Assembly: GCA_022824225.1 (NCBI GenBank)
Contig: JAJEAH010000046.1
Coordinates: forward strand, 80,910-141,399
Length of the DNA: 60,490 nucleotides
Source of the DNA: Chloroflexota bacterium
GTDB lineage: Bacteria; Chloroflexota; UBA11872; VXOZ01
Reading direction: 5' to 3'
Notes under the pieces: model-generated
Seen by the model: the letters and a program-made list of their open reading frames with translations, nothing else
The model's database searches: none
Told to the model about the DNA's origin: nothing
In this document: positions 1-60,490 of the stretch, piece after piece
How the letters are laid out: each line of letters opens with the position of its first letter
Position numbering within the stretch: the stretch's first letter is position 1
Position numbers and translations under genes: made by a program

Positions 1-1
1 C

Positions 2-529
2 CGGCTGGACCCGCAAAAGGGCTATGACACCTTGTTGCGCGGGGCAGCCTTGGTCTCCCGCGCGGCGCCGGAGTTCCGGCTTTGGATCGTCGGCGAAACG
101 CAAGTGGGCGGCAGCGGGTACGCCGCCATGCTCCACCGGCTGTGCGAGGAACTGCGCCTCACCGAGACCGTGCGGTTCCTCGGCGTGCGCCGCGACGTGC
201 CCCATTTGCTTGCCCAGGCAGACGGCTTCGCGCTGGCCTCCCGCTGGGAAGGCTTCGGCCTCGTCTTTCTGGAAGCCATGGCGGCGGCCAAGCCGGTGGT
301 GGCGACGAACGTCAGCGCGATACCGGAGGTGGTAGACGACGGCGTGACGGGGCTGCTGGTCCCGCCCGACGACCCCGCCGCCCTGGCGGAGGCGCTGCTG
401 GCGCTGGTGCGCGATCCCGCCCTGGCGCGCCGCCTGGGCGAAGCCGGACGCGAACGGGCCCGCACGCGCTTTTCCGCGGACGCCATGGTCGCACAGACCG
501 TGGCCGTCTACGCCGCCTGTGCCAAGTGA
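2..529 (+). CDS. Glycosyltransferase family 4, C-terminal part (cut by window edge)
   Basis: The reading frame is open from base 2, so the gene starts outside the window; the 175 visible codons are the nucleotide-sugar-binding half of a GT-B fold GT4 enzyme. Seen: RLDPQKGYDTLL near the left edge (the usual '...KG.d.Ll' loop), the strand LWIVGE, then RFLGVRRDVPHLLAQADGFALAS, and SRWEGFGLVFLEAMAAAKPVV, the family's donor-binding E-x7-E region, followed by GVTGLLVPPDDPAALAEAL. Such enzymes transfer a sugar from a nucleotide donor onto a lipid-linked or growing glycan at the cytoplasmic face of the membrane. It heads a run of co-directional glycan genes, so a role in exopolysaccharide or surface glycan assembly is inferred. 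Donor and acceptor cannot be read from sequence. It ends 397 bases before the next GT4. Confidence 0.88.
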   Translation, partial: RLDPQKGYDTLLRGAALVSRAAPEFRLWIVGETQVGGSGYAAMLHRLCEELRLTETVRFLGVRRDVPHLLAQADGFALASRWEGFGLVFLEAMAAAKPVVATNVSAIPEVVDDGVTGLLVPPDDPAALAEALLALVRDPALARRLGEAGRERARTRFSADAMVAQTVAVYAACAK

Positions 530-926
530 AAAACCATGCGATTGTCCTGACCGCGCGGCACGCAGTAAAAACCTTGGCGCGACACCTGCGCTGCGGGAGA
601 AGTTGCCACGCTCCCGCTGGGAAAGTCCGCACCTTTGGCAGGCTTGCCGAAGACGCAGGTTGCAAACCTGCGCTACCGGAGGAATTGGCGCCCAGAATTT
701 CGGTGTGCGGCCACCAGCATACCGGTGTGCCACCGGCGCGCTTCGGGCGGGGCTCGCGCAATCGTATGGTATGCTGGAGCCGTACGTGCCGGGCCGAATC
801 CGCGCACCCGCATACACAAGGAGCGCGGGCTGGCCTACTTTGCTGAACACATGGCCGAATCCGCGCACCTGCAAACGCACGTTTCTCCGCCAGGCAGCGG
901 CCCTCACCACCCCACACTAGCCCTCT
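530..926. other. Intergenic gap with one copy of the GCAGGTT palindromic repeat
   Basis: No coding pattern stands out in these 397 bases: open frames exist on both strands but lack family-like sequence. A dispersed palindrome (GCAGGTTGCAAACCTGC followed by GCTACCGG) lies at 655-679. A stretch around 619-628 (GGAAAGTCCG) recalls RNase P RNA but lacks the rest of that molecule. Confidence 0.6.
655..679 (+). repeat. Dispersed palindrome A, copy 1
   Basis: GCAGGTTGCAAACCTGC followed by GCTACCGG. The first 17 bases form a palindrome (GCAGGTT / AACCTGC). The same element recurs at 5961-6117 (three copies inside ybeY), 24695-24720 (reverse orientation), 45702-45857 (three tandem copies) and 50270-50296 (reverse orientation). 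It is the commonest repeat family in the window. Confidence 0.85.
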
Positions 927-2105
927 ATGAACCAGCAGCGCGTCCGTGTGCTTCACGTGCTTGAAGCCACAATTGGCGGCACGAAGCGCCACGCTCTCAC
1001 CCTCGTTTCCGGACTCGACCGCGCCACGTTCGACGTCACCGTGGCGTGTCCGCTGGTCCGCTCCGAAGCGCAAGGCGACACGTCATTTGTAGCGGACGTG
1101 CGCCAAGCCGGCATTCCTGTTCTGCCCGTGCCCATGGTGCGGGCCGTCCGGCCCTGGCAGGACGCGAGGGCGGCGGGAGCGCTCTACCGGCTGCTGCGCC
1201 GCCAACCGTTCGACATCATCCACACCCATAGTTCCAAAGCAGGCATACTTGGCAGAGCCGTAGGCCGCGCGGCCACAAATGCCAAGCTCGTCTACTCTCC
1301 CCAGGGCTTCTATTTTCTTGGCAGCAGCGGCATGGGACGGCACGTCTATCTGAATCTCGAACGTCTGGCCGGTCGCCTCACGGACCGGCTCATCGCGCTC
1401 TCCGCTTCCGAACGCGAAGTAGCGGTTGCGAACGGCGTCATAGCCCCACAGCGCGTCGCCCTCATCGAGAACGGCGTAGACGCGTGCGAGGTCCGGCAGC
1501 GCGCCCAAGGCGCGCCGGACCTCGCGGCGCTGGGCATACCCGCCGCTGTGCCATTGGTGGGCACGCTGGCGCGATTCATACCGCAGAAAGCGCCGGAGGA
1601 CACGTTGGCCGTCTTCGCCCGCCTGCACGCCAGCGCGCCGGCGGCCCACTTTCTGTGGATCGGCCACGGCGGACCGTCCGAACGCGAAATACGCGCCCGT
1701 GCCGCGGCGCTCGGCTTGGCGGATCAGGTGCACTTCCTGGGCTATCGCGCCGACGCCCTCGCCTGGGTGCGTTTGCTGGACGTATTCCTGCTCACCTCGC
1801 GTTGGGAAGGGATGCCGTATAGTATCCTGGAAGCGATGGCGCTGGCGAAACCCATCGTGGCCACGGCTGCGGTAGGCACGAGCGACGTTCTGGAGCATAA
1901 TAGAACTGGTATGCTAGCGCCGGTAGGGGACGTGGACTCGTTAGCGGCGCACGCCGCCCGGTTGTTAGATGATAGCGGTCGGGCCCAGGCGCTCGGAGCG
2001 CGCGCCCTGCGCGCTGTCGAAACACGTTTTTCCCAGCAACGCATGTTGGACAAGACGCAGGCGCTCTACTTGAGTGTGCTCGCCGGCTCGCCGGCGGCAG
2101 GCTAG
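927..2105 (+). CDS. Glycosyltransferase family 4
   Basis: A complete 392-residue GT-B enzyme of the GT4 family. The N-terminal acceptor domain opens RVLHVLEATIGGTKRHALTL (the 'GG...H...L' start typical of GT4). The C-terminal donor domain begins near residue 205 (VPLVGTLARFIPQKAPED) and carries VHFLGYRADALAWVRLLDVFLLTSRWEGMPYSILEAMALAKPIV, with the conserved E-x7-E pair, then the usual closing helix. The likely role is cytoplasmic sugar transfer during extracellular polysaccharide or O-antigen-like glycan synthesis. This is supported by the downstream polyprenyl-phosphate sugar-phosphate transferase (34 bases away) and neighbouring GTs. ATG 927 is chosen because it precedes the first family-like strand directly; no strong ribosome site is visible. 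Substrates are unknown. Confidence 0.92.
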   Translation: MNQQRVRVLHVLEATIGGTKRHALTLVSGLDRATFDVTVACPLVRSEAQGDTSFVADVRQAGIPVLPVPMVRAVRPWQDARAAGALYRLLRRQPFDIIHTHSSKAGILGRAVGRAATNAKLVYSPQGFYFLGSSGMGRHVYLNLERLAGRLTDRLIALSASEREVAVANGVIAPQRVALIENGVDACEVRQRAQGAPDLAALGIPAAVPLVGTLARFIPQKAPEDTLAVFARLHASAPAAHFLWIGHGGPSEREIRARAAALGLADQVHFLGYRADALAWVRLLDVFLLTSRWEGMPYSILEAMALAKPIVATAAVGTSDVLEHNRTGMLAPVGDVDSLAAHAARLLDDSGRAQALGARALRAVETRFSQQRMLDKTQALYLSVLAGSPAAG

Positions 2106-2138
2106 AGTACTGCGGCCTGCAGAGGAGACACCCTCGCT

Positions 2139-3572
2139 GTGCTCAAGCGGATGCACCTCCAGTTCACCGCTACGTTGTTTGCCCTCGATCTCCTGTTAAC
2201 CGTCGTTGCCCTGTGGGCGGCGGACTGGCTGCGCCGCACCATGCCGGCCGTGCCGTTTGGCAACCCGGGCTTTGCCGCCAGCCAGGTGTTTCTCGTGCCG
2301 TCGGTGTTCGCGGGCGCGGTGCTCATTTGGGCGTTCTTCCTCTGGTACTTCGACGTTTACGACGAACGGCGCATGCACAGCTTCTTCTTGGAGGTCAAGT
2401 CGCTGCTCGTGGCCGTTACGGTTGCCACGGTCGTATTTGGCAGCTTCCTCTTCTTCTTCAAAGTAGACTTCTTCTCTCGCCTCATCGCAGTTTACTTCTA
2501 TGCCATCAACCTCGCCTTGCTCATCAACCTGCGCTGGGTGGTGCGACTGCTCATGCGCACCGTCCTATCGGAGTGGCAAGCCCGGCGGCCCGTTCTCGTC
2601 ATCGGCACGGGCGAGATCGCCAGAGAAATCATGAGCCTTCTCCGAGAACGGCATTGGATGCTGCTCGAACCCCTGGGCCTGGTGGCCTTGGAGCACGCCA
2701 CCAAGCCCGCCCCAACGGCAGACGGCCCGCCGGTGCTCGGTTCGGTGCGGGAGCTACCGCAACTCGTGGACGACCACGGCGTGGAAGAGGTCATCATCGC
2801 CTTGTCCGCCCGCGAACACGAACAGATGGTGGCGGCCGTGGATGAACTCGCCGCTCTGCCGGTCCGGGTGCGCATCGTGCCCGACTTGCTGGAACTCGTC
2901 ACGGCGCGAGCGCAAGTGGAAGACCTGAACGGCATCCCCCTTATTGGCATCCGCGACCCGGCCATCACCGGCTTCGACCGGCTGGTCAAACGCGTCTTCG
3001 ATCTGGTGCTGGCCGCGATTGCCGTGGTGGTTTTGGCGCCGCTCATGGCGGTGATCGCGCTTGCTACGCGGCTTGATTCGCCTGGCCCCACCATCTTCAA
3101 GCAACGCCGCGTCGGCGAGAACGGCCGCCAATTCATGATGTACAAGTTTCGGACCATGGTTGCCGACGCCGAGCGCCAGATCGAAGAGAAGATCGCGCGC
3201 GGCGCCCGCGTGGAGGAAGTGTATAAGCCGCGCCATGACGCGCGGGTAACGAGGGTGGGCCGCTTGCTGCGCCGCACGAGCCTGGACGAACTTCCCAACC
3301 TCCTCAACGTGCTCAAGGGCGAAATGAGCTTGGTGGGTCCCCGTCCGGAACTGCCGTGGATGGTGGAGCGCTACGAGCCCTGGCAGCGCAAGCGGCTGGC
3401 CGTGGCTCCGGGCATGACCGGCTGGTGGCAAATCAACGGGCGCGGCGACCTGCCTCTGCACCACAACGTGCAATACGACCTATACTACATCCAGAACTAT
3501 TCACCGCTCCTCGATATCATCATATTGTGGAAGACGATTTGGATTGTGTTGCGCGGCAAGGGAGCCTACTAG
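2139..3572 (+). CDS. Undecaprenyl-phosphate sugar phosphotransferase (exopolysaccharide polyprenyl glycosylphosphotransferase)
   Basis: A 477-residue membrane enzyme that would start lipid-linked glycan assembly by moving a hexose-1-phosphate from a nucleotide sugar onto undecaprenyl phosphate at the inner membrane face. It has the full WbaP/WcaJ build: four hydrophobic segments in the first ~135 residues, a Rossmann-like CoA-binding middle (PVLVIGTGEIAREIM, near 150), a fifth hydrophobic stretch (LVLAAIAVVVLAPLMAV, ~290-307), then the catalytic bacterial sugar transferase domain with KQRRVGENGRQFMMYKFRTM, LRRTSLDELPNLLNVLKGEMSLVGPRP and PGMTGWWQINGR. Length matches the family. GTG 2139 is chosen because AGAGGAG lies about 12 bases upstream. 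It sits among GTs as the presumed first step of their pathway. Confidence 0.94.
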   Translation: MLKRMHLQFTATLFALDLLLTVVALWAADWLRRTMPAVPFGNPGFAASQVFLVPSVFAGAVLIWAFFLWYFDVYDERRMHSFFLEVKSLLVAVTVATVVFGSFLFFFKVDFFSRLIAVYFYAINLALLINLRWVVRLLMRTVLSEWQARRPVLVIGTGEIAREIMSLLRERHWMLLEPLGLVALEHATKPAPTADGPPVLGSVRELPQLVDDHGVEEVIIALSAREHEQMVAAVDELAALPVRVRIVPDLLELVTARAQVEDLNGIPLIGIRDPAITGFDRLVKRVFDLVLAAIAVVVLAPLMAVIALATRLDSPGPTIFKQRRVGENGRQFMMYKFRTMVADAERQIEEKIARGARVEEVYKPRHDARVTRVGRLLRRTSLDELPNLLNVLKGEMSLVGPRPELPWMVERYEPWQRKRLAVAPGMTGWWQINGRGDLPLHHNVQYDLYYIQNYSPLLDIIILWKTIWIVLRGKGAY

Positions 3573-3773
3573 GCGCATGAATGTCCCAACCGCTCTCCCA
3601 CGCTGCGCTCACGGCTTCGCTACCACCGGCGGCCGGCCGGCGGGCATCTCAGGAGTCGGCCACCAATGGCACGTCGTCCTGGGCCACGCGCACGTCAATC
3701 TGAGAGACTACAGATCGGCTACACTGTTTTGTTTCAGGTATTTCCACGCTATGGAAGCGTAGTAAAGCATCTT

Positions 3774-4508
3774 ATGTCTACTAACATGCCTGCGCAACGT
3801 CCGCATTCCATCTCCCTCGTTCTGCCTGCCCTGAATGAGGCGGAAAACATTGCCTCCACAGTGGACGACTGCGTGCAGACTCTGCAGCGGGTTGCGCGGG
3901 ACTATGAAATCATCGTGGTGGACAATGACAGCACGGACGATACCGCAGCCATCGTACGGCAGCTTCAGGCCGACAATTCGCACCTGCGCCTGATCCACCA
4001 GCCCATTCGCGGCTACGGCTCCGCCATCTGGACGGGACTCACGGCGGCCAAGATGGAAATCGTGGGCTGGCGGGACTCCGATTCCCAATACCGCACGGCG
4101 GACATCATGCCGATGCTGAAAGCCCTGGACACCCACGACGTGGTGGTCGGTCACCGTGTGCAGCGCAAAGACCCATCGCACCGCCTGCTCTTTGCCCTGT
4201 TGTGGAATCTCCTGAACCGCACGCTTTTCGGCTTCGTGGCCCATGACATGGACTGCGGCTGCAAGATCTTTCGGCGGGAAGTCGTGGACACGCTGGACGT
4301 CAAAGCCACCGGCGCGGTGTTCAACATCGAGTTTCTGGTGCAAGCGAAGCGCGCCGGGTTTCGGGTTGGCGAGGTCTCCATCAGCCATCAGCCCCGTCAC
4401 GCCGGGGAAAACACCGGCGGCAGCCTGCGCGTGATCCTGCGCGCCATGCGGGAGGTGTTGCGGTTGCGGTGGCGCCTCCTGCACGAGCCGCGTCCAACCC
4501 GGAGCTGA
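3774..4508 (+). CDS. Glycosyltransferase family 2 (polyprenyl-phosphate mannose/glucose synthase-like)
   Basis: A 244-residue GT-A fold enzyme. Seen: SLVLPALNEAENI at the start, VVDNDSTDDT (UDP/GDP-sugar binding), the metal-site region GWRDSDSQYRT in place of the usual D-A-D-x-Q-x, then FNIEFLVQAKRAGFRVGEVSI and HQPRHAGENTGGS. These patterns place it near the dolichyl/undecaprenyl-phosphate glycosyltransferase group. No C-terminal membrane pair is present, so it would be cytoplasmic or peripheral. The frame is open from 3666, but those first 36 codons read poorly; ATG 3774 (or 3786) is preferred as it precedes the first beta strand by about 10 residues. The 201 bases between 3573 and 3773 hold no other gene I can support. 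It stops four bases before the next gene. Confidence 0.88.
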   Translation: MSTNMPAQRPHSISLVLPALNEAENIASTVDDCVQTLQRVARDYEIIVVDNDSTDDTAAIVRQLQADNSHLRLIHQPIRGYGSAIWTGLTAAKMEIVGWRDSDSQYRTADIMPMLKALDTHDVVVGHRVQRKDPSHRLLFALLWNLLNRTLFGFVAHDMDCGCKIFRREVVDTLDVKATGAVFNIEFLVQAKRAGFRVGEVSISHQPRHAGENTGGSLRVILRAMREVLRLRWRLLHEPRPTRS

Positions 4509-4511
4509 TCT

Positions 4512-5738
4512 GTGGGCTATCACATTTTGAAGATAGCCCCCACGTCGTTCTTTGCCGATTACGGCTGCCACGTGCGCATTTTGGAGGAAGCGCGCGGCCT
4601 GCACGCCCGCGGCCACCACCTGACCGTCGCCACCTATCACACCGGCGCCACACCGCCCGGCCTATCCGTCATCCGCATCCCGCGCATCCCCTGGCACGCC
4701 GACGTGCGGGTGGGCTCACACTGGCACAAGCTCTATTTCGACGCCCTGCTGGCGGCGCGCGCGCTGGCATGGGCGCGGAAGCACCCGGTGGACATCGTCC
4801 ACGGCCACCTGCACGAAGGCGCCCTGGTCGGCAGCATCGTCAGCAAAGTTACCCGCGCTCCGCTGGTCTTCGACTTTCAGGGCAGCCTGACCCGCGAAAT
4901 GCTCGACCACAACTTCCTGCGGGCGCGCAGTCCGCTGCTGCCGCTCCTCGACCGCGCGGAACGGCAAATCAATCGCCTAGCCGACCACATCATCACGAGT
5001 TCGGCCAACGCCGCGGAATTGCTCGTTGACGACTTCGCCATCCCGCCGGACAAGGTGACAACGGTGGCAGACTGCGTGGATACTTCTCAGTTCAAGCCGG
5101 GCTGGCTGGACCCCGCAGTGGCGGATCGAGCCGCCGCGCTGCGCCGCACGCTGGGCATGCCGCCGGACCGCGACGTGGTGGTCTTCTTGGGTCTGTTGGC
5201 GGAATACCAGGGGATTTCGCACTTGCTGCGCGCCGCGGCGGAGGTAGTCGCGGACCGGCCGCAGACCCACTTCCTCATCATGGGCTACCCCGGCCACCAC
5301 TACTACCAGAGCGTCGCCCAGCGCATGGGCATAGCCAGCCATACGACGTTTCCGGGCCGTATTCCCTACGCCGAAGCGCCCGCCTACTTGGCAATCGGCG
5401 ACGTGGCCGTTTCACCGAAGATCTCGGAGACGGAGGGCAACGGCAAGCTGCTCAATTACATGGCCTGCGGCCTGCCAACGGTAACGTTCGCCACGCCGGT
5501 GGCGGCGGAAATATTGGGCGAGCACGGCGCCTACGCCGCGCTGGGTGACGCCGGGTCGCTGGCGGACACGCTGCGCGGGCTGCTGGATGATCCTGCCGGA
5601 CGCCGCGAACTGGGACACGTGCTGAGAGAGCGGGCAGAGCGCGAACGGTCGTGGTCCGCCGCCACGGACACGCTGCTGGCGGTCTACGACCGGGCCTGGC
5701 GCCGCCGCGCGGGCGCGCAACCGGACGCGCCATGCTGA
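4512..5738 (+). CDS. Glycosyltransferase family 4
   Basis: A 408-residue GT-B enzyme. The N-terminal domain begins YHILKIAPTSFFADYGCHVRILEEA (acceptor domain with the small-residue loop replaced by ADYGCHV) and contains DIVHGHLHEGALVG and PLVFDFQGSLTREML. The donor domain starts near residue 225 (VVVFLGLLAEYQGISHLLRAA) with ISETEGNGKLLNYMACGLPTVTF, where a GT4 would usually show E..G...LEA.A.G.P. GTG 4512 follows the upstream GT2 stop by three bases, so translation is probably coupled, and its 3' end overlaps ybeY by seven bases. A role in surface glycan synthesis is inferred from this operon position. Donor and acceptor are unknown. Confidence 0.9.
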   Translation: MGYHILKIAPTSFFADYGCHVRILEEARGLHARGHHLTVATYHTGATPPGLSVIRIPRIPWHADVRVGSHWHKLYFDALLAARALAWARKHPVDIVHGHLHEGALVGSIVSKVTRAPLVFDFQGSLTREMLDHNFLRARSPLLPLLDRAERQINRLADHIITSSANAAELLVDDFAIPPDKVTTVADCVDTSQFKPGWLDPAVADRAAALRRTLGMPPDRDVVVFLGLLAEYQGISHLLRAAAEVVADRPQTHFLIMGYPGHHYYQSVAQRMGIASHTTFPGRIPYAEAPAYLAIGDVAVSPKISETEGNGKLLNYMACGLPTVTFATPVAAEILGEHGAYAALGDAGSLADTLRGLLDDPAGRRELGHVLRERAERERSWSAATDTLLAVYDRAWRRRAGAQPDAPC

Positions 5739-6385
5739 CGGTGGTGTGGGAAGGCGTGCCGGAAGTCCCGGCCCAACGCGCCCTGCTCGAACGCCTTTTC
5801 GCAGCGGCGTGCGCCGTCATCGGTGTCCCGCCTTCGGCTGAGGCCACGGTCTTGCTCACCCATGACGATCGCCTGCGCGCGTTGAACCTCGCCTACCGGG
5901 GCCTGGATGCGCCTACGGACGTGCTTTCGTTTGGGGAGCCCGGCGCAGGATGGGAAGACACAGGTTGCAAACCTGCGCTACCGGGGGGCAATGAAGGTCC
6001 TAAGCAGGGCGACCGGTCGAGGGTAGCAGGCCACAATCCTGCGCCATCGGACGACGATGGGCCCACTGTGAAGGACTGCCGCTCTGAGATCGCAGGCTGC
6101 AGACCTGCGCTACCGGAGGGCGGGGGCGAGTATTTAGGAGACGTTGCGATTTCGCTGCCGCGCGCCCAGGCTCAGGCCGCAGCCTACGGCCATAGCGCGG
6201 AACGCGAGTTAGGCTATCTGTTCGTTCACGGCTTTTTGCACTTGCTGGGGCACACTCACGCCGCAGAAACCACGTTTGCCGACATGCGCGCGCGGGAAGA
6301 GCAGATTCTCACCGCCGCCGGCTTGCCGCGCTCTGCCGCCGCCCCAACCTCTGAGGCGGCCGGTCCGGCGTCACTTCGCGGGTGA
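5732..6385 (+). CDS. ybeY: YbeY endoribonuclease with an in-frame 62-residue repeat insertion
   Basis: YbeY is a zinc-dependent single-strand endoribonuclease needed for 16S rRNA 3'-end maturation and 70S quality control. Seen: LNLAYRGLDAPTDVLSF (residues ~51-67), LGDVAISLPRA (135-144), and the zinc triad in HGFLHLLGHTH (His166, His170, His176; the usual Y-D before the last His is H-T). Residues ~71-132 are foreign to the family. They translate three copies of dispersed palindrome A at an exact 66-base spacing, giving GCKPALP, GHNPAPS and GCRPALP 22 residues apart. Removing them leaves about 155 residues, the normal YbeY size. ATG 5732 overlaps the upstream GT stop. The frame is intact, so a full-length protein with an exposed loop is possible; activity is untested. 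Confidence 0.9.
   Translation: MLTVVWEGVPEVPAQRALLERLFAAACAVIGVPPSAEATVLLTHDDRLRALNLAYRGLDAPTDVLSFGEPGAGWEDTGCKPALPGGNEGPKQGDRSRVAGHNPAPSDDDGPTVKDCRSEIAGCRPALPEGGGEYLGDVAISLPRAQAQAAAYGHSAERELGYLFVHGFLHLLGHTHAAETTFADMRAREEQILTAAGLPRSAAAPTSEAAGPASLRG
5961..6117 (+). repeat. Three codon-phased copies of palindrome A inside ybeY
   Basis: CAGG cores start at 5961, 6027 and 6093, a constant spacing of 66 bases (22 codons). Copy 1 (CAGGTTGCAAACCTGCGC) and copy 3 (CAGGCTGCAGACCTGCGC) are near consensus; copy 2 (CAGGCCACAATCCTGCGC) is degenerate. The spacing in the intergenic array at 45702-45857 is 64-65 bases, so only the genic array keeps frame. Confidence 0.9.
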
Positions 6386-6461
6386 ATGCAACGTAAACTA
6401 ACCCACGATGTCCGCGTCGCCTCTCACTTTCCGCATCGCCTAAGTAGTATTGACATTTCGC

Positions 6462-6544
6462 CGTCATTCCCGCGCACGCGGGAATCCAGTGATTGCGAGC
6501 ACGACATGGCGGGGCAGACTGATTCTCTCCCGCGCACGCGGGAA
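6462..6544 (+). repeat. 83-base direct repeat, copy 1 (palindrome-ended)
   Basis: Begins CGTCATTCCCGCGCACGCGG, contains GATTGCGAGCACGACATGGC, and ends with another CCCGCGCACGCGGGAA. It is identical to 6687-6769 except for two G/A differences by eye. Each end is a CCCGCG-CA-CGCGGG palindrome of the widespread CATTCCCGCG...GGGAATCC type. Confidence 0.9.
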
Positions 6545-6597
6545 CCTATCCAGGTTTCCCCCTCTCGGCTTGGTGGGACGCCCTGCCAGACAAGATG

Positions 6598-6624
6598 GAT
6601 TCCCGTTTTCACGGGAATGACGGA
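6598..6624. repeat. CATTCCCG-type palindrome
   Basis: GATTCCCGTTTTCACGGGAATGACGG: arms ATTCCCGT/ACGGGAAT around TTTC. Related to the palindromes ending the 83-base repeats and to 24447-24465. Confidence 0.7.
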
Positions 6625-6686
6625 ACCTGTCTCGCTTTCCTCTGGATTACGCTGCGGCTTGTCCCTCGCTGGGCTTGGTGAGGGCC

Positions 6687-6769
6687 CGTCATTCCCACGC
6701 ACGCGGGAATCCAGTGATTGCGAGCACGACATGGCGGGGCAGACTGATTCTCTCCCACGCACGCGGGAA
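6687..6769 (+). repeat. 83-base direct repeat, copy 2
   Basis: Second copy of the 6462-6544 segment, 225 bases downstream in the same orientation. It differs at CCCACGCACGCGGG in place of CCCGCGCACGCGGG at both ends. Confidence 0.9.
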
Positions 6770-7051
6770 TCCATCATCACTCCGCGCCGGATGGTCCTGC
6801 TACGAGGGGTTGCGCGCGACCTTACGCTCAATGTTGTCTTTGCCGAACGCTCTTTCTATAGCCCTGAGGAATTGAAGAACAGCAAACCCCCGTGCAAACG
6901 CCTGAGACTCGGCGTCATTGACGAAGGCGGCGTCTGTGACGAAGGCGGCGAGCCGGTTCGGCGTTTTGGCACGAAGAGGCATCGAGTATCCGCAAAGTCT
7001 AGCCAAGTGAGGTCGTCGCGCCGCTGCCGCCGGTCTTGCGTGAATGGGGTC

Positions 7052-7324
7052 CTACTCGGCCGTTTGCGCCCGGCGAATCCGGTATTCGGCTTCCATACGC
7101 AGCCAGGCGGCAGCGTCCAGACCGAGCACATGCTCGAACTTGCGCGCAGCCTCGGGCGTGAGCGCCGCTTCCCCGGCCAGGATGCCGGCAACAATCTCCG
7201 CGGTAAGCCCAGCTTGACGGGCAAGGGCCGCTGCCGTCATGCTCTGGGTCTCAAGGTATTCCGCCAGGACCCACCCCGGGGCAACCGCATAGTCCGGCGT
7301 AAACTGATTGCGTGACCTATCCAT
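7052..7324 (-). CDS. HigA-like XRE-family antitoxin/regulator without a visible toxin
   Basis: A 90-residue DNA-binding protein. Residues ~9-24 (TPDYAVAPGWVLAEYL) match the HigA/YddM start 'pdy.v.PGe.L.e.L'. A helix-turn-helix follows (MTAAALARQAGLTAEIVAGILAGEAALTPEAARKFEHVLG) and then DAAAWLRMEAEYR, the HigA-type closing helix. The family either pairs with a HigB RNase or is the N-terminal part of a longer HTH-ImmA protein. Here it stops right after the HTH unit, and neither a HigB-like frame nor a peptidase domain is evident on either side, only repeats downstream. It may be an orphan antitoxin or a shortened remnant. ATG 7324 is 63 bases from the nitrilase gene's stop. Confidence 0.78.
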   Translation of the reverse strand: MDRSRNQFTPDYAVAPGWVLAEYLETQSMTAAALARQAGLTAEIVAGILAGEAALTPEAARKFEHVLGLDAAAWLRMEAEYRIRRAQTAE

Positions 7325-7386
7325 CTATCCACTTCCCACGGCGGAATCCGCCCAGCGGACCAGCGCCGCTTCTAGAGCAACAGTAC

Positions 7387-8181
7387 TCAGTCCGGATACC
7401 AGTCAGGATTGTACCGCTTGGCGTAGAAGCGGGTGGCTTTGCTCAGGTCCAGGTCGGCGATGAGGAGGTCTTCCCGGCCGTAGGGCACGTGGGCCAGCAG
7501 GTTGCCCTTGGGGTCGATGAGGCTCGTAGCCGAGTTCTGATAGCGCATGGCCTGGTTGACGCTAACGAAATACACGGAGTTCTCCTCGGCGCGGCACTGC
7601 ATGGCCTTCTCGTAGAAGGACTCGCCCCAGGCCGTCAGCGAGCGTCCGCGGGTATCGCTCCCGGTCACCTGGGGTTGGAAGACGATGCGGGCGCCCCGCG
7701 CGGCGGCCCAGCGCACCGTTTCCGGGTAGCGCCACCCCTCGTGGCAGATGCAGATGCCGAAAACGGTTCCCGCAGTGCGGAAGACCCGCCGTTTGCCGTC
7801 CGGCACGTAGTTGCGGGATTCCCCGCCGGGCGTAATCTGATTCTTCGTCTGGTGGCCGAGCACGCGTCCGGCGGCCGAGATTACCACGGCGCGGTTTTCC
7901 AGTCCCAAGTCGCTCAACCACTCCAGCCCGACTATGGCGGCCACGCCATGGGCGCGGCAGGCCGCGCGCAAGCGCCGCAGCGCATCTACCATGGTGGGTT
8001 GGTCCACCGGCGGCAATTCGAACAGTCCCCCGCGCAAACCGGGCAAGTAGGCCTCCGGAAAGCAAACGATGGCGACCTGGGCAGTCGCGCACTCAGCCAG
8101 GACCGCGTCGATCTTCTCCACGCCGTGCAGCACGGAGTCCGGTCGTTTCAACGGCGCCAACCCAATGCGGAGGGATGCCAT
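7387..8181 (-). CDS. Carbon-nitrogen hydrolase (nitrilase superfamily amidase)
   Basis: A 264-residue cytoplasmic hydrolase of C-N bonds in amides, nitriles or N-carbamoyl compounds. The Glu-Lys-Cys triad is visible: Glu43 in VCFPEAYLPG, Lys113 in QTKNQITPGGE, and Cys146 in FGICICHEGWRYPE. Length fits a single-domain amidase. ATG 8181 is preceded by GGAG at a 7-base gap, a good site. It follows dnaB in the same direction after 144 bases that hold nothing recognisable, so it may share that transcript. Substrate is unknown; branch amidases of this build include omega-amidases and N-carbamoyl hydrolases. The other amidase-type genes within 8 kb point to nitrogen scavenging, which is inference. 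Confidence 0.9.
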   Translation of the reverse strand: MASLRIGLAPLKRPDSVLHGVEKIDAVLAECATAQVAIVCFPEAYLPGLRGGLFELPPVDQPTMVDALRRLRAACRAHGVAAIVGLEWLSDLGLENRAVVISAAGRVLGHQTKNQITPGGESRNYVPDGKRRVFRTAGTVFGICICHEGWRYPETVRWAAARGARIVFQPQVTGSDTRGRSLTAWGESFYEKAMQCRAEENSVYFVSVNQAMRYQNSATSLIDPKGNLLAHVPYGREDLLIADLDLSKATRFYAKRYNPDWYPD

Positions 8182-8325
8182 GGTAAATCTCCATTCTCAC
8201 TGCAAGGCGCACGCCAACTCCGACGAGATGCCCGTCTGCAGCGGGGGCACGGCCGTCAATGCCAACCCCACGCGGCCCGTGTTCGTCCCGCCGGGCAGGG
8301 CGTGTGCTACGCCATGAGCGACCGC

Positions 8326-9699
8326 CTAGAACGGCGCGCCGTTGGTCGAGCCGGAGTCAGGCCTGTCTTCGAACGCAAAATACTGGTCCAGATAGTCCAG
8401 CGTTATCGTGCCCGTGGGGCCGTTGCGGTGCTTGGCCACGATGATGTCCGCTTCGCCCTTGCGCGGGGAATCCTCATCATAGAGTTCGTCGCGGTAGATG
8501 AACATTACCAAGTCCGCGTCCTGCTCCAGCGCGCCCGACTCCCTGAGGTCGGAGAGCATGGGCCGGTGGTTCTCGCGCTGTTCCACGGCGCGGGAAAGCT
8601 GCGAGAGGGCAATGATTGGGATGTTGAGTTCGCGGGCGAGGGCCTTGAGCGAACGGGAGATCTCCGAAATCTCCTGCACGCGGTTTTCGCCGCCCCGGCG
8701 GCCTTGAATGAGTTGCAGGTAGTCCACGACCAGCAAGCCGATGTTCGCCCGCGCCTGCAGGCGCCGCGCCTTGGTGCGCAGGTCCATGGCGTTGAGAAAG
8801 CCGCTATCGTCCACGTAGATTGGCGCTTCCGTCAGCGCACCCACCATGCTGCCCAGGTGCTCCCACTCCTGGTCGCTCAGTTCCCCCAAGCGCAGGCGGT
8901 GGGAATCCACCCGCGCCAGCATGCACAGGAACCGCTGGGCCAGTTGCTCGGCGGACATTTCCAAACTGAATATCCCAACTGGCACGTGGGGTTCCAGGAT
9001 CGCGAGGCTGCTGGCAATATTGAGCGCCAGCGTCGTCTTGCCGGTGGAGGGTCTGCCGGCAACGATGATCAGGTCCGACCGTTGCAGGCCGGCGGTCATG
9101 CGGTCCAGGGCGCGGAAACCCGAGCGGATGCCGGGCGCGGCCTGTTCGCCTAAACGGGCGCCGGTGAGCTTCTCCCAGTACTCGTCCACCACCGGGCGAA
9201 TGTGCACGAAGTCCTGGTCCGCCGCGTGCCGGGCGAGATTGAAGAGCACCTGCTCGACCTTGTCCAGCGCGTCCTCCACCTCAAGCTGGGTATCGTAGCC
9301 AATCGCCGCCACTTCGCTGGCTGCGCTTATGATGCGCCGCATCACCGCCAGCCGCTCCACGATGTGCCCGTAGTATTCCGCGTGCACGGATGTCGGCATC
9401 ATATTCGCCAGCGACGCGATGTAGGTCTCGTTGCCGACCTCTTCGATGCGCGACATGCGATTCAGTTCGTCGCAGATGGTCACGAAATCCGTGGGCTCGC
9501 GGCGCTCGTAGAGGGCTAGCCCCGCCTGAAAGATATGCTGGTGCGCCTCGCGATAGAAGTCCTCCGGCTGCAGGAACTGCGCAACCCGCTCGATGGCCTC
9601 GGGGTCGATGAGCATGCTGCCCAGCACAGCCTGTTCCGCTTCGATATTCTGCGGCGGCAGACGCTCCACACCGGCATTTGCGACGGGGTCGGTCGCCAC
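8326..9699 (-). CDS. dnaB: Replicative DNA helicase DnaB
   Basis: A 457-residue hexameric 5'-3' helicase of the replication fork. The N-terminal primase-interacting domain opens PPQNIEAEQAVLGSMLIDPEA (residues ~16-36). The RecA-like core has Walker A GRPSTGKTT (215-223), EMSAEQLAQRFLCMLA, Walker B LLVVDYLQLI, and the late motif LSQLSRAVEQRENHRPMLSDLRESGALEQDADLVMFIYRDE. No intein interrupts the Walker A site, which is a common insertion point. It starts with GTG directly after the TAA of rplI (TAAGTG), so it depends on rplI transcription and probably on translational coupling. Confidence 0.97.
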   Translation of the reverse strand: MATDPVANAGVERLPPQNIEAEQAVLGSMLIDPEAIERVAQFLQPEDFYREAHQHIFQAGLALYERREPTDFVTICDELNRMSRIEEVGNETYIASLANMMPTSVHAEYYGHIVERLAVMRRIISAASEVAAIGYDTQLEVEDALDKVEQVLFNLARHAADQDFVHIRPVVDEYWEKLTGARLGEQAAPGIRSGFRALDRMTAGLQRSDLIIVAGRPSTGKTTLALNIASSLAILEPHVPVGIFSLEMSAEQLAQRFLCMLARVDSHRLRLGELSDQEWEHLGSMVGALTEAPIYVDDSGFLNAMDLRTKARRLQARANIGLLVVDYLQLIQGRRGGENRVQEISEISRSLKALARELNIPIIALSQLSRAVEQRENHRPMLSDLRESGALEQDADLVMFIYRDELYDEDSPRKGEADIIVAKHRNGPTGTITLDYLDQYFAFEDRPDSGSTNGAPF

Positions 9700-10152
9700 T
9701 TACGCTTCCTCTGCTTGCACTTCCACCGAAAGTGCCGCTTCCACGGCGTATCCGAGCTTTATCGAGACCGTGTACGTGCCCAGGTCGCGGATCGCTTGGT
9801 CCAGTTCCAGGGAGTGCCGATCGATCTCGATGCCGATCTGCTCCTGGATGGCGTCGGCGATTTGCTGGCTAGTCACCGAGCCGTAGAGCCGGTCCTGTTC
9901 GCCCACTCGCGCCGTCACGACGACGGTTGAGCCGCTCAGCTTGGCCGCGGTTTCGGCTGCGGTCTGCCGCTCGGTCTCAGACCGCCGTGTCACGGCCGCT
10001 TTCTGCTCTTCCCACAGGCGCTCAGAGCCCTTGGTCGCCTTCTCCGCGAAACCGCGGGGAATGAGGAAATTGCGGGCGTGGCCGTCGGCAACGTCCTTCA
10101 CTTCACCGGCCTGGCCCACGTTCGGCACATTCTTGAGCAAGACGACACGCAT
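9700..10152 (-). CDS. rplI: 50S ribosomal protein bL9
   Basis: A 150-residue ribosomal protein. The start MRVVLLKNVPNVGQAGEVKDVADGHARNFLIPRGFA is the bL9 N-terminal domain signature. A charged connecting helix follows (ERLWEEQKAAVTRRSETERQ), then the C-terminal domain with LYGSVTSQQIADAIQEQIGIEIDR. ATG 10152 has AAGGAG eight bases upstream. It is the first gene of an rplI-dnaB unit. The commonly linked rpsF, ssb and rpsR are not upstream here; a divergent ThDP enzyme gene occupies that side. Confidence 0.97.
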   Translation of the reverse strand: MRVVLLKNVPNVGQAGEVKDVADGHARNFLIPRGFAEKATKGSERLWEEQKAAVTRRSETERQTAAETAAKLSGSTVVVTARVGEQDRLYGSVTSQQIADAIQEQIGIEIDRHSLELDQAIRDLGTYTVSIKLGYAVEAALSVEVQAEEA

Positions 10153-10189
10153 CGATTGAACTCCTTAAATGCTCTGCGGTTGTAGAGCT

Positions 10190-10218
10190 ATAGTACTGGC
10201 TTGCTTGGCGCCGCTCAA
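10190..10218 (-). promoter_or_regulatory. Sigma70-type promoter for rplI-dnaB
   Basis: Read on the minus strand: TTGAGC (10218-10213), a 17-base spacer, then TACTAT (10195-10190), 37 bases before the rplI ATG and followed by its AAGGAG. Four of six bases match consensus in each box and the spacing is ideal. No start-site data. Confidence 0.5.
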
Positions 10219-10319
10219 GTGAACGCGGCGCTCTCCCGCGCAAGTTGACAAGGGATAGAGCGACGCGCAAGCTAGGGAGAGACCTCACGTACTATCCTAT
10301 CACCATTGCGCGCATCCCC

Positions 10320-11981
10320 ATGGCTGCTCCCGTTCAGGAATCCAACCTCACCGTCGCGGCGTTTGTGGCCCGGTTTCTCCGCCAGCAGGGCATTCAGCGC
10401 TTCTGGGGCGTGACCGGCGGCGAAAACGTGGACCTCATCAATGCCTGCTACGCCGAAGACATCGACTTCCAGCTTGTCCATCACGAGAATACCGCCGCCT
10501 TTCTGGCCCAAAATACGGCCTATCTGACCGGTGCGCCGGCGGTCTTCTTGACGACCTTAGGCCCCGGCGCCACGAACATCGTGAACGCCGTGGCCGACGC
10601 GTACCTGGCACGGCTGCCCCTGATCGTCGTCACTGCCGATTTCGAAGACCCCACGGTGGAGTTCGCCACCCACCAGAACGCGCCGCTTCTGGACTTGCTG
10701 CGGCCCATCACGAAGTGGAACGCGAGACTCACTGCCGCGAACGTGGCGGATGCCCTGGCCTATGCCTGGGCGGTGGCAGCCCAGGGCCGGCCCGGGCCGG
10801 TGCATCTGGCCTTGCCGGCAGCCGTGGCGCGGCAGACGCTGGCCGCGGCGGCGCCGTCGCATACCGCGGCGCGCCCCCTGGGCATCATGGACGCCGCGCC
10901 GGCGCCCCGCACCGCCCTGGCCCGCCTGGCCACCTGCGACGCGCCGGTGATCGTGCTGGGACTGGAAGCCAACCACCGCCTGCAGCAGGAAACTATCGTC
11001 GCCTTGGCGGAACAATGGGGCGCGCCGGTGGTCAACATGCCCATGAGCAAGGGCGTCTTTCCGGAGGATCATCCGCTCTTCGCCGGCATTCACAGCGTGT
11101 ACGGTTATGCGCTGGTGGATGAGTTTCTCGACCAAGCCGACTGTATCCTGGCGGTTGGGCTAGACGGCTCCGACTTCATCCATCCCTGGCAGACGGAGGC
11201 CACCACCATTGCCATCCACCCGCATACGGAAGTCGATTCCGCCTTCGGGGCCGATTACGTGCTCGTCGGTGATTTGGAAGCCACGGTGCGCCTCCTAACG
11301 CCGGAGCTTACCCATCACGGTGATTGGGGGCCGCGGGCGGCGGCGGCGGGCCGCGCCCAAATCCGGCAGCGCCTCGCGCCGGGGCATTCGAACCAGGGCG
11401 CTCAATCTCAGTCGGCGGCAGGAGTTGCGCCCCAGGTTGTGCTATCCACACTTCGCGAACTGACGCCGCCGGATACGGTGTTCGCCTGCGACGTGGGCTC
11501 CCACAAACTGCTGGCGTGCCAGTGGTGGCAGAGCACGCAGCCCCAGACGTTTCTGGTCTCCAACGGCCTTTCCACCATGGGCTTCGGCGTGCCGGCGGCC
11601 CTGGCGGCCAAGCTCGCCGATCCCGCGCGGCCGGTGGTCTGCGTAACCGGCGACGGCGGCCTGTTAATGTATGCCGGTGAACTTGAGACCGTCAAGCGCC
11701 TGGCCCCGGCCAGCGAGACTCCGTTCGTCATTGTCGTCTTTGTAGACTCCACTCTGGCCCTGATCCGCATGAAGTCGGAGGAACGCGGCTATGAGGGGCG
11801 GGAAAACGACTTTGGCCACACGGACTACATGGCGCTGGCCGCAGCGTTCGGCTTGCCTGCCGTGCACGTGCGGCACGAAGCGGACTGCGCCGCCGCGCTG
11901 CGGGAAGCGTTGTCCCTAAACGAACCGGTGCTGGTTGCGGTTGAAATAGACGTCAACGAATACCGCCACATGGGCGGCTAG
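10320..11981 (+). CDS. Thiamine diphosphate-dependent enzyme (acetolactate synthase-like)
   Basis: A 553-residue enzyme with the three-domain layout of the POX/ALS family: Pyr domain (residues ~10-170) with the activating Glu56 in VHHENTAAF and TTLGPGATNIVNA; middle domain ~190-325; PP domain with SNGLSTMGFGVPAALAAKLA and the ThDP motif GDGG at 444-447. The metal-ligand position about 28 residues later, usually Asn (N-D-x-x-x-x-x-I), reads VDSTLALI with Val475, an unusual change. ATG 10320 opens directly on the domain start; an earlier frame start at 10245 adds 25 residues of poor quality. It lies back to back with rplI and 29 bases before an acetamidase/formamidase gene. The family includes 2-oxo acid decarboxylases, oxalyl-CoA decarboxylase and sulfoacetaldehyde acetyltransferase; the reaction is not decidable here. 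Confidence 0.9.
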   Translation: MAAPVQESNLTVAAFVARFLRQQGIQRFWGVTGGENVDLINACYAEDIDFQLVHHENTAAFLAQNTAYLTGAPAVFLTTLGPGATNIVNAVADAYLARLPLIVVTADFEDPTVEFATHQNAPLLDLLRPITKWNARLTAANVADALAYAWAVAAQGRPGPVHLALPAAVARQTLAAAAPSHTAARPLGIMDAAPAPRTALARLATCDAPVIVLGLEANHRLQQETIVALAEQWGAPVVNMPMSKGVFPEDHPLFAGIHSVYGYALVDEFLDQADCILAVGLDGSDFIHPWQTEATTIAIHPHTEVDSAFGADYVLVGDLEATVRLLTPELTHHGDWGPRAAAAGRAQIRQRLAPGHSNQGAQSQSAAGVAPQVVLSTLRELTPPDTVFACDVGSHKLLACQWWQSTQPQTFLVSNGLSTMGFGVPAALAAKLADPARPVVCVTGDGGLLMYAGELETVKRLAPASETPFVIVVFVDSTLALIRMKSEERGYEGRENDFGHTDYMALAAAFGLPAVHVRHEADCAAALREALSLNEPVLVAVEIDVNEYRHMGG

Positions 11982-12010
11982 CTCCCCAAGCCACAAGAAA
12001 GGTGCGTGCC

Positions 12011-12979
12011 ATGGCTACCGTACACCGCCACGAACCGAGCATCTACTACTACACGTTTGGCCCCCACGAACCGGCGCTGCGCCTCAATTCCGGCGACCGG
12101 GTCATCGTGCCGACGGCGGACGCCGGTAGTTGGGACCGCAACGGCGACCAGCTTCCGCCGGAGCAACGGCACACCTTGCCCGACACCGAACTGCGCTACT
12201 CTAATCCGCAGGTCGGCCCCTACTACGTGGAGGAAGCGGAAGTGGGCGACATCCTGTGCGTCCGCATTCTGCGCGTGGACTTGAACCGCGATTGGGCGTT
12301 TTCCCGCTTCAATCCCGGTTTCGGCAATCTGGGCGTGGAGGACTATCCCGCCGGCCCCACGGGTCTCAACGCACCGCTGCCGCAGAAATACTTCCATTGG
12401 GAGCTTGATCACGCCAACGGCACGGCCACGCTGGACCTGCCTGCCAGCACGTTGGGCAGCATCACGATCCCGTGCCACCCCTTCCTGGGCTGCATTGGCG
12501 TGGCGCCGCGCTTTGGCGAGCACATCAATACGCTCTCCTCCGGCAATCACGGCGGCAACATGGACTGCGTGGAAACCCAGCCGGGGACGACGGTGTACTT
12601 GCCGGTGTTCGTGAAAGGCGCGTACCTGCAATTCGCCGACGTGCACGCCGCGCAAGGCGACGGCGAACTCTGCGGCGTGGCGCTGGAAACGACGGCCGAG
12701 GTGGAAGTGGAGGTGGAGGTCTGCAAGGGCGGCGATCCCATCGACTGGCCGCGTTTCGAGGACGACGAGTGGCTCATGGTGGCCGGCAACGCCCGCCCGC
12801 TCATGGACGCCTACCGCATCGCCCACGTGGAACTCATCCGCTGGCTCGCCAGCGACTACGGCTTCGATCAGTGGGAAGCCTTCCAGGTGGTGTCTCAAGT
12901 CGGCCGCACGCGGGTGGGGAACGTCGTCGACCCGAACTACACGGTGGTTGCGAAGTTTCCGAAGCGGTATTTGCCGTAG
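12011..12979 (+). CDS. Acetamidase/formamidase family protein (1)
   Basis: A 322-residue metal-dependent amidase-family protein that would release ammonia from short amides such as formamide. Family signs: the N-terminal beta region with [36 protein letters not shown], the central PCHPFLGCIGVAP, and the conserved block SGNHGGNMDC followed by PGTTVYLPVFVKGAYLQFADVHAAQGDGELCG, which holds the metal-binding His/Asp residues. ATG 12011 is chosen because AAAGG lies about 9 bases upstream; GTG 12002 in the same frame is less likely. Twenty-nine bases separate it from the ThDP enzyme, so one operon is likely. A paralogue sits at 37394-38326. Confidence 0.9.
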   Translation: MATVHRHEPSIYYYTFGPHEPALRLNSGDRVIVPTADAGSWDRNGDQLPPEQRHTLPDTELRYSNPQVGPYYVEEAEVGDILCVRILRVDLNRDWAFSRFNPGFGNLGVEDYPAGPTGLNAPLPQKYFHWELDHANGTATLDLPASTLGSITIPCHPFLGCIGVAPRFGEHINTLSSGNHGGNMDCVETQPGTTVYLPVFVKGAYLQFADVHAAQGDGELCGVALETTAEVEVEVEVCKGGDPIDWPRFEDDEWLMVAGNARPLMDAYRIAHVELIRWLASDYGFDQWEAFQVVSQVGRTRVGNVVDPNYTVVAKFPKRYLP

Positions 12980-13080
12980 TTTTGCCGTGCCTTAGCAGCG
13001 TGGGGTGGAACCTGATGGTATGCTTGAACTAGAGGTATGCACACGTCTCCGGCTATTACAAATGAGAGTGACCCCGCAAG

Positions 13081-13917
13081 ATGACGGATGAAGATCGGGT
13101 GCGCTTGCTCCACATGGTCGATGCTGCAAAGAAGGCAGTAGCCCTGGTTTCCGACACGTCTTTGGAGCAGTACACTGCGGCAGAGAACTTTGTCTTGCGC
13201 GCCGCTACAGAGAGACTCATTGGACTCGCTGGCGGGGCGGCCCACCATGTCTCGAGCGGCCTCAAAGCGCAGCACCCAGAGATTCCCTGGCGGCAAATCG
13301 CTGACATGCGCAACCACTTGACCTATGGGAACGTGCCTGAGGATAACAAGATCGTCTGGCAAGCGGCAACGGAACATGCGCCGCATCTTCTTGCAGAGCT
13401 AGAACACTTACTGAGCACCTTGCCCAAGGCGACGCCTACCAAACGCGCCAAGGAGCGGGGGACAAGCCCCCGCGCTACGGCTTGGCAGCGAGGATCAAGC
13501 GACCTTGTGGAAGATGACGTGCTCGGCCAAGAGAACGCCAACCGAGTCCGTGTGCCTGGGCAACGCGCCATAGCTCCTACGCGAGAATACGTCCTGGAGG
13601 AGCTCTTCAAGGTCCGCGCGACGCTGCGCAGGTTTGGCGTGCGGCACATTGCGGTCTTTGGTTCGGTCGCCCGCAATACTGCTTACGCCGACAGCGATAT
13701 CGACATTGTTGTAGACATTCCGCATGGGCACATCACGCTTGACAACTTCTTCGGTCTTCAGGACTTTCTGAAAGATCACTTTCAGCGGAAAGTGGACGTG
13801 ATAACCGAGAGCAGTCTCAAGCCTTTTGCACGTGACCTGGTGATGCGGGACGCGGTTTTTCTCGAGGGATTGCATGAGGCAGAAATGGAGACAGAGCAGC
13901 CGCTCTCGCGGGCGTAG
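13081..13917 (+). CDS. HepT-like (HEPN) domain fused to MntA-like minimal nucleotidyltransferase
   Basis: One 278-residue protein joins the two halves of a type VII toxin-antitoxin pair. Residues ~1-112 are HepT/DUF86-like (YTAAENFVLRAATERLIGLAGGAAHHV, then IPWRQIADMRNHLTYGNV and IVWQAATEHAPHLLAEL). Residues ~168-270 are MntA-like, with FGVRHIAVFGSVARNTAYADSDIDI (an exact GS-x10-D-x-D, Gly194-Asp208) and KVDVITE (third acid, Asp239). In HepT the RNase motif is R-x4-H-x-Y; here it reads R77-NHLT-Y82-G-N84, so the catalytic His and the Tyr that MntA AMPylates are both replaced. The linker (113-167) is encoded partly by a dispersed palindrome at 13455-13473. Usually the halves are separate genes. 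The protein is probably self-neutralised or repurposed. Confidence 0.8.
   Translation: MTDEDRVRLLHMVDAAKKAVALVSDTSLEQYTAAENFVLRAATERLIGLAGGAAHHVSSGLKAQHPEIPWRQIADMRNHLTYGNVPEDNKIVWQAATEHAPHLLAELEHLLSTLPKATPTKRAKERGTSPRATAWQRGSSDLVEDDVLGQENANRVRVPGQRAIAPTREYVLEELFKVRATLRRFGVRHIAVFGSVARNTAYADSDIDIVVDIPHGHITLDNFFGLQDFLKDHFQRKVDVITESSLKPFARDLVMRDAVFLEGLHEAEMETEQPLSRA
13455..13480 (+). repeat. Dispersed palindrome within the HepT-MntA linker
   Basis: GCGGGGG-ACAAG-CCCCCGC (7-base arms) followed by GCTACGG. Read in reverse it is GTAGCGCGGGGGCTTGTCCC, which matches GTAGCGCGGGGGCTTTGCCC at 45639-45658. It is therefore a mobile or dispersed element, not ordinary coding sequence. Confidence 0.75.
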
Positions 13918-14017
13918 TGCGTTTGTTCTGCTTAGAGAAGCCTCAAGGTCGTAGCAATTCGAAATGACCAGTAGCTATCTCATAATTCGGCTTGACCAGC
14001 TTGACGTGCTATTTGTG

Positions 14018-14104
14018 CTTCGACAAGCTCAGCACGAACGGAGCGTTGCCTTTTCCGTTCGCCCCCGTATCAAGTACGGGGCAGGCCCTGAGCCTGTCGA
14101 AGGG
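14018..14104. repeat. Inverted-repeat element of the CTTCGACAAGCTCAG family
   Basis: Left arm CTTCGACAAGCTCAGCACG, right arm CCCTGAGCCTGTCGAAGGG (its reverse complement with a few changes). Between them lie GAACGGA/TCCGTTC and CCCGTATCAAGTACGGG as further palindromes. It sits 24 bases before the D-aminoacylase-like gene. Partial copies are at 48247-48270 and 60379-60404. Confidence 0.8.
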
Positions 14105-14127
14105 CAGTTCTACACAGGGTATTATTC

Positions 14128-15699
14128 ATGACTTTCGACCTCCTCATTCGTAACGGCCGTGTCGTCGACGGCCTCGGCAACCCGTGGTTCCGGGCCGACG
14201 TGGGCATCAGCCAAGGGCGCATCGCCGCCGTGGGACGCTTGGATTCTTGCACGGCGGAGTCCGAGATCGATGCTACGGGAAAGACAATTTGTCCCGGCTT
14301 CATCGACGTCCACAACCACTCCGACCTCATTCTGCTGCGCGAGCCGGACCACACGCCCAAAGTCGCCCAGGGGATCACCACCGAGATTCTCGGTTCCGAC
14401 GGCATCGGCTACGCGCCCATGTCCCCCAGGCACCTGCGCGAGACCGCCCAGCTCTACCACGCCATCAACGGCGGCCTGCCCGCAGACGTGGAACCGTGGC
14501 GGACCATTCCCGAATACCTGGACCGCTTTGACGGAAACGTCGCCGTAAACGTCGCCTACCAGGTGCCCCACAACGCGCTGCGGTTGGCCGTGCTCGGCTG
14601 GGAGAATTGCCCCGCTCACGAAGACGAACTACAGCAGATGGCGCGCCTGGCCGCGGAAGCAATGGAGCAGGGCTGCGTGGGCTTTGCCACCGGCCTCTCG
14701 TACCACCCGCACGTGTTCTGCGGGTTGGAGGAACTCGTCGCCATCAGCAAAGCCGTGGCCGCGTACGGCGGCGTGTACAACACCCACATGCGCTACCACC
14801 TGGGCGATCAGTTCTTGGACCCCGTGCACGAAACGCTGGACGTTGCGCGCCAAGCCGATATTCCGGTGCACATCGCCCACTATTTGATCTCCGGCAAGGA
14901 GACCTGGGGGTTGAGCAGCCAGCGGTTGGCGCTCGTGGATTCAGCGCGCGCCGAGGGCTTGGACGTAACCTTCGACGCCTATTGCTATCCCGCGGGCTCG
15001 ACCACCGGCATGTTCGTGCTGCCGCTCTGGATGGGCGCCGACGGCCCAAGCGCCATGCTGAAGCGCGTGCGCTCGCCCAACGTCATGGCGCAAATTCTCG
15101 ACGAAATCGAGGGCCGGGAGCGGGACTTCTACGCGCGCATGCAGATTACGCACATCGGCCTGGAGCATTACCGCCAATGGGAGGGCCGCCGCCTGGCGGA
15201 CGTGGCGGACGAAGTCGACGAGGCCCCCGACGCGCTGCTGCTGCGGCTGCTGGATGAAGCCGCTTTGGACATCGGCTTCACGTTCCACTTTGGCAACGAG
15301 GCCGACGTGCAGGCCATCATCCAGCATCCTGCGCACATGGGGTCAACCGACGCCATCATGATGGGCAGTTCGCCCCATCCCCGCGCCTACGGCACGTACC
15401 CGCGTTTCCTCGGCCACTATGCCCGCGAACTCGGCCTCTTCACGCTGGAAGACGCCGTCCGGCGTTTCACCGGCTACCCGGCGCAGCGCTTCGGCTTGTC
15501 CGACCGCGGCATCATCCGCACCGGCATGGCCGCCGACATCGTAGTGTTCGACTCCGCAACGGTCATCGACCGCTCCACGTTTGACGACCCTCGCCAGTTT
15601 CCAACCGGCATCGAGCACGTGCTCGTCAACGGCACGCCCGTCATCGCGAACGGCGCTCCCACCGGCGCGCGGCCGGGCAGAGCCCTGCGTAGGGGATAG
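14128..15699 (+). CDS. N-acyl-D-amino-acid deacylase-type amidohydrolase
   Basis: A 523-residue amidohydrolase-superfamily enzyme that would cleave an N-acyl or related amide bond of D-amino acids in the cytoplasm. Seen: FDLLIRNGRVVDGLGNPWFRADVGI (N-terminal beta sandwich), the metal motif H62-N-H64-S-D66 in GFIDVHNHSDL, QGITTEILGSDGIGYAP, GFATGLSYHPHVF, NTHMRY, PVHIAHYLISGKETWG, and the C-terminal MGSTDAIMMGSSPHPRAYGT, DAVRRFTGYPAQRFGLSDRG. Classical D-aminoacylases have GNCG at the 'GSDG' position, where the Cys is a zinc ligand; here it is Asp, so the metal centre differs. ATG 14128 is preceded by a repeat element, so promoter placement is uncertain. It is not part of a visible operon. Confidence 0.88.
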   Translation: MTFDLLIRNGRVVDGLGNPWFRADVGISQGRIAAVGRLDSCTAESEIDATGKTICPGFIDVHNHSDLILLREPDHTPKVAQGITTEILGSDGIGYAPMSPRHLRETAQLYHAINGGLPADVEPWRTIPEYLDRFDGNVAVNVAYQVPHNALRLAVLGWENCPAHEDELQQMARLAAEAMEQGCVGFATGLSYHPHVFCGLEELVAISKAVAAYGGVYNTHMRYHLGDQFLDPVHETLDVARQADIPVHIAHYLISGKETWGLSSQRLALVDSARAEGLDVTFDAYCYPAGSTTGMFVLPLWMGADGPSAMLKRVRSPNVMAQILDEIEGRERDFYARMQITHIGLEHYRQWEGRRLADVADEVDEAPDALLLRLLDEAALDIGFTFHFGNEADVQAIIQHPAHMGSTDAIMMGSSPHPRAYGTYPRFLGHYARELGLFTLEDAVRRFTGYPAQRFGLSDRGIIRTGMAADIVVFDSATVIDRSTFDDPRQFPTGIEHVLVNGTPVIANGAPTGARPGRALRRG

Positions 15700-15925
15700 T
15701 CCCGCCTTCGAGCGACGCGGCGACGCAGGCATGGGACCCAGCAACCCCAAGTGTTTGTTCGCAAGCCCCTGGCAGGTAGGCCGCGTGCAACCGCTAGGTG
15801 CTTATACGCCGCCGCTGGGATTGCAGCCTACACAGAGGGAGTGACAGACTGCTGCAGGCTCTCTCATGCTCTTCACGCGCACTCATGTCTGCAACGCTAC
15901 AAGACGGCACGGAGACCCCGACCAA

Positions 15926-18766
15926 TTAGAAGCCAAAGAAGCTACCAAGTCCTCCTAGAAAGGCGCCCACCGCAATGCCAAACCCTCCCAAGACATGGCC
16001 TAACACACCATTTGGCCCGAATACGGCATCTACACCAACCCTTACAGCCTCACCAACTAACCCTACAATGTCACACGAAAAGTGGTTGAGTTCACATACA
16101 GTGACCGCCGCCAAATTCTCGAGGTCGGCCAGCAGCGCCTCCAGCGGGCCTCCGGTAAGCTGGTTGTCGTGCAGAGCAAGCACATACAGTTGGGTGAGAT
16201 TTCCCAACTCCAGCGGAATGTCTCCCTCTAGTTCATTCTCGTGTAGTAACAGTACTTGCAAACTTCCAAGGTCGCCTAATTCAACGGGGATTTTTCCATT
16301 TAGCTGGTTAGTGTTTAGGGCTAGTACTTGCAGATTCCCCAGGTCTCCCAATTCAGACGGAATCGGCCCGCTCAACCGATTGCTCTGTAGCTCTAACGAT
16401 TCCAGGCTGGCAAGAGCACCAAATTCTGGTGGAATCGCACCGCTCAACCGGTTGTCGTAAAGGAAAAGGTCTTTGAGCCGAGGCAGATATCCGAGTTGGG
16501 AGGGGATTTCGCCAGAAAGCATGTTCTCGCTGAGATCAAGTTCCTCCAGATGAGCAAGTTCGCCGAGCGCTGGCGGAATCTCCCCGCTGAACTGGTTTTG
16601 GTCCAGCCTGAGGATCGATAGATTTGTGAGTTGCCCGAGCCCTGCCGGCACTTCCCCGGATAGCTCATTGTCCGTCAGCACCAGGTGGGCCAACTCAGAG
16701 AGACCAACAATCCCTGCTGGCAAAGACCCTGTCAACTGGTTTCCACCGAGATATAATCGTTCCAATTGTGCCAGATTGCTCAATTCTTCCGGAATCTCAC
16801 CATTCAGATAATTCCAGGAAAGGTCCAGGGTCTTAAGATTGCTGAGCTTGCCGAGCGCAGGCGGTATCGCTCCGCTCAATGCGATTTCTCTCCACCCTTC
16901 CTCTGGTAAACCGAGCCGTTCCCGTGAAGGACCGAACTGCACCGGGGCAACACCGTGTGACGCCAGACTACGATTGAGACTTTCCTGCAAAAGAGTGATT
17001 CTACCGTACGTGTCCTCACTAGCATCGGTAGTTAGTAATTTAGCCAATCTCGAATGCCTCTTAATCCAACATGTAGACAACTGATCCGATTGGTCTCTAA
17101 GACTCTCGAAACGATCCAGACCGTCCAACCCAAACATATAATCGGAATGGTCTCTGTTACCGACGAGTCCCATACCACGCAGGTGCAACGATTCCAAACG
17201 GAAGAGACTGCCCAATTCAGCCGGTATAGTCCCGCTCAACGGATTGAAAGACAAGTCTAACTCAATGAGATTGGAAAGGGCTCCCAGCTCTATTGGAATC
17301 TCCCCTTTCAGGTTGTTCGCAGCGAGGCACAAGCGGGTGACTTGCCCGTCGCTGTTGGTCTTCACCCCGTACCATTGATCTAACGGCTTATCGCTAAACC
17401 AATAAGTGTTAGACCACCAATTATCGCCGTCAGTGCCGTCGTAGAGCGCGACTAAGGCGGCGGCGGCGGGATGGGCCGCCCACCCGAAATACCGGGCCGG
17501 ATTGTCGGAGTCTATTTTTGAACACCCTTCGCTATTGCAGGCAGTGACCCAGTAGTAGTTATTCCTCTCAGGCTCAGTGTGCACGAACGTGGTCTCGGCC
17601 ACGTCGGTCGCAATTTCATCGCAGACCCTCAGAATGCCATCGCTGTCAAATTGGCACCCATCGTCGGAGAAGTCATCGTAGTACACCTTGTAGTAGTCCG
17701 CCCCGTCCACCGCGTCCCAACTGACTACAATCGTCGCCCCATCCCAAGCGTATTTCACGTTTGCCGGAATGCCGAGACGGCGGACGACTGAAACGGTGAG
17801 AGTGTATGAGCCGGTGCTGTTTTCCGCTCCGCCCGCAACATCAACCACATACGTGCCTGCTGCCGGGGCCTCCCAGTACTCAACCCAGTCTCCTTCTGTC
17901 TGTACGGATGAGATCCGGCGAGGAAACCTGCCGCTGGCATATGGCCAGGCCAACGCGAAATCGGGCAGCGTTTCTCTGACCATGGTTACGCGATAGCTTA
18001 CTCCCTGCTCAGCTTCGAACGAATAGCTGTGGTACTCTCCCGCCTCGGTCACCACTGCTTCCACGCTCTCTCCTAGCACCAGCGGTGTGGCGGGGACCTC
18101 CTCGGCTACTACAAGATTGAGAATTTCCTCGTCAAGGCAGTCGGCCGCTATCAACCGGTCACGAGTGTCCGGTGACATGCCCTTGGCATCTCTAATGATT
18201 CTGGCGACTGACTTCTCAACAAGGGGAAGATACTCGTTTAGGAAGAACTCGTCCGACGGTATGGCATCTCGCTGCGTCCCGTATTCCAGTAGTAGTATCT
18301 TGAAGTCAGTCTGGAAGATCACGAGCGTAACGTGCCAGGCGGCAACCTCAATTGGCGGTTCCAACGCATTCAAGAACTCAATGGCTTCCTCCGTGGCTTC
18401 CAGCAACTGCCCAAAGGTAAGATCCTCTTCGCCCTCTGAAACTCCAACGATATGTTCCTCGCTACAATGCGCCACGTACTCATCGAGAGTCATGCGCGTA
18501 GTGGTCGGCGGGGCAGTCGGCACGACCGTGGGTTGCGTGGGTGCGGCAGTAGGTTGGACCACTTCGGCGGTAGGCACTGCGGTTGGCTGGGGCCTCTCTT
18601 GTGTTGGTGCTGCCGTCGGTTGCGGGCTCTCTTGCATAGGCGCTGCTGTCGGCCTGGGTATGTCTTCTTTGGGCTCTTCGTCACCTCCGCAACTGGCTAA
18701 CATGACGCCAGCAAGCAGGGCAACCATGACTACCAATACGAGTAGATGCGGCAATCGAAGATTCAA
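15926..18766 (-). CDS. Large leucine-rich repeat lipoprotein with PPC and fibronectin-III domains
   Basis: A 946-residue surface lipoprotein. In order: signal peptide with lipobox LASC (Cys26); a Pro/Thr/Ala-rich linker to ~90; a helical domain (~92-222); a bacterial pre-peptidase C-terminal-like beta domain (~228-328, GEYHSYSFEAEQGVSYRV ... GTYVVDVAGG); a fibronectin-III-like domain (~332-425, IPANVKYAWDGATIVVSWDAV); an LRR cap (ALVALYDGTDGDNWWSN); two LRRs, a ~110-residue non-LRR interruption, then about ten plant-type repeats (LDLSWNYLNGEIPEEL). The C-terminus is Gly-rich and hydrophobic. TTG 18766 is chosen because GGGAGG sits at the right spacing. Such proteins bind other proteins; a role in adhesion or host contact is inference. 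GC is visibly lower than in its neighbours. Confidence 0.88.
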   Translation of the reverse strand: MNLRLPHLLVLVVMVALLAGVMLASCGGDEEPKEDIPRPTAAPMQESPQPTAAPTQERPQPTAVPTAEVVQPTAAPTQPTVVPTAPPTTTRMTLDEYVAHCSEEHIVGVSEGEEDLTFGQLLEATEEAIEFLNALEPPIEVAAWHVTLVIFQTDFKILLLEYGTQRDAIPSDEFFLNEYLPLVEKSVARIIRDAKGMSPDTRDRLIAADCLDEEILNLVVAEEVPATPLVLGESVEAVVTEAGEYHSYSFEAEQGVSYRVTMVRETLPDFALAWPYASGRFPRRISSVQTEGDWVEYWEAPAAGTYVVDVAGGAENSTGSYTLTVSVVRRLGIPANVKYAWDGATIVVSWDAVDGADYYKVYYDDFSDDGCQFDSDGILRVCDEIATDVAETTFVHTEPERNNYYWVTACNSEGCSKIDSDNPARYFGWAAHPAAAALVALYDGTDGDNWWSNTYWFSDKPLDQWYGVKTNSDGQVTRLCLAANNLKGEIPIELGALSNLIELDLSFNPLSGTIPAELGSLFRLESLHLRGMGLVGNRDHSDYMFGLDGLDRFESLRDQSDQLSTCWIKRHSRLAKLLTTDASEDTYGRITLLQESLNRSLASHGVAPVQFGPSRERLGLPEEGWREIALSGAIPPALGKLSNLKTLDLSWNYLNGEIPEELSNLAQLERLYLGGNQLTGSLPAGIVGLSELAHLVLTDNELSGEVPAGLGQLTNLSILRLDQNQFSGEIPPALGELAHLEELDLSENMLSGEIPSQLGYLPRLKDLFLYDNRLSGAIPPEFGALASLESLELQSNRLSGPIPSELGDLGNLQVLALNTNQLNGKIPVELGDLGSLQVLLLHENELEGDIPLELGNLTQLYVLALHDNQLTGGPLEALLADLENLAAVTVCELNHFSCDIVGLVGEAVRVGVDAVFGPNGVLGHVLGGFGIAVGAFLGGLGSFFGF

Positions 18767-18872
18767 TCTAAGTCCTCCCAGTCGCTAGTTCACGCCTCGA
18801 CTTACCGTGACTCGGAATGACAGCCCATCGGCCCGATCCACAATAGATACACGGCTCACCATCCACCCATTC

Positions 18873-19294
18873 TTACCATAAGTTTAGCCACTCGCACTGC
18901 ATCCCGCATCTCCTTGCTAAGTATGTTGGTGCTCTTCGTCGCGAGCCATTTTCACTTGTGAGTATGAACAATGCACTGATACATCCTCTTCCATCCCTAA
19001 CAAAACTTGGGTGCCGTGAAGGTCGCATCTCGATGCCATGAGCAGCTTCAACTGCCCGCTGGTAATACACTCTTACAGCGGGTAGCCGGCACTTAAGAAA
19101 CTTTGGTCCCACCACCAAGTCCACCCGTCCATCAGACAAAAGATAATCGCGGACCTGTTAGAAATGCACCGCTTCCGCGCAGCCGTATCCGGCACTTCCT
19201 CAATAGGGACCGCTGATACGCTCATACGAGCCATCTCTAGACGTTCTGTTGATAGTCTCACATTATATTCCCGTTGTTTAGTACAGCTTAACAA
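18873..19294 (-). pseudogene. Possible frameshifted unknown gene
   Basis: Frame one runs 19294-19073 (RLEMARMSVSAVPIEEVPDT ... RSAIIFCLMDG) and frame two 19139-18873 (MSDGRVDLVVGPKFLKCRLP ... VYYQRAVEAAHGIEMRP). Joining them at the shared DG near 19128-19139 gives a plausible continuous protein. No family is recognised; a chance overlap in AT-richer DNA is the alternative. Confidence 0.25.
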
Positions 19295-19303
19295 TTTTTA
19301 AAG

Positions 19304-19332
19304 TTGTAGATGATGAAGCTATGATTTATACT
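19304..19332 (+). promoter_or_regulatory. Strong sigma70-type promoter before the ABC exporter genes
   Basis: TTGTAG (19304-19309), a 17-base spacer, and TATACT (19327-19332), in AT-rich surroundings. It is 126 bases upstream of the ATP-binding gene's start. Confidence 0.6.
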
Positions 19333-19345
19333 CCTGATTAGGAGT
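19330..19345. promoter_or_regulatory. Operator candidate overlapping the -10 box
   Basis: ACTCCTGATTAGGAGT: 6-base inverted arms around GATT, starting inside the -10 hexamer and covering the expected transcription start. The placement fits a repressor site. No regulator gene is adjacent. Confidence 0.45.
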
Positions 19346-19457
19346 GAATTCGCAACTGTTAGTTGAGGGGCAAGCATGGTGAATCGCTTAACGTCAGTGA
19401 CCACATTTGTCACATGCGCAGCAACGCCAATGGCAGAAACTGGGAAGGATATCCCTA

Positions 19458-20372
19458 ATGGACACTAATCCTGTCATTCAAACCGAAGGATTGACCAAGA
19501 GATACGGCAAGATCCTCGCGGTGGACGGTCTGTCGTTGACCGTACCGCGCGGTCATGTGTTCGGTTTGTTGGGGCCCAACGGCTCCGGCAAGACCACGAC
19601 CATGGGCATGCTGCTGGGTCTGGTGCGACCGACCTCAGGCAGCTTCAGCCTATTTGGGTCGCGGAGCGATCGTCAGGCATCGCTGCGTCGCGTTGGCGCC
19701 ATCGTGGAGACACCGACGTTCTACCCGTACCTTACAGGACGCCAAAACCTTGCTTATTTCCAAGGCATCTTGGGAAGAGGAACAGCGCGGGAACTCGACG
19801 ATCTGCTCGAGCAGGTCGGCCTGGCCGACCGCGGCAACGACGGCTTCCACACCTATTCCCTGGGCATGAAGCAGCGGCTTGGTCTGGCCTACGCGCTGCT
19901 GGGCGATCCGGAATTGCTCTTCTTGGATGAGCCCACTAACGGAATGGACCCCGCCGGCATGGCCGAGATGCGCGAACTCATCCGCAGCCTGGGTACGGAA
20001 GACCGCACGGTCTTCCTTTCCAGCCACCTGCTCAACGAGGTCGAGCAGGTCTGCGACAGCGTGGTGATTCTCTCCAAGGGCAAGCTGATCGCGCAGGGGT
20101 CGGTGGCGGAACTGCTCAAAGGACGCGGCCGCATTCGCCTGCGTACTACCGATAACGCACAGGCTGCTACGGTTTTGGCGGCGCTGGACTGGGTTGAAGA
20201 TGCAAAAATCGACAACGGAACGGTGTTCGTCACCGCGCCGCCGGAGCGCGCGGCGGAAGTAAGCGCCGCCTTGAGCCGGGCCGAAATCTACCTGACCGAA
20301 ATGACCTCCGGCCAAGACTCGCTGGAGAATTACTTCCTGGAAATCACCTCGGAGGAAGGTGCAGCGCAATGA
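19458..20372 (+). CDS. ABC transporter ATP-binding protein (ABC-2/drug-export type)
   Basis: A 304-residue ATPase that would power a two-component exporter with the next gene's product. Seen: IQTEGLTKRYGKILAVDGLSLTV, Walker A GPNGSGKTT, the Q-loop region IVETPTFYPYLTGRQNL, signature YSLGMKQRLGLAYALL, Walker B ELLFLDEPTNGMDP, and the H-loop FLSSHLLNEVEQVCD. The C-terminal ~80 residues are the accessory domain typical of the CcmA/BcrA/NatA group (AQGSVAELLKGRGRIRLRTT). ATG 19458 has AAGGA eight bases upstream, better than the earlier in-frame ATG 19407. It overlaps the permease by four bases (ATGA). The promoter and operator candidate at 19304-19345 would control both. Cargo is unknown; bacitracin-type resistance or lantibiotic immunity are family options. 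Confidence 0.93.
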   Translation: MDTNPVIQTEGLTKRYGKILAVDGLSLTVPRGHVFGLLGPNGSGKTTTMGMLLGLVRPTSGSFSLFGSRSDRQASLRRVGAIVETPTFYPYLTGRQNLAYFQGILGRGTARELDDLLEQVGLADRGNDGFHTYSLGMKQRLGLAYALLGDPELLFLDEPTNGMDPAGMAEMRELIRSLGTEDRTVFLSSHLLNEVEQVCDSVVILSKGKLIAQGSVAELLKGRGRIRLRTTDNAQAATVLAALDWVEDAKIDNGTVFVTAPPERAAEVSAALSRAEIYLTEMTSGQDSLENYFLEITSEEGAAQ

Positions 20373-21418
20373 TGGGCCATATTCTGCGACTTTCCGTTTG
20401 GGAATGGCACAAGCTGCGCCGCCGCTGGCTGCCGTGGGTGCTCTTGGGCATTGTCGTAATCCTGATGCAGGCGGCGGTGTGGGGCGCGTACGTGGTGCAT
20501 CGCACCGAGCCCTTCTCCCCCAATTACAGCTTCTCCACGTCCGATGAGGTCGAAGGCGAAGAGGTGACGCTGTTCGCGGCGGACTGGACGTGCAAGGACG
20601 TGCGCGGCGACCGCATCCCGCCGGAAGTAGAGGACCTCGAAGAGGAACTGCGCGGGAAAGTGCTCGAGAGCATCGAGGAATTCCGCGAAAGCTGCGCAGG
20701 CTATGAGGAAGTACGCGGGTTTACCGGCAACGCGCTTCTGTTGCCGAATAGCATCCTGTTGGCGTTCACGTTGCTGCAGGGCACGTTGTTCATTCTCGCA
20801 AGCATCATGGCCGCGGCGGCGCTGGGCGGCGAATACGGCTGGGGCACGCTGCGCACGGTACTGACGAAGGGCACGGGCCGGTGGCAGTTCCTCGCCGCCA
20901 AGGTCGCGGCGCTTATGTTCACGGCGCTGGTTGGGCTCGCGCTTGCCGCCGCCTCCGTGGCGCTGAGCAGCCTCGCGATTGGCGCCTTTGGCCTAGAAGG
21001 CGCTGCGCTGCAGGGCTCGGCAGAATGGCTGGACGTCCCCATCAAGATTGGGACCTTGCTGTACAGCTTCCTGCCCTACGTCATGCTGGCGCTGCTCGCC
21101 ACAGTCTTGACCTCGTCCACGGCCCTCGGCATCACGGCTTTCGTGGTCTACTACGTGGTCGAGTCAACTGCCTCGCCTATCCTCAACAATTTCGCCTGGT
21201 TCCAACGGGTCTCCGAATACCTGCTGAGCCCCAATGTCACGGCCGTCCTGCAGGCAAGCTACGGTGAGGTCTCGGTCTCAATAGACGGCGGCGGCGACGC
21301 GGCGCAGCCTGAACTGCTTCACGCCGTGCTGGTGCTGGCGGGCTATATACTCGTATTCGGCGTGCTCACGTTCCTGCTCTTCCAACGCCGGGACATCACC
21401 GGCGCGAAAGGCGGCTAA
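20369..21418 (+). CDS. ABC-2 type permease
   Basis: A 349-residue membrane partner of the preceding ATPase. The first membrane span (WLPWVLLGIVVILMQAAVW, ~18-36) is followed by an acidic extracytoplasmic segment of about 80 residues (SDEVEGEEVTLFAADWTCKD ... CAGYEEV). Five more spans follow, beginning at LPNSILLAFTLLQGTLFILA and ending GYILVFGVLTFLLF before RRDITGAKGG. GGEYGWGTLRTVLTKGTGRWQFLAAK is the typical ABC-2 cytoplasmic coupling loop. ATG 20369 overlaps the ATPase stop. The product exported is unknown. Confidence 0.88.
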   Translation: MMGHILRLSVWEWHKLRRRWLPWVLLGIVVILMQAAVWGAYVVHRTEPFSPNYSFSTSDEVEGEEVTLFAADWTCKDVRGDRIPPEVEDLEEELRGKVLESIEEFRESCAGYEEVRGFTGNALLLPNSILLAFTLLQGTLFILASIMAAAALGGEYGWGTLRTVLTKGTGRWQFLAAKVAALMFTALVGLALAAASVALSSLAIGAFGLEGAALQGSAEWLDVPIKIGTLLYSFLPYVMLALLATVLTSSTALGITAFVVYYVVESTASPILNNFAWFQRVSEYLLSPNVTAVLQASYGEVSVSIDGGGDAAQPELLHAVLVLAGYILVFGVLTFLLFQRRDITGAKGG

Positions 21419-24241
<2,823 letters not shown>

Positions 24242-24360
24242 ACTCGCTGGTGTTGGCGAGAAAGGGTCCTTTGCGCACCGAGGATGGGTGCTTTGCGCAC
24301 GAGGATTGGTCCTTTGCGCACATTGTGAAATCCGAATCTTAAGCTCCGTTGACATTTGCT

Positions 24361-24387
24361 GTCATTCCGAGCGCAGCGAGGAATCTA
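24361..24387 (+). repeat. End of the TCATTCCGAG...GGAATCT dispersed element
   Basis: GTCATTCCGAGCGCAGCGAG followed by GAATCTA. Matches the left end of the element at 54101-54194, which seeds a minisatellite there. Confidence 0.75.
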
Positions 24388-24446
24388 GCGTATCGCGGGG
24401 GCTTGTATCCCGCTTGGGACAGCGCGCGTTATTGCGGAGGGTTGGA

Positions 24447-24465
24447 TTCCCGCTTTCGCGGGAAA
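24447..24465. repeat. CATTCCCG-type palindrome, partial
   Basis: TTCCCGCTTTCGCGGGAA: arms TTCCCGC/GCGGGAA. Same family as the repeats at 6462-6769. Confidence 0.65.
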
Positions 24466-24694
24466 AACGGACCGGGATGATGCCTGCTCGTGAGCATTGG
24501 CGAACCGGTTCCTGTAAAGTCAACACAGCCTAGTCAACGCCAACCTATTTGCCCAATTCCTCAATTGGGTTCGGTTTGGGACGGTCGTCACAGGACTCCG
24601 TGACTCCTATACAGGGGCTTGTTCCTGAGACACACCGCCCGTATGGCAGATTGCCAAACGCGCCATGGGTTTAGCCCCATTGGGAAACGTGCCT

Positions 24695-24720
24695 CCGGTA
24701 GCGCAGGTCTGCAACCTGCG
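24695..24720 (-). repeat. Dispersed palindrome A, reverse copy
   Basis: CCGGTAGCGCAGGTCTGCAA followed by CCTGCG: the reverse complement of the 655-679 copy with minor changes. Confidence 0.8.
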
Positions 24721-25044
24721 CCCAGCTTTGTTCGGCTCCGGCAGCCGCAACGGAGAGAACCTCTGCGGGTAGTCCTTGTCTCTTGGGCAATGCGACCAAG
24801 AAAACCCCTTGCTTTAGCGCGAATCAACAGATTGTCTCCCCGTTCTCCCGCCCTTCTCAGCAAGAGTCCTTTGTTCCCATAGTCGTGCTCCCAACCCCAA
24901 GCTCTATTGTGGAAAGAACTAACAGAGCCTCAGAGGCATCGGAGGCTACCTGGAAACCTGGAAGTCCGTACGCCCGCTGGCTGCAAGCGATTTGTCTCAG
25001 CGAATTCCGCGGACAGCCCCTGAACAGAGATAGGCCCTGGTCAG

Positions 25045-26382
25045 ATGGTCAACGCACTTGAGAACATCACCAAGCTCAAGAGAGAACTCGACGACCTGCG
25101 ACCTTTGCCGCAAACTGTCCTGGCTCAGGTTGAGCAGAAGCTGCGGCTTGAGTCGAATTACCACTCCAATGCCATTGAAGGCAACACGCTCACTCTTGGC
25201 GAGACACGCAGCCTCATCCTCCACGGCCTCACCGCCCACGGCAAGCCGTTACGCGACCACCTGGACATCCAGGGACACGACAGCGCGGTCAAGGCAATCG
25301 AGGCCGCCGTCAACGAAGAGCAGGAACTGAACGAGGTCTTCATCCGCAATCTTCACCGCGTGTTGCTGAAGGAGCCTTACACCACGAAGGCAGAGACGCC
25401 GCACGGAAGATTGATAGAGCGCTCGATTTCACTTGGCGAGTACAAAACGGTACCGAACAATGTCCGGACGTCCACCGGCGAGACCTATTTCTTCACGCCC
25501 CCTGAGCAAGTGAAGCAGGCGATGAGCGACCTCATTGACTGGTACCGCGCCAAGGAGCGTGAGGACGAACACCCCATCGTCATCGCTGCCACCTTCCACT
25601 ATCGCTTTGTGCGCATTCACCCCTTCGACGACGGCAACGGGCGCATGGCCCGCCTGTTGATGAATATGATCCTCATCAAGCACGGCTACACGGTGGCGAT
25701 GATCCGGCGGGAGAACCGCGACGAGTACCTGGGCAAGCTGGAGCAAGCTGATAGAACCGAGGACCTGTCAGAGTTCATCGATTACGTTGCCGGGCGCTGC
25801 GAATACGCTCTCGACTTATACCTGAAGGCCGCCCGTGGCGAGCCGGTTGACGACATCGAGGACATCGACAATGAAATCGCGCTCTTCAAGCAGTCACTCT
25901 CCAGTACGGGCAACCAGGGGTATTCCTCAAAGGCAATTGTCGCGGATTTGTTGAGTCCATTCTACGACTACTGTACTGAAAAGACCTGGCGGATAGCGGA
26001 CGCTTTCGGGGACGCGTATGCATCGATAGACTTCAACGGAACCGATACAGCAGGTGAAGCGATACGGGGTATCGTGTTCGTGATCCACAGGGACTCGCCA
26101 TCTTTTCAGTCGCGGCTGTGCTCGATTACAGTGCCAGATCATTTGGGTTCAATAGCTACTGTATTCTCCGCCGGCCTGCGGAATTACCTAGGAAAGCAAA
26201 GTGAGAGCATCGACTTGCGCGTAGAAAACAACACTGACATGCACCAATGCAAATGGCGAATCTCTAGTGTGACGCTACGAGTGCGTTGGGAGCACGAGGG
26301 ACAGGACTTGGACGAACTCAAGAGGCTCTACAACCAGCTCTTGCGGGAGTTGATGAAGTATCTCGACCGGAACAATTCATGA
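25045..26382 (+). CDS. Fic family protein (class II, N-terminal inhibitory helix)
   Basis: A 445-residue Fic enzyme, expected to transfer AMP (or another phosphate-linked group) onto a protein hydroxyl, or to remove it. The catalytic motif is H192-PFDDGNGR200-MAR203, a full HPFx(D/E)GNGRxxR. The inhibitory motif S41-NAIE45-G46 (S/T-x-x-x-E-G/N) precedes the core, so the toxin-like activity is intrinsically restrained and no separate antitoxin is needed; none is seen nearby. The Fic core ends near 260. The last ~150 residues (CSITVPDHLGSIATVF, LRVRWEHEGQDLDELKRLY) are not the usual winged-helix tail and are unrecognised. ATG 25045 gives a natural start. Target and biological role are unknown. 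Confidence 0.92.
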   Translation: MVNALENITKLKRELDDLRPLPQTVLAQVEQKLRLESNYHSNAIEGNTLTLGETRSLILHGLTAHGKPLRDHLDIQGHDSAVKAIEAAVNEEQELNEVFIRNLHRVLLKEPYTTKAETPHGRLIERSISLGEYKTVPNNVRTSTGETYFFTPPEQVKQAMSDLIDWYRAKEREDEHPIVIAATFHYRFVRIHPFDDGNGRMARLLMNMILIKHGYTVAMIRRENRDEYLGKLEQADRTEDLSEFIDYVAGRCEYALDLYLKAARGEPVDDIEDIDNEIALFKQSLSSTGNQGYSSKAIVADLLSPFYDYCTEKTWRIADAFGDAYASIDFNGTDTAGEAIRGIVFVIHRDSPSFQSRLCSITVPDHLGSIATVFSAGLRNYLGKQSESIDLRVENNTDMHQCKWRISSVTLRVRWEHEGQDLDELKRLYNQLLRELMKYLDRNNS

Positions 26383-27153
26383 CCTAATCTAGGGAGACTA
26401 GCCAGAATCTCACCCAATGAGTGCCGTTACACTTGGACTGGGGTCGGCTATCCCAATACAGATTCGCTCACTTTGCGCACCAGAGCTTCCATGGCAGGCA
26501 GAAGCCAAACCACAATAGTAATGACGTAGGTTCCGAGCACACGTTGTTCGCTTAGCACAAACCTTGGCCACTAGACACCGCCTACACGACGTCTATGCAG
26601 CCATCTCGCAGAGGAAACCATCGCCGGACTTGATACCGGGCACCACGTACGCGTGCTGGCGCTAGGCAAGCAAGTCGGCACACTGCTACCCACGCCGGAC
26701 GATAGCACAGGTATGGAACCCGGCGATAGGGTGGTGCTCCTCGGACACGACGATGGCCTCCGCCGCTTGGGAGGCCAAGCGTAACGCCTGGCGACGCGCG
26801 CACAATCATGCGCCACGCATGATTGACCGCGACTCGCGCGCTTTTTTTCGCGACCCGCGCTGCGTTTGCTTGGCATGGGCTGCGCAAGAGCTCAACCCTT
26901 CTCGAAAACGGGCACCCGCCGTGAAATCACTCGGTGTCAGTGTCTTTGGGCCCTGAGTTAGCCTCTCGCGCAGACGTTTCATACCTCGCCAAACGGCACT
27001 GACTTGCCAATACTACTGTGGTAGCATACTTCTCACAGCACGGTACTCGGCCCGCTGTCTGCAGCGCGCTTCGTCTTGTAGGACCAAGCTGCCCGCGCTC
27101 TGAGGGAGCTTTTTGGCGCTTCATTGCGGCACTGATTGCACGGACATTTGTAG
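26383..27153. other. Intergenic region with a gene remnant
   Basis: Contains the C-terminal remnant of a potassium-transport-type RCK_C (TrkA-C) domain at 26614-26784. The remaining stretches show no coding sequence that I can support. Confidence 0.5.
26614..26784 (+). pseudogene. Remnant of an RCK_C/TrkA-C domain
   Basis: The frame ending TAA at 26784 reads ETIAGLDTGHHVRVLALGKQ, then VGTLLPTPDDSTGMEPGDRV and VLLGHDDGLRRLGGQA. The pattern '...G..v..L.p.p....l..GDrvvllG....l..L' is the C-terminal strand pair of RCK_C/TrkA-C regulatory domains of K+ channels and CPA2 antiporters. No start codon or upstream domain exists; the frame closes at a stop near 26570. The rest of the gene has been lost, so this is a relic, probably of a deletion. 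Confidence 0.5.
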
Positions 27154-28770
27154 GTGACGTACAACTTCCAGACACTGCGCGGCGATATTTTCGGCGGCAT
27201 CACCGCAGCCGTGGTGGGGCTGCCTGTCTCGCTCGCCTTTGGTGTGGCGTCCGGCCTTGGCGCGCTTGCAGGAATATACGGCGCAATTGCCGTCGGCTTC
27301 TTTGCGGCCATCTTTGGCGGCACCAGATCGCAGATTTCCGGCCCCACCGGCCCCATGGCCGTGGCCATGGCCGTCATCGTCACCACCCACGCCGACACGC
27401 TGGCCGAAGCCTTCACCATCGTCATCATGGCCGGCCTGCTTCAGATTGCGCTCGGCGTAATGCGGATCGGCCGCTTTGTGGCATTTACGCCGTATTCGGT
27501 GATATCCGGCTTCATGTCCGGCATCGGCATCATCATCATGCTCCTGCAGACGCTGCCGTTCCTCGGCGCGCCCGGCGCCACGGGCGGACCGCTTGGGGCC
27601 GTGCGGGCGTGGCCGAACGCGATAGGCAACATCAATTTCAGTGCCCTAGCCATCGCCGCCGTGACGCTCGTGGTGGGCATATTGTGGCCTCAGCAACTGC
27701 GGCGGTACTTTCCGCCTACGTTGGCGGCCTTGGTTGCCGGTACGCTGCTGGGCGTGCTGTGGCTGACCAACGTGCCCGTCATCGGCGATGTCCCGACGGG
27801 TCTGCCGCAGATCGAGATGCCGTCCTTTTCGGCCGGGATTCTGGTAAGAGCCATCGAGCCCGCCCTTATCCTGGCGCTGCTCGGCTCCATCGACAGCCTG
27901 TTGACGTCCTTGATTGCCGACGCCATGACCCGGACCCGACACAACCCCAACCGCGAGTTGGTCGGCCAAGGCATCGGAAACTTGGTCGCCGGCCTCATTG
28001 GCGGCCTGCCCGGTGCCGGCGCCACCATGGGAACGGTGGTGAACATCCGCGCGGGCGGGCAGACTCAAGTCTCCGGCGCCCTGCGCGCGGCCATTCTCCT
28101 GGCGTTGGTGCTGGGCCTCGGCAGATACGTGGAGTCAATCCCCCACGCAGTGTTGGCCGGCATCCTGATGAAGGTGGGATGGGACATCATCGACTGGCGC
28201 TTCATTACACGCATCCACCGCGTGCAGCGCGAGCACCTCTTGGTGATGGTCATTACCATGGGGCTCACCATCTTCGTGGATCTCGTTACAGCGGTGGCTA
28301 TCGGCCTGATCGCCGCCGGCATGGCGAGCGCGCGCCAGTTCGAGCGCTTAGAGCTCGATAGAGTGGTTTCCGTGCCGCTGCTGGACCTGAGTTTCTTCGA
28401 CGACGACGAAACGGCAGAGGAAGTAGACGAGTTTTCCGCCCGTGTGGGACTGGTGGCCCTCCGCGGCACCTTTTCCGTAGCCTCTGCCAATAAGCTCATC
28501 AACACCATTAGCGTGGATATCCGCGATCACGAGGTGGTGATCCTGGACTTTGCCGAGACCGTCTACATCGACGACAGCGCCGCGCTGGTGGTGGAGCAGA
28601 TGATCGATAGCGCCATCGCAGAAGACACCGACTGCATCATCATGGGTCTCGCTGGCGAACCCGCCTTCTCTCTGCGCGCGCTCAACGTGCTGCAGCGCGT
28701 GCCTCCCGGCCACTTCGCCAAAGACCTCGACGAGGCGAAGGACATCGCGCAGCGGCTGCTGGACCGCTAA
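27154..28770 (+). CDS. SulP family anion transporter with STAS domain
   Basis: A 538-residue SLC26/SulP membrane protein moving anions such as sulfate or bicarbonate. The start DIFGGITAAVVGLPVSLAFGVASGLGALAGIYGAI is the classical SulP first-helix region, followed by GGTRSQISGPTGPMAVAMA, the substrate-site signature. Many hydrophobic spans continue to about residue 400 with SIDSLLTSLIADAMTRTRHNPNRELVGQGIGNL. The C-terminal ~110 residues are a STAS domain (VVILDFAETVYIDDSAALVVEQM). GTG 27154 is used because the first span begins within ten residues; no strong ribosome site is visible. The last five codons and the stop lie in the first unit of a 25-base tandem repeat. Ion specificity is unknown; the bicarbonate carrier BicA is in this family. 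Confidence 0.92.
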   Translation: MTYNFQTLRGDIFGGITAAVVGLPVSLAFGVASGLGALAGIYGAIAVGFFAAIFGGTRSQISGPTGPMAVAMAVIVTTHADTLAEAFTIVIMAGLLQIALGVMRIGRFVAFTPYSVISGFMSGIGIIIMLLQTLPFLGAPGATGGPLGAVRAWPNAIGNINFSALAIAAVTLVVGILWPQQLRRYFPPTLAALVAGTLLGVLWLTNVPVIGDVPTGLPQIEMPSFSAGILVRAIEPALILALLGSIDSLLTSLIADAMTRTRHNPNRELVGQGIGNLVAGLIGGLPGAGATMGTVVNIRAGGQTQVSGALRAAILLALVLGLGRYVESIPHAVLAGILMKVGWDIIDWRFITRIHRVQREHLLVMVITMGLTIFVDLVTAVAIGLIAAGMASARQFERLELDRVVSVPLLDLSFFDDDETAEEVDEFSARVGLVALRGTFSVASANKLINTISVDIRDHEVVILDFAETVYIDDSAALVVEQMIDSAIAEDTDCIIMGLAGEPAFSLRALNVLQRVPPGHFAKDLDEAKDIAQRLLDR

Positions 28771-28826
28771 GGGTCCAAGGCTGCTGGACCGGTAGCGGTC
28801 CAAAGCTGCTGGACCGCTAGCGCGGC
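28755..28826 (+). repeat. Three 25-base tandem repeats across the sulP stop codon
   Basis: Units start at 28755, 28780 and 28805, each opening GCTGCTGGACCG. Units 1 and 2 also contain an inverted GGACC...GGTCC pair able to form a hairpin; the third unit is cut short at CGCGGC. The first unit encodes the final Leu-Leu-Asp-Arg and TAA. Confidence 0.85.
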
Positions 28827-28870
28827 ACAAGATGCAATAGGCGCTGTCACCCCGCCTTGCCTGATTACGT

Positions 28871-30967
28871 ATGTCTATCGAAGAACAAGACTTCAAACTT
28901 TCTCGCCTCAGTCCCAAGCGCAAGTCCACCCAGATCAACGTGAGCATGCTGGCGCTCATCGTGCTGGGTGTGCTGGGCATAGTCCTGACCGCGGCATCGC
29001 TTAATGCTATCGATGCGCCCGTGCGGCGCATGAGCGAACGCAGTTTGCCGGCGGCAGATGCCGCATCCGCGCTTGCCGGTCACGCCGCCGTGCTCGCCGG
29101 AACAGCGCCGCGCCTCGCCGCCGCTGCAACCATGGCAGACATCGAGCGCGCGTACGCCAGCGCAGCAGAGCGCCACGCGCTCTTGCACACAGCCCTCGAA
29201 CGAGTTGACCCTGAGAGCGCTGCCGTACCGCCCATCGGCGCACACGCCGACGCGCTGTTGGCCAATGCTCAGGAACTGCGCGCGCGGCAATTGGAATCCC
29301 TCACGCTCTCGCTAAGCATAGCGGCGCTGCGAGATGAAGTTGCCGACGTGGGGGTCCGCCTCGATAGCGTGCTAGGACAGGCGCTACAGGCTGAACGCAC
29401 CGCCCTCACGGCCGCCGGCGCTCCTCCCAGCCCCTCGTTGGACGAGCCGCTCAGCCGCTACCAATCCCTTACTGATTTGCGCTTGGATACTGCGCGCGCG
29501 GTCTCGCTCATCGCAGAGGCGCTTACTCTTGCCGACGCTGCGCGAATACAGCGCGCGCAAGATGATTTTGCCGCCGCGATGGCGCGCGTGGAGCGCAATC
29601 TCGCGGGTCTTGCCGACCTGCCCGTACATGACGCGATCGCGCCGCTCGTCGCGCGTCTCAGGTCTGCGGGATTGGGGGACGAGAGCGGCTTCCTGTTGAG
29701 TCGGCGCGCAACGCAGCTTCGCGTGGGCCGGATACGCCTATTAGCCGCCAACGAGGAGCGGGCGCAGGCGCTGACCGCCGCCGTCACCGGGCAGCGCGCG
29801 AATACGCACGCCTCGGTCCGCGGCGCGCTGACGGAAGCGGGGCAGGCCATCGCCGCCGGACGCACCCGGCTGCTCATACTCGGCATCCTCTCAACCGCGC
29901 TCTTGATTCTCACGACGGTACTTCTGATACGCGTCGGGATACGCTCGGTGGCGCTAGAATTCTGGATACGCCGCATGGGCACTGGCGACTTGGACTACAA
30001 AGTAGAGCCAAAAGGCCAAGATGAGATAACCGAATTGGCCGTTGCGCTGGAGCAGCTTCGGCAACGTTCCATCAAAGCCATGCAGTTGGACTTGGCTACA
30101 AAGCTCGCCAACGATCTTCAAGCCAAGAATGACGAACTGGAGAAAGTGCTCGGCGAGCTGCAACAAGCGCAGGACCGAATCCTCATGCGCCAAAAGCTGG
30201 CAGAACTGGGCGAGTTGACTGCCGGGGTCGCGCACGAGATCAGGAATCCACTGAATTTCATGCAGAACTTCTCCGAGGCGTCGGCAGAATTGCTCGCCGA
30301 ACTGAAAGAGACGCTGGCGGCCAACGACAACGCGCTGCCTGAAGACACACGCGCGCACGTGGATGATATCTCCCAAGACCTGGCCGGCAATCTGGAACGT
30401 ATCCGCTCCCATGGCGAGCGCGCCAACCGCATTGTCCACGACATGCTCATGCTGGGCCGAGGAGTCGGCAGCACCCAGGCGGTGGACGTGAACGAACTAC
30501 TCAGCGATCGCGCCCAACTCGCGTACAACAGCGCGCGCGCCCTCGATCCGGGCTTTCGCTTGGATATACGCGAGGAGTTCGACCCGAACGCGGGGAAGAT
30601 CGCCGCGGCGCCCGACAGTCTCGGGCGCGTCTTCTTGAATATGGTCGGCAACGCGTGCTACGCCACCGCTGAAAAGCAGCTTATGCTGTCGGCAGAGGGG
30701 GATGACCAGTATTTCCCAACCGTTTGGCTCACGACCGCGCGCAAAGCGGACGAGATTGAGATACGCATCCGCGACAACGGCGTCGGGGTCGCACCGGAAA
30801 CACTCGAAAAGATGTTCAACCCCTTCTTCACCACGAAACCGGCCGCCAAGGGCACCGGCCTGGGACTCAGCATTTCGAGCGACATCGTGCGGGAGCACGG
30901 CGGCTCGATTGCGCCCGATTCGGTGCAGGGGGAGTACCTGGAGATGACGATCACGCTCCCGGCGTGA
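28871..30967 (+). CDS. Membrane-bound sensor histidine kinase
   Basis: A 698-residue two-component sensor. Span 1 (~24-42) and span 2 (~334-354) enclose a ~290-residue Ala-rich helical extracytoplasmic sensor region with no recognised ligand domain. A HAMP segment (~356-405, RRMGTGDLDYKVEPKGQDEI) and coiled coil (LQAKNDELEKVLGELQQAQDR) lead to the phosphoacceptor His455 in ELTAGVAHEIRNPLNFM. The ATPase domain has FLNMVGNACYATAEK (N box), DNGVGVAPETLEKMFNPFFTTKP (G1/F box) and KGTGLGLSISSDI (G2). No response regulator gene is adjacent, so its partner is elsewhere. ATG 28871 follows sulP by 100 bases that are largely tandem repeat. Confidence 0.92.
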   Translation: MSIEEQDFKLSRLSPKRKSTQINVSMLALIVLGVLGIVLTAASLNAIDAPVRRMSERSLPAADAASALAGHAAVLAGTAPRLAAAATMADIERAYASAAERHALLHTALERVDPESAAVPPIGAHADALLANAQELRARQLESLTLSLSIAALRDEVADVGVRLDSVLGQALQAERTALTAAGAPPSPSLDEPLSRYQSLTDLRLDTARAVSLIAEALTLADAARIQRAQDDFAAAMARVERNLAGLADLPVHDAIAPLVARLRSAGLGDESGFLLSRRATQLRVGRIRLLAANEERAQALTAAVTGQRANTHASVRGALTEAGQAIAAGRTRLLILGILSTALLILTTVLLIRVGIRSVALEFWIRRMGTGDLDYKVEPKGQDEITELAVALEQLRQRSIKAMQLDLATKLANDLQAKNDELEKVLGELQQAQDRILMRQKLAELGELTAGVAHEIRNPLNFMQNFSEASAELLAELKETLAANDNALPEDTRAHVDDISQDLAGNLERIRSHGERANRIVHDMLMLGRGVGSTQAVDVNELLSDRAQLAYNSARALDPGFRLDIREEFDPNAGKIAAAPDSLGRVFLNMVGNACYATAEKQLMLSAEGDDQYFPTVWLTTARKADEIEIRIRDNGVGVAPETLEKMFNPFFTTKPAAKGTGLGLSISSDIVREHGGSIAPDSVQGEYLEMTITLPA

Positions 30968-31000
30968 CGCGGCGGCGGACGAGGCAACGCTGGCCGTATC

Positions 31001-31573
31001 TCAGAGATTCAGATACCACAGTAGCTGGATTTCAGCGGGGAATTCCGGGTAGGCGCCGGGGTTTACGGCCCCCAGGTAGCAGCCGTGCTTTGCGTAGAAG
31101 GCGCACGCCGGCACGTTGATATTCTGCGTCTCGACCTTGAGCTGCCGGCACCCTTTGGCGCGTGCCCAGTCCGCGGCATGGTCGAAGAGGCGCGTCCCAA
31201 TGCCCCGGCGGCGATTGCCCGGATGCACGCGCAGGTCCCACAGCACCGCCAGGTCCGTGCGCCCCTCCAGCATGTCGACGCTGGGCGTGTTCCAGGCGAC
31301 GACGGCGCCGCCTAGCCGAGTTGAGTTCTCGCTAGCTGCCAAGACCAGCCAGTTCGAGGTATCCCATCGCTTTGCCCACCGCAGGGGCCGCTCGCCGCCA
31401 GCGTCGTAATCTTTGACATAAGCGGGTTCCACACGCTCTTCGCGCAGCCGCCAGCCGCCGGAATTACCCGTGGCCTTTTCAACTCGGTAGTGTGAACGAA
31501 CGGCAAATGCGATGGGAATTTCGCCGTAGCTGCGCGCTTGGTCATCCGCCAGTGCAACAGATGCGATGCGCAC
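31001..31573 (-). CDS. GNAT family N-acetyltransferase
   Basis: A 190-residue acetyl-CoA-dependent acetyltransferase. The CoA-binding motif A is clear: LAVLWDLRVHPGNRRRGIGTRLFDHAADWARAKG (R-x-x-G-x-G at RRGIGT), followed by LKVETQNINVPACAFYAKHGCYLGAVNPG, the motif B strand-helix. The overall pattern resembles streptothricin/ribosomal-protein-type acetyltransferases. GTG 31573 lies just three bases past the corA-type stop, so the two are surely cotranscribed. Substrate is unknown. Confidence 0.9.
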   Translation of the reverse strand: MRIASVALADDQARSYGEIPIAFAVRSHYRVEKATGNSGGWRLREERVEPAYVKDYDAGGERPLRWAKRWDTSNWLVLAASENSTRLGGAVVAWNTPSVDMLEGRTDLAVLWDLRVHPGNRRRGIGTRLFDHAADWARAKGCRQLKVETQNINVPACAFYAKHGCYLGAVNPGAYPEFPAEIQLLWYLNL

Positions 31574-31576
31574 CGG

Positions 31577-32677
31577 TCACCGCCTCCGCCGCCGCAGGTT
31601 TCTGGCGACAGCGCGGCCGGCGAATGCCGTCAGCCGCACGGGGTCCACAGCCGTAGGAATGAACCTGCCGAGGCGCTTACTTCTCAAGTCTTGAATTCTG
31701 GCGGCAATCCACCGGTTGAGCCAGAGCAGCCAAATCGTTAGCCCGAACGCAAAGAGCGTCAAGCCCCAGACAGCAAAGTATCCCCAACGGTAGTCAAGTC
31801 CCGGCATATTCTCGAAATTCATGCCGAATATACCGGCGATCAGTCCCAGAGGCATGAAAATGGTGGCAACGATGGAGAGCACCTTCATGATCTCGTTCTG
31901 CCGGTTCGATACCGAGGAAAGGTAGGTGGCGAGACAGGTGTCGGCGCGCTCTCGGATGGTGTCGTTCATGCCTTGCACCCGCACAAGATCCTCGAAAAGG
32001 TCGCGAAAATACAGGTCGGCTTCTCCGGCGATGAGACTGAATTCCCGCCGCCCCAAGCGGCTGAGCACTTCCCTCTGGGGTAACAACGCCCGATTGAGGC
32101 CGAGGCTCGATCGCTTCAGGGTCATAATCGCCGCCAAAGCGGACTCATTTGGGCTCTCGATTACTTGATCTTCGACCGCGTCCGCATGGTCGGACATGCG
32201 GTCCAGAGCCGGTCGAATGACCTGAATCAAGGCATCCAGGTGGGCGTGCGCCAGCAGGGATGGGGAACTCATCAGCCGCTTGGCATCACTCTCCACGAGC
32301 TTGCGTACGGCCTCCACACTGTGCATGAAAGCGTCGTGCACAGTGACGACGTAGGTGCGTCCGATGAACATGCCAAGGTCTGTCGTCTGGAGAATGTCCC
32401 CCTTCTGCGTATAGTCGACGCCGCGCGCATTGAGAAAGAGGTAGCTGCCGAAGTCCTCGATGCGGGCGTTGTGCGTTCCGGGCTCGATACACGTTTCAAC
32501 GGCAATAGGGTGAAACCCCAGTCCATCGATGAGCAGCGACCGGTCATTGGCGTCCGGCGCATCGATATCAAGCCACAGTACACCGTCTCCGCCGGCAACG
32601 AGCGACAGGAGTTGGGCAGCGTCCAACTCTCGGCTCAATTCGCCTCTAGGATCGAGGTAGAAGGAGGTGTGCGGCAT
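31577..32677 (-). CDS. corA: CorA family magnesium/divalent-cation transporter
   Basis: A 366-residue pentameric channel protein. The large N-terminal cytoplasmic domain has the typical helical stalk (LDALIQVIRPALDRMSDHADAVEDQVIE ... ALAAIMTLKRSSLGLNRALLPQREVLSRL). The C-terminus has two membrane helices: the first leads into the selectivity motif GMN (GLIAGIFGMNFENMP), the second is WGLTLFAFGLTIWLLW, ending in a basic tail. ATG 32677 (MPHTSFYLDPRG) is preferred over the frame's first start at 32851, whose extra 58 residues do not fit the family; AAGGGTG precedes it. A GNAT gene follows directly. Confidence 0.9.
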   Translation of the reverse strand: MPHTSFYLDPRGELSRELDAAQLLSLVAGGDGVLWLDIDAPDANDRSLLIDGLGFHPIAVETCIEPGTHNARIEDFGSYLFLNARGVDYTQKGDILQTTDLGMFIGRTYVVTVHDAFMHSVEAVRKLVESDAKRLMSSPSLLAHAHLDALIQVIRPALDRMSDHADAVEDQVIESPNESALAAIMTLKRSSLGLNRALLPQREVLSRLGRREFSLIAGEADLYFRDLFEDLVRVQGMNDTIRERADTCLATYLSSVSNRQNEIMKVLSIVATIFMPLGLIAGIFGMNFENMPGLDYRWGYFAVWGLTLFAFGLTIWLLWLNRWIAARIQDLRSKRLGRFIPTAVDPVRLTAFAGRAVARNLRRRRR

Positions 32678-32936
32678 GTATACACCCTTCGTTTGGGAAT
32701 CTCCGGCGGGACAAGCAGCCACAATGCGCTGCAGGCCATGCCTCGCGCTGCCGCCATCGAATCCGGTCTCTGCAACGTATATTCCGCAGCCAGGCGCTGA
32801 CTCCTGTAGCACTGCTCGGGAAGTCTTTGGCGTAGCTCTAGTATAATTCATGTATCAGGGACCGGAGCGTCACCGATCTACCGTGCCGCGCAAGTCCCGC
32901 AGTTGTGATTGCAGTCTCAGTAGATTCGTCTAACCT

Positions 32937-35000
32937 ATGCCCTTTCTTGCACCAAGCGAGACGCTGACGGACCGCCAGCGCCAGAGCGGCCTGAAGGCAC
33001 TCAGGTTTCAGACCATCGGGGCTGCCGGGGCGGACGGCCTGGCTTCCGGCGGCTTTCTGGCGGCATTCGCGCTCATTCTCGGCGCGTCAAATCTGCACAT
33101 CGGCATCATGACGGCCATTCCCTTCATCATGCAGCCGGTGCAGATACTGGCCGTGGTGGTGGTCGAGCGCTTCCGCAGGCGCAAAGCCATCGCGGTGCCT
33201 GCGCATTTAATTGCCTTTGCCGCGTGGACGCCCATCGCCCTGATTCCCTTTTTGATAGACGTGCCCAACGCCGGCGCCGTCACGCTGCTCCTCGTCTTCG
33301 TCGCCGTTCGCGGTGTGGCCACCGCCTTTGTAAATACGAGCTGGACCAGTTGGCTGCGTGACATCGCCGCGGGCGATGCCATGGGCGGATTCTTCGCTCA
33401 GCGCTTGCGCACCGCAACGATCACCGCCGCCATCGCGGGTCTGGCGGCTGCGCTCTACATCGATTGGTGGCAGGGCGTAGTGGTTGAGTCCGAGGTAATC
33501 TTCGGCTACTCCTACGCCATCCTCTTGGGGAGCATTCTCCTTGGCTTTGGCTCAGTGGGCATGATGGCCCGGATTCCGGAACCAGCCATGGCGCCCGTGG
33601 CAGGGGTAAAGCCCTCAGCGATTCGCACGCTCTCCGCCCCCCTGCGGGACGGCAATTACGCGCAACTCATCCGGTACCTCTTTCTTTGGAATTTCGTCGC
33701 CTTTTTGGCGGCGCCGTTCTTCACCGTGTACATGTTGACCAAACTGGAACTCTCTCTCCTGATCGTGGTTGCGCTGGGAGTCTGGAGCCAGCTATCCAAT
33801 GTGTTCTTCTTGCCCGTCTGGGGCCCGCTGGCAGATCGCTTTGGCAGCAAGGTCATTCTGTCGATCTGCTCCTCCCTCTATTTCCTCGTCATCTTTGGTT
33901 GGACGTTTACCACCATGCCGGACGTGCATTTCTTGACGATGCCTCTGCTCATCCTACTGCACGCTCTCATCGGCATAGCCAGCGCGGGCATCAACGTTGC
34001 CAGCACCACGTTGCGCATGAAGCTGGCGCCAACGGGCCAGGCCACAGCGTACTTGACCGCCGCCTCGCTGGCGGCAAATCTGGGCGCCGGGATCAGCCCC
34101 TTGCTCGGCGGCGCTTTCGTCGATTTCTTTAGCGTGAGACACTTCGAGATCATAGTGGAATGGGTGGACCCGAGCCGTATTGTCACCTTTCCGGCCGTAT
34201 TCTTGACCGGCTATGACTTTCTCTTTGCCATTGCCTTCTTCCTGGGACTGATCGTCCAGGGGGTATTGGCGCTGGTCAAGGAGGAGGGCGAAGTGGAATC
34301 CGACGTGGTGATGAGCCGGCTCATGAACCAAACCCGAGAGAACCTGCGCTCGCTCAACGTCGTGCCGGGCTTGGGCACCTTCGCCCAGTTCCCGATAGCG
34401 GGCCTGCGCTACCTGCCGCGCATTCCCGGGCTGGACGTCGCCGCCAGCGTTACGGCATACCAGTTGGCGTCCTCGACACGGGAAGCCATCGAAGCCGTAG
34501 CCCGCGGCCCCGCCACCGCGCGCCAGGTGCGCACGGGTGTGAGCCGGGCGATCGCTCGCGCCGGCAGGGGGTCGCGCCAGGTTGCCAGGCAGGGCACCAC
34601 TCTTGCCGTTGGCGCCGCCCACGGCGCGGTCGCTGTCGCCTACTCGGCGGGCGTCGGTTCCGGCAGAGCTATCCAGGCAGCGGTGCGCGAGACCATCGAG
34701 GTCGTGAACGACGCCGGCGCCGATCCCTTGGATGCGCTGCGGGGGGCAGTCATTGGCGCCATCAGCGGGGGGACCAGCACCCCATTGCGGTCTAGCGCCG
34801 TGGCCAGGCATGCGATCCGAGCCGCCAGGCAGTCCGCGCCGCAATTGGGGTTGTCGCCTCAGGAAGCCGCGAGCCAGGCGGCTCAAGCTGCCATCGAGGC
34901 CGCGGAACAGCTCGACGTTGAGTCTCAGGCGCAGGTGAAGGAAGCGGCGTTACAAGAACTCATCGAAGGCCCAGGGAGCGACGCCGCAATCAAGTCCTGA
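32937..35000 (+). CDS. Major facilitator superfamily transporter with a long C-terminal tail
   Basis: A 687-residue protein. Residues ~20-450 form a 12-span MFS transporter (GFLAAFALILGASNLHIGIMTAIPFIMQPVQILAVVVVERFRRRK gives the loop 2-3 basic motif; WGPLADRFGSKVILSICSSLYFLV starts the second half). After the last span (FAIAFFLGLIVQGVLALVKEEGEVE) comes a ~230-residue soluble tail, rich in Ala, Arg and Gln and predicted to be helical (ATARQVRTGVSRAIARAGRG; QEAASQAAQAAIEAAEQLD). Ordinary MFS proteins end near 420 residues. The tail has no recognised fold and could be cytoplasmic scaffold or regulatory sequence. Substrate is unknown. ATG 32937 starts 85 bases from the divergent corA region. Confidence 0.85.
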   Translation: MPFLAPSETLTDRQRQSGLKALRFQTIGAAGADGLASGGFLAAFALILGASNLHIGIMTAIPFIMQPVQILAVVVVERFRRRKAIAVPAHLIAFAAWTPIALIPFLIDVPNAGAVTLLLVFVAVRGVATAFVNTSWTSWLRDIAAGDAMGGFFAQRLRTATITAAIAGLAAALYIDWWQGVVVESEVIFGYSYAILLGSILLGFGSVGMMARIPEPAMAPVAGVKPSAIRTLSAPLRDGNYAQLIRYLFLWNFVAFLAAPFFTVYMLTKLELSLLIVVALGVWSQLSNVFFLPVWGPLADRFGSKVILSICSSLYFLVIFGWTFTTMPDVHFLTMPLLILLHALIGIASAGINVASTTLRMKLAPTGQATAYLTAASLAANLGAGISPLLGGAFVDFFSVRHFEIIVEWVDPSRIVTFPAVFLTGYDFLFAIAFFLGLIVQGVLALVKEEGEVESDVVMSRLMNQTRENLRSLNVVPGLGTFAQFPIAGLRYLPRIPGLDVAASVTAYQLASSTREAIEAVARGPATARQVRTGVSRAIARAGRGSRQVARQGTTLAVGAAHGAVAVAYSAGVGSGRAIQAAVRETIEVVNDAGADPLDALRGAVIGAISGGTSTPLRSSAVARHAIRAARQSAPQLGLSPQEAASQAAQAAIEAAEQLDVESQAQVKEAALQELIEGPGSDAAIKS

Positions 35001-35222
35001 GGTCCGGCGCGGCGGGATGCCAAAGCGCGTCGTCAGAATGCAGCCGGTTCCGCCACCACGCCACGGCCACCGGCGGGGCTGCAAATCCGCCGCGGCAGTG
35101 CCCGCTTGCGCGCCGAGGCAATCGACCCAACGGTGGGGCATATTCACGCAATCGCGTCCCGACCTAGCCCAAACACGCTTGCCGCGACCCGCCAAACGTG
35201 AAGCAGGCCATGGCGTCGTCCG

Positions 35223-36962
35223 CTAGCGCGAACCTGCCACGTGCACCGTGATTATGTCCATGCCGTGGTACTTCTGGTGGTGGACGGCTGAGGCATAGTG
35301 CCAGAGCAGCCGGAAGGAGACCTCGCGCTCGTCGGGCATGGGCGGCAGTTCGTTCAAGTGGGCAAGGGAGTCTTCCACGTTTTCGCCCTCCAAGAACGTC
35401 ACGAATTCCACTTCCGCGGTGCTGCCCTCCAAGCGGGCGTTGACGGTCAGGCGCCGGGCATGGTCCGGTCCTTCCGCGCCGCTTTCCTGCAGCAGGATTG
35501 CCAGCGTCTCTTCACCCGCCGACGTCAGCCGCTCCGCCGATGCGTCGTTCCAACCGCCTTTTGCCGCAACCGCCAGCAGGAATTGCTCGATGTTGGGCAG
35601 CGCGTCATTTTCCAATGCAACGTGCAGCCGCCTGCGCCGCGAACGGGTGAGTTCGATGAAGACCATCACGATGATCGCCACGATGGCGCCGGCCGTCATG
35701 CCGTTGCTGAGCAGCACTTTGAGGAAACCCTCACCCAGCAGTTCGGGGAAGATCCAGCCGCTTTGGAAGCCCGCGCCGATCCAGAAAGACAAGCCCACAA
35801 CAATGGCCTTGCGGTGGTCCATACCGTCGTTGATGACGATTCTCATGCCCTGGACGAAGAGCAGCACCACGAGCACCGTGATGTAGGCGGCTGCCACAGG
35901 GGGCGGAATGGCGATGAGCAAGGCCGCGACTTTCGGGAAGAACGCCAGAACTAGGAAGATGACGCCAATCACCACACCCACGCGCCGCGCGGCCACGCCG
36001 GTGACCTCGGCAAGGGAGATGCTGGACGAGTACGTAGTATTTGGCACTGTGCCAAGCAGCCCCGACAGCAGATTGCCCACACCGTCGGCATTCAATGCGC
36101 CCTGCACCACGCGAAAGTCCGTGGCGCGCGGATTGCGGCGGGAGACCCGCTGGATTGCCACTCCGTCTCCGATGGTCTCGATTGCGCCGACGAGAGTGAC
36201 CACGACAAACGCCGGCAGGAGCCCCCAGAACTCCACGCCCGGGCTAAGATCGAAGCCCGGCCATGCGTCGAAAGGCACACCGATCCACGGCGCATCCAGC
36301 ACCGGCTGAAAATCATAGATTCCGTATGGGATCGACACGAGACTACCCGCGGCAATGGCAATGATCGGCGACCACAGCCGCCACGTCGGAGAGGCGCGTA
36401 CCACCATCGCCGATACGATCACCATCGTCACCACGGCCGCCACCGGAGCCGCAGCCTGCGGCGAACCCACCGGCACGTCCTCGAAGGTAGCAAAGACGAT
36501 GGGCATTACGGTGGCCGCGATGAGCATGATCACGGTGCCGGTGACGACCGGCGTGAAGATGCGGCGCAGCCAGGAGAGGCGCGCCGCCAGAAGGAACTGA
36601 ACGAGCGCAGAAATCACGATCAGGCTCGCCATCGTTGCCGGGCCGCCGAGCTGGAGCGCCGCGACGCAGACGGCGATGAACGCGCCCGACGTGCCCATCA
36701 TGAGCACGTGCCCGGAACCGAACCGCCCCACGCGCACGGCCTGGAGAATGGTTGTGGCGCCGCTGATGAGCAGCGCGGCAAAAACGGCCCAGGCAATGAA
36801 GCCTTCGGATTGCCCGGCAATCCGCGACACGATCACCACGGTCAGGACGATCGGCGCCAGAATGAGTATGGCCGCCTGGATGCCGGAACCAATGGTGACT
36901 AAGCGGGGAGGGTTCTCATCGGGTTCGTAGCGGACGTTTTCGTTGACGCTGGTTGCAGCCAT
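35223..36962 (-). CDS. NCS2-type nucleobase permease with a fused C-terminal soluble domain
   Basis: A 579-residue membrane protein of the xanthine/uracil permease family (SLC23/NCS2). Spans run from ~25 to ~440, with LVGAIETIGDGVAIQRVSRRNPRATDFRVVQGALNADGVGNLLSGLLGTVPNTTYSSSISL, the NCS2 signature region (E and the N-x-x-x-T/S core), and VAALLIAIPPPVAAAYITVL. The last ~125 residues are cytosolic: NIEQFLLAVAAKGGWNDASAERLTSAGEETLAILLQ resembles the N-box helix of RsbW-like GHKL ATPases but lacks the conserved Asn, and GMDIITVHV closes the domain. ATG 36962 is chosen with GAGG eight bases upstream; the earlier GTG 36971 overlaps that site. Substrate is unknown. It sits 41 bases past tRNA-Val in the same direction. 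Confidence 0.87.
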   Translation of the reverse strand: MAATSVNENVRYEPDENPPRLVTIGSGIQAAILILAPIVLTVVIVSRIAGQSEGFIAWAVFAALLISGATTILQAVRVGRFGSGHVLMMGTSGAFIAVCVAALQLGGPATMASLIVISALVQFLLAARLSWLRRIFTPVVTGTVIMLIAATVMPIVFATFEDVPVGSPQAAAPVAAVVTMVIVSAMVVRASPTWRLWSPIIAIAAGSLVSIPYGIYDFQPVLDAPWIGVPFDAWPGFDLSPGVEFWGLLPAFVVVTLVGAIETIGDGVAIQRVSRRNPRATDFRVVQGALNADGVGNLLSGLLGTVPNTTYSSSISLAEVTGVAARRVGVVIGVIFLVLAFFPKVAALLIAIPPPVAAAYITVLVVLLFVQGMRIVINDGMDHRKAIVVGLSFWIGAGFQSGWIFPELLGEGFLKVLLSNGMTAGAIVAIIVMVFIELTRSRRRRLHVALENDALPNIEQFLLAVAAKGGWNDASAERLTSAGEETLAILLQESGAEGPDHARRLTVNARLEGSTAEVEFVTFLEGENVEDSLAHLNELPPMPDEREVSFRLLWHYASAVHHQKYHGMDIITVHVAGSR

Positions 36963-37003
36963 GTTGCGCACCTCAATCCGTGCAGACCTGGCACATTCTG
37001 CGA

Positions 37004-37080
<77 letters not shown>

Positions 37081-37160
37081 CCGTCTCAAGTGCACCCTTG
37101 CCGGCCTTGCTCCCTTGCGAAAGGCACAATCTCTCCTAGCTACGCCGCTGGATTGCGGTA

Positions 37161-37190
37161 AGTATAGGCGGCGAATTTGGCCGGTGTCAA
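37161..37190 (-). promoter_or_regulatory. Sigma70 promoter for tRNA-Val
   Basis: On the minus strand: TTGACA (37190-37185, perfect consensus), an 18-base spacer, and TATACT (37166-37161). The expected start lies about 70 bases before the tRNA 5' end. It could also drive the downstream permease gene. Confidence 0.7.
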
Positions 37191-37393
37191 GCAAGCGCGC
37201 GCCGGCGCCCCGGCTCGGCCCCGTTACCCGCCTAGCCAATGGGCTTGCGAAATACCGCGTGCTATTCCGCTCAGTGTCGCTAGCCGTGCATGCCGCCACG
37301 ACATAGAATTGAACGGTGAAGGCGCAAGCTGACCTTAGCGCCCAGTTGTTCAGCACGAAGAAACGACAGCATACCGGAGGCGAGGGAAATCCT

Positions 37394-38326
37394 ATGCGAC
37401 GCTTTACCCGAACGCCCTACTACACCGGCCCCAACGATCCTGAGCGCGGAGAGATCAGAGGCACGCTGCGGCTGGGCGAGACGGTCATCATCGAGACCGT
37501 CGGCGGCCACGACCAAGACCTGCAGATCGAGGGTGAACTCAAGCCCGGCGCGGTGATGGAAGTCGGTACGCCACGCTACTCGCGGCCCGGCGGGCCCTTC
37601 TACATCGAGGGCATTGAGCCGGGCGATTGGGTCTCCATCGAAATCCTGGATATGGAATGCGGGCCCTACGGCTTCTACCGCAACGGCGGCCCCATCTGGG
37701 GCAGTGTGCGCCTCATCGCCCCCGTGCGCGACGGCCTGGTGCACTTCCCGCCGGACTTCGTGGTGCCGGAGCGGCCCATGGTCGGCGTGGTGATGTTGGA
37801 GTCCGTGGACCCGTATGAGATCGACCACGGCGGCAATATGGACTTCAACTCGGTGCGACCTGGCAGCACTGTGCACATTCGCGCCCAGAAGGCCGGCGGC
37901 CTGCTGACCCTGGCCGACGCCCACGCGCGCATGTCCGACGGCGAACTCACCGGCACCGGCGTGGAGATCGATACGGCGGTGACGATCCGCGTCGACCGCT
38001 CGCCGGGCTTTTCGACGTCTAGCCCCGTGGTGGAGACCACCGGCGTGGTCGAGAGCGCCGAGGAATACCTCACCGCCGGACAGGGCCGCACCTGGACCGA
38101 CGCCGTACGCGCGGCGTGGGCCGACATGGTGGGCCTCATTGCCGACCGCTACGACACCACCACCGAGCACGCCAACCTCATCGTCGGCACCATCGGCGAC
38201 GCGCGCCCCGGCTACTCCGCCGGCGACCTCAACCACAGGGGCCGCCCCTCCGAACATTTCTACGTCACGTGCCAGATCGCGGTGACGAAAGAACTGCGCC
38301 GCACGGGCAAGCCGTTTCACGGGTAG
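37394..38326 (+). CDS. Acetamidase/formamidase family protein (2)
   Basis: A 310-residue paralogue of the 12011-12979 gene product. Shared signs: PYYTGPNDPERGEIRGTLRLGETVIIETVGG at the start, IEPGDWVSIEILDMECGPYGF, the central metal-site block DHGGNMDFNSVRPGSTVHIRAQKAGGLLTLADAHARMSDGELTG, and a C-terminal AWADMVGLIADRYDTTTEHANLIV helix. It would hydrolyse a short amide in the cytoplasm; substrate is not decided. ATG 37394 is used because GGAGGCGAGGG lies just upstream, giving a better start than ATG 37316. The 313 bases before it hold the tRNA leader and promoter and no other gene. It converges with the NTR-like gene. Confidence 0.9.
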   Translation: MRRFTRTPYYTGPNDPERGEIRGTLRLGETVIIETVGGHDQDLQIEGELKPGAVMEVGTPRYSRPGGPFYIEGIEPGDWVSIEILDMECGPYGFYRNGGPIWGSVRLIAPVRDGLVHFPPDFVVPERPMVGVVMLESVDPYEIDHGGNMDFNSVRPGSTVHIRAQKAGGLLTLADAHARMSDGELTGTGVEIDTAVTIRVDRSPGFSTSSPVVETTGVVESAEEYLTAGQGRTWTDAVRAAWADMVGLIADRYDTTTEHANLIVGTIGDARPGYSAGDLNHRGRPSEHFYVTCQIAVTKELRRTGKPFHG

Positions 38327-38406
38327 GCGCGGGGCGCTGCAGGAGCTACGGGGAGCCACCGCTTTCGTAATGGCCGCTTGCGATTCCTGCAACGGGGTAC
38401 TAGCGG

Positions 38407-39129
38407 TTAGCGCCTCGGCCCGTCGCCGTGCTGCCGCCGCGCGTCCCGCCCGGACCGCAAGAGTCCGGCCAACGTGGAGAAGACCCGCGCGCCTTGTGTG
38501 GTCCCGCGCAGCGCCAGGCCGAGCACCGCCAGCGCCACGCCGAGCAGGAGCCCGAGACTCAGCCAGGCGAGCGCTGCATTCTGCGCGGGTTCGGGTGCCG
38601 GCGCTTCCGCTCCGGCCTGGGGAGCCGCCGCGCCAATCCGTTCGATCCGGATGCCGGATTGCCGGAAAGGTTCGATCGTGCCCAAGGCGGGCGACGTGCC
38701 ATCACCCAGCGCGGCGAGGTCGTCCTGCGCCAAGTCCAAGTACCGCGTGCGGCCGCAGGGATGCGCGGTTACGCCGTCAAAGGAGTACACCAGCCACTCC
38801 TGGCCCAGATAGAATTCCACCCCGCAACTGCCGCTCCACCAGGCCGTTTCGATGAACATGGTGGCATAGGCCTCGCCCTTCCACACGGCGTAGACCTCGA
38901 ACTCCACCTCGATGTACCCGCTAAGCAGCGCCGGCTCCCGCGCCCCGCCGTCGCCGCCCCTGATCTGCACGACCTTGCCGGAAAACACCTTGGCGCTCTG
39001 CGCCAACGCCTCGGTAGGAGAGGGCAGTTTCCCGCACGAGCACGCGTGTGCCTGGACCGCGGTCAATAGGAAGCAAATTCCGGCCAAGAGCACGCTTGCG
39101 GCGACACGCAGTTCGCGCATAACCCTCAC
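38407..39129 (-). CDS. Exported NTR/TIMP-like protein with C-terminal membrane anchor
   Basis: A 240-residue exported protein. The signal peptide (~1-29) ends at AHA, placing Cys30 at the mature N-terminus in CSCGKLPSP. This is the arrangement of tissue-inhibitor-of-metalloproteinase-like (netrin/NTR, OB-fold) proteins, whose N-terminal Cys is functional. More family signs: AKVFSGKVVQI, VEFEVYAVWKGE, SGSCGVEFYLGQEWLVYSF and HPCGRTRYLDLAQDDLAALG; the spaced cysteines would form disulfides. A Pro/Ala linker (~165-180) precedes one membrane span (~186-207, LAWLSLGLLLGVALAVLGLAL) and a basic cytoplasmic tail. Bacterial members are uncharacterised, and protease inhibition must not be assumed. Confidence 0.75.
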   Translation of the reverse strand: MRVMRELRVAASVLLAGICFLLTAVQAHACSCGKLPSPTEALAQSAKVFSGKVVQIRGGDGGAREPALLSGYIEVEFEVYAVWKGEAYATMFIETAWWSGSCGVEFYLGQEWLVYSFDGVTAHPCGRTRYLDLAQDDLAALGDGTSPALGTIEPFRQSGIRIERIGAAAPQAGAEAPAPEPAQNAALAWLSLGLLLGVALAVLGLALRGTTQGARVFSTLAGLLRSGRDARRQHGDGPRR

Positions 39130-39204
39130 AGTCCCTCAACGCTGTCTTTGTGGCCCGGTATTGGGCCAGAGGCGCGGGGCAACCTGCCCTGTCCCACGCC
39201 GCGG

Positions 39205-40755
39205 TCAACCTGCCTTGATGAAGTCCGCCACTCTTTCCGCCATAGCGATTACCGTATGGTTCAGGTTCGCCCGCACGGTGTCGGGCATGATCGAGGCGTC
39301 GCAGACGCGGAGCCCCGTCACGCCATACACGTTGCCGTACTGATTCACCACCGCCAGCGGGTCGCTGGCGGGCCCCATCTTGCAGGTGCTCGAGACGTGG
39401 TGGGCGGTGACTACCTCGCGCCGCATCCAGGCGTCCAGGGCGTCGTTGTCCCGCAAGACTTCGTCTGAAGGCGCGACGCGCTCAGCGACGATGTCGCGAA
39501 ACGCCCCATGCTCGAACAGTTTGGCGCACGTCCGGACACTCTCGCGGAGCCGGGCACGGTCGAACGGGTCGTCGAGCAGGTTGAAGTCGAGGTACGGCTG
39601 CTGCCGAGGGTCGTCGGATTGGAGGCGGAGTTTACCCTGGCTCAGGGGCAGGTAGAGGCACTGGCTCACGCCGATGCCGATGGGTCTCCGATGGTCGTAG
39701 CCCCGCATGGGCCGTTCCGCCGCATAGTTGCCCATGTAGACCACCAAATCGTTCTTGTACGGCGAACCTGTGGCGGTAAACCGCAACGTGACCATGCCCG
39801 TGGCGATGTCGTCGGTCCATATGCGGAAACCGGGCCGCGTGCGCCACGCCATGGGCACGTCCGGATGGTCGCGGAGATTGCGGCCGACGCCGGGGAGGTC
39901 GTGCACCATGGGTATGCCAAACTGTTGCAGTTGCGCCGCCGGTCCTATGCCTGATAGCGCCAGAATTTGGGGCGAGCCGATAGCGCCGGCGCTCAGGATG
40001 ATCTCGTCGCCATAGGCGTCAAGCGCCTCATTGTTGCTGACAGCGCGTACACCCACCGCCCGCGCGCCCTCCCAGATGATCCGGTGGACGTGGCAGCGGG
40101 GCCTGATGGTCAGCCCCGGACGCGCGCGCGCATCGCAGAGGTACGCACGCGCCGTGCTCACCCGCGAGCGGCCCGCGACGTTGAACGTCAACGGTCCCAC
40201 ACCCGTAGAATCCGGATGATTGTGGTCGGGGCAATCGGGAAAACCGGCGTCGCGGCAGGCCGCATAGAACGCCTGCGTCTGGCGGCTCCATTCGCCAGGC
40301 GTATACCGATGGCAATACATGGGACCGTCCGCGCCGTGGAGATCATCCTCAAAGTCTATGTCGACTTCCAGTTTTTTCAGGTAGGGCAAGACCTTGGCAT
40401 ATGCCCACTCCGAGTTGCCCCATGACGCCCACCGGTCGAAGTCCCCCGGCATGGCCCGCAGAAACTGCGCGTCGTTGACGGCGCTGGACCCGCCCACAAC
40501 CTTCCCGCGCGGCACGTCGATCTCGGCCGCGTCCGTGGCCCGGGCGCGGAACTTCCACATGTGCTTGCTGTCCCAAACCGACTCTCTCGTACCGAAGACA
40601 TCCAGCAGCACGTCCGGCACCCGGGCCAGATCGGGAAAGTCCGCTCCGGCCTCGAGGAGCAGCACGGAACGCCGGGGGTCTTCGGTCAGGCGCGCCGCTA
40701 AGACTACGCCCGCCGAACCCGCGCCGACGATGATATGATCGTATCTCTTCTGCAT
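39205..40755 (-). CDS. GMC family FAD-dependent oxidoreductase (choline dehydrogenase-like)
   Basis: A 516-residue flavoenzyme oxidising an alcohol group. The FAD Rossmann motif is [19 protein letters not shown] (Gly-x-Gly-x-x-Gly at residues ~12-17), followed by VLLLEAG. GMC signature 1 is [19 protein letters not shown]; signature 2 is [24 protein letters not shown]. The active-site His lies in [13 protein letters not shown], and [38 protein letters not shown] closes the fold with the second catalytic residue (Asn/His). ATG 40755 begins directly on the Rossmann strand. It may be cotranscribed with the exported NTR-like gene 75 bases downstream. Substrate is unknown. Confidence 0.94.
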
Positions 40756-40899
40756 GACGTGCTGGCGATGGTTTACGCCAATTCCCAGACGATCGGACCG
40801 GCCGTAGGTGCGCGGGCCGGAGTCCGGGAATTCCTTGTCACCAAATGTAACACAAGCCGCAAGGAAGACCTTGGCTGCGGGTTCGACCGCGGATTGCGC

Positions 40900-41790
40900 T
40901 CACTCGCCGGCTGCGTCCCACGCCCAACCGGCTTGGACGAAAGGCGCATGAATAAGGGTCCGGCCCCGTTGCCGGAGACGATCGGCGAGCGTCTGGGCGT
41001 TCCGGCTGTCTCCGCAGACGGCAAAGACCGTGGGACCGCTGCCGGAAACGTGGGCAAACGTTGCGCCGGACTGAAGCAGGGCCGCTTCTGCCGCCGTGAT
41101 TTCGGGCGCCAGGCCGCGGGCGGGGCGGGCAAGGGCGTTGTGCCATTGGGCCTGTGGTGAGAGCGTGCCGCGCTGGGCGGCAGCCACGGTATTGGCGGTG
41201 ACGACGCCTGACGTGTAGTCCGACGGCATAACAGAAGCGTAGACTGCTGCCGTGCTCAGCGTGATTGGCGGCAGTACGAGTACCACCCAGTGGGTTGGCA
41301 GCGGCGGCAGCGGCGTGACGCGTTCGCCGCGCCCTACGGCCAGAGCCGTACCGCCGGTGAGGAAGAACGGCACGTCCGAGCCCAGTTGGGCCGCGAGGCC
41401 CTGCTTCTCGGCGAGTGACAGCCGCAGGTCCCACAGCCGGTTGAGGGCAATGATCGTCCCCGCCGCGTCGCTGCTGCCCCCGCCCAGACCGGCCGCCACG
41501 GGAATGCGTTTTACCAGCCGGAGCGACGCGCCCGCGCGCACGGCACATGCGGATTGCAGGAGCCGCGCCGCGCGGTAGACGAGATTGTCCGGGGTGGACA
41601 ACACGGGATCCGAACACGTGAACGAGAGCTCCGCCGCCGGTGTCGCCTCCAGCGTATCGGCCAGGCCGATAGCCTGCATTACCGTGCGCACGTGGTGGTA
41701 GCCGTCGGCGCGCCTGCCCACCAGGTCCAGGGTCAGGTTGATCTTGGCGTGGCAGCGCACGGCTATGCTGCGTACGGGCTCTCCCGCCAC
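40900..41790 (-). CDS. ispE: 4-diphosphocytidyl-2-C-methyl-D-erythritol kinase
   Basis: A 296-residue GHMP kinase that phosphorylates CDP-methylerythritol in the non-mevalonate isoprenoid pathway. Seen: CHAKINLTLDLVGRRADGYHHV (Lys16 and the IspE start), the ATP loop PVAAGLGGGSSDAAGTI (97-113, with catalytic Asp108), FFLTGGTALAVGRGE, and the third motif FAHVSGSGPTVFAV. GTG 41790 with GGAG about 9 bases upstream starts the protein ten residues before the Lys motif. It is flanked by GMC oxidoreductase and cytochrome genes in the same direction but at gaps over 100 bases, so co-regulation is not shown. Confidence 0.95.
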   Translation of the reverse strand: MAGEPVRSIAVRCHAKINLTLDLVGRRADGYHHVRTVMQAIGLADTLEATPAAELSFTCSDPVLSTPDNLVYRAARLLQSACAVRAGASLRLVKRIPVAAGLGGGSSDAAGTIIALNRLWDLRLSLAEKQGLAAQLGSDVPFFLTGGTALAVGRGERVTPLPPLPTHWVVLVLPPITLSTAAVYASVMPSDYTSGVVTANTVAAAQRGTLSPQAQWHNALARPARGLAPEITAAEAALLQSGATFAHVSGSGPTVFAVCGDSRNAQTLADRLRQRGRTLIHAPFVQAGWAWDAAGE

Positions 41791-41897
41791 CAGTCTCCGC
41801 CCCCCTTTGAGTCACATCAGGGATGACCGCTGTTGGGCCACCCCCGGTTCACGGCGTGCCACAGGCCGCACGCATCCGCGCCGCCTGCCTGAATTCG

Positions 41898-42464
41898 TTA
41901 CTGCAAGGTTCTCAAGTACGCCACCAGGTCGGCGGCCTCTTGGGGACTGAGCGGTTGGGGGGACATGGGCGTGCCGGGCTTGACCAACTGCGGGTTTGTA
42001 ATCCAGCGCCACAGGTTCTCCGGCGTGTTGTCCAAGCTGCCCGCCAGGGTCGGCCGCCGCGCGCGACTGCCAATGCCGTCCAAGGCCGGGCCGGTGGTGC
42101 CGCCTTCGCCCCGCACTTGGTGGCACGCGATGCACCCTTTATTTATGAAAAGCTCCCGTCCCACCTGCGCGTTGCCCTGGCTCAGCAAGCCCGCCGGCAC
42201 GGTGGGCAGCGGCCGGGATGCCGGGGGCGTAACGATGATCGCCGTCGGCCGGGGTGTCGGCGCCGCCGCCGGTGTGCCGGGCGTGACAACCTCGCTGGAT
42301 TGAGCGCTCGGCGTGGGCGCAGGACTCCCGCCAACCGGCGCGGTAGGCGCGGGCAAGGGCGCGGGTGTCGGCTCGCCACTATCCCACGGGAAACAACCGG
42401 CCAAGACTGCGGCCGCAATCAAGGCCGCCGCAAGGAACGAGAAGGGACGCAAGCACTTGACCAT
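41898..42464 (-). CDS. Monohaem cytochrome c lipoprotein (1)
   Basis: A 188-residue exported electron carrier. The signal peptide ends in lipobox LAGC (Cys24), so the protein is lipid-anchored. A Pro/Thr/Ala linker (~25-90) follows, then a class I cytochrome c domain with the haem site C111-IACH115, GPALDGIGSRARR, TPENLWRWITNP, the distal Met ligand in VKPGTPMSPQPLSPQEAADLVAYLRTL. ATG 42464 is taken as start, since it begins the signal peptide. A paralogue lies directly upstream (61 bases apart) in the same direction. The cupredoxin-like soluble subunit II domain of terminal oxidases ends in a similar haem domain, but no oxidase gene is in the window. Confidence 0.9.
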   Translation of the reverse strand: MVKCLRPFSFLAAALIAAAVLAGCFPWDSGEPTPAPLPAPTAPVGGSPAPTPSAQSSEVVTPGTPAAAPTPRPTAIIVTPPASRPLPTVPAGLLSQGNAQVGRELFINKGCIACHQVRGEGGTTGPALDGIGSRARRPTLAGSLDNTPENLWRWITNPQLVKPGTPMSPQPLSPQEAADLVAYLRTLQ

Positions 42465-42525
42465 CAGTCCGCGTCTTCGCAGCTTTGCGATGCCTGGGCC
42501 ATTGGCAGGTAGGCCGCTCAAGCCC

Positions 42526-43026
42526 CTACTTCAGCGTGAGAAGGTATGCCACCAGGTCGGCGGCCTCTAGTCCATCCATACCCAAGGGGGCCATCTCCGT
42601 GCCGGGCTTGATCTTCTGGGGGAATTGCACCCAGCGCCAGATGTTCTCCGGCGTGTTGGCAATGTCTGCCGCCAGAATGGGCCGGTTCACCGCATCGCCA
42701 ATGCCGAAGAGGTTGGGGCCGACTTCACCGCCGACCGCGTCATCCCCTTCCGCCGTCTTGTGGCACGCGATGCAGCCCTTTTCCTCAAACAGCTCCATCC
42801 CGGTTTCGGCGTCGCCCTCGCTGAGGTCTACGGTTACTTCGATGGTTTCGGGGTCAACCGGGCCGGAAGGAGCTTGCTCTTGAGTCTCGGCAACGGCGCG
42901 GGGCGTCGGCGTGGGTTCCTCATCCCAACTCCAGGCTGCTTCCTCTTCACCGCCGCAGGCGACAATCAAAGTCAACGAAAAGAACATCGCGACGAGCGCT
43001 AGGGGAACGCGTGCACGCCATCGCAT
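42526..43026 (-). CDS. Monohaem cytochrome c lipoprotein (2)
   Basis: A 166-residue paralogue of the next gene's product. The signal peptide ends in lipobox IVAC (Cys24). A short acidic/Pro linker leads to the haem site C85-IACH89, VGPNLFGIGDAVNR, TPENIWRWVQFP and the distal Met in IKPGTEMAPLGMDGLEAADLVAYLLTLK. ATG 43026 has AGGAG about 10 bases upstream. The two proteins share the C-terminal ~80 residues closely, including 'TPEN.WRW' and '.KPGT.M', which indicates a tandem duplication. The redox partners are not encoded nearby. Confidence 0.9.
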   Translation of the reverse strand: MRWRARVPLALVAMFFSLTLIVACGGEEEAAWSWDEEPTPTPRAVAETQEQAPSGPVDPETIEVTVDLSEGDAETGMELFEEKGCIACHKTAEGDDAVGGEVGPNLFGIGDAVNRPILAADIANTPENIWRWVQFPQKIKPGTEMAPLGMDGLEAADLVAYLLTLK

Positions 43027-43347
43027 CAAGAGCCACTCCTTATACGGACTTGCTGCTATTCGTAGGGGCCGTTTCGGCCTGAACCGGGGCACGACCATTC
43101 GCGCCCAGTGCACGATTCTAGCATAGCACCCATCGGGGTGTCATGCCCGCGTTGCCGCGTGTGCGGCGCATCACTTACCATGTCAAGAGCGGCGGCGCTA
43201 AGCCATGCGAGCGCGAACGATTGACCCCGCCGGATAGTCGCGGTAACGCCGCCGCCGGGTCGCTGCGTCGGTTGCCGCACGTGCCCCGGCGGTGCGTCTA
43301 TCGGCAGGAACGACTATCGCGGCAACACCCAGAATCGGAGAGCGCGG

Positions 43348-44103
43348 ATGTCCGGCTATCAACAAGCGCAGAAACAGTTCGGCCGCGCGGCTGACGCCTA
43401 CACCCGGAGCGCGGTCTTCGCGGAAGGCGAAGACCTGGAGTGGCTCGTGGAGCAGGCCGGGGCCGGGCCGCATCCGCGCGTGCTCGATCTGGGTACCGGA
43501 GCGGGCCACGCGGCCTTCGCGCTGGCGCAGCGCACGCGGCAGATTGTCGGCCTGGACGTTACGCCGCAGATGGTCGCCGCCGCGCACCGCAATGCCGGGG
43601 AACGATCCATCGCGCACTTTCTGCCCACCGTGGGCAACGCCGAGCGCCTGCCCTTTCCCGATGAGAGCTTTTCGCTGGTGGTATGCCGCTACACCGCCCA
43701 CCACTTTCACGATCCCGCCCGTGTGGTGCGGGAAGTGGCGCGGGTGCTTAGCGCGGATGGACGCTTTCTGGTGGTGGATAACACCTCGCCGGAAGATCCC
43801 GCCGCCGATCGGTGGATCAATACGGTGGAAGTGCTGCGTGACCCCAGCCACGTGCGCGAATGGAGCCAGGGTGAATGGCGGGACTTCTTCACGAGAGCGG
43901 GGCTGAGCTTTGCCGTCACCCACACGTGGCTGAAGCTGCTGGAGTTCGACGACTGGGTCACCCGCCAGCAGACGCCGCCTGAATCGGTCGCGGAGCTGCG
44001 CCGGCTGTTTGCCGCCGCGCCTCCTGCGATTCGCGAGACCTTCGCGGTGGAGCCCACCCGGTTCGGCCTCCTCACCCGCCTCATGGTGGGCAGGAAATGC
44101 TAA
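43348..44103 (+). CDS. Class I SAM-dependent methyltransferase
   Basis: A 251-residue methyltransferase of the UbiE/MenG-like group. Motif I is RVLDLGTGAGHAAFALA (~45-61), motif II IVGLDVTPQMVAAA, then VGNAERLPFPDESFSLVVCRYTAHHFHDPARVVREVARVLSADGRFLVVDN, the typical post-I and II/III region. The C-terminal half (LRDPSHVREWSQGEWRDFFTRAGL) is like YcgJ/Coq5-type enzymes. ATG 43348 has GGAGAG five bases upstream. It is divergent from the cytochrome genes. The methyl acceptor is unknown; no quinone-synthesis gene lies nearby. Confidence 0.92.
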   Translation: MSGYQQAQKQFGRAADAYTRSAVFAEGEDLEWLVEQAGAGPHPRVLDLGTGAGHAAFALAQRTRQIVGLDVTPQMVAAAHRNAGERSIAHFLPTVGNAERLPFPDESFSLVVCRYTAHHFHDPARVVREVARVLSADGRFLVVDNTSPEDPAADRWINTVEVLRDPSHVREWSQGEWRDFFTRAGLSFAVTHTWLKLLEFDDWVTRQQTPPESVAELRRLFAAAPPAIRETFAVEPTRFGLLTRLMVGRKC

Positions 44104-44512
44104 GGGAGTACTTTTTTGCACGTGCCGTAGTCTAGTAGGGGCCATTGCCATTTGTTAGAGCGTGAAACTCTGTGTGGCAGCGCAATGCCCTGCCGCCTGC
44201 GGAGACGGAAGCCGGAGAGGAGCACTGTTGCCTCTCGCTTGCGAGGCTGCGAACCGGATTGCGTGTCAGTTTCCACCTCTCCCAAGGGGACACAATCCCC
44301 AAGCCGACCTCTGGGGGTTGACTCTCGCGGATGGTGGGTGGGTTATCTGGTCCGGGCAGGACGCAGAGCATTTGGGCTGAGCGCTGCTTAGAGCCTGGCG
44401 AAAGTCAGGACTCTGCCACGCTAAGGAATTGGCTCCGCTCTGGGCTGGGCGACGGTCGTCGCCCAGCGGAATTCAGGGCGGCAGCAAGCGAACGAAAAGG
44501 TAAGGAAAAGCC
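44104..44512. other. Intergenic region with a 10-base-pair hairpin
   Basis: CTGGGCGACG (44445-44454) and CGTCGCCCAG (44457-44466) form a perfect stem around GT, 47 bases before the next ATG. No T-tract follows, so a simple terminator is unlikely. No riboswitch consensus was recognised in the rest. Confidence 0.45.
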
Positions 44513-45490
44513 ATGGTACGTGTGGGCGTCATCGGCTGTGGAACCATATCTCACGCGCACCTGCGCAGCTATGCCAAAGCCCCGCAGGCGCACGTCGTTG
44601 CCGTGGCCGACACTCGCCTGCACGCGGCAGCCGAACACGCCCGCCAGTTCGGCGCCACGCCTTTTACGGACTACGGCGCAATGCTCGACGGCGCAGATCT
44701 GGACGCCGTCAGCATCTGCACCCCGCCGCCCTCACATCGCGAGATAGCGGAGCGCGCGGCCGCGCGCGGTTTGCACATGCTCTGCGAAAAGCCCTTGGCT
44801 ATGAGTGTGGACGAGGGTGAGGCCATGGTCGCCGCCGCCAAGCGCGCCAACGTCGTGCTCATGACCGCGTTCTGCAACCGCTTCTATACGCCAATCGCGA
44901 AAGCAAAGGAGTGGCTGGACGCCGGCAAACTCGGCCCGCTGCATCACCTGCGCCTCCGCTTTGCGGGTGTTGAACTCATGGCCGGCACGTGGCTGGCCGA
45001 CCCGGCCCAAGGCGGCGGCATACTCTGGGAATCGGGACAGCACTACGTAGACCTGTTCCGCTACCTGGTGGGAGAAATGAAGGAAATCTACGCCAAAGGC
45101 GGGACGCTGGCTCAAGACATACCCGGCGCCGACACCGTGGCCTTCATGGCGGAAAGCGTAGACGGCGTGGTGGGCGCCATGGAGGGTAGCTGGTCGTCAC
45201 CCCACAGCGAGAAGCGCGTGGAAATCTACGGCGAGAAGGGCGCTATCGTCATCGATTTCCTGTCCGGCCTCAGCCGGTTCAGCTTGGACCACGTGACCGA
45301 GCGGGTGGAAACGGACCTGGACGGCCACGACCGCTTCTACCTGGAAATCCGTCACTTTCTCGACTGCGCGGCGGGCAAGGTTACGCCGCTGGTTACGGGT
45401 GAAGACGGCGTGGAGGCCATGCGCCTGATAGCCGCCGCGCGACAGTCCATTGAAACCGGTTTGCCGGTTACCGTGGTGTCTCCGGAGTAG
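44513..45490 (+). CDS. Gfo/Idh/MocA family oxidoreductase
   Basis: A 325-residue NAD(P)-dependent sugar or inositol dehydrogenase-type enzyme. The Rossmann start is VRVGVIGCGTISHAHLRSYAKA. The family catalytic Lys lies in HMLCEKPLAMSVDEGEAMV, and the second domain shows TAFCNRFYTPIAKAKEWLDAGKLGPLHHLRLRFAG and GGGILWESGQHYVDLFRYLVGE (the His region of the active site). AAGGTAAGGAAAAGCC precedes ATG 44513, a strong site. No sugar operon accompanies it. Substrate is unknown. Confidence 0.93.
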   Translation: MVRVGVIGCGTISHAHLRSYAKAPQAHVVAVADTRLHAAAEHARQFGATPFTDYGAMLDGADLDAVSICTPPPSHREIAERAAARGLHMLCEKPLAMSVDEGEAMVAAAKRANVVLMTAFCNRFYTPIAKAKEWLDAGKLGPLHHLRLRFAGVELMAGTWLADPAQGGGILWESGQHYVDLFRYLVGEMKEIYAKGGTLAQDIPGADTVAFMAESVDGVVGAMEGSWSSPHSEKRVEIYGEKGAIVIDFLSGLSRFSLDHVTERVETDLDGHDRFYLEIRHFLDCAAGKVTPLVTGEDGVEAMRLIAAARQSIETGLPVTVVSPE

Positions 45491-45638
45491 CCACCTGTGT
45501 TTAAATGCGTTTGCAGGGATCGGCATCCGCGCGCCATAGCCGCGGCAAGTTTGGCGTAGACCCCGGGCCATATGTCTTGATGCCCCGCGTAGGGGCGGTT
45601 CGCGAACCGCCCCTACCTGGGTGGGTTGCCCGCCCAAG

Positions 45639-45658
45639 TAGCGCGGGGGCTTTGCCCA
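45639..45658 (+). repeat. GTAGCGCGGGGGCTT dispersed element
   Basis: GTAGCGCGGGGGCTTTGCCC. It matches the reverse complement of the palindrome in the HepT-MntA linker (13455-13480) at 18 of 20 positions. Confidence 0.7.
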
Positions 45659-45689
45659 CCGACAGAAACGGGTGCGCAAGGAGTAGACC

Positions 45690-45857
45690 CTACAACGGAC
45701 GCAGGTTGCAAACCTGCGCTACCGGACGTAGGGCGGGTGCGCGGGGGCCGGCCCTACAACGGATGCAGGTTGCAAACCTGCGCTACCGGACGTAGAGCGG
45801 GTGCGCGGGGAACCGGCCCCACAACGGACGCAGGTTGCAAACCTGCGCTACCGGCCA
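45690..45857 (+). repeat. Three tandem copies of palindrome A (64-65-base unit)
   Basis: CAGGTTGCAAACCTGCGC cores begin at 45702, 45766 and 45831, and each is followed by TACCGG. Units start ACAACGGA and include CGTAGxGCGGGTGCGCGGGG between cores. Spacings of 64 and 65 bases do not preserve a reading frame, unlike the 66-base array in ybeY. Confidence 0.9.
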
Positions 45858-45934
45858 TATAGCCTGGGTTACCGGCTATGTATGATAATGAGAGCGCTAC
45901 CAAATTGGCCACATGTCCGCCGGAGAGTCGAGCT

Positions 45935-46735
45935 ATGCCAACACGGCTGGAAATCCGCCGCAACTACGACCGCGAATGCGTGAAACTCAAAATCTGGTAC
46001 GTGCACCGGCTGCTGCAGACCGAGCGGAGTGGTTTCGCAGAACTCATCTCCACCCGGGTCGACATCTACCGGCGCACACACCTCTGGCGCGTGGGGCGGC
46101 ACCCCGCTGACGGGCAGACTGACCCGGCGTGGGACGAACTGGTGGCAGAGCTGCAGGCGCTCTTCGACCGCCATAGCGCCGACGCCACCACCCACGCGCT
46201 GGAAGAAGCCGCCTACGCGCTCCTGCGTCCGACCATGGAAAAACGCCTGGCCGGGGAACGCAATGGCGACTTGTGGGAGGGCGCCGGGCAGATTATCCCG
46301 CCTACCCCCTACGGGTCATTCAGCCGCGACTACGGCGACGATAGAGTCCACATTCACTTCACGAACATGGTGCAGCCCCGTTCGCCATTCTGGGATATGC
46401 CCGGGCTGGCGCGCTTGCTCCTCAAGCTGCTCGACGACGCGGAACGGGAGCGGCCTGAGCTTGAGCTCATCCAATGCGGCAGTTGGATCAACAACTTCCT
46501 GCCCTTCCGGTCGCTCTTTCCGCCGGAATGGGACGCGAACGCCAGGGTGTCCGGCCCGGCCTACACCTACGGCTGGTGGGGCCAGTTCATGACCCACACC
46601 GGCGACTTCCACTACGCCAACGGCCAACGCTTCCGCGCCACCGGCGAATTCCCCTTCACGTGCATCGTGTGCAGCGCGGAACGCGCGCGCATCCGCGCCC
46701 ACGTGGCCGGCTGGCTGGCGGCGCACGAGGACTGA
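45935..46735 (+). CDS. Protein of unknown function (266 aa)
   Basis: Not recognised. A soluble-looking protein without signal peptide or membrane span. It is rich in aromatic residues and conserved-looking blocks: PTRLEIRRNYDRECVKLKIW, a helical stretch (WDELVAELQALFDRH), HIHFTNMVQPRSPFWDMPGL, CGSWINNFLPFRSLFPPEW, and WGQFMTHTGDFHYANGQRFRATGEFPF followed by CIVC. The clustered His, Trp and Cys could support metal or ligand binding. ATG 45935 has GGAGAG upstream at suitable spacing; the frame is open from 45878, where the extra residues run back toward the repeat array. Codon use is like its neighbours, and the length and uniform quality argue for a real gene. Confidence 0.72.
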   Translation: MPTRLEIRRNYDRECVKLKIWYVHRLLQTERSGFAELISTRVDIYRRTHLWRVGRHPADGQTDPAWDELVAELQALFDRHSADATTHALEEAAYALLRPTMEKRLAGERNGDLWEGAGQIIPPTPYGSFSRDYGDDRVHIHFTNMVQPRSPFWDMPGLARLLLKLLDDAERERPELELIQCGSWINNFLPFRSLFPPEWDANARVSGPAYTYGWWGQFMTHTGDFHYANGQRFRATGEFPFTCIVCSAERARIRAHVAGWLAAHED

Positions 46736-46931
46736 CAATTGCCACGATACGCTTGGGCCGGGCGACTGGCGTTGCCGGCTGAAAAGTTGCCGCCCCCGCA
46801 ACATGCGTTGCCGGCGCAACATCTATCGTCGGCGCAACACTCGTCACAGCGCCGGATTGCCGCATTGACTGGAACATGCTAGATTAAGCCGCAAGGGTTG
46901 TTGCCATCGCATACTCGGAGAGGAGCATGCC

Positions 46932-48143
46932 ATGCGAATGCTGACATGGAAGAGAACACTCTTGCCGGCGATACTGGCGCTGCTGGCGTCGCTGGTCATT
47001 GCCTGCGGCGGCGATGCCGCCCCGGACGCTGAGCAAGACATGGCAGAGGCGGATTTGCCGCCTTTCAAGATTGGCGTGATGGAGTCGCTTACCGGCCCCG
47101 GTGAGACCTACGGCACGGTGTCCTCGCAGGCCAAGCAGATGGCCGTGGACGAAATCAACGCGGCGGGCGGCATAAACGGCCGCATGTTGGAGCTTGTCAT
47201 CGAGGACTCCAAGTGCTCCGCCCAAGACGCGATTACTGCCTATAACAAGCTGACCGACGTGGACGGACTCAAGATCATCCTGGGCACGTCGTGCAGCGGC
47301 GCCATGCTGGGCGCGGCGCCGCTGGCTGAAGCGGACGGCGTGATCCTCTTCTCCGGCTTGGCGACCAACCCGGACATCGCCAACGCCGGTGACTACATCT
47401 TCCGCACGGCGATCAGCGATGCGCTGTTGGGCATCGACGTCGGCAACACCATGTGGGCCGACGGCGTGCGCAATCTGGCGACCATCTCTGAGACGACCGA
47501 CTACGCCGAGGGTGTGCGGCGCACGTCCGTGGCGCAATTCGAAAAGCGCGGCGGCGCGGTGGTGGCGGAGGAACGCTATGGTTCCGATACCACTGACTTC
47601 AGAACTCAGCTTACGAAACTGATCGGTGAGAATCCCGACGCCCTGCTCGTGGCCGCGCAGTCCGAGTTCACCGGCGGCACCATCATCAAGCAGGTGCGCG
47701 AGTTGGGCTTCGAGGGACAGATCTACGCCGACATCGTGCCGGTTGGAGCTACAGCGCTTGAAATCGCCGGCGATGCCGCCGCCGGTACCAAGGCAATCTT
47801 GGCGGACATTTCTCCGAATAACGCCAAGGGCCAGGAAGTGCTGGCGAACTTCCGGGCAAGATATGATTACGTGACACTGGCCTGGTATCTCGGCTCGGCA
47901 TACGATGACGTCTACATCACCGCCGAGTGCCTCAAGCAGACCGGCGACGATCAGGATGCCGACGGCATGCGGGACTGCCTGTACGCCATCACCTGGACCG
48001 GCGCGATCGGCGAGAACTACAGCTTCGACGAGAACGGCGAAGTCGTTGGCCTAACCAACGTGGTGGTGGAAGTCCTGCCCGTAGCCGAGCGAACCCCGGA
48101 GAACCAGGGCTACAAGGTGCTGGGCAGCGCGCCGTCGGAGTAG
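46932..48143 (+). CDS. Branched-chain amino acid-type ABC transporter binding lipoprotein (1)
   Basis: A 403-residue periplasmic-binding lipoprotein. The signal peptide ends in lipobox VIAC (Cys25). The type I binding fold opens FKIGVMESLTGPGETYGTVSSQAKQMAVDEINAAGGINGRMLELVIEDSKC and continues with LGTSCSGAMLGAAPLAEADGVILFSGLATNPDI and YIFRTAISD (ligand-site Ser/Thr and Tyr positions). Family members bind Leu/Ile/Val, amides, urea or other small acids. It would deliver to LivHMGF encoded downstream. ATG 46932 has GAGGAG about 8 bases upstream. It is paralogous to the next gene, sharing nearly all of its core and the shared ending around TPENQGYKVLG. Confidence 0.93.
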   Translation: MRMLTWKRTLLPAILALLASLVIACGGDAAPDAEQDMAEADLPPFKIGVMESLTGPGETYGTVSSQAKQMAVDEINAAGGINGRMLELVIEDSKCSAQDAITAYNKLTDVDGLKIILGTSCSGAMLGAAPLAEADGVILFSGLATNPDIANAGDYIFRTAISDALLGIDVGNTMWADGVRNLATISETTDYAEGVRRTSVAQFEKRGGAVVAEERYGSDTTDFRTQLTKLIGENPDALLVAAQSEFTGGTIIKQVRELGFEGQIYADIVPVGATALEIAGDAAAGTKAILADISPNNAKGQEVLANFRARYDYVTLAWYLGSAYDDVYITAECLKQTGDDQDADGMRDCLYAITWTGAIGENYSFDENGEVVGLTNVVVEVLPVAERTPENQGYKVLGSAPSE

Positions 48144-48246
48144 GGCGGCTGCGTGACTTTTTGTAGAAAGTGTGCGCAAAACGCCCGAATGCTGCTCGGT
48201 CCGGGCGACCGAACGGCCTGCTAGTGTGTCCGCCAAACCGTTTGCA

Positions 48247-48270
48247 CTTCGACAAGCTCAGTGCGAACGG
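48247..48270 (+). repeat. CTTCGACAAGCTCAG element end
   Basis: CTTCGACAAGCTCAGTGCGA then ACGG. Same family as 14018-14104. Its last ten bases are also the first bases of minisatellite unit 1. Confidence 0.8.
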
Positions 48271-48469
48271 TCTGGGTGGACAGCTTGGGCGAACGGTTTG
48301 GGTGGACAGCTTGGGGCAAATGGTTTGGGCGAACAGCCTAGGCAAACGGTTTGGGCAAGCGGCCTAGGCGAACGCCTTGGGCGAATGGCTTGGGCGAGTG
48401 CCTTGGGCGAATGGCTTGGGTGAATGCCTTAGGCGAACGGCCTGGGCGAATGCCTTGGGCGAACGGCCT
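48261..48469 (+). repeat. Minisatellite: 16 units of about 13 bases
   Basis: Consensus GGGCGAAYGGCTT with variants such as GGGTGGACAGCTT and AGGCGAACGGCCT. Fifteen units are 13 bases; one (48313-48326) is 14. The first unit (GTGCGAACGGTCT) is the tail of the dispersed repeat at 48247. There are no unique spacers, so it is not CRISPR. Confidence 0.92.
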
Positions 48470-48602
48470 GGGGATGCATCCAGAGCAGACGCGCGGCGGA
48501 TGCGCGTACGACCATCACGACGCGAGAATCCCCCCCTAACGACGAGATTTCCATTCGCGAAACGAATAAATGCTTCAACGCACGCTCAAAGAGGAGTATG
48601 CC

Positions 48603-49799
48603 ATGCGGCGAGTACTGCCGGGTCGGTTAGTTTTGCTCGTAGCCTTGGCCTTGCTCGTCACTGGCTGCGGTGGTGCTGCAATCACAGAGCAAGATGCGCA
48701 AGACGGTGAGCCAGCGCCCCTTAGAATCGGCGTGATGGAGTCGCTCACCGGCCCCGGCGAGACCTACGGCAACGTGGCCGTGCGCGCCAAGCAGATGGCT
48801 CTGGACGAAATCAACGCCGCGGGCGGCATCGACGGCCGCAGGCTTGAGTTCGTTGTTGAGGACTCCCAGTGCAGCGCCAAGGAAGCGGTCGCCGCGTACC
48901 GCAAGCTGACCGACGTAGACGGGGTGAAGATCATCCTGGGCACCTCCTGCAGCGGCGCGATGCTCGGGGTCGCCCCGCTGGCGGAGGCTGACGGGGTCAT
49001 TCTGTTTTCAGGCCTGGCGAGCAACCCGGACATCGCCAACGCGGGCGACTACATCTTTCGCACCCAGATCAGCGACGTCGAAGTCGGTATCGGCACCGGC
49101 AACCTGCTGTGGGCGGACGGTGTCCGCAAGCTGGCTACCATCACCGAGGCCACCGACTATGCCGAAGGCGTGCGCCGCACCACAGTTGCGCAGTTTGAGA
49201 AACGCGGCGGCGCGGTGGTGGCTCATGAGTCCTATGCCTCCGATGTCACCGACTTCCGCACCCAACTGAGCAAGCTGTTCGAGGCCGAGCCGGACGCGCT
49301 CCACCTGGCGCCCCAGTCCGAGTTTGCGGCCGGGGTTATCATCAAGCAGGCGCGGGAGTTGGGCTACGCGGGCCCCATCTACGCCGAGACGATCTCGGTA
49401 GGCACGACGGCCCTGGAGATTGCCGGCGAGGACGCCACCGGCATGAAAGCAATCACGGCGGACCTGCATCCCGAAAACGCCAAAGCCCAGGAGGTTTTGA
49501 CCAACTTCCGGGAACGCTACGACTACATTACGTTGCCGTGGCACCTGGGCTCCGCCTATGACAACGTGTACATCGCCGCCGAGTGTCTCAAGCAGACCGG
49601 CGACGACCAGGACGCCGACGGCTTCCGCGACTGCATGTACGAGATTACGTGGAGCGGCGCCATCGGCAACGACTACAGCTTCGATGCCGATGGGGAAGTG
49701 GTGGGCCTCTCCAGGTTAGTCGTGGAGGTGCTGCCCGTTGCCGAGCGAACACCGGAGAATCACGGCTACACGGTGTTGGGAAACGCGCCGACTGAATAG
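48603..49799 (+). CDS. Branched-chain amino acid-type ABC transporter binding lipoprotein (2)
   Basis: A 398-residue paralogue of the 46932-48143 product. Lipobox VTGC (Cys22). The binding domain starts RIGVMESLTGPGETYGNVAVRAKQMALDEINAAGGIDGRRLEFVVEDSQC and shares LGTSCSGAMLGVAPLAEADGVILFSGLASNPDI with it. It diverges in places likely to touch ligand (DALHLAPQSEFAAGVIIKQ versus DALLVAAQSEFTGGTIIKQ), so the two may widen substrate range. ATG 48603 has AGAGGAG about 7 bases upstream, and both paralogues share the same GAGGAGxATGCCATGCG start context. The frame could be extended to 48570, but the signal peptide fits 48603. LivH lies 748 bases downstream across repeats. Confidence 0.93.
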   Translation: MRRVLPGRLVLLVALALLVTGCGGAAITEQDAQDGEPAPLRIGVMESLTGPGETYGNVAVRAKQMALDEINAAGGIDGRRLEFVVEDSQCSAKEAVAAYRKLTDVDGVKIILGTSCSGAMLGVAPLAEADGVILFSGLASNPDIANAGDYIFRTQISDVEVGIGTGNLLWADGVRKLATITEATDYAEGVRRTTVAQFEKRGGAVVAHESYASDVTDFRTQLSKLFEAEPDALHLAPQSEFAAGVIIKQARELGYAGPIYAETISVGTTALEIAGEDATGMKAITADLHPENAKAQEVLTNFRERYDYITLPWHLGSAYDNVYIAAECLKQTGDDQDADGFRDCMYEITWSGAIGNDYSFDADGEVVGLSRLVVEVLPVAERTPENHGYTVLGNAPTE

Positions 49800-49885
49800 C
49801 GGACAGACAGCATCGCCGCAGGAGGCGTTTCCGGCGCTGCGGAAGGTGTGAGGCCGCTCCCTCGCTCATCGTGTAGGGGCCCATC

Positions 49886-49917
49886 GTGTAGGGGCACGAC
49901 ATGTCGTGCCCCTACAC
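49886..49917. repeat. Perfect 32-base palindrome of the GGGGCACGAC family
   Basis: The left half is GTGTAGGGGCACGACA; the right half is its exact reverse complement, TGTCGTGCCCCTACAC. A partial unit (GTGTAGGGGCCC) precedes it. It is related to 21467-21494 and could extrude as a long hairpin. Confidence 0.9.
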
Positions 49918-49944
49918 ACAGCCAAGAGGACGTTAGAATCCGTC

Positions 49945-49964
49945 ACTCCGGCGGAGGCCGGAGT
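49945..49964. repeat. ACTCCGGC palindrome
   Basis: ACTCCGGC-GGAG-GCCGGAGT, 8-base arms, in a GTCACTCCGGCGG...GGAGTCCAGG context of the dispersed REP type. Confidence 0.7.
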
Positions 49965-50269
49965 CCAGGAGCGGGGCGAAGACGGAATTCCAGTTTGCGC
50001 CTGTTTGACCAGTTCCGCAGTGGCTTTTCGCATAGCAAAACCGGCAAAAAGCCCACACAACCAAGTTGCTCAACTTCCCTGAGAGATGAGTGGAGAGAAC
50101 GGTGGCGCAGAGGTTGCGGCGGCGCGGTCCGGTATCAGCCCCTTGCGCTCTCACAAGTCTTGGCGAGCACTCACGCAGTTCGGATAGCCCGTCAAGACTA
50201 AGCTGTTCGACCAGTAGCAGTTCGGCATTCCTGCAACGATGGGTAGGAGCGCATCAATGGATGTAGGCG

Positions 50270-50296
50270 CCGGTAGCACAGGTTTGCAACCTGTGC
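50270..50296 (-). repeat. Dispersed palindrome A, reverse copy
   Basis: CCGGTAGCACAGGTTTGCAA then CCTGTGC: a reverse copy with a changed arm (CACAGG/CCTGTG). Confidence 0.8.
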
Positions 50297-50546
50297 ACAA
50301 CCCGCCAGTCTGGTATGGTCATTCCACGCTACGACAAGTTGGCACAGGTTGCGCGCGTGTCCCGCGCGAACCTACGCTACCCATCAATACGATCGTGTTG
50401 AGCCACCGAGTGGTGGGCGCTTGAAGGTACGGCAGCGGAGACGGATTCCGGCGGAAGACGGAATAAAGATACCGCAGTGAAAGCTACCTGTCAGTCCACA
50501 CACTGCCAATTCCATCGGGCTGAAGTCCTTTTTCAGGAAGAACCGC

Positions 50547-51896
50547 GTGATTGCCCAACGTCCGAGCCTGAACAGCCTCCTCGCCATCGTACTGGCTGGC
50601 GCCGCGGCCGCTTACGTCCTATGGAAGATCAGCCAGTCGCCGGAACAGGCCGTGCAGTTCGCCTTCAACGGCCTGTCCGTCGGGGCGGTGTATGCCCTGC
50701 TGGCGGTTGGTTTCACGCTCGTCTACAGCACCGTCTGGTACTTCGACCTCTACTACGGCGCGGCCGCGGCGTTGGGGGCATACGGCGTCTTCTACCTGCG
50801 GTCCCAGGAGACCCTCGGCGGCTTGTACGCGGTGAACAGCATTTTCGTGAACGTCCTCTTCGCCGCGGCAACTGCCGGCGTCGTGGCCTGGGCCCTCTAC
50901 GAGAGCCAGTATCCCCGCTTCCGCGCCCACGTCGATCGGCCCATCCTCCTTGGCGCCGGCGGCGTGCTGGCGCCAGGCGCGGGAATTTACATGGGCTTTG
51001 TCCTCACGAATCCTAAAGACTTGCACATTTTTCTTAGTCCCGCGATCGCTGTTGGCTGCGCCGCGCTGGTGACCTGGATCCTGTACCAAGCCTATCGGAG
51101 CGTTCTTACGGGCCCCGTTTTGCGGGGGCTTCTTGTCGTCACCGGCGCAGCCGCGACGGTCCTGGGAGTGTACTGCGCCTATCTAATCGCCAACACTCCC
51201 GAGGCGAAGCTCTACCTGAGCTGGGGCGTTTCCTGCTTCCTGGCGGGAGTGGTGGGACTGACCCTCTACCGTGGCCTTTACGTGTACATGCGGGCGCGGT
51301 CGCAGTCGCCCCTCATCATGCTGGTGGCGTCACTGGGAATCCTGCTGGCCATGACTGCGCTCACCAGCATTGTCTTCGAGTCCACCCCCCGCCCGCTGCC
51401 GGAGCCGCTGGGCAACGCGCCGTGGACCTTCGCCGGAGCGACAATCAAGGGCTTTAACGTCTTCACCATCGGCGTTGCCGTCGTGGGGTTTCTGTTTCTT
51501 CTGTTCCTGCTCAAACGGACGGCATTCGGCAAGGCGGTGCGCGCCATCGGCGACGATGAAGAGGTCTCCAAAGTCGTGGGCATCAACACCACGACCGTTA
51601 TCGCCGTCGTCTTCTTCATCGGCGCGGTCTACGCCGCCATGGCGGGAATCTTGAGCGGCCACGATACGGCCATCCAGCCCCGCATGGGACTCCTGCTCCT
51701 GCTGAAAGGCTGGATCGCCTCCGTGGTCGGCGGCATCGGGAATCTGAACGGCGCGATCGTTGGCGGTTTCGTGCTGGGCATGATCGAACAGTTCGGCATC
51801 TGGGACCTGGCGGGTGAATGGCGGGATGTCATCTCCTTTGTTCTTCTCATCCTGTTTCTATCGTTCTGGCCCAAAGGCCTCTTACCGAGGAAGTAG
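50547..51896 (+). CDS. livH: Branched-chain amino acid-type ABC permease, LivH family (enlarged)
   Basis: A 449-residue inner-membrane permease. The LivH core is clear: FAFNGLSVGAVYALLAVGFTLVYSTVWYFDLYYGAAAALGAYGVF at the start, and after residue ~250 SQSPLIMLVASLGILLAMTA, FGKAVRAIGDDEEVSKVVGINTTTVI (the coupling EAA-like loop) and GGIGNLNGAIVGGFVLGMIEQF at the end. Typical LivH is about 290-310 residues; the extra length is an inserted block at ~115-245 with about four further hydrophobic segments (PILLGAGGVLAPGAGIYMGFV, IAVGCAALVTWILYQ, LLVVTGAAATVLGVYCAYL, CFLAGVVGLTLYRGLYVY). GTG 50547 has GGAAG upstream. It would act with LivM, LivG and LivF below and the two lipoproteins above. Confidence 0.88.
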   Translation: MIAQRPSLNSLLAIVLAGAAAAYVLWKISQSPEQAVQFAFNGLSVGAVYALLAVGFTLVYSTVWYFDLYYGAAAALGAYGVFYLRSQETLGGLYAVNSIFVNVLFAAATAGVVAWALYESQYPRFRAHVDRPILLGAGGVLAPGAGIYMGFVLTNPKDLHIFLSPAIAVGCAALVTWILYQAYRSVLTGPVLRGLLVVTGAAATVLGVYCAYLIANTPEAKLYLSWGVSCFLAGVVGLTLYRGLYVYMRARSQSPLIMLVASLGILLAMTALTSIVFESTPRPLPEPLGNAPWTFAGATIKGFNVFTIGVAVVGFLFLLFLLKRTAFGKAVRAIGDDEEVSKVVGINTTTVIAVVFFIGAVYAAMAGILSGHDTAIQPRMGLLLLLKGWIASVVGGIGNLNGAIVGGFVLGMIEQFGIWDLAGEWRDVISFVLLILFLSFWPKGLLPRK

Positions 51897-51902
51897 CCGC
51901 GC

Positions 51903-52958
51903 ATGCAACCGCCCGCAGACAGCCAAACGAGGTCCGCCCCAAACTCGCGTAGTCCCAAGGCGCTCTTGGCGGCGGCCAAGACGAATGTGGAACTCTGGGC
52001 CAACCTGCTCATCATCGGCTGGGCGCTGGGCTTCATGCTGTGGAAAGGCGTGGGTTTTGCCATTGCCATAGGCACGGTTTTCGCGATTTGGGCAATCCTC
52101 ACCGTCAGCCTGAACCTCGTCGTGGGGTATACGGGACTGCTCTCCGTCGGTCACGTAGGCTTCTTTGGCATTGGGGCGTACACCGTGGCGATTCTCACCT
52201 CTCGGGCCGAATACGAGCAACTGCGCACGGAGGCCATTCCCACGTTCGGATGGCCGTTCTTTGCCGCACTGCCTGTAGGCGTGTTGCTTGCCGGGGTGAT
52301 TGCCGTCGCCGTGGGTGTCGTCTTCAACCGGTTCCGGGACGACATCTACGTCCTTGTTTCGTTCGGCTTCGCCATCATCAGCTTCAACGTCTTCCTGAAT
52401 TGGCGCGGCCTCACCCGCGGCGCGTTCGGCATTCACGAGATACCGCGGCCCGCGGTAGGCGGCTGGGTGCTGGACGGCGAGTTGGAATTTCTCGTGTTCG
52501 CCCTCGCGATTCTCGGCGTCATCGTGCTGCTTTCCTGGCTTATCGTGACTTCCTCGTTCGGGCGTGTGCTGACCGCCATCCGCGAGGACGAGCAGGCCAT
52601 CGCGGTATTCGGCTACCAGACCACCCACTACAAGCTGGCCGTCTGGACCATATCGGCCATGATGGCGGGACTGGCGGGGGGCTTGTTCGCGGGCTGGACT
52701 AGCTTTGTGGACCCGAACTCTTTCATTCTCTTGGAGTCAATGCTGCTCGTCGCCATTGTGATTCTCGGCGGGCTGGCCACCATCTGGGGTTCGCTGCTTG
52801 GCGCGATGGCCTTCGTATTGCTGGAAGAAGGCATGCGCTTCCTGCCGTTTCTCCCCGCGATTCACGTTGGCCAAGCCAGACTCGTCGTGTTGGGCATACT
52901 CTTGGTGCTCCTGATGGTCTTCCGGCCCCAAGGACTGGTAGGGAGGTATAAGCTGTGA
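51903..52958 (+). CDS. livM: Branched-chain amino acid-type ABC permease, LivM family
   Basis: A 351-residue membrane partner of LivH. Family signs: IWAILTVSLNLVVGYTGLLSVGHVGFFGIGAYTVAIL (signature 'G..G.lS.Gh..ffgiGAY'), GVVFNRFRDDIYVLVSFGFAIISFNVF, FGRVLTAIREDEQAIAVFGYQTTHYKLAVWTISAMMAGLAGGLFAG (coupling loop) and ILGGLATIWGSLLGAMAFVLLEEGMRF. About nine spans follow a basic N-terminal stretch. ATG 51903 is six bases past the livH stop. Its stop overlaps the livG GTG by three bases (GTGA). It forms half of the translocation pore. Confidence 0.93.
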   Translation: MQPPADSQTRSAPNSRSPKALLAAAKTNVELWANLLIIGWALGFMLWKGVGFAIAIGTVFAIWAILTVSLNLVVGYTGLLSVGHVGFFGIGAYTVAILTSRAEYEQLRTEAIPTFGWPFFAALPVGVLLAGVIAVAVGVVFNRFRDDIYVLVSFGFAIISFNVFLNWRGLTRGAFGIHEIPRPAVGGWVLDGELEFLVFALAILGVIVLLSWLIVTSSFGRVLTAIREDEQAIAVFGYQTTHYKLAVWTISAMMAGLAGGLFAGWTSFVDPNSFILLESMLLVAIVILGGLATIWGSLLGAMAFVLLEEGMRFLPFLPAIHVGQARLVVLGILLVLLMVFRPQGLVGRYKL

Positions 52959-53716
52959 GACCCGGACGCGAAATGATTGACGATCCCTTCGCCATACAGA
53001 CGGATGACATCTCCAAGCACTTCGGTGCGGTGAAGGCCGTGCGGAGGCTCTCCATCTCTATTCCAAAGCGGGGTTTGACCAGCATCGTGGGGCCGAACGG
53101 ATCGGGTAAATCCACTCTGGTGAACCTGCTCAGCGGGGTGCTGCCCCTGGACGGCGGGATGGTCGTCATAGAGGGCGCTATACTGAAAGCCGTGAAGGCA
53201 CACGAGAACCCGGCGCATGGACTGACCCGCACGTTTCAGGAAGTGCGGCTCTTCGACCAGGTCAGCGTGTGGGACAATATCATGGTGGTCTTGACCAAGC
53301 GGGGGCTCTTTTCCGCGTTGCTGGAACGCGTAAAGCCCGCGCAACGAGACCGGGCGCGGAGAATACTGGAAACCGTCGGCCTGTGGGACAAGCGGGACGC
53401 CCTGGCCGAAAACCTCTCCTACGGCCAGCGCAAGCTGCTGGAGATCGGCCGCGCCATGGCTATGGAGGCGAATATCTATCTCTTCGATGAGCCTTTTGCC
53501 GGCCTCTTTCCCGAAATGGTGGTGAAGGTGAAGGAGATCATGAATCACATGCGGGAACAGGGCGATACGATCGTCTTCATCTCCCACAACATGGATATCG
53601 TGCGCGAGCTTTCCGACCACCTCATCGTGCTGGATAGCGGCAGCCTGCTGGCGGAAGGCGAGGTTGATGAGGTCCTGAGTGAACCGAAGGTCATCAAGGC
53701 CTACTTGGGGGTGTAA
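52955..53716 (+). CDS. livG: Branched-chain amino acid-type ABC ATPase, LivG family
   Basis: A 253-residue ATPase energising LivHM. Seen: IQTDDISKHFGAVKAVRRLSISI, Walker A GPNGSGKST, the Q-loop TRTFQEVRLFDQVSVWDNIMV typical of LivG, signature LSYGQRKLLEIGRAMA, Walker B IYLFDEPFAGLFPEM and H-loop VFISHNMDIVRELSDHLIVLD. GTG 52955, overlapping the livM stop, is preferred because GGGAGG lies 9 bases upstream; ATG 52973 would shorten it by six residues. LivF, normally adjacent, is 684 bases further on behind a minisatellite. Confidence 0.94.
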   Translation: MRPGREMIDDPFAIQTDDISKHFGAVKAVRRLSISIPKRGLTSIVGPNGSGKSTLVNLLSGVLPLDGGMVVIEGAILKAVKAHENPAHGLTRTFQEVRLFDQVSVWDNIMVVLTKRGLFSALLERVKPAQRDRARRILETVGLWDKRDALAENLSYGQRKLLEIGRAMAMEANIYLFDEPFAGLFPEMVVKVKEIMNHMREQGDTIVFISHNMDIVRELSDHLIVLDSGSLLAEGEVDEVLSEPKVIKAYLGV

Positions 53717-53860
53717 CCCTAAAGCAGTCTGAGACAAGCGTGCGCCGGTTGCGGGCAGATGACGCGGCTGCAAACAACCCCTGAAAATGGCCCAAAACGG
53801 GGAGGCAATGTTTCGCTGATCCGGTTCTCTCTTCCAAGGCTGGTGAGGGGGAAGCGCAAG

Positions 53861-54120
53861 CGCCATTCCGAACGCGGCAATACCACTCCGAGCGCATCAG
53901 TGCCACTCTGAGTACAGCCAGATCTCTCCGGGCGCAGCGATTTCATTCCGAGTACAGCCAATTCAATCCGAGCGCTGTAATGTCATTCCGAACACAGCAA
54001 AGTCATTGCGAGTGCACAAATGCCATTCCGAGCGCAGCAATGTCATTCCGAGTGCAGCAGTGTCATTCCGAGTGCACCAATGCCATTCCGAGTGCAGCAA
54101 TGTCATTCCGAGTGCAGCGA
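53861..54120 (+). repeat. Minisatellite: 13 units of exactly 20 bases
   Basis: Consensus TGTCATTCCGAGTGCAGCAA. Units start at 53861 and every 20 bases to 54101. Early units are degenerate and later ones nearly identical. The last unit is the left end of the palindromic element at 54101-54194. There are no spacers, so it is not CRISPR. Confidence 0.93.
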
Positions 54121-54194
54121 GGAATCTAAAGATGCTTACGCTGCGCGCATGTGCTTTAGATTCCTCACGCCGCCACGCTCCGTTCGGAATGACA
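54101..54194. repeat. Palindromic TCATTCCGAG...CGGAATGACA element
   Basis: Left arm TGTCATTCCGAGTGCAGCGA then GGAATCTAAAG; right arm CTTTAGATTCC ... CGGAATGACA. Arms complement each other with interruptions around a ~24-base centre. It resembles a non-coding MITE-like or REP-like unit; a part copy is at 24361-24387. Confidence 0.85.
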
Positions 54195-54400
54195 CGTGAA
54201 GTCGAGTATTGAGTACACACCCCGTAGACCCTCCCCAGAGGAGAGGGCCGGGCGAGGCAGGCGGAGTTGAATTGCGTGTCCCCTGCTGCAAGCGCTCCCA
54301 AGGGAGAGAGGGCAAGGGTAAGGGAATACAGCGTGCGGATTGCCTAGAAGACACAACGCCGCGACTCAGCCTCGTGCGGAATTGAGCACAGAGAAATCCA

Positions 54401-55207
54401 ATGGACATGCCGCCAGAAACAACCGAGACGCAGAATCCCGGTCAACGCCCTGGCCCCGGTGAAGCAGGGGCTGTCGCCGTAGACGGACCCATCCTGGCAC
54501 TCTCCGGCATCTCCGTGCGCTACGGGGCCGTGGTCGCGCTGGACAACGTCTCGCTGGGGGTGCGCCGCGGCGAGGTGGTGGCCGTGATGGGCCCCAACGG
54601 CGCCGGCAAGTCCACGGTGCTGAAGGCCATCATGGGGCTGGCGCCCGTTGTCGCGGGAGAGGTCTTGTGGCGGCGCGAACGGCTGGCAGCGGCAACCCAC
54701 GAGATAGTGAAAGAGGGCATTGCGTTCGTCCCGCAGGGCCGGCGTGTCTTCACCCACCTCACCATCGAAGAAAACCTGGAAATGGGCTGCCTCCACCTGA
54801 AAGACAAGGCGGAGAAGCAGCGCCGCCTCGACGGCGTGATGCGCATCTTCCCCATCCTGCAGAGCAAGCGCGGCGACATGGCCAGCGCGATGTCCGGCGG
54901 CCAGCAACAGATGCTCGCCTTGGGCCGAGGCCTCATGGCCGCTCCCGACGTGCTCCTGCTCGATGAACCCACCCTGGGTCTGGCGCCCATCGTGGTAGGC
55001 GAAGTCTTCGATAAGGTCTCCGAAATCAGCGAGACCCTCAAGACCACCATCATGGTCGTCGAGCACAACATCAAAGGCGTGCTCGACATCGTCGACCGCG
55101 CCTACGTCCTCGATAAAGGCCGCGTGGTCTTCACCGGCACTCCCAAGTCCGTCCGCGAGTCTAACATCCTCACAGAGATCTTCCTCGGCAAATCCGGCGC
55201 GAGCTAG
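54401..55207 (+). CDS. livF: Branched-chain amino acid-type ABC ATPase, LivF family
   Basis: A 268-residue ATPase, the second nucleotide-binding subunit of the system. Residues ~1-28 are an extra Pro/Gly-rich lead. The core has ALSGISVRYGAVVALDNVSLGV, Walker A GPNGAGKST, GIAFVPQGRRVFTHLTIEENLEMG (the LivF Q-loop signature), signature MSGGQQQMLALGRGLM, Walker B VLLLDEPTLGLAPIVV and the H-loop VVEHNIKGVLDIVDRAYVLDKGRVV. ATG 54401 (or 54407) lacks a strong ribosome site. It is separated from livG by repeats, so it may have its own promoter. The last 64 codons plus stop recur as a pseudogene at 55940-56128. Confidence 0.94.
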   Translation: MDMPPETTETQNPGQRPGPGEAGAVAVDGPILALSGISVRYGAVVALDNVSLGVRRGEVVAVMGPNGAGKSTVLKAIMGLAPVVAGEVLWRRERLAAATHEIVKEGIAFVPQGRRVFTHLTIEENLEMGCLHLKDKAEKQRRLDGVMRIFPILQSKRGDMASAMSGGQQQMLALGRGLMAAPDVLLLDEPTLGLAPIVVGEVFDKVSEISETLKTTIMVVEHNIKGVLDIVDRAYVLDKGRVVFTGTPKSVRESNILTEIFLGKSGAS

Positions 55208-55253
55208 CCGAGAAGGCTAGGGATTTGCTCGATGTTTCGCTAGAGGTAGGGTG

Positions 55254-55259
55254 TATAAT
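55254..55259 (+). promoter_or_regulatory. Perfect -10 box before higB
   Basis: TATAAT, 34 bases ahead of the GTG start chosen for higB. A matching -35 at good spacing is not evident. Its position argues against the earlier in-frame GTG at 55251 as the start. Confidence 0.4.
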
Positions 55260-55292
55260 TGTCCACAAAAGAGGAAGCACTGTACCCTCGTT

Positions 55293-55586
55293 GTGCGCAT
55301 AATCGCCAAAAGGACACTCAGGGAATTCTGGGAACGTCACCCGAATGCCAAGCAGCCACTCGCAAGCTGGTACGACCGAGTCCGCAGAACCGACTGGGAT
55401 ACGCCAGCGAATGTGAGAGCACAGTTCCCCAAAGCCAGTATCGTTGGCAGTAATCGCGCGGTCTTTAGGATAAAGGGCAATACCTACCGGCTGGTAGTAG
55501 AGATCAATTACGTACGTGGGCTGGTTTTCATCCGCTTCATCGGCACACACGCGGAGTACGACCGCATAGATGTTGAGGAGGTGTAG
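55293..55586 (+). CDS. higB: HigB-type mRNA interferase toxin
   Basis: A 97-residue type II toxin of the HigB/RelE fold, expected to cleave mRNA on the ribosome. Family pattern: RIIAKRTLREFWERHPNAKQPLASWYDRVRRTDW, then RAQFPKASIVGSNRAVFRIKGNTYRLVVEINY and the end FIRFIGTHAEYDRIDVEEV, which is the conserved HigB C-terminus. GTG 55293 places the protein start where homologous HigBs begin (V/M-RIIAK) and lies after the -10 box; GAGGAAG upstream is somewhat distant. It is followed two bases later by its antitoxin-like partner. The pair is inserted between livF and a duplicated livF end. Confidence 0.9.
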   Translation: MRIIAKRTLREFWERHPNAKQPLASWYDRVRRTDWDTPANVRAQFPKASIVGSNRAVFRIKGNTYRLVVEINYVRGLVFIRFIGTHAEYDRIDVEEV

Positions 55587-55588
55587 GC

Positions 55589-55852
55589 ATGGCGAACATC
55601 GAACCCATCCGCACGGAAGAAGAATACGAGCATGCGCTTGCGAGGATCTATGAGCTATTCCACGCAGCGCTAGGCACCCCCGAGGGTGATGAGCTCGAAA
55701 TCCTCGTTGACCTCGTCGAACGCTACGAGGACAAGCACTACCCGATCGACCCTCCCAGCGCCGAAGAGGCCATCGAGTTCCACATCGACCAGACCGGCCA
55801 AGCCCCGCGCGTCCTAGCCCCCCGCAGCGAAAAACCCGAAAAGGTCTCCTAA
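55589..55852 (+). CDS. higA: HigA-type antitoxin, shortened and lacking the DNA-binding part
   Basis: An 87-residue partner of HigB. The first ~65 residues match the usual HigA opening: ANIEPIRTEEEYEHALARIY, then GTPEGDELEILVDLVERYEDKHYPIDPPSAEEAIEFHIDQTGQ. Full members are about 110-120 residues and continue '...G.....L...iG...rvsevlnrkR.Ls' with a helix-turn-helix. Here the protein instead ends APRVLAPRSEKPEKVS, so the operator-binding domain is missing. HigB binding may survive; autoregulation should not. The terminal bases AAGGTCTCC equal a livF stretch at 55014-55022, a possible recombination junction. ATG 55589 follows higB closely (two bases). Confidence 0.85.
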   Translation: MANIEPIRTEEEYEHALARIYELFHAALGTPEGDELEILVDLVERYEDKHYPIDPPSAEEAIEFHIDQTGQAPRVLAPRSEKPEKVS

Positions 55853-55939
55853 GTCTCGTCGCACAAGCGGCTATCACGTACCAGAACGTGACGGGCGCAC
55901 GTGGTCACAGTCGGCGTGGCCAGAGGGACATTTGCGTAA

Positions 55940-56128
55940 GTCTCCGCGACTAGCGAGCGGCTCAAGACCACCATTGTGGTCCTTGAGCACAATATTAAAG
56001 ACGTACTCGACATCGTCGACCGCGCCTACATCCTGGATAGAGGCCGCGTCGTCTTCACCGGCACTCCCAAGACCGTCCGCGACTCTAACATCCTCACAGA
56101 GATCTTCCTCGGCAAATCCGGCAGCTAG
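55940..56128 (+). pseudogene. Duplicated 3' end of livF
   Basis: The frame reads VSATSERLKTTIVVLEHNIK, then DVLDIVDRAYILDRGRVVFT and GTPKTVRDSNILTEIFLGKS-GS stop. It corresponds to livF codons at 55016-55207, with about 21 base differences plus one lost codon by hand count (close to 89% identity). There is no start or ATPase core. With livF it flanks the higBA pair as a direct repeat of ~190 bases. Confidence 0.92.
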
Positions 56129-56235
56129 CAGAAGACTAAGCGGATCTAGAGTTAGAATTCTCAATCTGCTAAAGCGCTAGCACGCGCCAGATCAATGGGC
56201 ATTGCTGGCCGTTGGACTTGGTGGGTGATCCTGCC

Positions 56236-57309
56236 CTAATTGATCACGATGCTGTCTTGCCCGGCGATGCTGATTTGCTGCGCAACTGCCCCTGCGACCT
56301 CGCGGTAGATGGCGGCCAGGGCTGAGTCGGGTTGGGTGGCCGCGATGGGTTTGCCGTTGTCGCCGCCCTCGCGGATGGCGACGTTCAGGGGTATTTCGCC
56401 GAGGAAGGGCACGCCCATAGCTTCCGCCGCCTGGCGCGCGCCGCCGTGGCTGAAGATCTCCGTGCGTTCGTCGCAGTGGGGGCAGAGGAAGTAGCTCATA
56501 TTCTCCACGATGCCCAGGATGGGTACGCGCAGTTGCTGGAACATGCCGATGGCTTTGCGGGCATCGGCCAGGGCCACGTCCTGCGGCGTGCAGACGATCA
56601 CCGCGCCCGCGCCGGGAATGGACTGCGCCAGGCTGAGGGGCGCGTCGCCGGTGCCGGGCGGCAGGTCGACTACCAGGTAGTCGCGCTCGCCCCAGTGCAC
56701 GTCGCCGAGAAATTGCGTTAGCAGCCGGTGCACAATCGGTCCGCGCCAGATCATGGCCTGTTCCGGCTTGATGACGAACCCGGCAGACATGAGCGTAATG
56801 CCGTAGGCCTCGGCGGGAACCACCTTGTTACCCGCGCCCCGCAGTTGGGCCTGGGAACCCATCATCTGGGGTATATTCGGGCCGTAGACGTCAGCGTCGA
56901 GCAATCCCACCTCCGCGCCGGACTGCGCCAAAGCGATGGCGAGATTCACGGCGGTGGTGGACTTGCCCACGCCGCCCTTGCCGCTGGCAACGAACAGGAC
57001 GTTCTTGACGTCCGTCAGGAAGTCCGCCGACTCCGGCGCCATGCGCTTGGCAACCTCTGAGCGCGTGTCGATTGCCACGGCCTCCACGCCGGGCACGCCC
57101 AGCAGCGCCTTGCGGCATTCGTTTTCCAGGTGCTCCTTCATGGGGCAGGCGGGGGTGGTCAGCACCAGTTGAAACGCCGCCGTGCCATTGTCGAACGTCA
57201 TTTCGCGCACCATATTCAGCGTGACGATGTCCTTGTGCAGGTCGGGGTCCTGCACCACGCGCAGGGCGTCCACCAAATCTTCCGTGCGGGGGGTTCCACT
57301 CACAGCCAT
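56236..57309 (-). CDS. apbC: Mrp/ApbC-type P-loop iron-sulfur carrier ATPase
   Basis: A 357-residue protein that binds and hands on Fe-S clusters in the cytoplasm. Residues ~8-82 form a MIP18/DUF59 domain (EDLVDALRVVQDPDLHKDIVTLNMVREM). The ParA-like ATPase domain follows, with deviant Walker A ASGKGGVGKST (108-118, with the signature Lys), LLDADVYGPNIPQMMG, YLVVDLPPGTGDAPLSLAQ (Walker B) and the cluster-binding pair in YFLCPHCDERTEIF (Cys276, Cys279). ATG 57309 precedes the DUF59 domain directly. It is convergent with the higBA/livF-remnant region. Length is typical. Confidence 0.95.
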   Translation of the reverse strand: MAVSGTPRTEDLVDALRVVQDPDLHKDIVTLNMVREMTFDNGTAAFQLVLTTPACPMKEHLENECRKALLGVPGVEAVAIDTRSEVAKRMAPESADFLTDVKNVLFVASGKGGVGKSTTAVNLAIALAQSGAEVGLLDADVYGPNIPQMMGSQAQLRGAGNKVVPAEAYGITLMSAGFVIKPEQAMIWRGPIVHRLLTQFLGDVHWGERDYLVVDLPPGTGDAPLSLAQSIPGAGAVIVCTPQDVALADARKAIGMFQQLRVPILGIVENMSYFLCPHCDERTEIFSHGGARQAAEAMGVPFLGEIPLNVAIREGGDNGKPIAATQPDSALAAIYREVAGAVAQQISIAGQDSIVIN

Positions 57310-57707
57310 GACAGAAGAAGACCTCTCTAGCGCCGCCGCTTAGGCGCTTTCACATACTCAGTCTTGTCCGGCAGCATGGCGGCAACCACCGTGCACTGCC
57401 GTTGTTCCGGCAGTCCGCGCGGTTCTCTGCGCGCAGCCACCCGTTGCTTCATTTCTTGCAGTATTGCTCAGTCTTTACGGTAGCACTTTGCTAGAGGCGG
57501 CGCAAAGCCGCGCCGCAACAGGCAGGCCAATTGGTCTCAGGCGCTATCTGGATAGGTAGGCCAACCGGCAAGCAGCGTAGCCGGCCGCCGTCGATCCCGG
57601 TAGCCCACGCGCGGGGGACGCCTTGAGCTGACGCCCGATGAGGACAGATGCTGTATCCCGGCAGCTCGCGGGGGGGGGGGCACTCACCGGCTGCGCTCGC
57701 GCGCCCG
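57310..57707. other. Intergenic gap with an 11-G tract
   Basis: Nothing coding is apparent. A run of 11 G lies at 57670-57680, 28 bases past the stop of the minus-strand PHP-GT4 gene, i.e. 11 C in its 3' untranslated region. Confidence 0.55.
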
Positions 57708-60122
57708 TTAGGCCGGCGTCTGCACGGTGGGCGCCACGCTGTCCGGCGGCGCGGCCGCCCCGGTGTCGGCGCCGGTATAAACGTCCCACAGGCTGCTGAA
57801 GAAGACCTGTTCGAAGGAGCGGTGCTGCACCCACGTGCGCGCGTCTGCGCCCATGGCAGCCAGCTTTGCTCTATCCAGCAGCGTGCTGACGCCGTCGGCC
57901 AGCGCCGCCGGGTCGTTGGCCGCCACCACCAGACCCGTCTTGCCGTCCACGATGATTTCTTGCGGACCGCCCGCGTCGGTCACAATGGCGGGCTTGCCGC
58001 AGGCATGTGCTTCCAACACCACGTTGCCAAACGTGTCTGTGGCCGAGGGAAAGACCAGCAGATCACAGTCACGGTACGCCTGTACCAGGTCATCGCCGTC
58101 CAAATGGCCGCGAAAGTCTGCTGCGCAGCCCGCCAACCTCTCCTCCAACTCAGCCCGATACGGGCCGTCGCCGACAATGACGAGGCGTAGATGCGGCGCG
58201 GCAATGCGCTTGTAAGCCGCTGCGAGCACGTCGAGCCCTTTTTCTTTGGAAATCCTGCCGACGTAGAGCAACGTAATCGCAGACGTTTCTACCGACCGCG
58301 GTCCAGGACAGAATCTTGCCGTATCCACGCCTCGCGGGATTAGCCTGATCTTCTCCCGGCTCACGCCGCGCTCCTCCAAGGCCCGGCGCGACGCGTGCGA
58401 CGAGACTAGCACCACGTCCGCTTGCCGGTAGAACCAGGCCATGTACTGCCACGTGAGTTCCTCCAAACCGGCTTCGCCCGTCAGGCGGCCGACGTACTGC
58501 GGGAATTCCGTGTGGTAGAAGGTGATGAAGGGCCGCTGGAGCAGCTTAGCGGTGATGAGTCCCATCAGGCCCACCGGTCCCGGCGTGGCGGCGTGAACGT
58601 GAGTGTAATTCTCTTGGTAGCAATGTTCGAGGACGTCCAAGGCCGGCGGCAGCGCCAGGGAGAGCGCCGGATACTCCGGCAGCGCGTACACTGCCAACGG
58701 CGCAAACGCCTTCTCGCCGGGGATGGCGTCGCCCGTGTGACAGGTGATGAACGTGTTGTCCTTTCCGCGCCGCCGGGCGAGCGCTGCTACCTTGCGCAGC
58801 GTGATGGCGACCCCGTTCGTATCGTGCAGCGTGTCGGTGAAGTGGGCGACGCGCGGCGCGCGGGGTTCACTGGGCGCGAACGGGACGTTTTCGGCAAAGA
58901 TGCGTCCGTCCTGAAAGACCTTGTAGCTGATGTAGTAGGGCAGCAGCATCGTTAGCAGGGACGAGATAGAGCCCAGGCCCCGCCCTACGTTGAAGACATT
59001 GGCATGGGCGAATTGCTCAAGGGTGTAGCCGAGAAGGTCGCGAATGCTCGCCTGCGTGGCCTGCGAGACGGTCTGCAACCACTGCGCGGAAATGGCGTCC
59101 ACGGGGGCGTCGTCGGCAAGCGGCGCCAACTCGTGCAACGTCTTGCGCAATTGTGAAACGGCGTCGGCACGCTGAAATGAGCGGCCGCTCAGCAATTGTG
59201 CGGCAAGTCTGCCGAAACCGCCCTTGCCCGGCTCTTTATGCGTAAGCGTCTGGTAGATGCTGGAGAGCACCGGCTCCTTGGCGGCAGTCTTGCCTATGTC
59301 GTACTTCGCGTCGAAGTGCTGCGCCGTGACACTATAGATGGCGTAGCCTAAGTCCCGCGGCTGTGCCGCGTGCAATGCGGCCGCGTTCGCTCGCGCGCAG
59401 TAAAATAAGTCGTGGGCGGCCCTGCCGGGATTCTTGGTGTGGCTGGTGGCGACGAACCGGCCGGAGTGGTCGTCTGAGCCGCAGACGATGGCCTTGCGCA
59501 ACGGGTCGAGTTTCGGCGACGTGAGATGGTGCTCTGCGGCAATCTCCGCAAGCTGCGCCGCGGTTACCGAGCCAAGCACTTGGCGCACCTTGGCATTGAT
59601 CTCGCGGCTGCGAAAGCCATTGAGCTCGAACAGGTCGAAGAGCGCCAGAAACTGCGCGAAATGCGCCTGTCGCAGTTTGTTGTTCACCGCGTACATGGGA
59701 TGCGCGATGGCGTGGGGAATACGCTGGTGGTTGAGATACGCGACGAGTTCGTAGATGTTACCGCGCAGGTAGTCTATTTCCCGGTGCTGCGCGGCATCGA
59801 CGTGGTAGACGAGAACGTGGGCCTTGCACTGGTCATGGGGGAAAGCGGTCGTCACTTCGCAGGAAATGAAGACGTTCGCGTAGCCGGCGTCCAGCAGTTC
59901 CAAGCAGCCGTCAATGGTATCGTGGTCGGTGATGGTGACGTGGGTCATACCCCGCGCCAACGCCGTCTCGTAGATGAATGCCGGCTCCGTATAGCACTCC
60001 GGCACACCGAAGCGCTGCTTGAGCCAGTTGGTGGATGATTCCGAATGGCGGCTGTGGACGTGCAGATCGCATGCGATGCCGGGCGTGTCTTCTGCCATGC
60101 GCAGAGTCGCTTCCTCCCCCAT
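57708..60122 (-). CDS. PHP-domain / glycosyltransferase family 4 fusion
   Basis: An 804-residue two-enzyme protein. N-terminal PHP phosphoesterase-like domain (~15-245): CDLHVHSRHSE (His21, His23, His26), VTITDHDTIDG, AIAHPMYAV and CGSDDHSGRF, the metal-site motifs. A helical linker (~250-420) follows. The GT4 domain (~423-780) has VAHFTDTLHDTNGVAITLRKVAALA, FITFYHTEFPQYVGRL, VDTARFCPG, LLYVGRISKEKGLDVLAAA and SATDTFGNVVLEAHACGKPAIV. The HT-x-F-P and D-T-F-G-N-V-V-L-E-A patterns resemble lipid glycosyltransferases of the MgtA/SQDG-synthase group. One protein may remove a phosphate and add a sugar in glycolipid synthesis, which is inference. ATG 60122 (GGTGAGG upstream) is preferred; ATG 60098 and an upstream TTG 60173 are alternatives. 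Confidence 0.88.
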   Translation of the reverse strand: MGEEATLRMAEDTPGIACDLHVHSRHSESSTNWLKQRFGVPECYTEPAFIYETALARGMTHVTITDHDTIDGCLELLDAGYANVFISCEVTTAFPHDQCKAHVLVYHVDAAQHREIDYLRGNIYELVAYLNHQRIPHAIAHPMYAVNNKLRQAHFAQFLALFDLFELNGFRSREINAKVRQVLGSVTAAQLAEIAAEHHLTSPKLDPLRKAIVCGSDDHSGRFVATSHTKNPGRAAHDLFYCARANAAALHAAQPRDLGYAIYSVTAQHFDAKYDIGKTAAKEPVLSSIYQTLTHKEPGKGGFGRLAAQLLSGRSFQRADAVSQLRKTLHELAPLADDAPVDAISAQWLQTVSQATQASIRDLLGYTLEQFAHANVFNVGRGLGSISSLLTMLLPYYISYKVFQDGRIFAENVPFAPSEPRAPRVAHFTDTLHDTNGVAITLRKVAALARRRGKDNTFITCHTGDAIPGEKAFAPLAVYALPEYPALSLALPPALDVLEHCYQENYTHVHAATPGPVGLMGLITAKLLQRPFITFYHTEFPQYVGRLTGEAGLEELTWQYMAWFYRQADVVLVSSHASRRALEERGVSREKIRLIPRGVDTARFCPGPRSVETSAITLLYVGRISKEKGLDVLAAAYKRIAAPHLRLVIVGDGPYRAELEERLAGCAADFRGHLDGDDLVQAYRDCDLLVFPSATDTFGNVVLEAHACGKPAIVTDAGGPQEIIVDGKTGLVVAANDPAALADGVSTLLDRAKLAAMGADARTWVQHRSFEQVFFSSLWDVYTGADTGAAAPPDSVAPTVQTPA

Positions 60123-60490
60123 GTCAACCTCACCACATGTCAATATATGCTTTGTCTCCTTAGAGACTAACAAGGCAACGTCACCACCCCGTTAGAGGAA
60201 GGTGAATACAGCGTTAAAGCCCTGGGGAAAGGGAGGGGAGGAATTCTGCGCCGCGGCGGTGGACGTCTGGACATGGCACGGATTGCCAGCGATCGCCGCA
60301 AGTGGCGTAGCTCTTCGCGACGAAAGCCCTTAGGTCGCTTGGGAAAAACATGGACGGGGCGCTTCTCGCGTCCGTTCACCCTTCGACGCGCTCAGGAAGA
60401 ACGGACGTAGCTACCTATCCGGCGGCGCAGCCGCCCGGTCCCCGAGTTGCTACCATGGAGAACTGGGGAATCAGTAGCTCTTGACTTGAT
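60123..60490. other. Right-edge intergenic region
   Basis: Holds GTCTCCTTAGAGAC (60154-60167, a GTCTC/GAGAC inverted repeat that may be an operator for the PHP-GT4 gene). Near 60379-60404 lies a CTTCGACGCGCTCAGGAAGA-type end of the CTTCGACAAGCTCAG repeat family. No gene is supported before the window ends. Confidence 0.5.

What the first reader, a model, noticed from the sequence alone, without database searches (positions are those of the whole stretch)
13081..13917. HepT and MntA halves of a type VII toxin-antitoxin pair fused in one protein, with the HEPN motif broken
The MntA half keeps a perfect GS-x10-D-x-D and a third acid. The HepT half reads R-NHLT-Y-G-N where R-x4-H-x-Y is expected, losing both the RNase His and the Tyr that is AMPylated. 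A fused, catalytically dead HEPN next to an apparently active nucleotidyltransferase could be a locked pair, a stand-alone AMP-transfer enzyme, or a protein with a new role.
Basis: partly seen in the sequence, partly recalled or inferred. Interest (0 to 1): 0.75.

Follow-up and report, generated by a model that had tools for sequence, protein, structure and literature searches.

The report
Repeat insertion fused a toxin-antitoxin pair
In one Chloroflexota-like genome a small repeat element landed in the end of a toxin gene and joined it to its neighbouring antitoxin gene as one protein, whose toxin half has lost its active site while the antitoxin half looks intact; close relatives still carry the two genes separate and intact.

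Summary
One open frame (13081-13917, 278 aa) carries a HepT-like HEPN domain and an MntA-like nucleotidyltransferase. The HEPN motif reads RNHLTYGN, so the RNase His and the AMP-acceptor Tyr are gone; a third family-invariant residue (E52) is also lost. The nucleotidyltransferase keeps every catalytic residue. In four of five congeners the same locus, with identical neighbours, holds two separate genes, hepT then mntA, overlapping at ATGA, with the motif intact. In the window a 145-bp insertion (13411-13555) sits in the last codons of hepT. It carries a palindromic repeat found about 74 more times in this genome and throughout the genus. Because 145 is 3x48+1, it shifts hepT into the mntA frame, and the old mntA ATG is now ATA. 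The HEPN half shows relaxed constraint, indistinguishable from neutral; the MntA half shows no significant change. HEPN-MNT fusions with dead HEPN domains are already described (as 'domestication'). This is a fresh, HEPN-first case with its mechanism visible. Most likely it is an inactivated toxin-antitoxin locus, with an active MntA still possible; a new enzyme is possible but unproven.

The parts
13081..13917 (+). Fused hepT-mntA open reading frame, 278 aa
   Evidence: Pfam; only full-length fused copy among 41 genomes of the class
13081..13410 (+). HEPN (HepT, DUF86/PF01934) half, codons 1-110; 57-68% aa identity to separate hepT of congeners
   Evidence: AlphaFold pLDDT 95-98 over most of it
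13234..13236 (+). Codon 52: Gly where the GEA glutamate is invariant in the other phylum HepT proteins aligned
13309..13332 (+). Broken RX4HXY motif: R77 kept, H82->Y, Y84->N; congeners read RNHLIHGY / RNHIVHGY
13411..13555 (+). 145-bp net insertion in the last codons of hepT (boundary uncertain by a few bases; CTGAGCACC at its start vs CTGGGCAAC just after its end, 7/9, could be an imperfect target duplication)
   Evidence: distance hepT start to mntA start 489 vs 344 in G001 and G005; flank comparison
13411..13514 (+). Extended dispersed repeat inside the insertion; core palindrome GGGGGACAAGCCCCCGCGCT at 13457-13476
   Evidence: about 74 other partial matches in own genome; longer copies in congeners; no other copy of the core in the window
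13556..13575 (+). Relic of the hepT 3' end and the hepT/mntA overlap; old mntA ATG now ATA (13570-13572), read in the mntA frame
   Evidence: 10/14 matches to the hepT tails of G001, G004b and G005, reached by 0.065-0.15% of random window 14-mers
13570..13914 (+). MntA-like nucleotidyltransferase half with intact GS-x10-DxD (G194, S195, D206, D208) and D239; 83% aa identity to G001 MntA
   Evidence: AlphaFold pLDDT 90-98 over residues 161-260
12002..12979 (+). Upstream syntenic neighbour, acetamidase/formamidase
14128..15699 (+). Downstream syntenic neighbour, amidohydrolase

Best explanation
This is a type VII (HEPN/MNT) toxin-antitoxin locus whose toxin is inactivated and whose two genes were fused by one 145-bp repeat-bearing insertion. 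Shown by sequence: relatives keep separate, overlapping hepT and mntA with intact motifs; in the window an insertion in the last codons of hepT moves the hepT frame by one base onto the mntA frame, giving one chain; HepT lost E52, the RNase His and the acceptor Tyr; the mntA ATG is gone; MntA catalytic residues are kept. Inferred: the HEPN half no longer cuts RNA and cannot be AMPylated at the usual Tyr, so the pair no longer works as toxin and antitoxin. The chain would be translated as a folded HEPN, a disordered linker of about 45 residues and a folded nucleotidyltransferase. The MntA half may still be active (for example able to neutralise other HepT toxins of the same cell), and because its own ATG is lost the HEPN frame has to stay open for it to be made. 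The order of events (toxin loss first or insertion first) is not determined.
For: Synteny and separate overlapping genes with intact RX4HXY in G001, G003, G004 (two tandem copies) and G005. Net insertion of 145 bp, with the hepT tail and overlap preserved to its right. Insert carries a dispersed palindromic repeat; about half of 54 copies (28) are open over 144 bp in this phase, so an open fusion needs little luck. Codon model on the window branch: HEPN half omega 0.52 vs 0.14 background (2dlnL 7.4, p about 0.007), not distinguishable from 1 (2dlnL 1.4); MntA half 0.27 vs 0.14 (2dlnL 1.1, not significant); neighbours 0.03-0.05. 9 departures at 20 conserved HepT columns vs 0-5 in all other HepTs; 3 at 16 MntA columns, like others. 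Both domains keep a predicted fold, linker disordered.
Against: The frame has no stop over 834 bp. If it had been fully neutral for the share of the branch that the HEPN rate implies (about 0.14 substitutions per site, my estimate), P(no stop) is about 0.06, ignoring indels. That mildly favours some retained function. Omega for the MntA half is not significantly below 1 either, so activity is not shown. One draft genome only (87 contigs, 95% complete); reads not available.
Confidence: 0.6

Rival explanations
1. [quoted passage not shown]
For: Both domains keep their predicted fold; MntA catalytic set complete; frame open (P about 0.06 under full neutrality); published precedent that MNT-fused HEPN domains typically lack RNase residues and are read as domesticated (PMC3710099).
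Against: HEPN half shows relaxed constraint indistinguishable from neutral; the linker is a translated repeat; fusion in 1 of 6 genomes of the family; no target or partner gene evident nearby.
Confidence: 0.22
2. Pseudogene in early decay: neither half matters and the open frame is a short-lived accident.
For: HEPN active-site losses, relaxed HEPN omega, loss of mntA ATG, repeat insertion; neutrality of the MntA half not excluded (2dlnL 1.9 against omega=1).
Against: MntA half keeps 13 of 16 conserved columns like its relatives, including all catalytic ones, and 83% identity to G001; no stop or frameshift.
Confidence: 0.12
3. Assembly or sequencing error: a one-base indel falsely joins two out-of-frame genes.
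For: The locus comes from a draft genome; 145 is not a multiple of 3, so a one-base error in the insertion would undo the fusion.
Against: Two of the key changes (H82Y, Y84N) are in-frame substitutions upstream of the insertion and mntA has lost its ATG, so the locus is changed in any case; neighbouring genes are clean and syntenic.
Confidence: 0.06

Closest known systems
HepT/MntA type VII toxin-antitoxin (Shewanella oneidensis SO_3166/SO_3165; PMC7641770)
   Same: PF01934 and PF01909 domains; MntA motif GSX10DXD complete; best fold matches include 7bxo and 7ae6/7ae8 HEPN toxins and 1wot MNT
   Different: One chain, HEPN first; RX4HXY broken at His and Tyr, so neither RNase chemistry nor the known AMPylation site is present
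MNT-HEPN fusion proteins with inactive HEPN (HEPN-M 'occasionally fused to MNT'; domesticated nucleotidyltransferases, PMC3710099)
   Same: Single chain of MNT and HEPN with lost HEPN catalytic residues
   Different: The fusions found here in the phylum (L133, L134, L135, L139, L140) are MNT-first; the window is HEPN-first with a repeat-derived linker, found in one species
Repeat elements fused in frame into genes (Rickettsia palindromic elements, ERIC, NEMIS; PMC2229807)
   Same: Short palindromic repeat, many genomic copies, translated as part of a protein
   Different: Here the insertion joins two formerly overlapping genes; the repeat family is unnamed and no mobilising enzyme was sought

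Membership tests
Type VII HepT/MntA toxin-antitoxin | HEPN domain of PF01934 | tested here: met
   PF01934 43.8 bits vs cut-off 23.5
Type VII HepT/MntA toxin-antitoxin | RX4HXY motif in HepT | tested here: not met
   R77-NHLT-Y-G-N; His and Tyr lost
Type VII HepT/MntA toxin-antitoxin | GSX10DXD motif in MntA | tested here: met
   G194 S195 x10 D206 x D208, plus D239
Type VII HepT/MntA toxin-antitoxin | Two separate genes | tested here: not met
   One ORF in the window; separate in congeners
Type VII HepT/MntA toxin-antitoxin | NCBIfam MntA equivalog score (NF047752) | tested here: not met
   41.1 bits, cut-off 60; the separate congener MntAs were not scored
Type VII HepT/MntA toxin-antitoxin | RNase toxicity neutralised by AMPylation | not testable with these tools
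   needs an assay
MNT-HEPN fusion with inactive HEPN (domesticated) | Both domains in one chain | tested here: met
MNT-HEPN fusion with inactive HEPN (domesticated) | HEPN lacks predicted RNase residues | tested here: met
MNT-HEPN fusion with inactive HEPN (domesticated) | Retained by selection across species | tested here: not met
   fusion in 1 of 6 genomes of the family; HEPN omega not distinguishable from 1

The most novel reading that the evidence does not exclude
A functional single-chain nucleotidyltransferase newly born from a toxin-antitoxin pair: one repeat insertion fused the genes, the toxin active site was discarded, and the frame is kept by selection because MntA can now only be made through the dead toxin.
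Probability: 0.22. Interest if true: 0.62.

Novelty: new variant of a known kind. Interest (0 to 1): 0.42.

Why it matters
HEPN-MNT fusions with dead HEPN domains have been explained as domesticated toxin-antitoxin pairs, but I know of no case where the step from two genes to one is laid open. Here close relatives frame the event, and one insertion explains it: a 3n+1 repeat-bearing insert in the toxin's last codons brings overlapping genes into one frame. It gives a concrete, testable model of how a toxin-antitoxin pair can be disarmed and joined. If the protein proves inactive, it is a clear example of toxin-antitoxin decay.

Tried and rejected
(1) The search for related loci with the fused protein in genome contigs: no relatives. 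A second scan with G001 MntA found the congeners (MAGs titled Chloroflexi/Chloroflexota) and distant MntAs; these loci were not examined further for fusions. (2) Chimera by deletion between tandem hepT-mntA copies as in G004: the MntA data reject the window as sister of G003 (p-AU 0.0025), but the HepT data do not reject a topology like the MntA one (p-AU 0.24), and the right flank fits a simple insertion. Left open, not claimed. (3) Joint AlphaFold alignment of HepT and MntA rows failed because MAFFT stacked HepT on the MntA half; replaced by two one-domain alignments. No inter-domain arrangement is claimed. (4) Other long PF01934 frames in the phylum as HEPN-first fusions: in the 14 examined HEPN lay at the C-terminal side, with MNT or an unrelated frame upstream; only the best-scoring part of the phylum hit list was shown. 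(6) DNA fold of the linker: z -1.75, not exceptional beyond the core palindrome.

Full report
OBSERVATION. The window holds an open frame at 13081-13917, + strand, 278 aa. Pfam places a HepT-like HEPN domain at residues 15-109 and a nucleotidyltransferase domain at 182-259, both well over their cut-offs. The motif is R77-N-H-L-T-Y82-G-N84. In an alignment with other HepT-like proteins of the phylum (41 hits, 36 distinct), seven columns are invariant (G51, E52, A53, W70, R77, H82, Y84); the window departs at E52, H82 and Y84, and over 20 conserved columns it has 9 departures against 0-5 in all other sequences. The MntA half departs at 3 of 16 conserved columns, within the range of the others (0-4), and keeps G194, S195, D206, D208 and D239.

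ORIGIN. In the family (6 genomes, one genus) the window genome alone has the fusion. G001, G003, G004 and G005 have hepT and mntA as separate genes at the same place, between the same acetamidase and amidohydrolase, with DnaB, L9 and a TPP enzyme further upstream. G004 has two tandem copies. G002 has no close copy of the pair, and its best amidohydrolase match is only a 37% paralogue. All orthologous HepTs read RNHLIHGY or RNHIVHGY, and all pairs overlap at ATGA.

INSERTION. From the hepT start to the mntA start there are 344 bp in G001 and G005 and 489 bp in the window, a net gain of 145 bp. The left flank follows hepT to about codon 110; the right flank (13556 on) resembles the last hepT codons and the overlap of the relatives (10 of 14 bases before the start position, reached by 0.065-0.15% of random window 14-mers). 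So the simplest account is an insertion at about 13411-13555. As 145 = 3x48+1, the hepT frame moves by one base and continues through the old overlap in the mntA frame. The old ATG is now ATA. The insert carries a palindromic repeat (core 13457-13476) with about 74 further matches in the genome, and longer copies, some with the same left box CTTAGCACCTTGCCCAAG, in congeners. Of 54 other copies, 28 are open for 144 bp in the same phase, so an open fusion is not improbable.

SELECTION. A codon branch model (own implementation) gives omega on the window branch of 0.52 for the HEPN half against 0.14 elsewhere (2dlnL 7.4, p about 0.007; not distinguishable from 1), and 0.27 against 0.14 for the MntA half (not significant; also not significantly below 1). 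The two neighbour genes tested have 0.03-0.05. Absence of stops over 834 bp has P about 0.06 under full neutrality for the time implied by the HEPN rate. So relaxed constraint of the toxin half is supported; retained function of the MntA half is plausible but not shown.

STRUCTURE. With HepT relatives as alignment the HEPN half is predicted at pLDDT 95-98 over most of its length, with a local dip (69) at residues 81-90 around the broken motif. With MntA relatives the MntA half reaches 90-98 over residues 161-260. Residues 131-151 of the linker are below 50 in both models.

WHAT IS KNOWN. [quoted passage not shown] Anantharaman et al. 2013 (PMC3710099) state that DUF86 HEPN is occasionally fused to MNT, that MNT-fused HEPN domains typically lack the RNase residues, that this looks like domestication, and that MNT is almost always the 5' gene. 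In the phylum I found MNT-first single chains, in L133-L135 with RX4HXY intact and in L139/L140 with the Tyr missing (Pfam confirmation of L133 and L135). Repeat elements fused in frame to genes are also known (PMC2229807). The window therefore combines known elements in a new way: HEPN-first order, repeat-made linker, one species, mechanism visible from congeners.

VERDICT. Observation confirmed. Most likely an inactivated toxin-antitoxin locus fused by a repeat insertion, with the nucleotidyltransferase possibly still working. Domestication is possible (about 0.22) and testable.

Noticed in passing
window 13447-13480; G000 contigs C24:156031-156299, C73:9642-9810, C31:25958-26284: A GC-rich palindromic repeat (GGCGGGGGACAAGCCCCCGCGCTAC) is spread through all six genomes of the genus, singly and in short tandem arrays with units of about 58-67 bp; no family name or mobilising gene was sought.
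   Followed up: partly
window 14013-14105: Two more dispersed repeats lie just downstream of the ORF (about 14013-14042 and 14054-14105), with 35 other matches in the genome.
   Followed up: partly
L067, L068, L069, L070: At this locus the hepT gene lies upstream of mntA in the genus, the reverse of the order reported as near universal; G004 has two tandem pairs and the second mntA has a shifted C-terminal frame.
   Followed up: partly
L135 (G028), L133 and L134 (G209): Single-chain MNT-HEPN proteins with RX4HXY intact exist in the same phylum; a fused but apparently active toxin-antitoxin chain deserves its own study.
   Followed up: partly
G001 C365 and G004 C77 (L067, L069): hepT of G001 and of the second copy of G004 are 98% identical in DNA while their mntA genes are 87% identical (the shifted tail of G004b mntA may add to the difference), suggesting recombination or transfer of hepT alone.
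   Followed up: no
G000 C78 (L003): The same genome carries another mntA-hepT pair with an intact RNRLVHAY motif.
   Followed up: no
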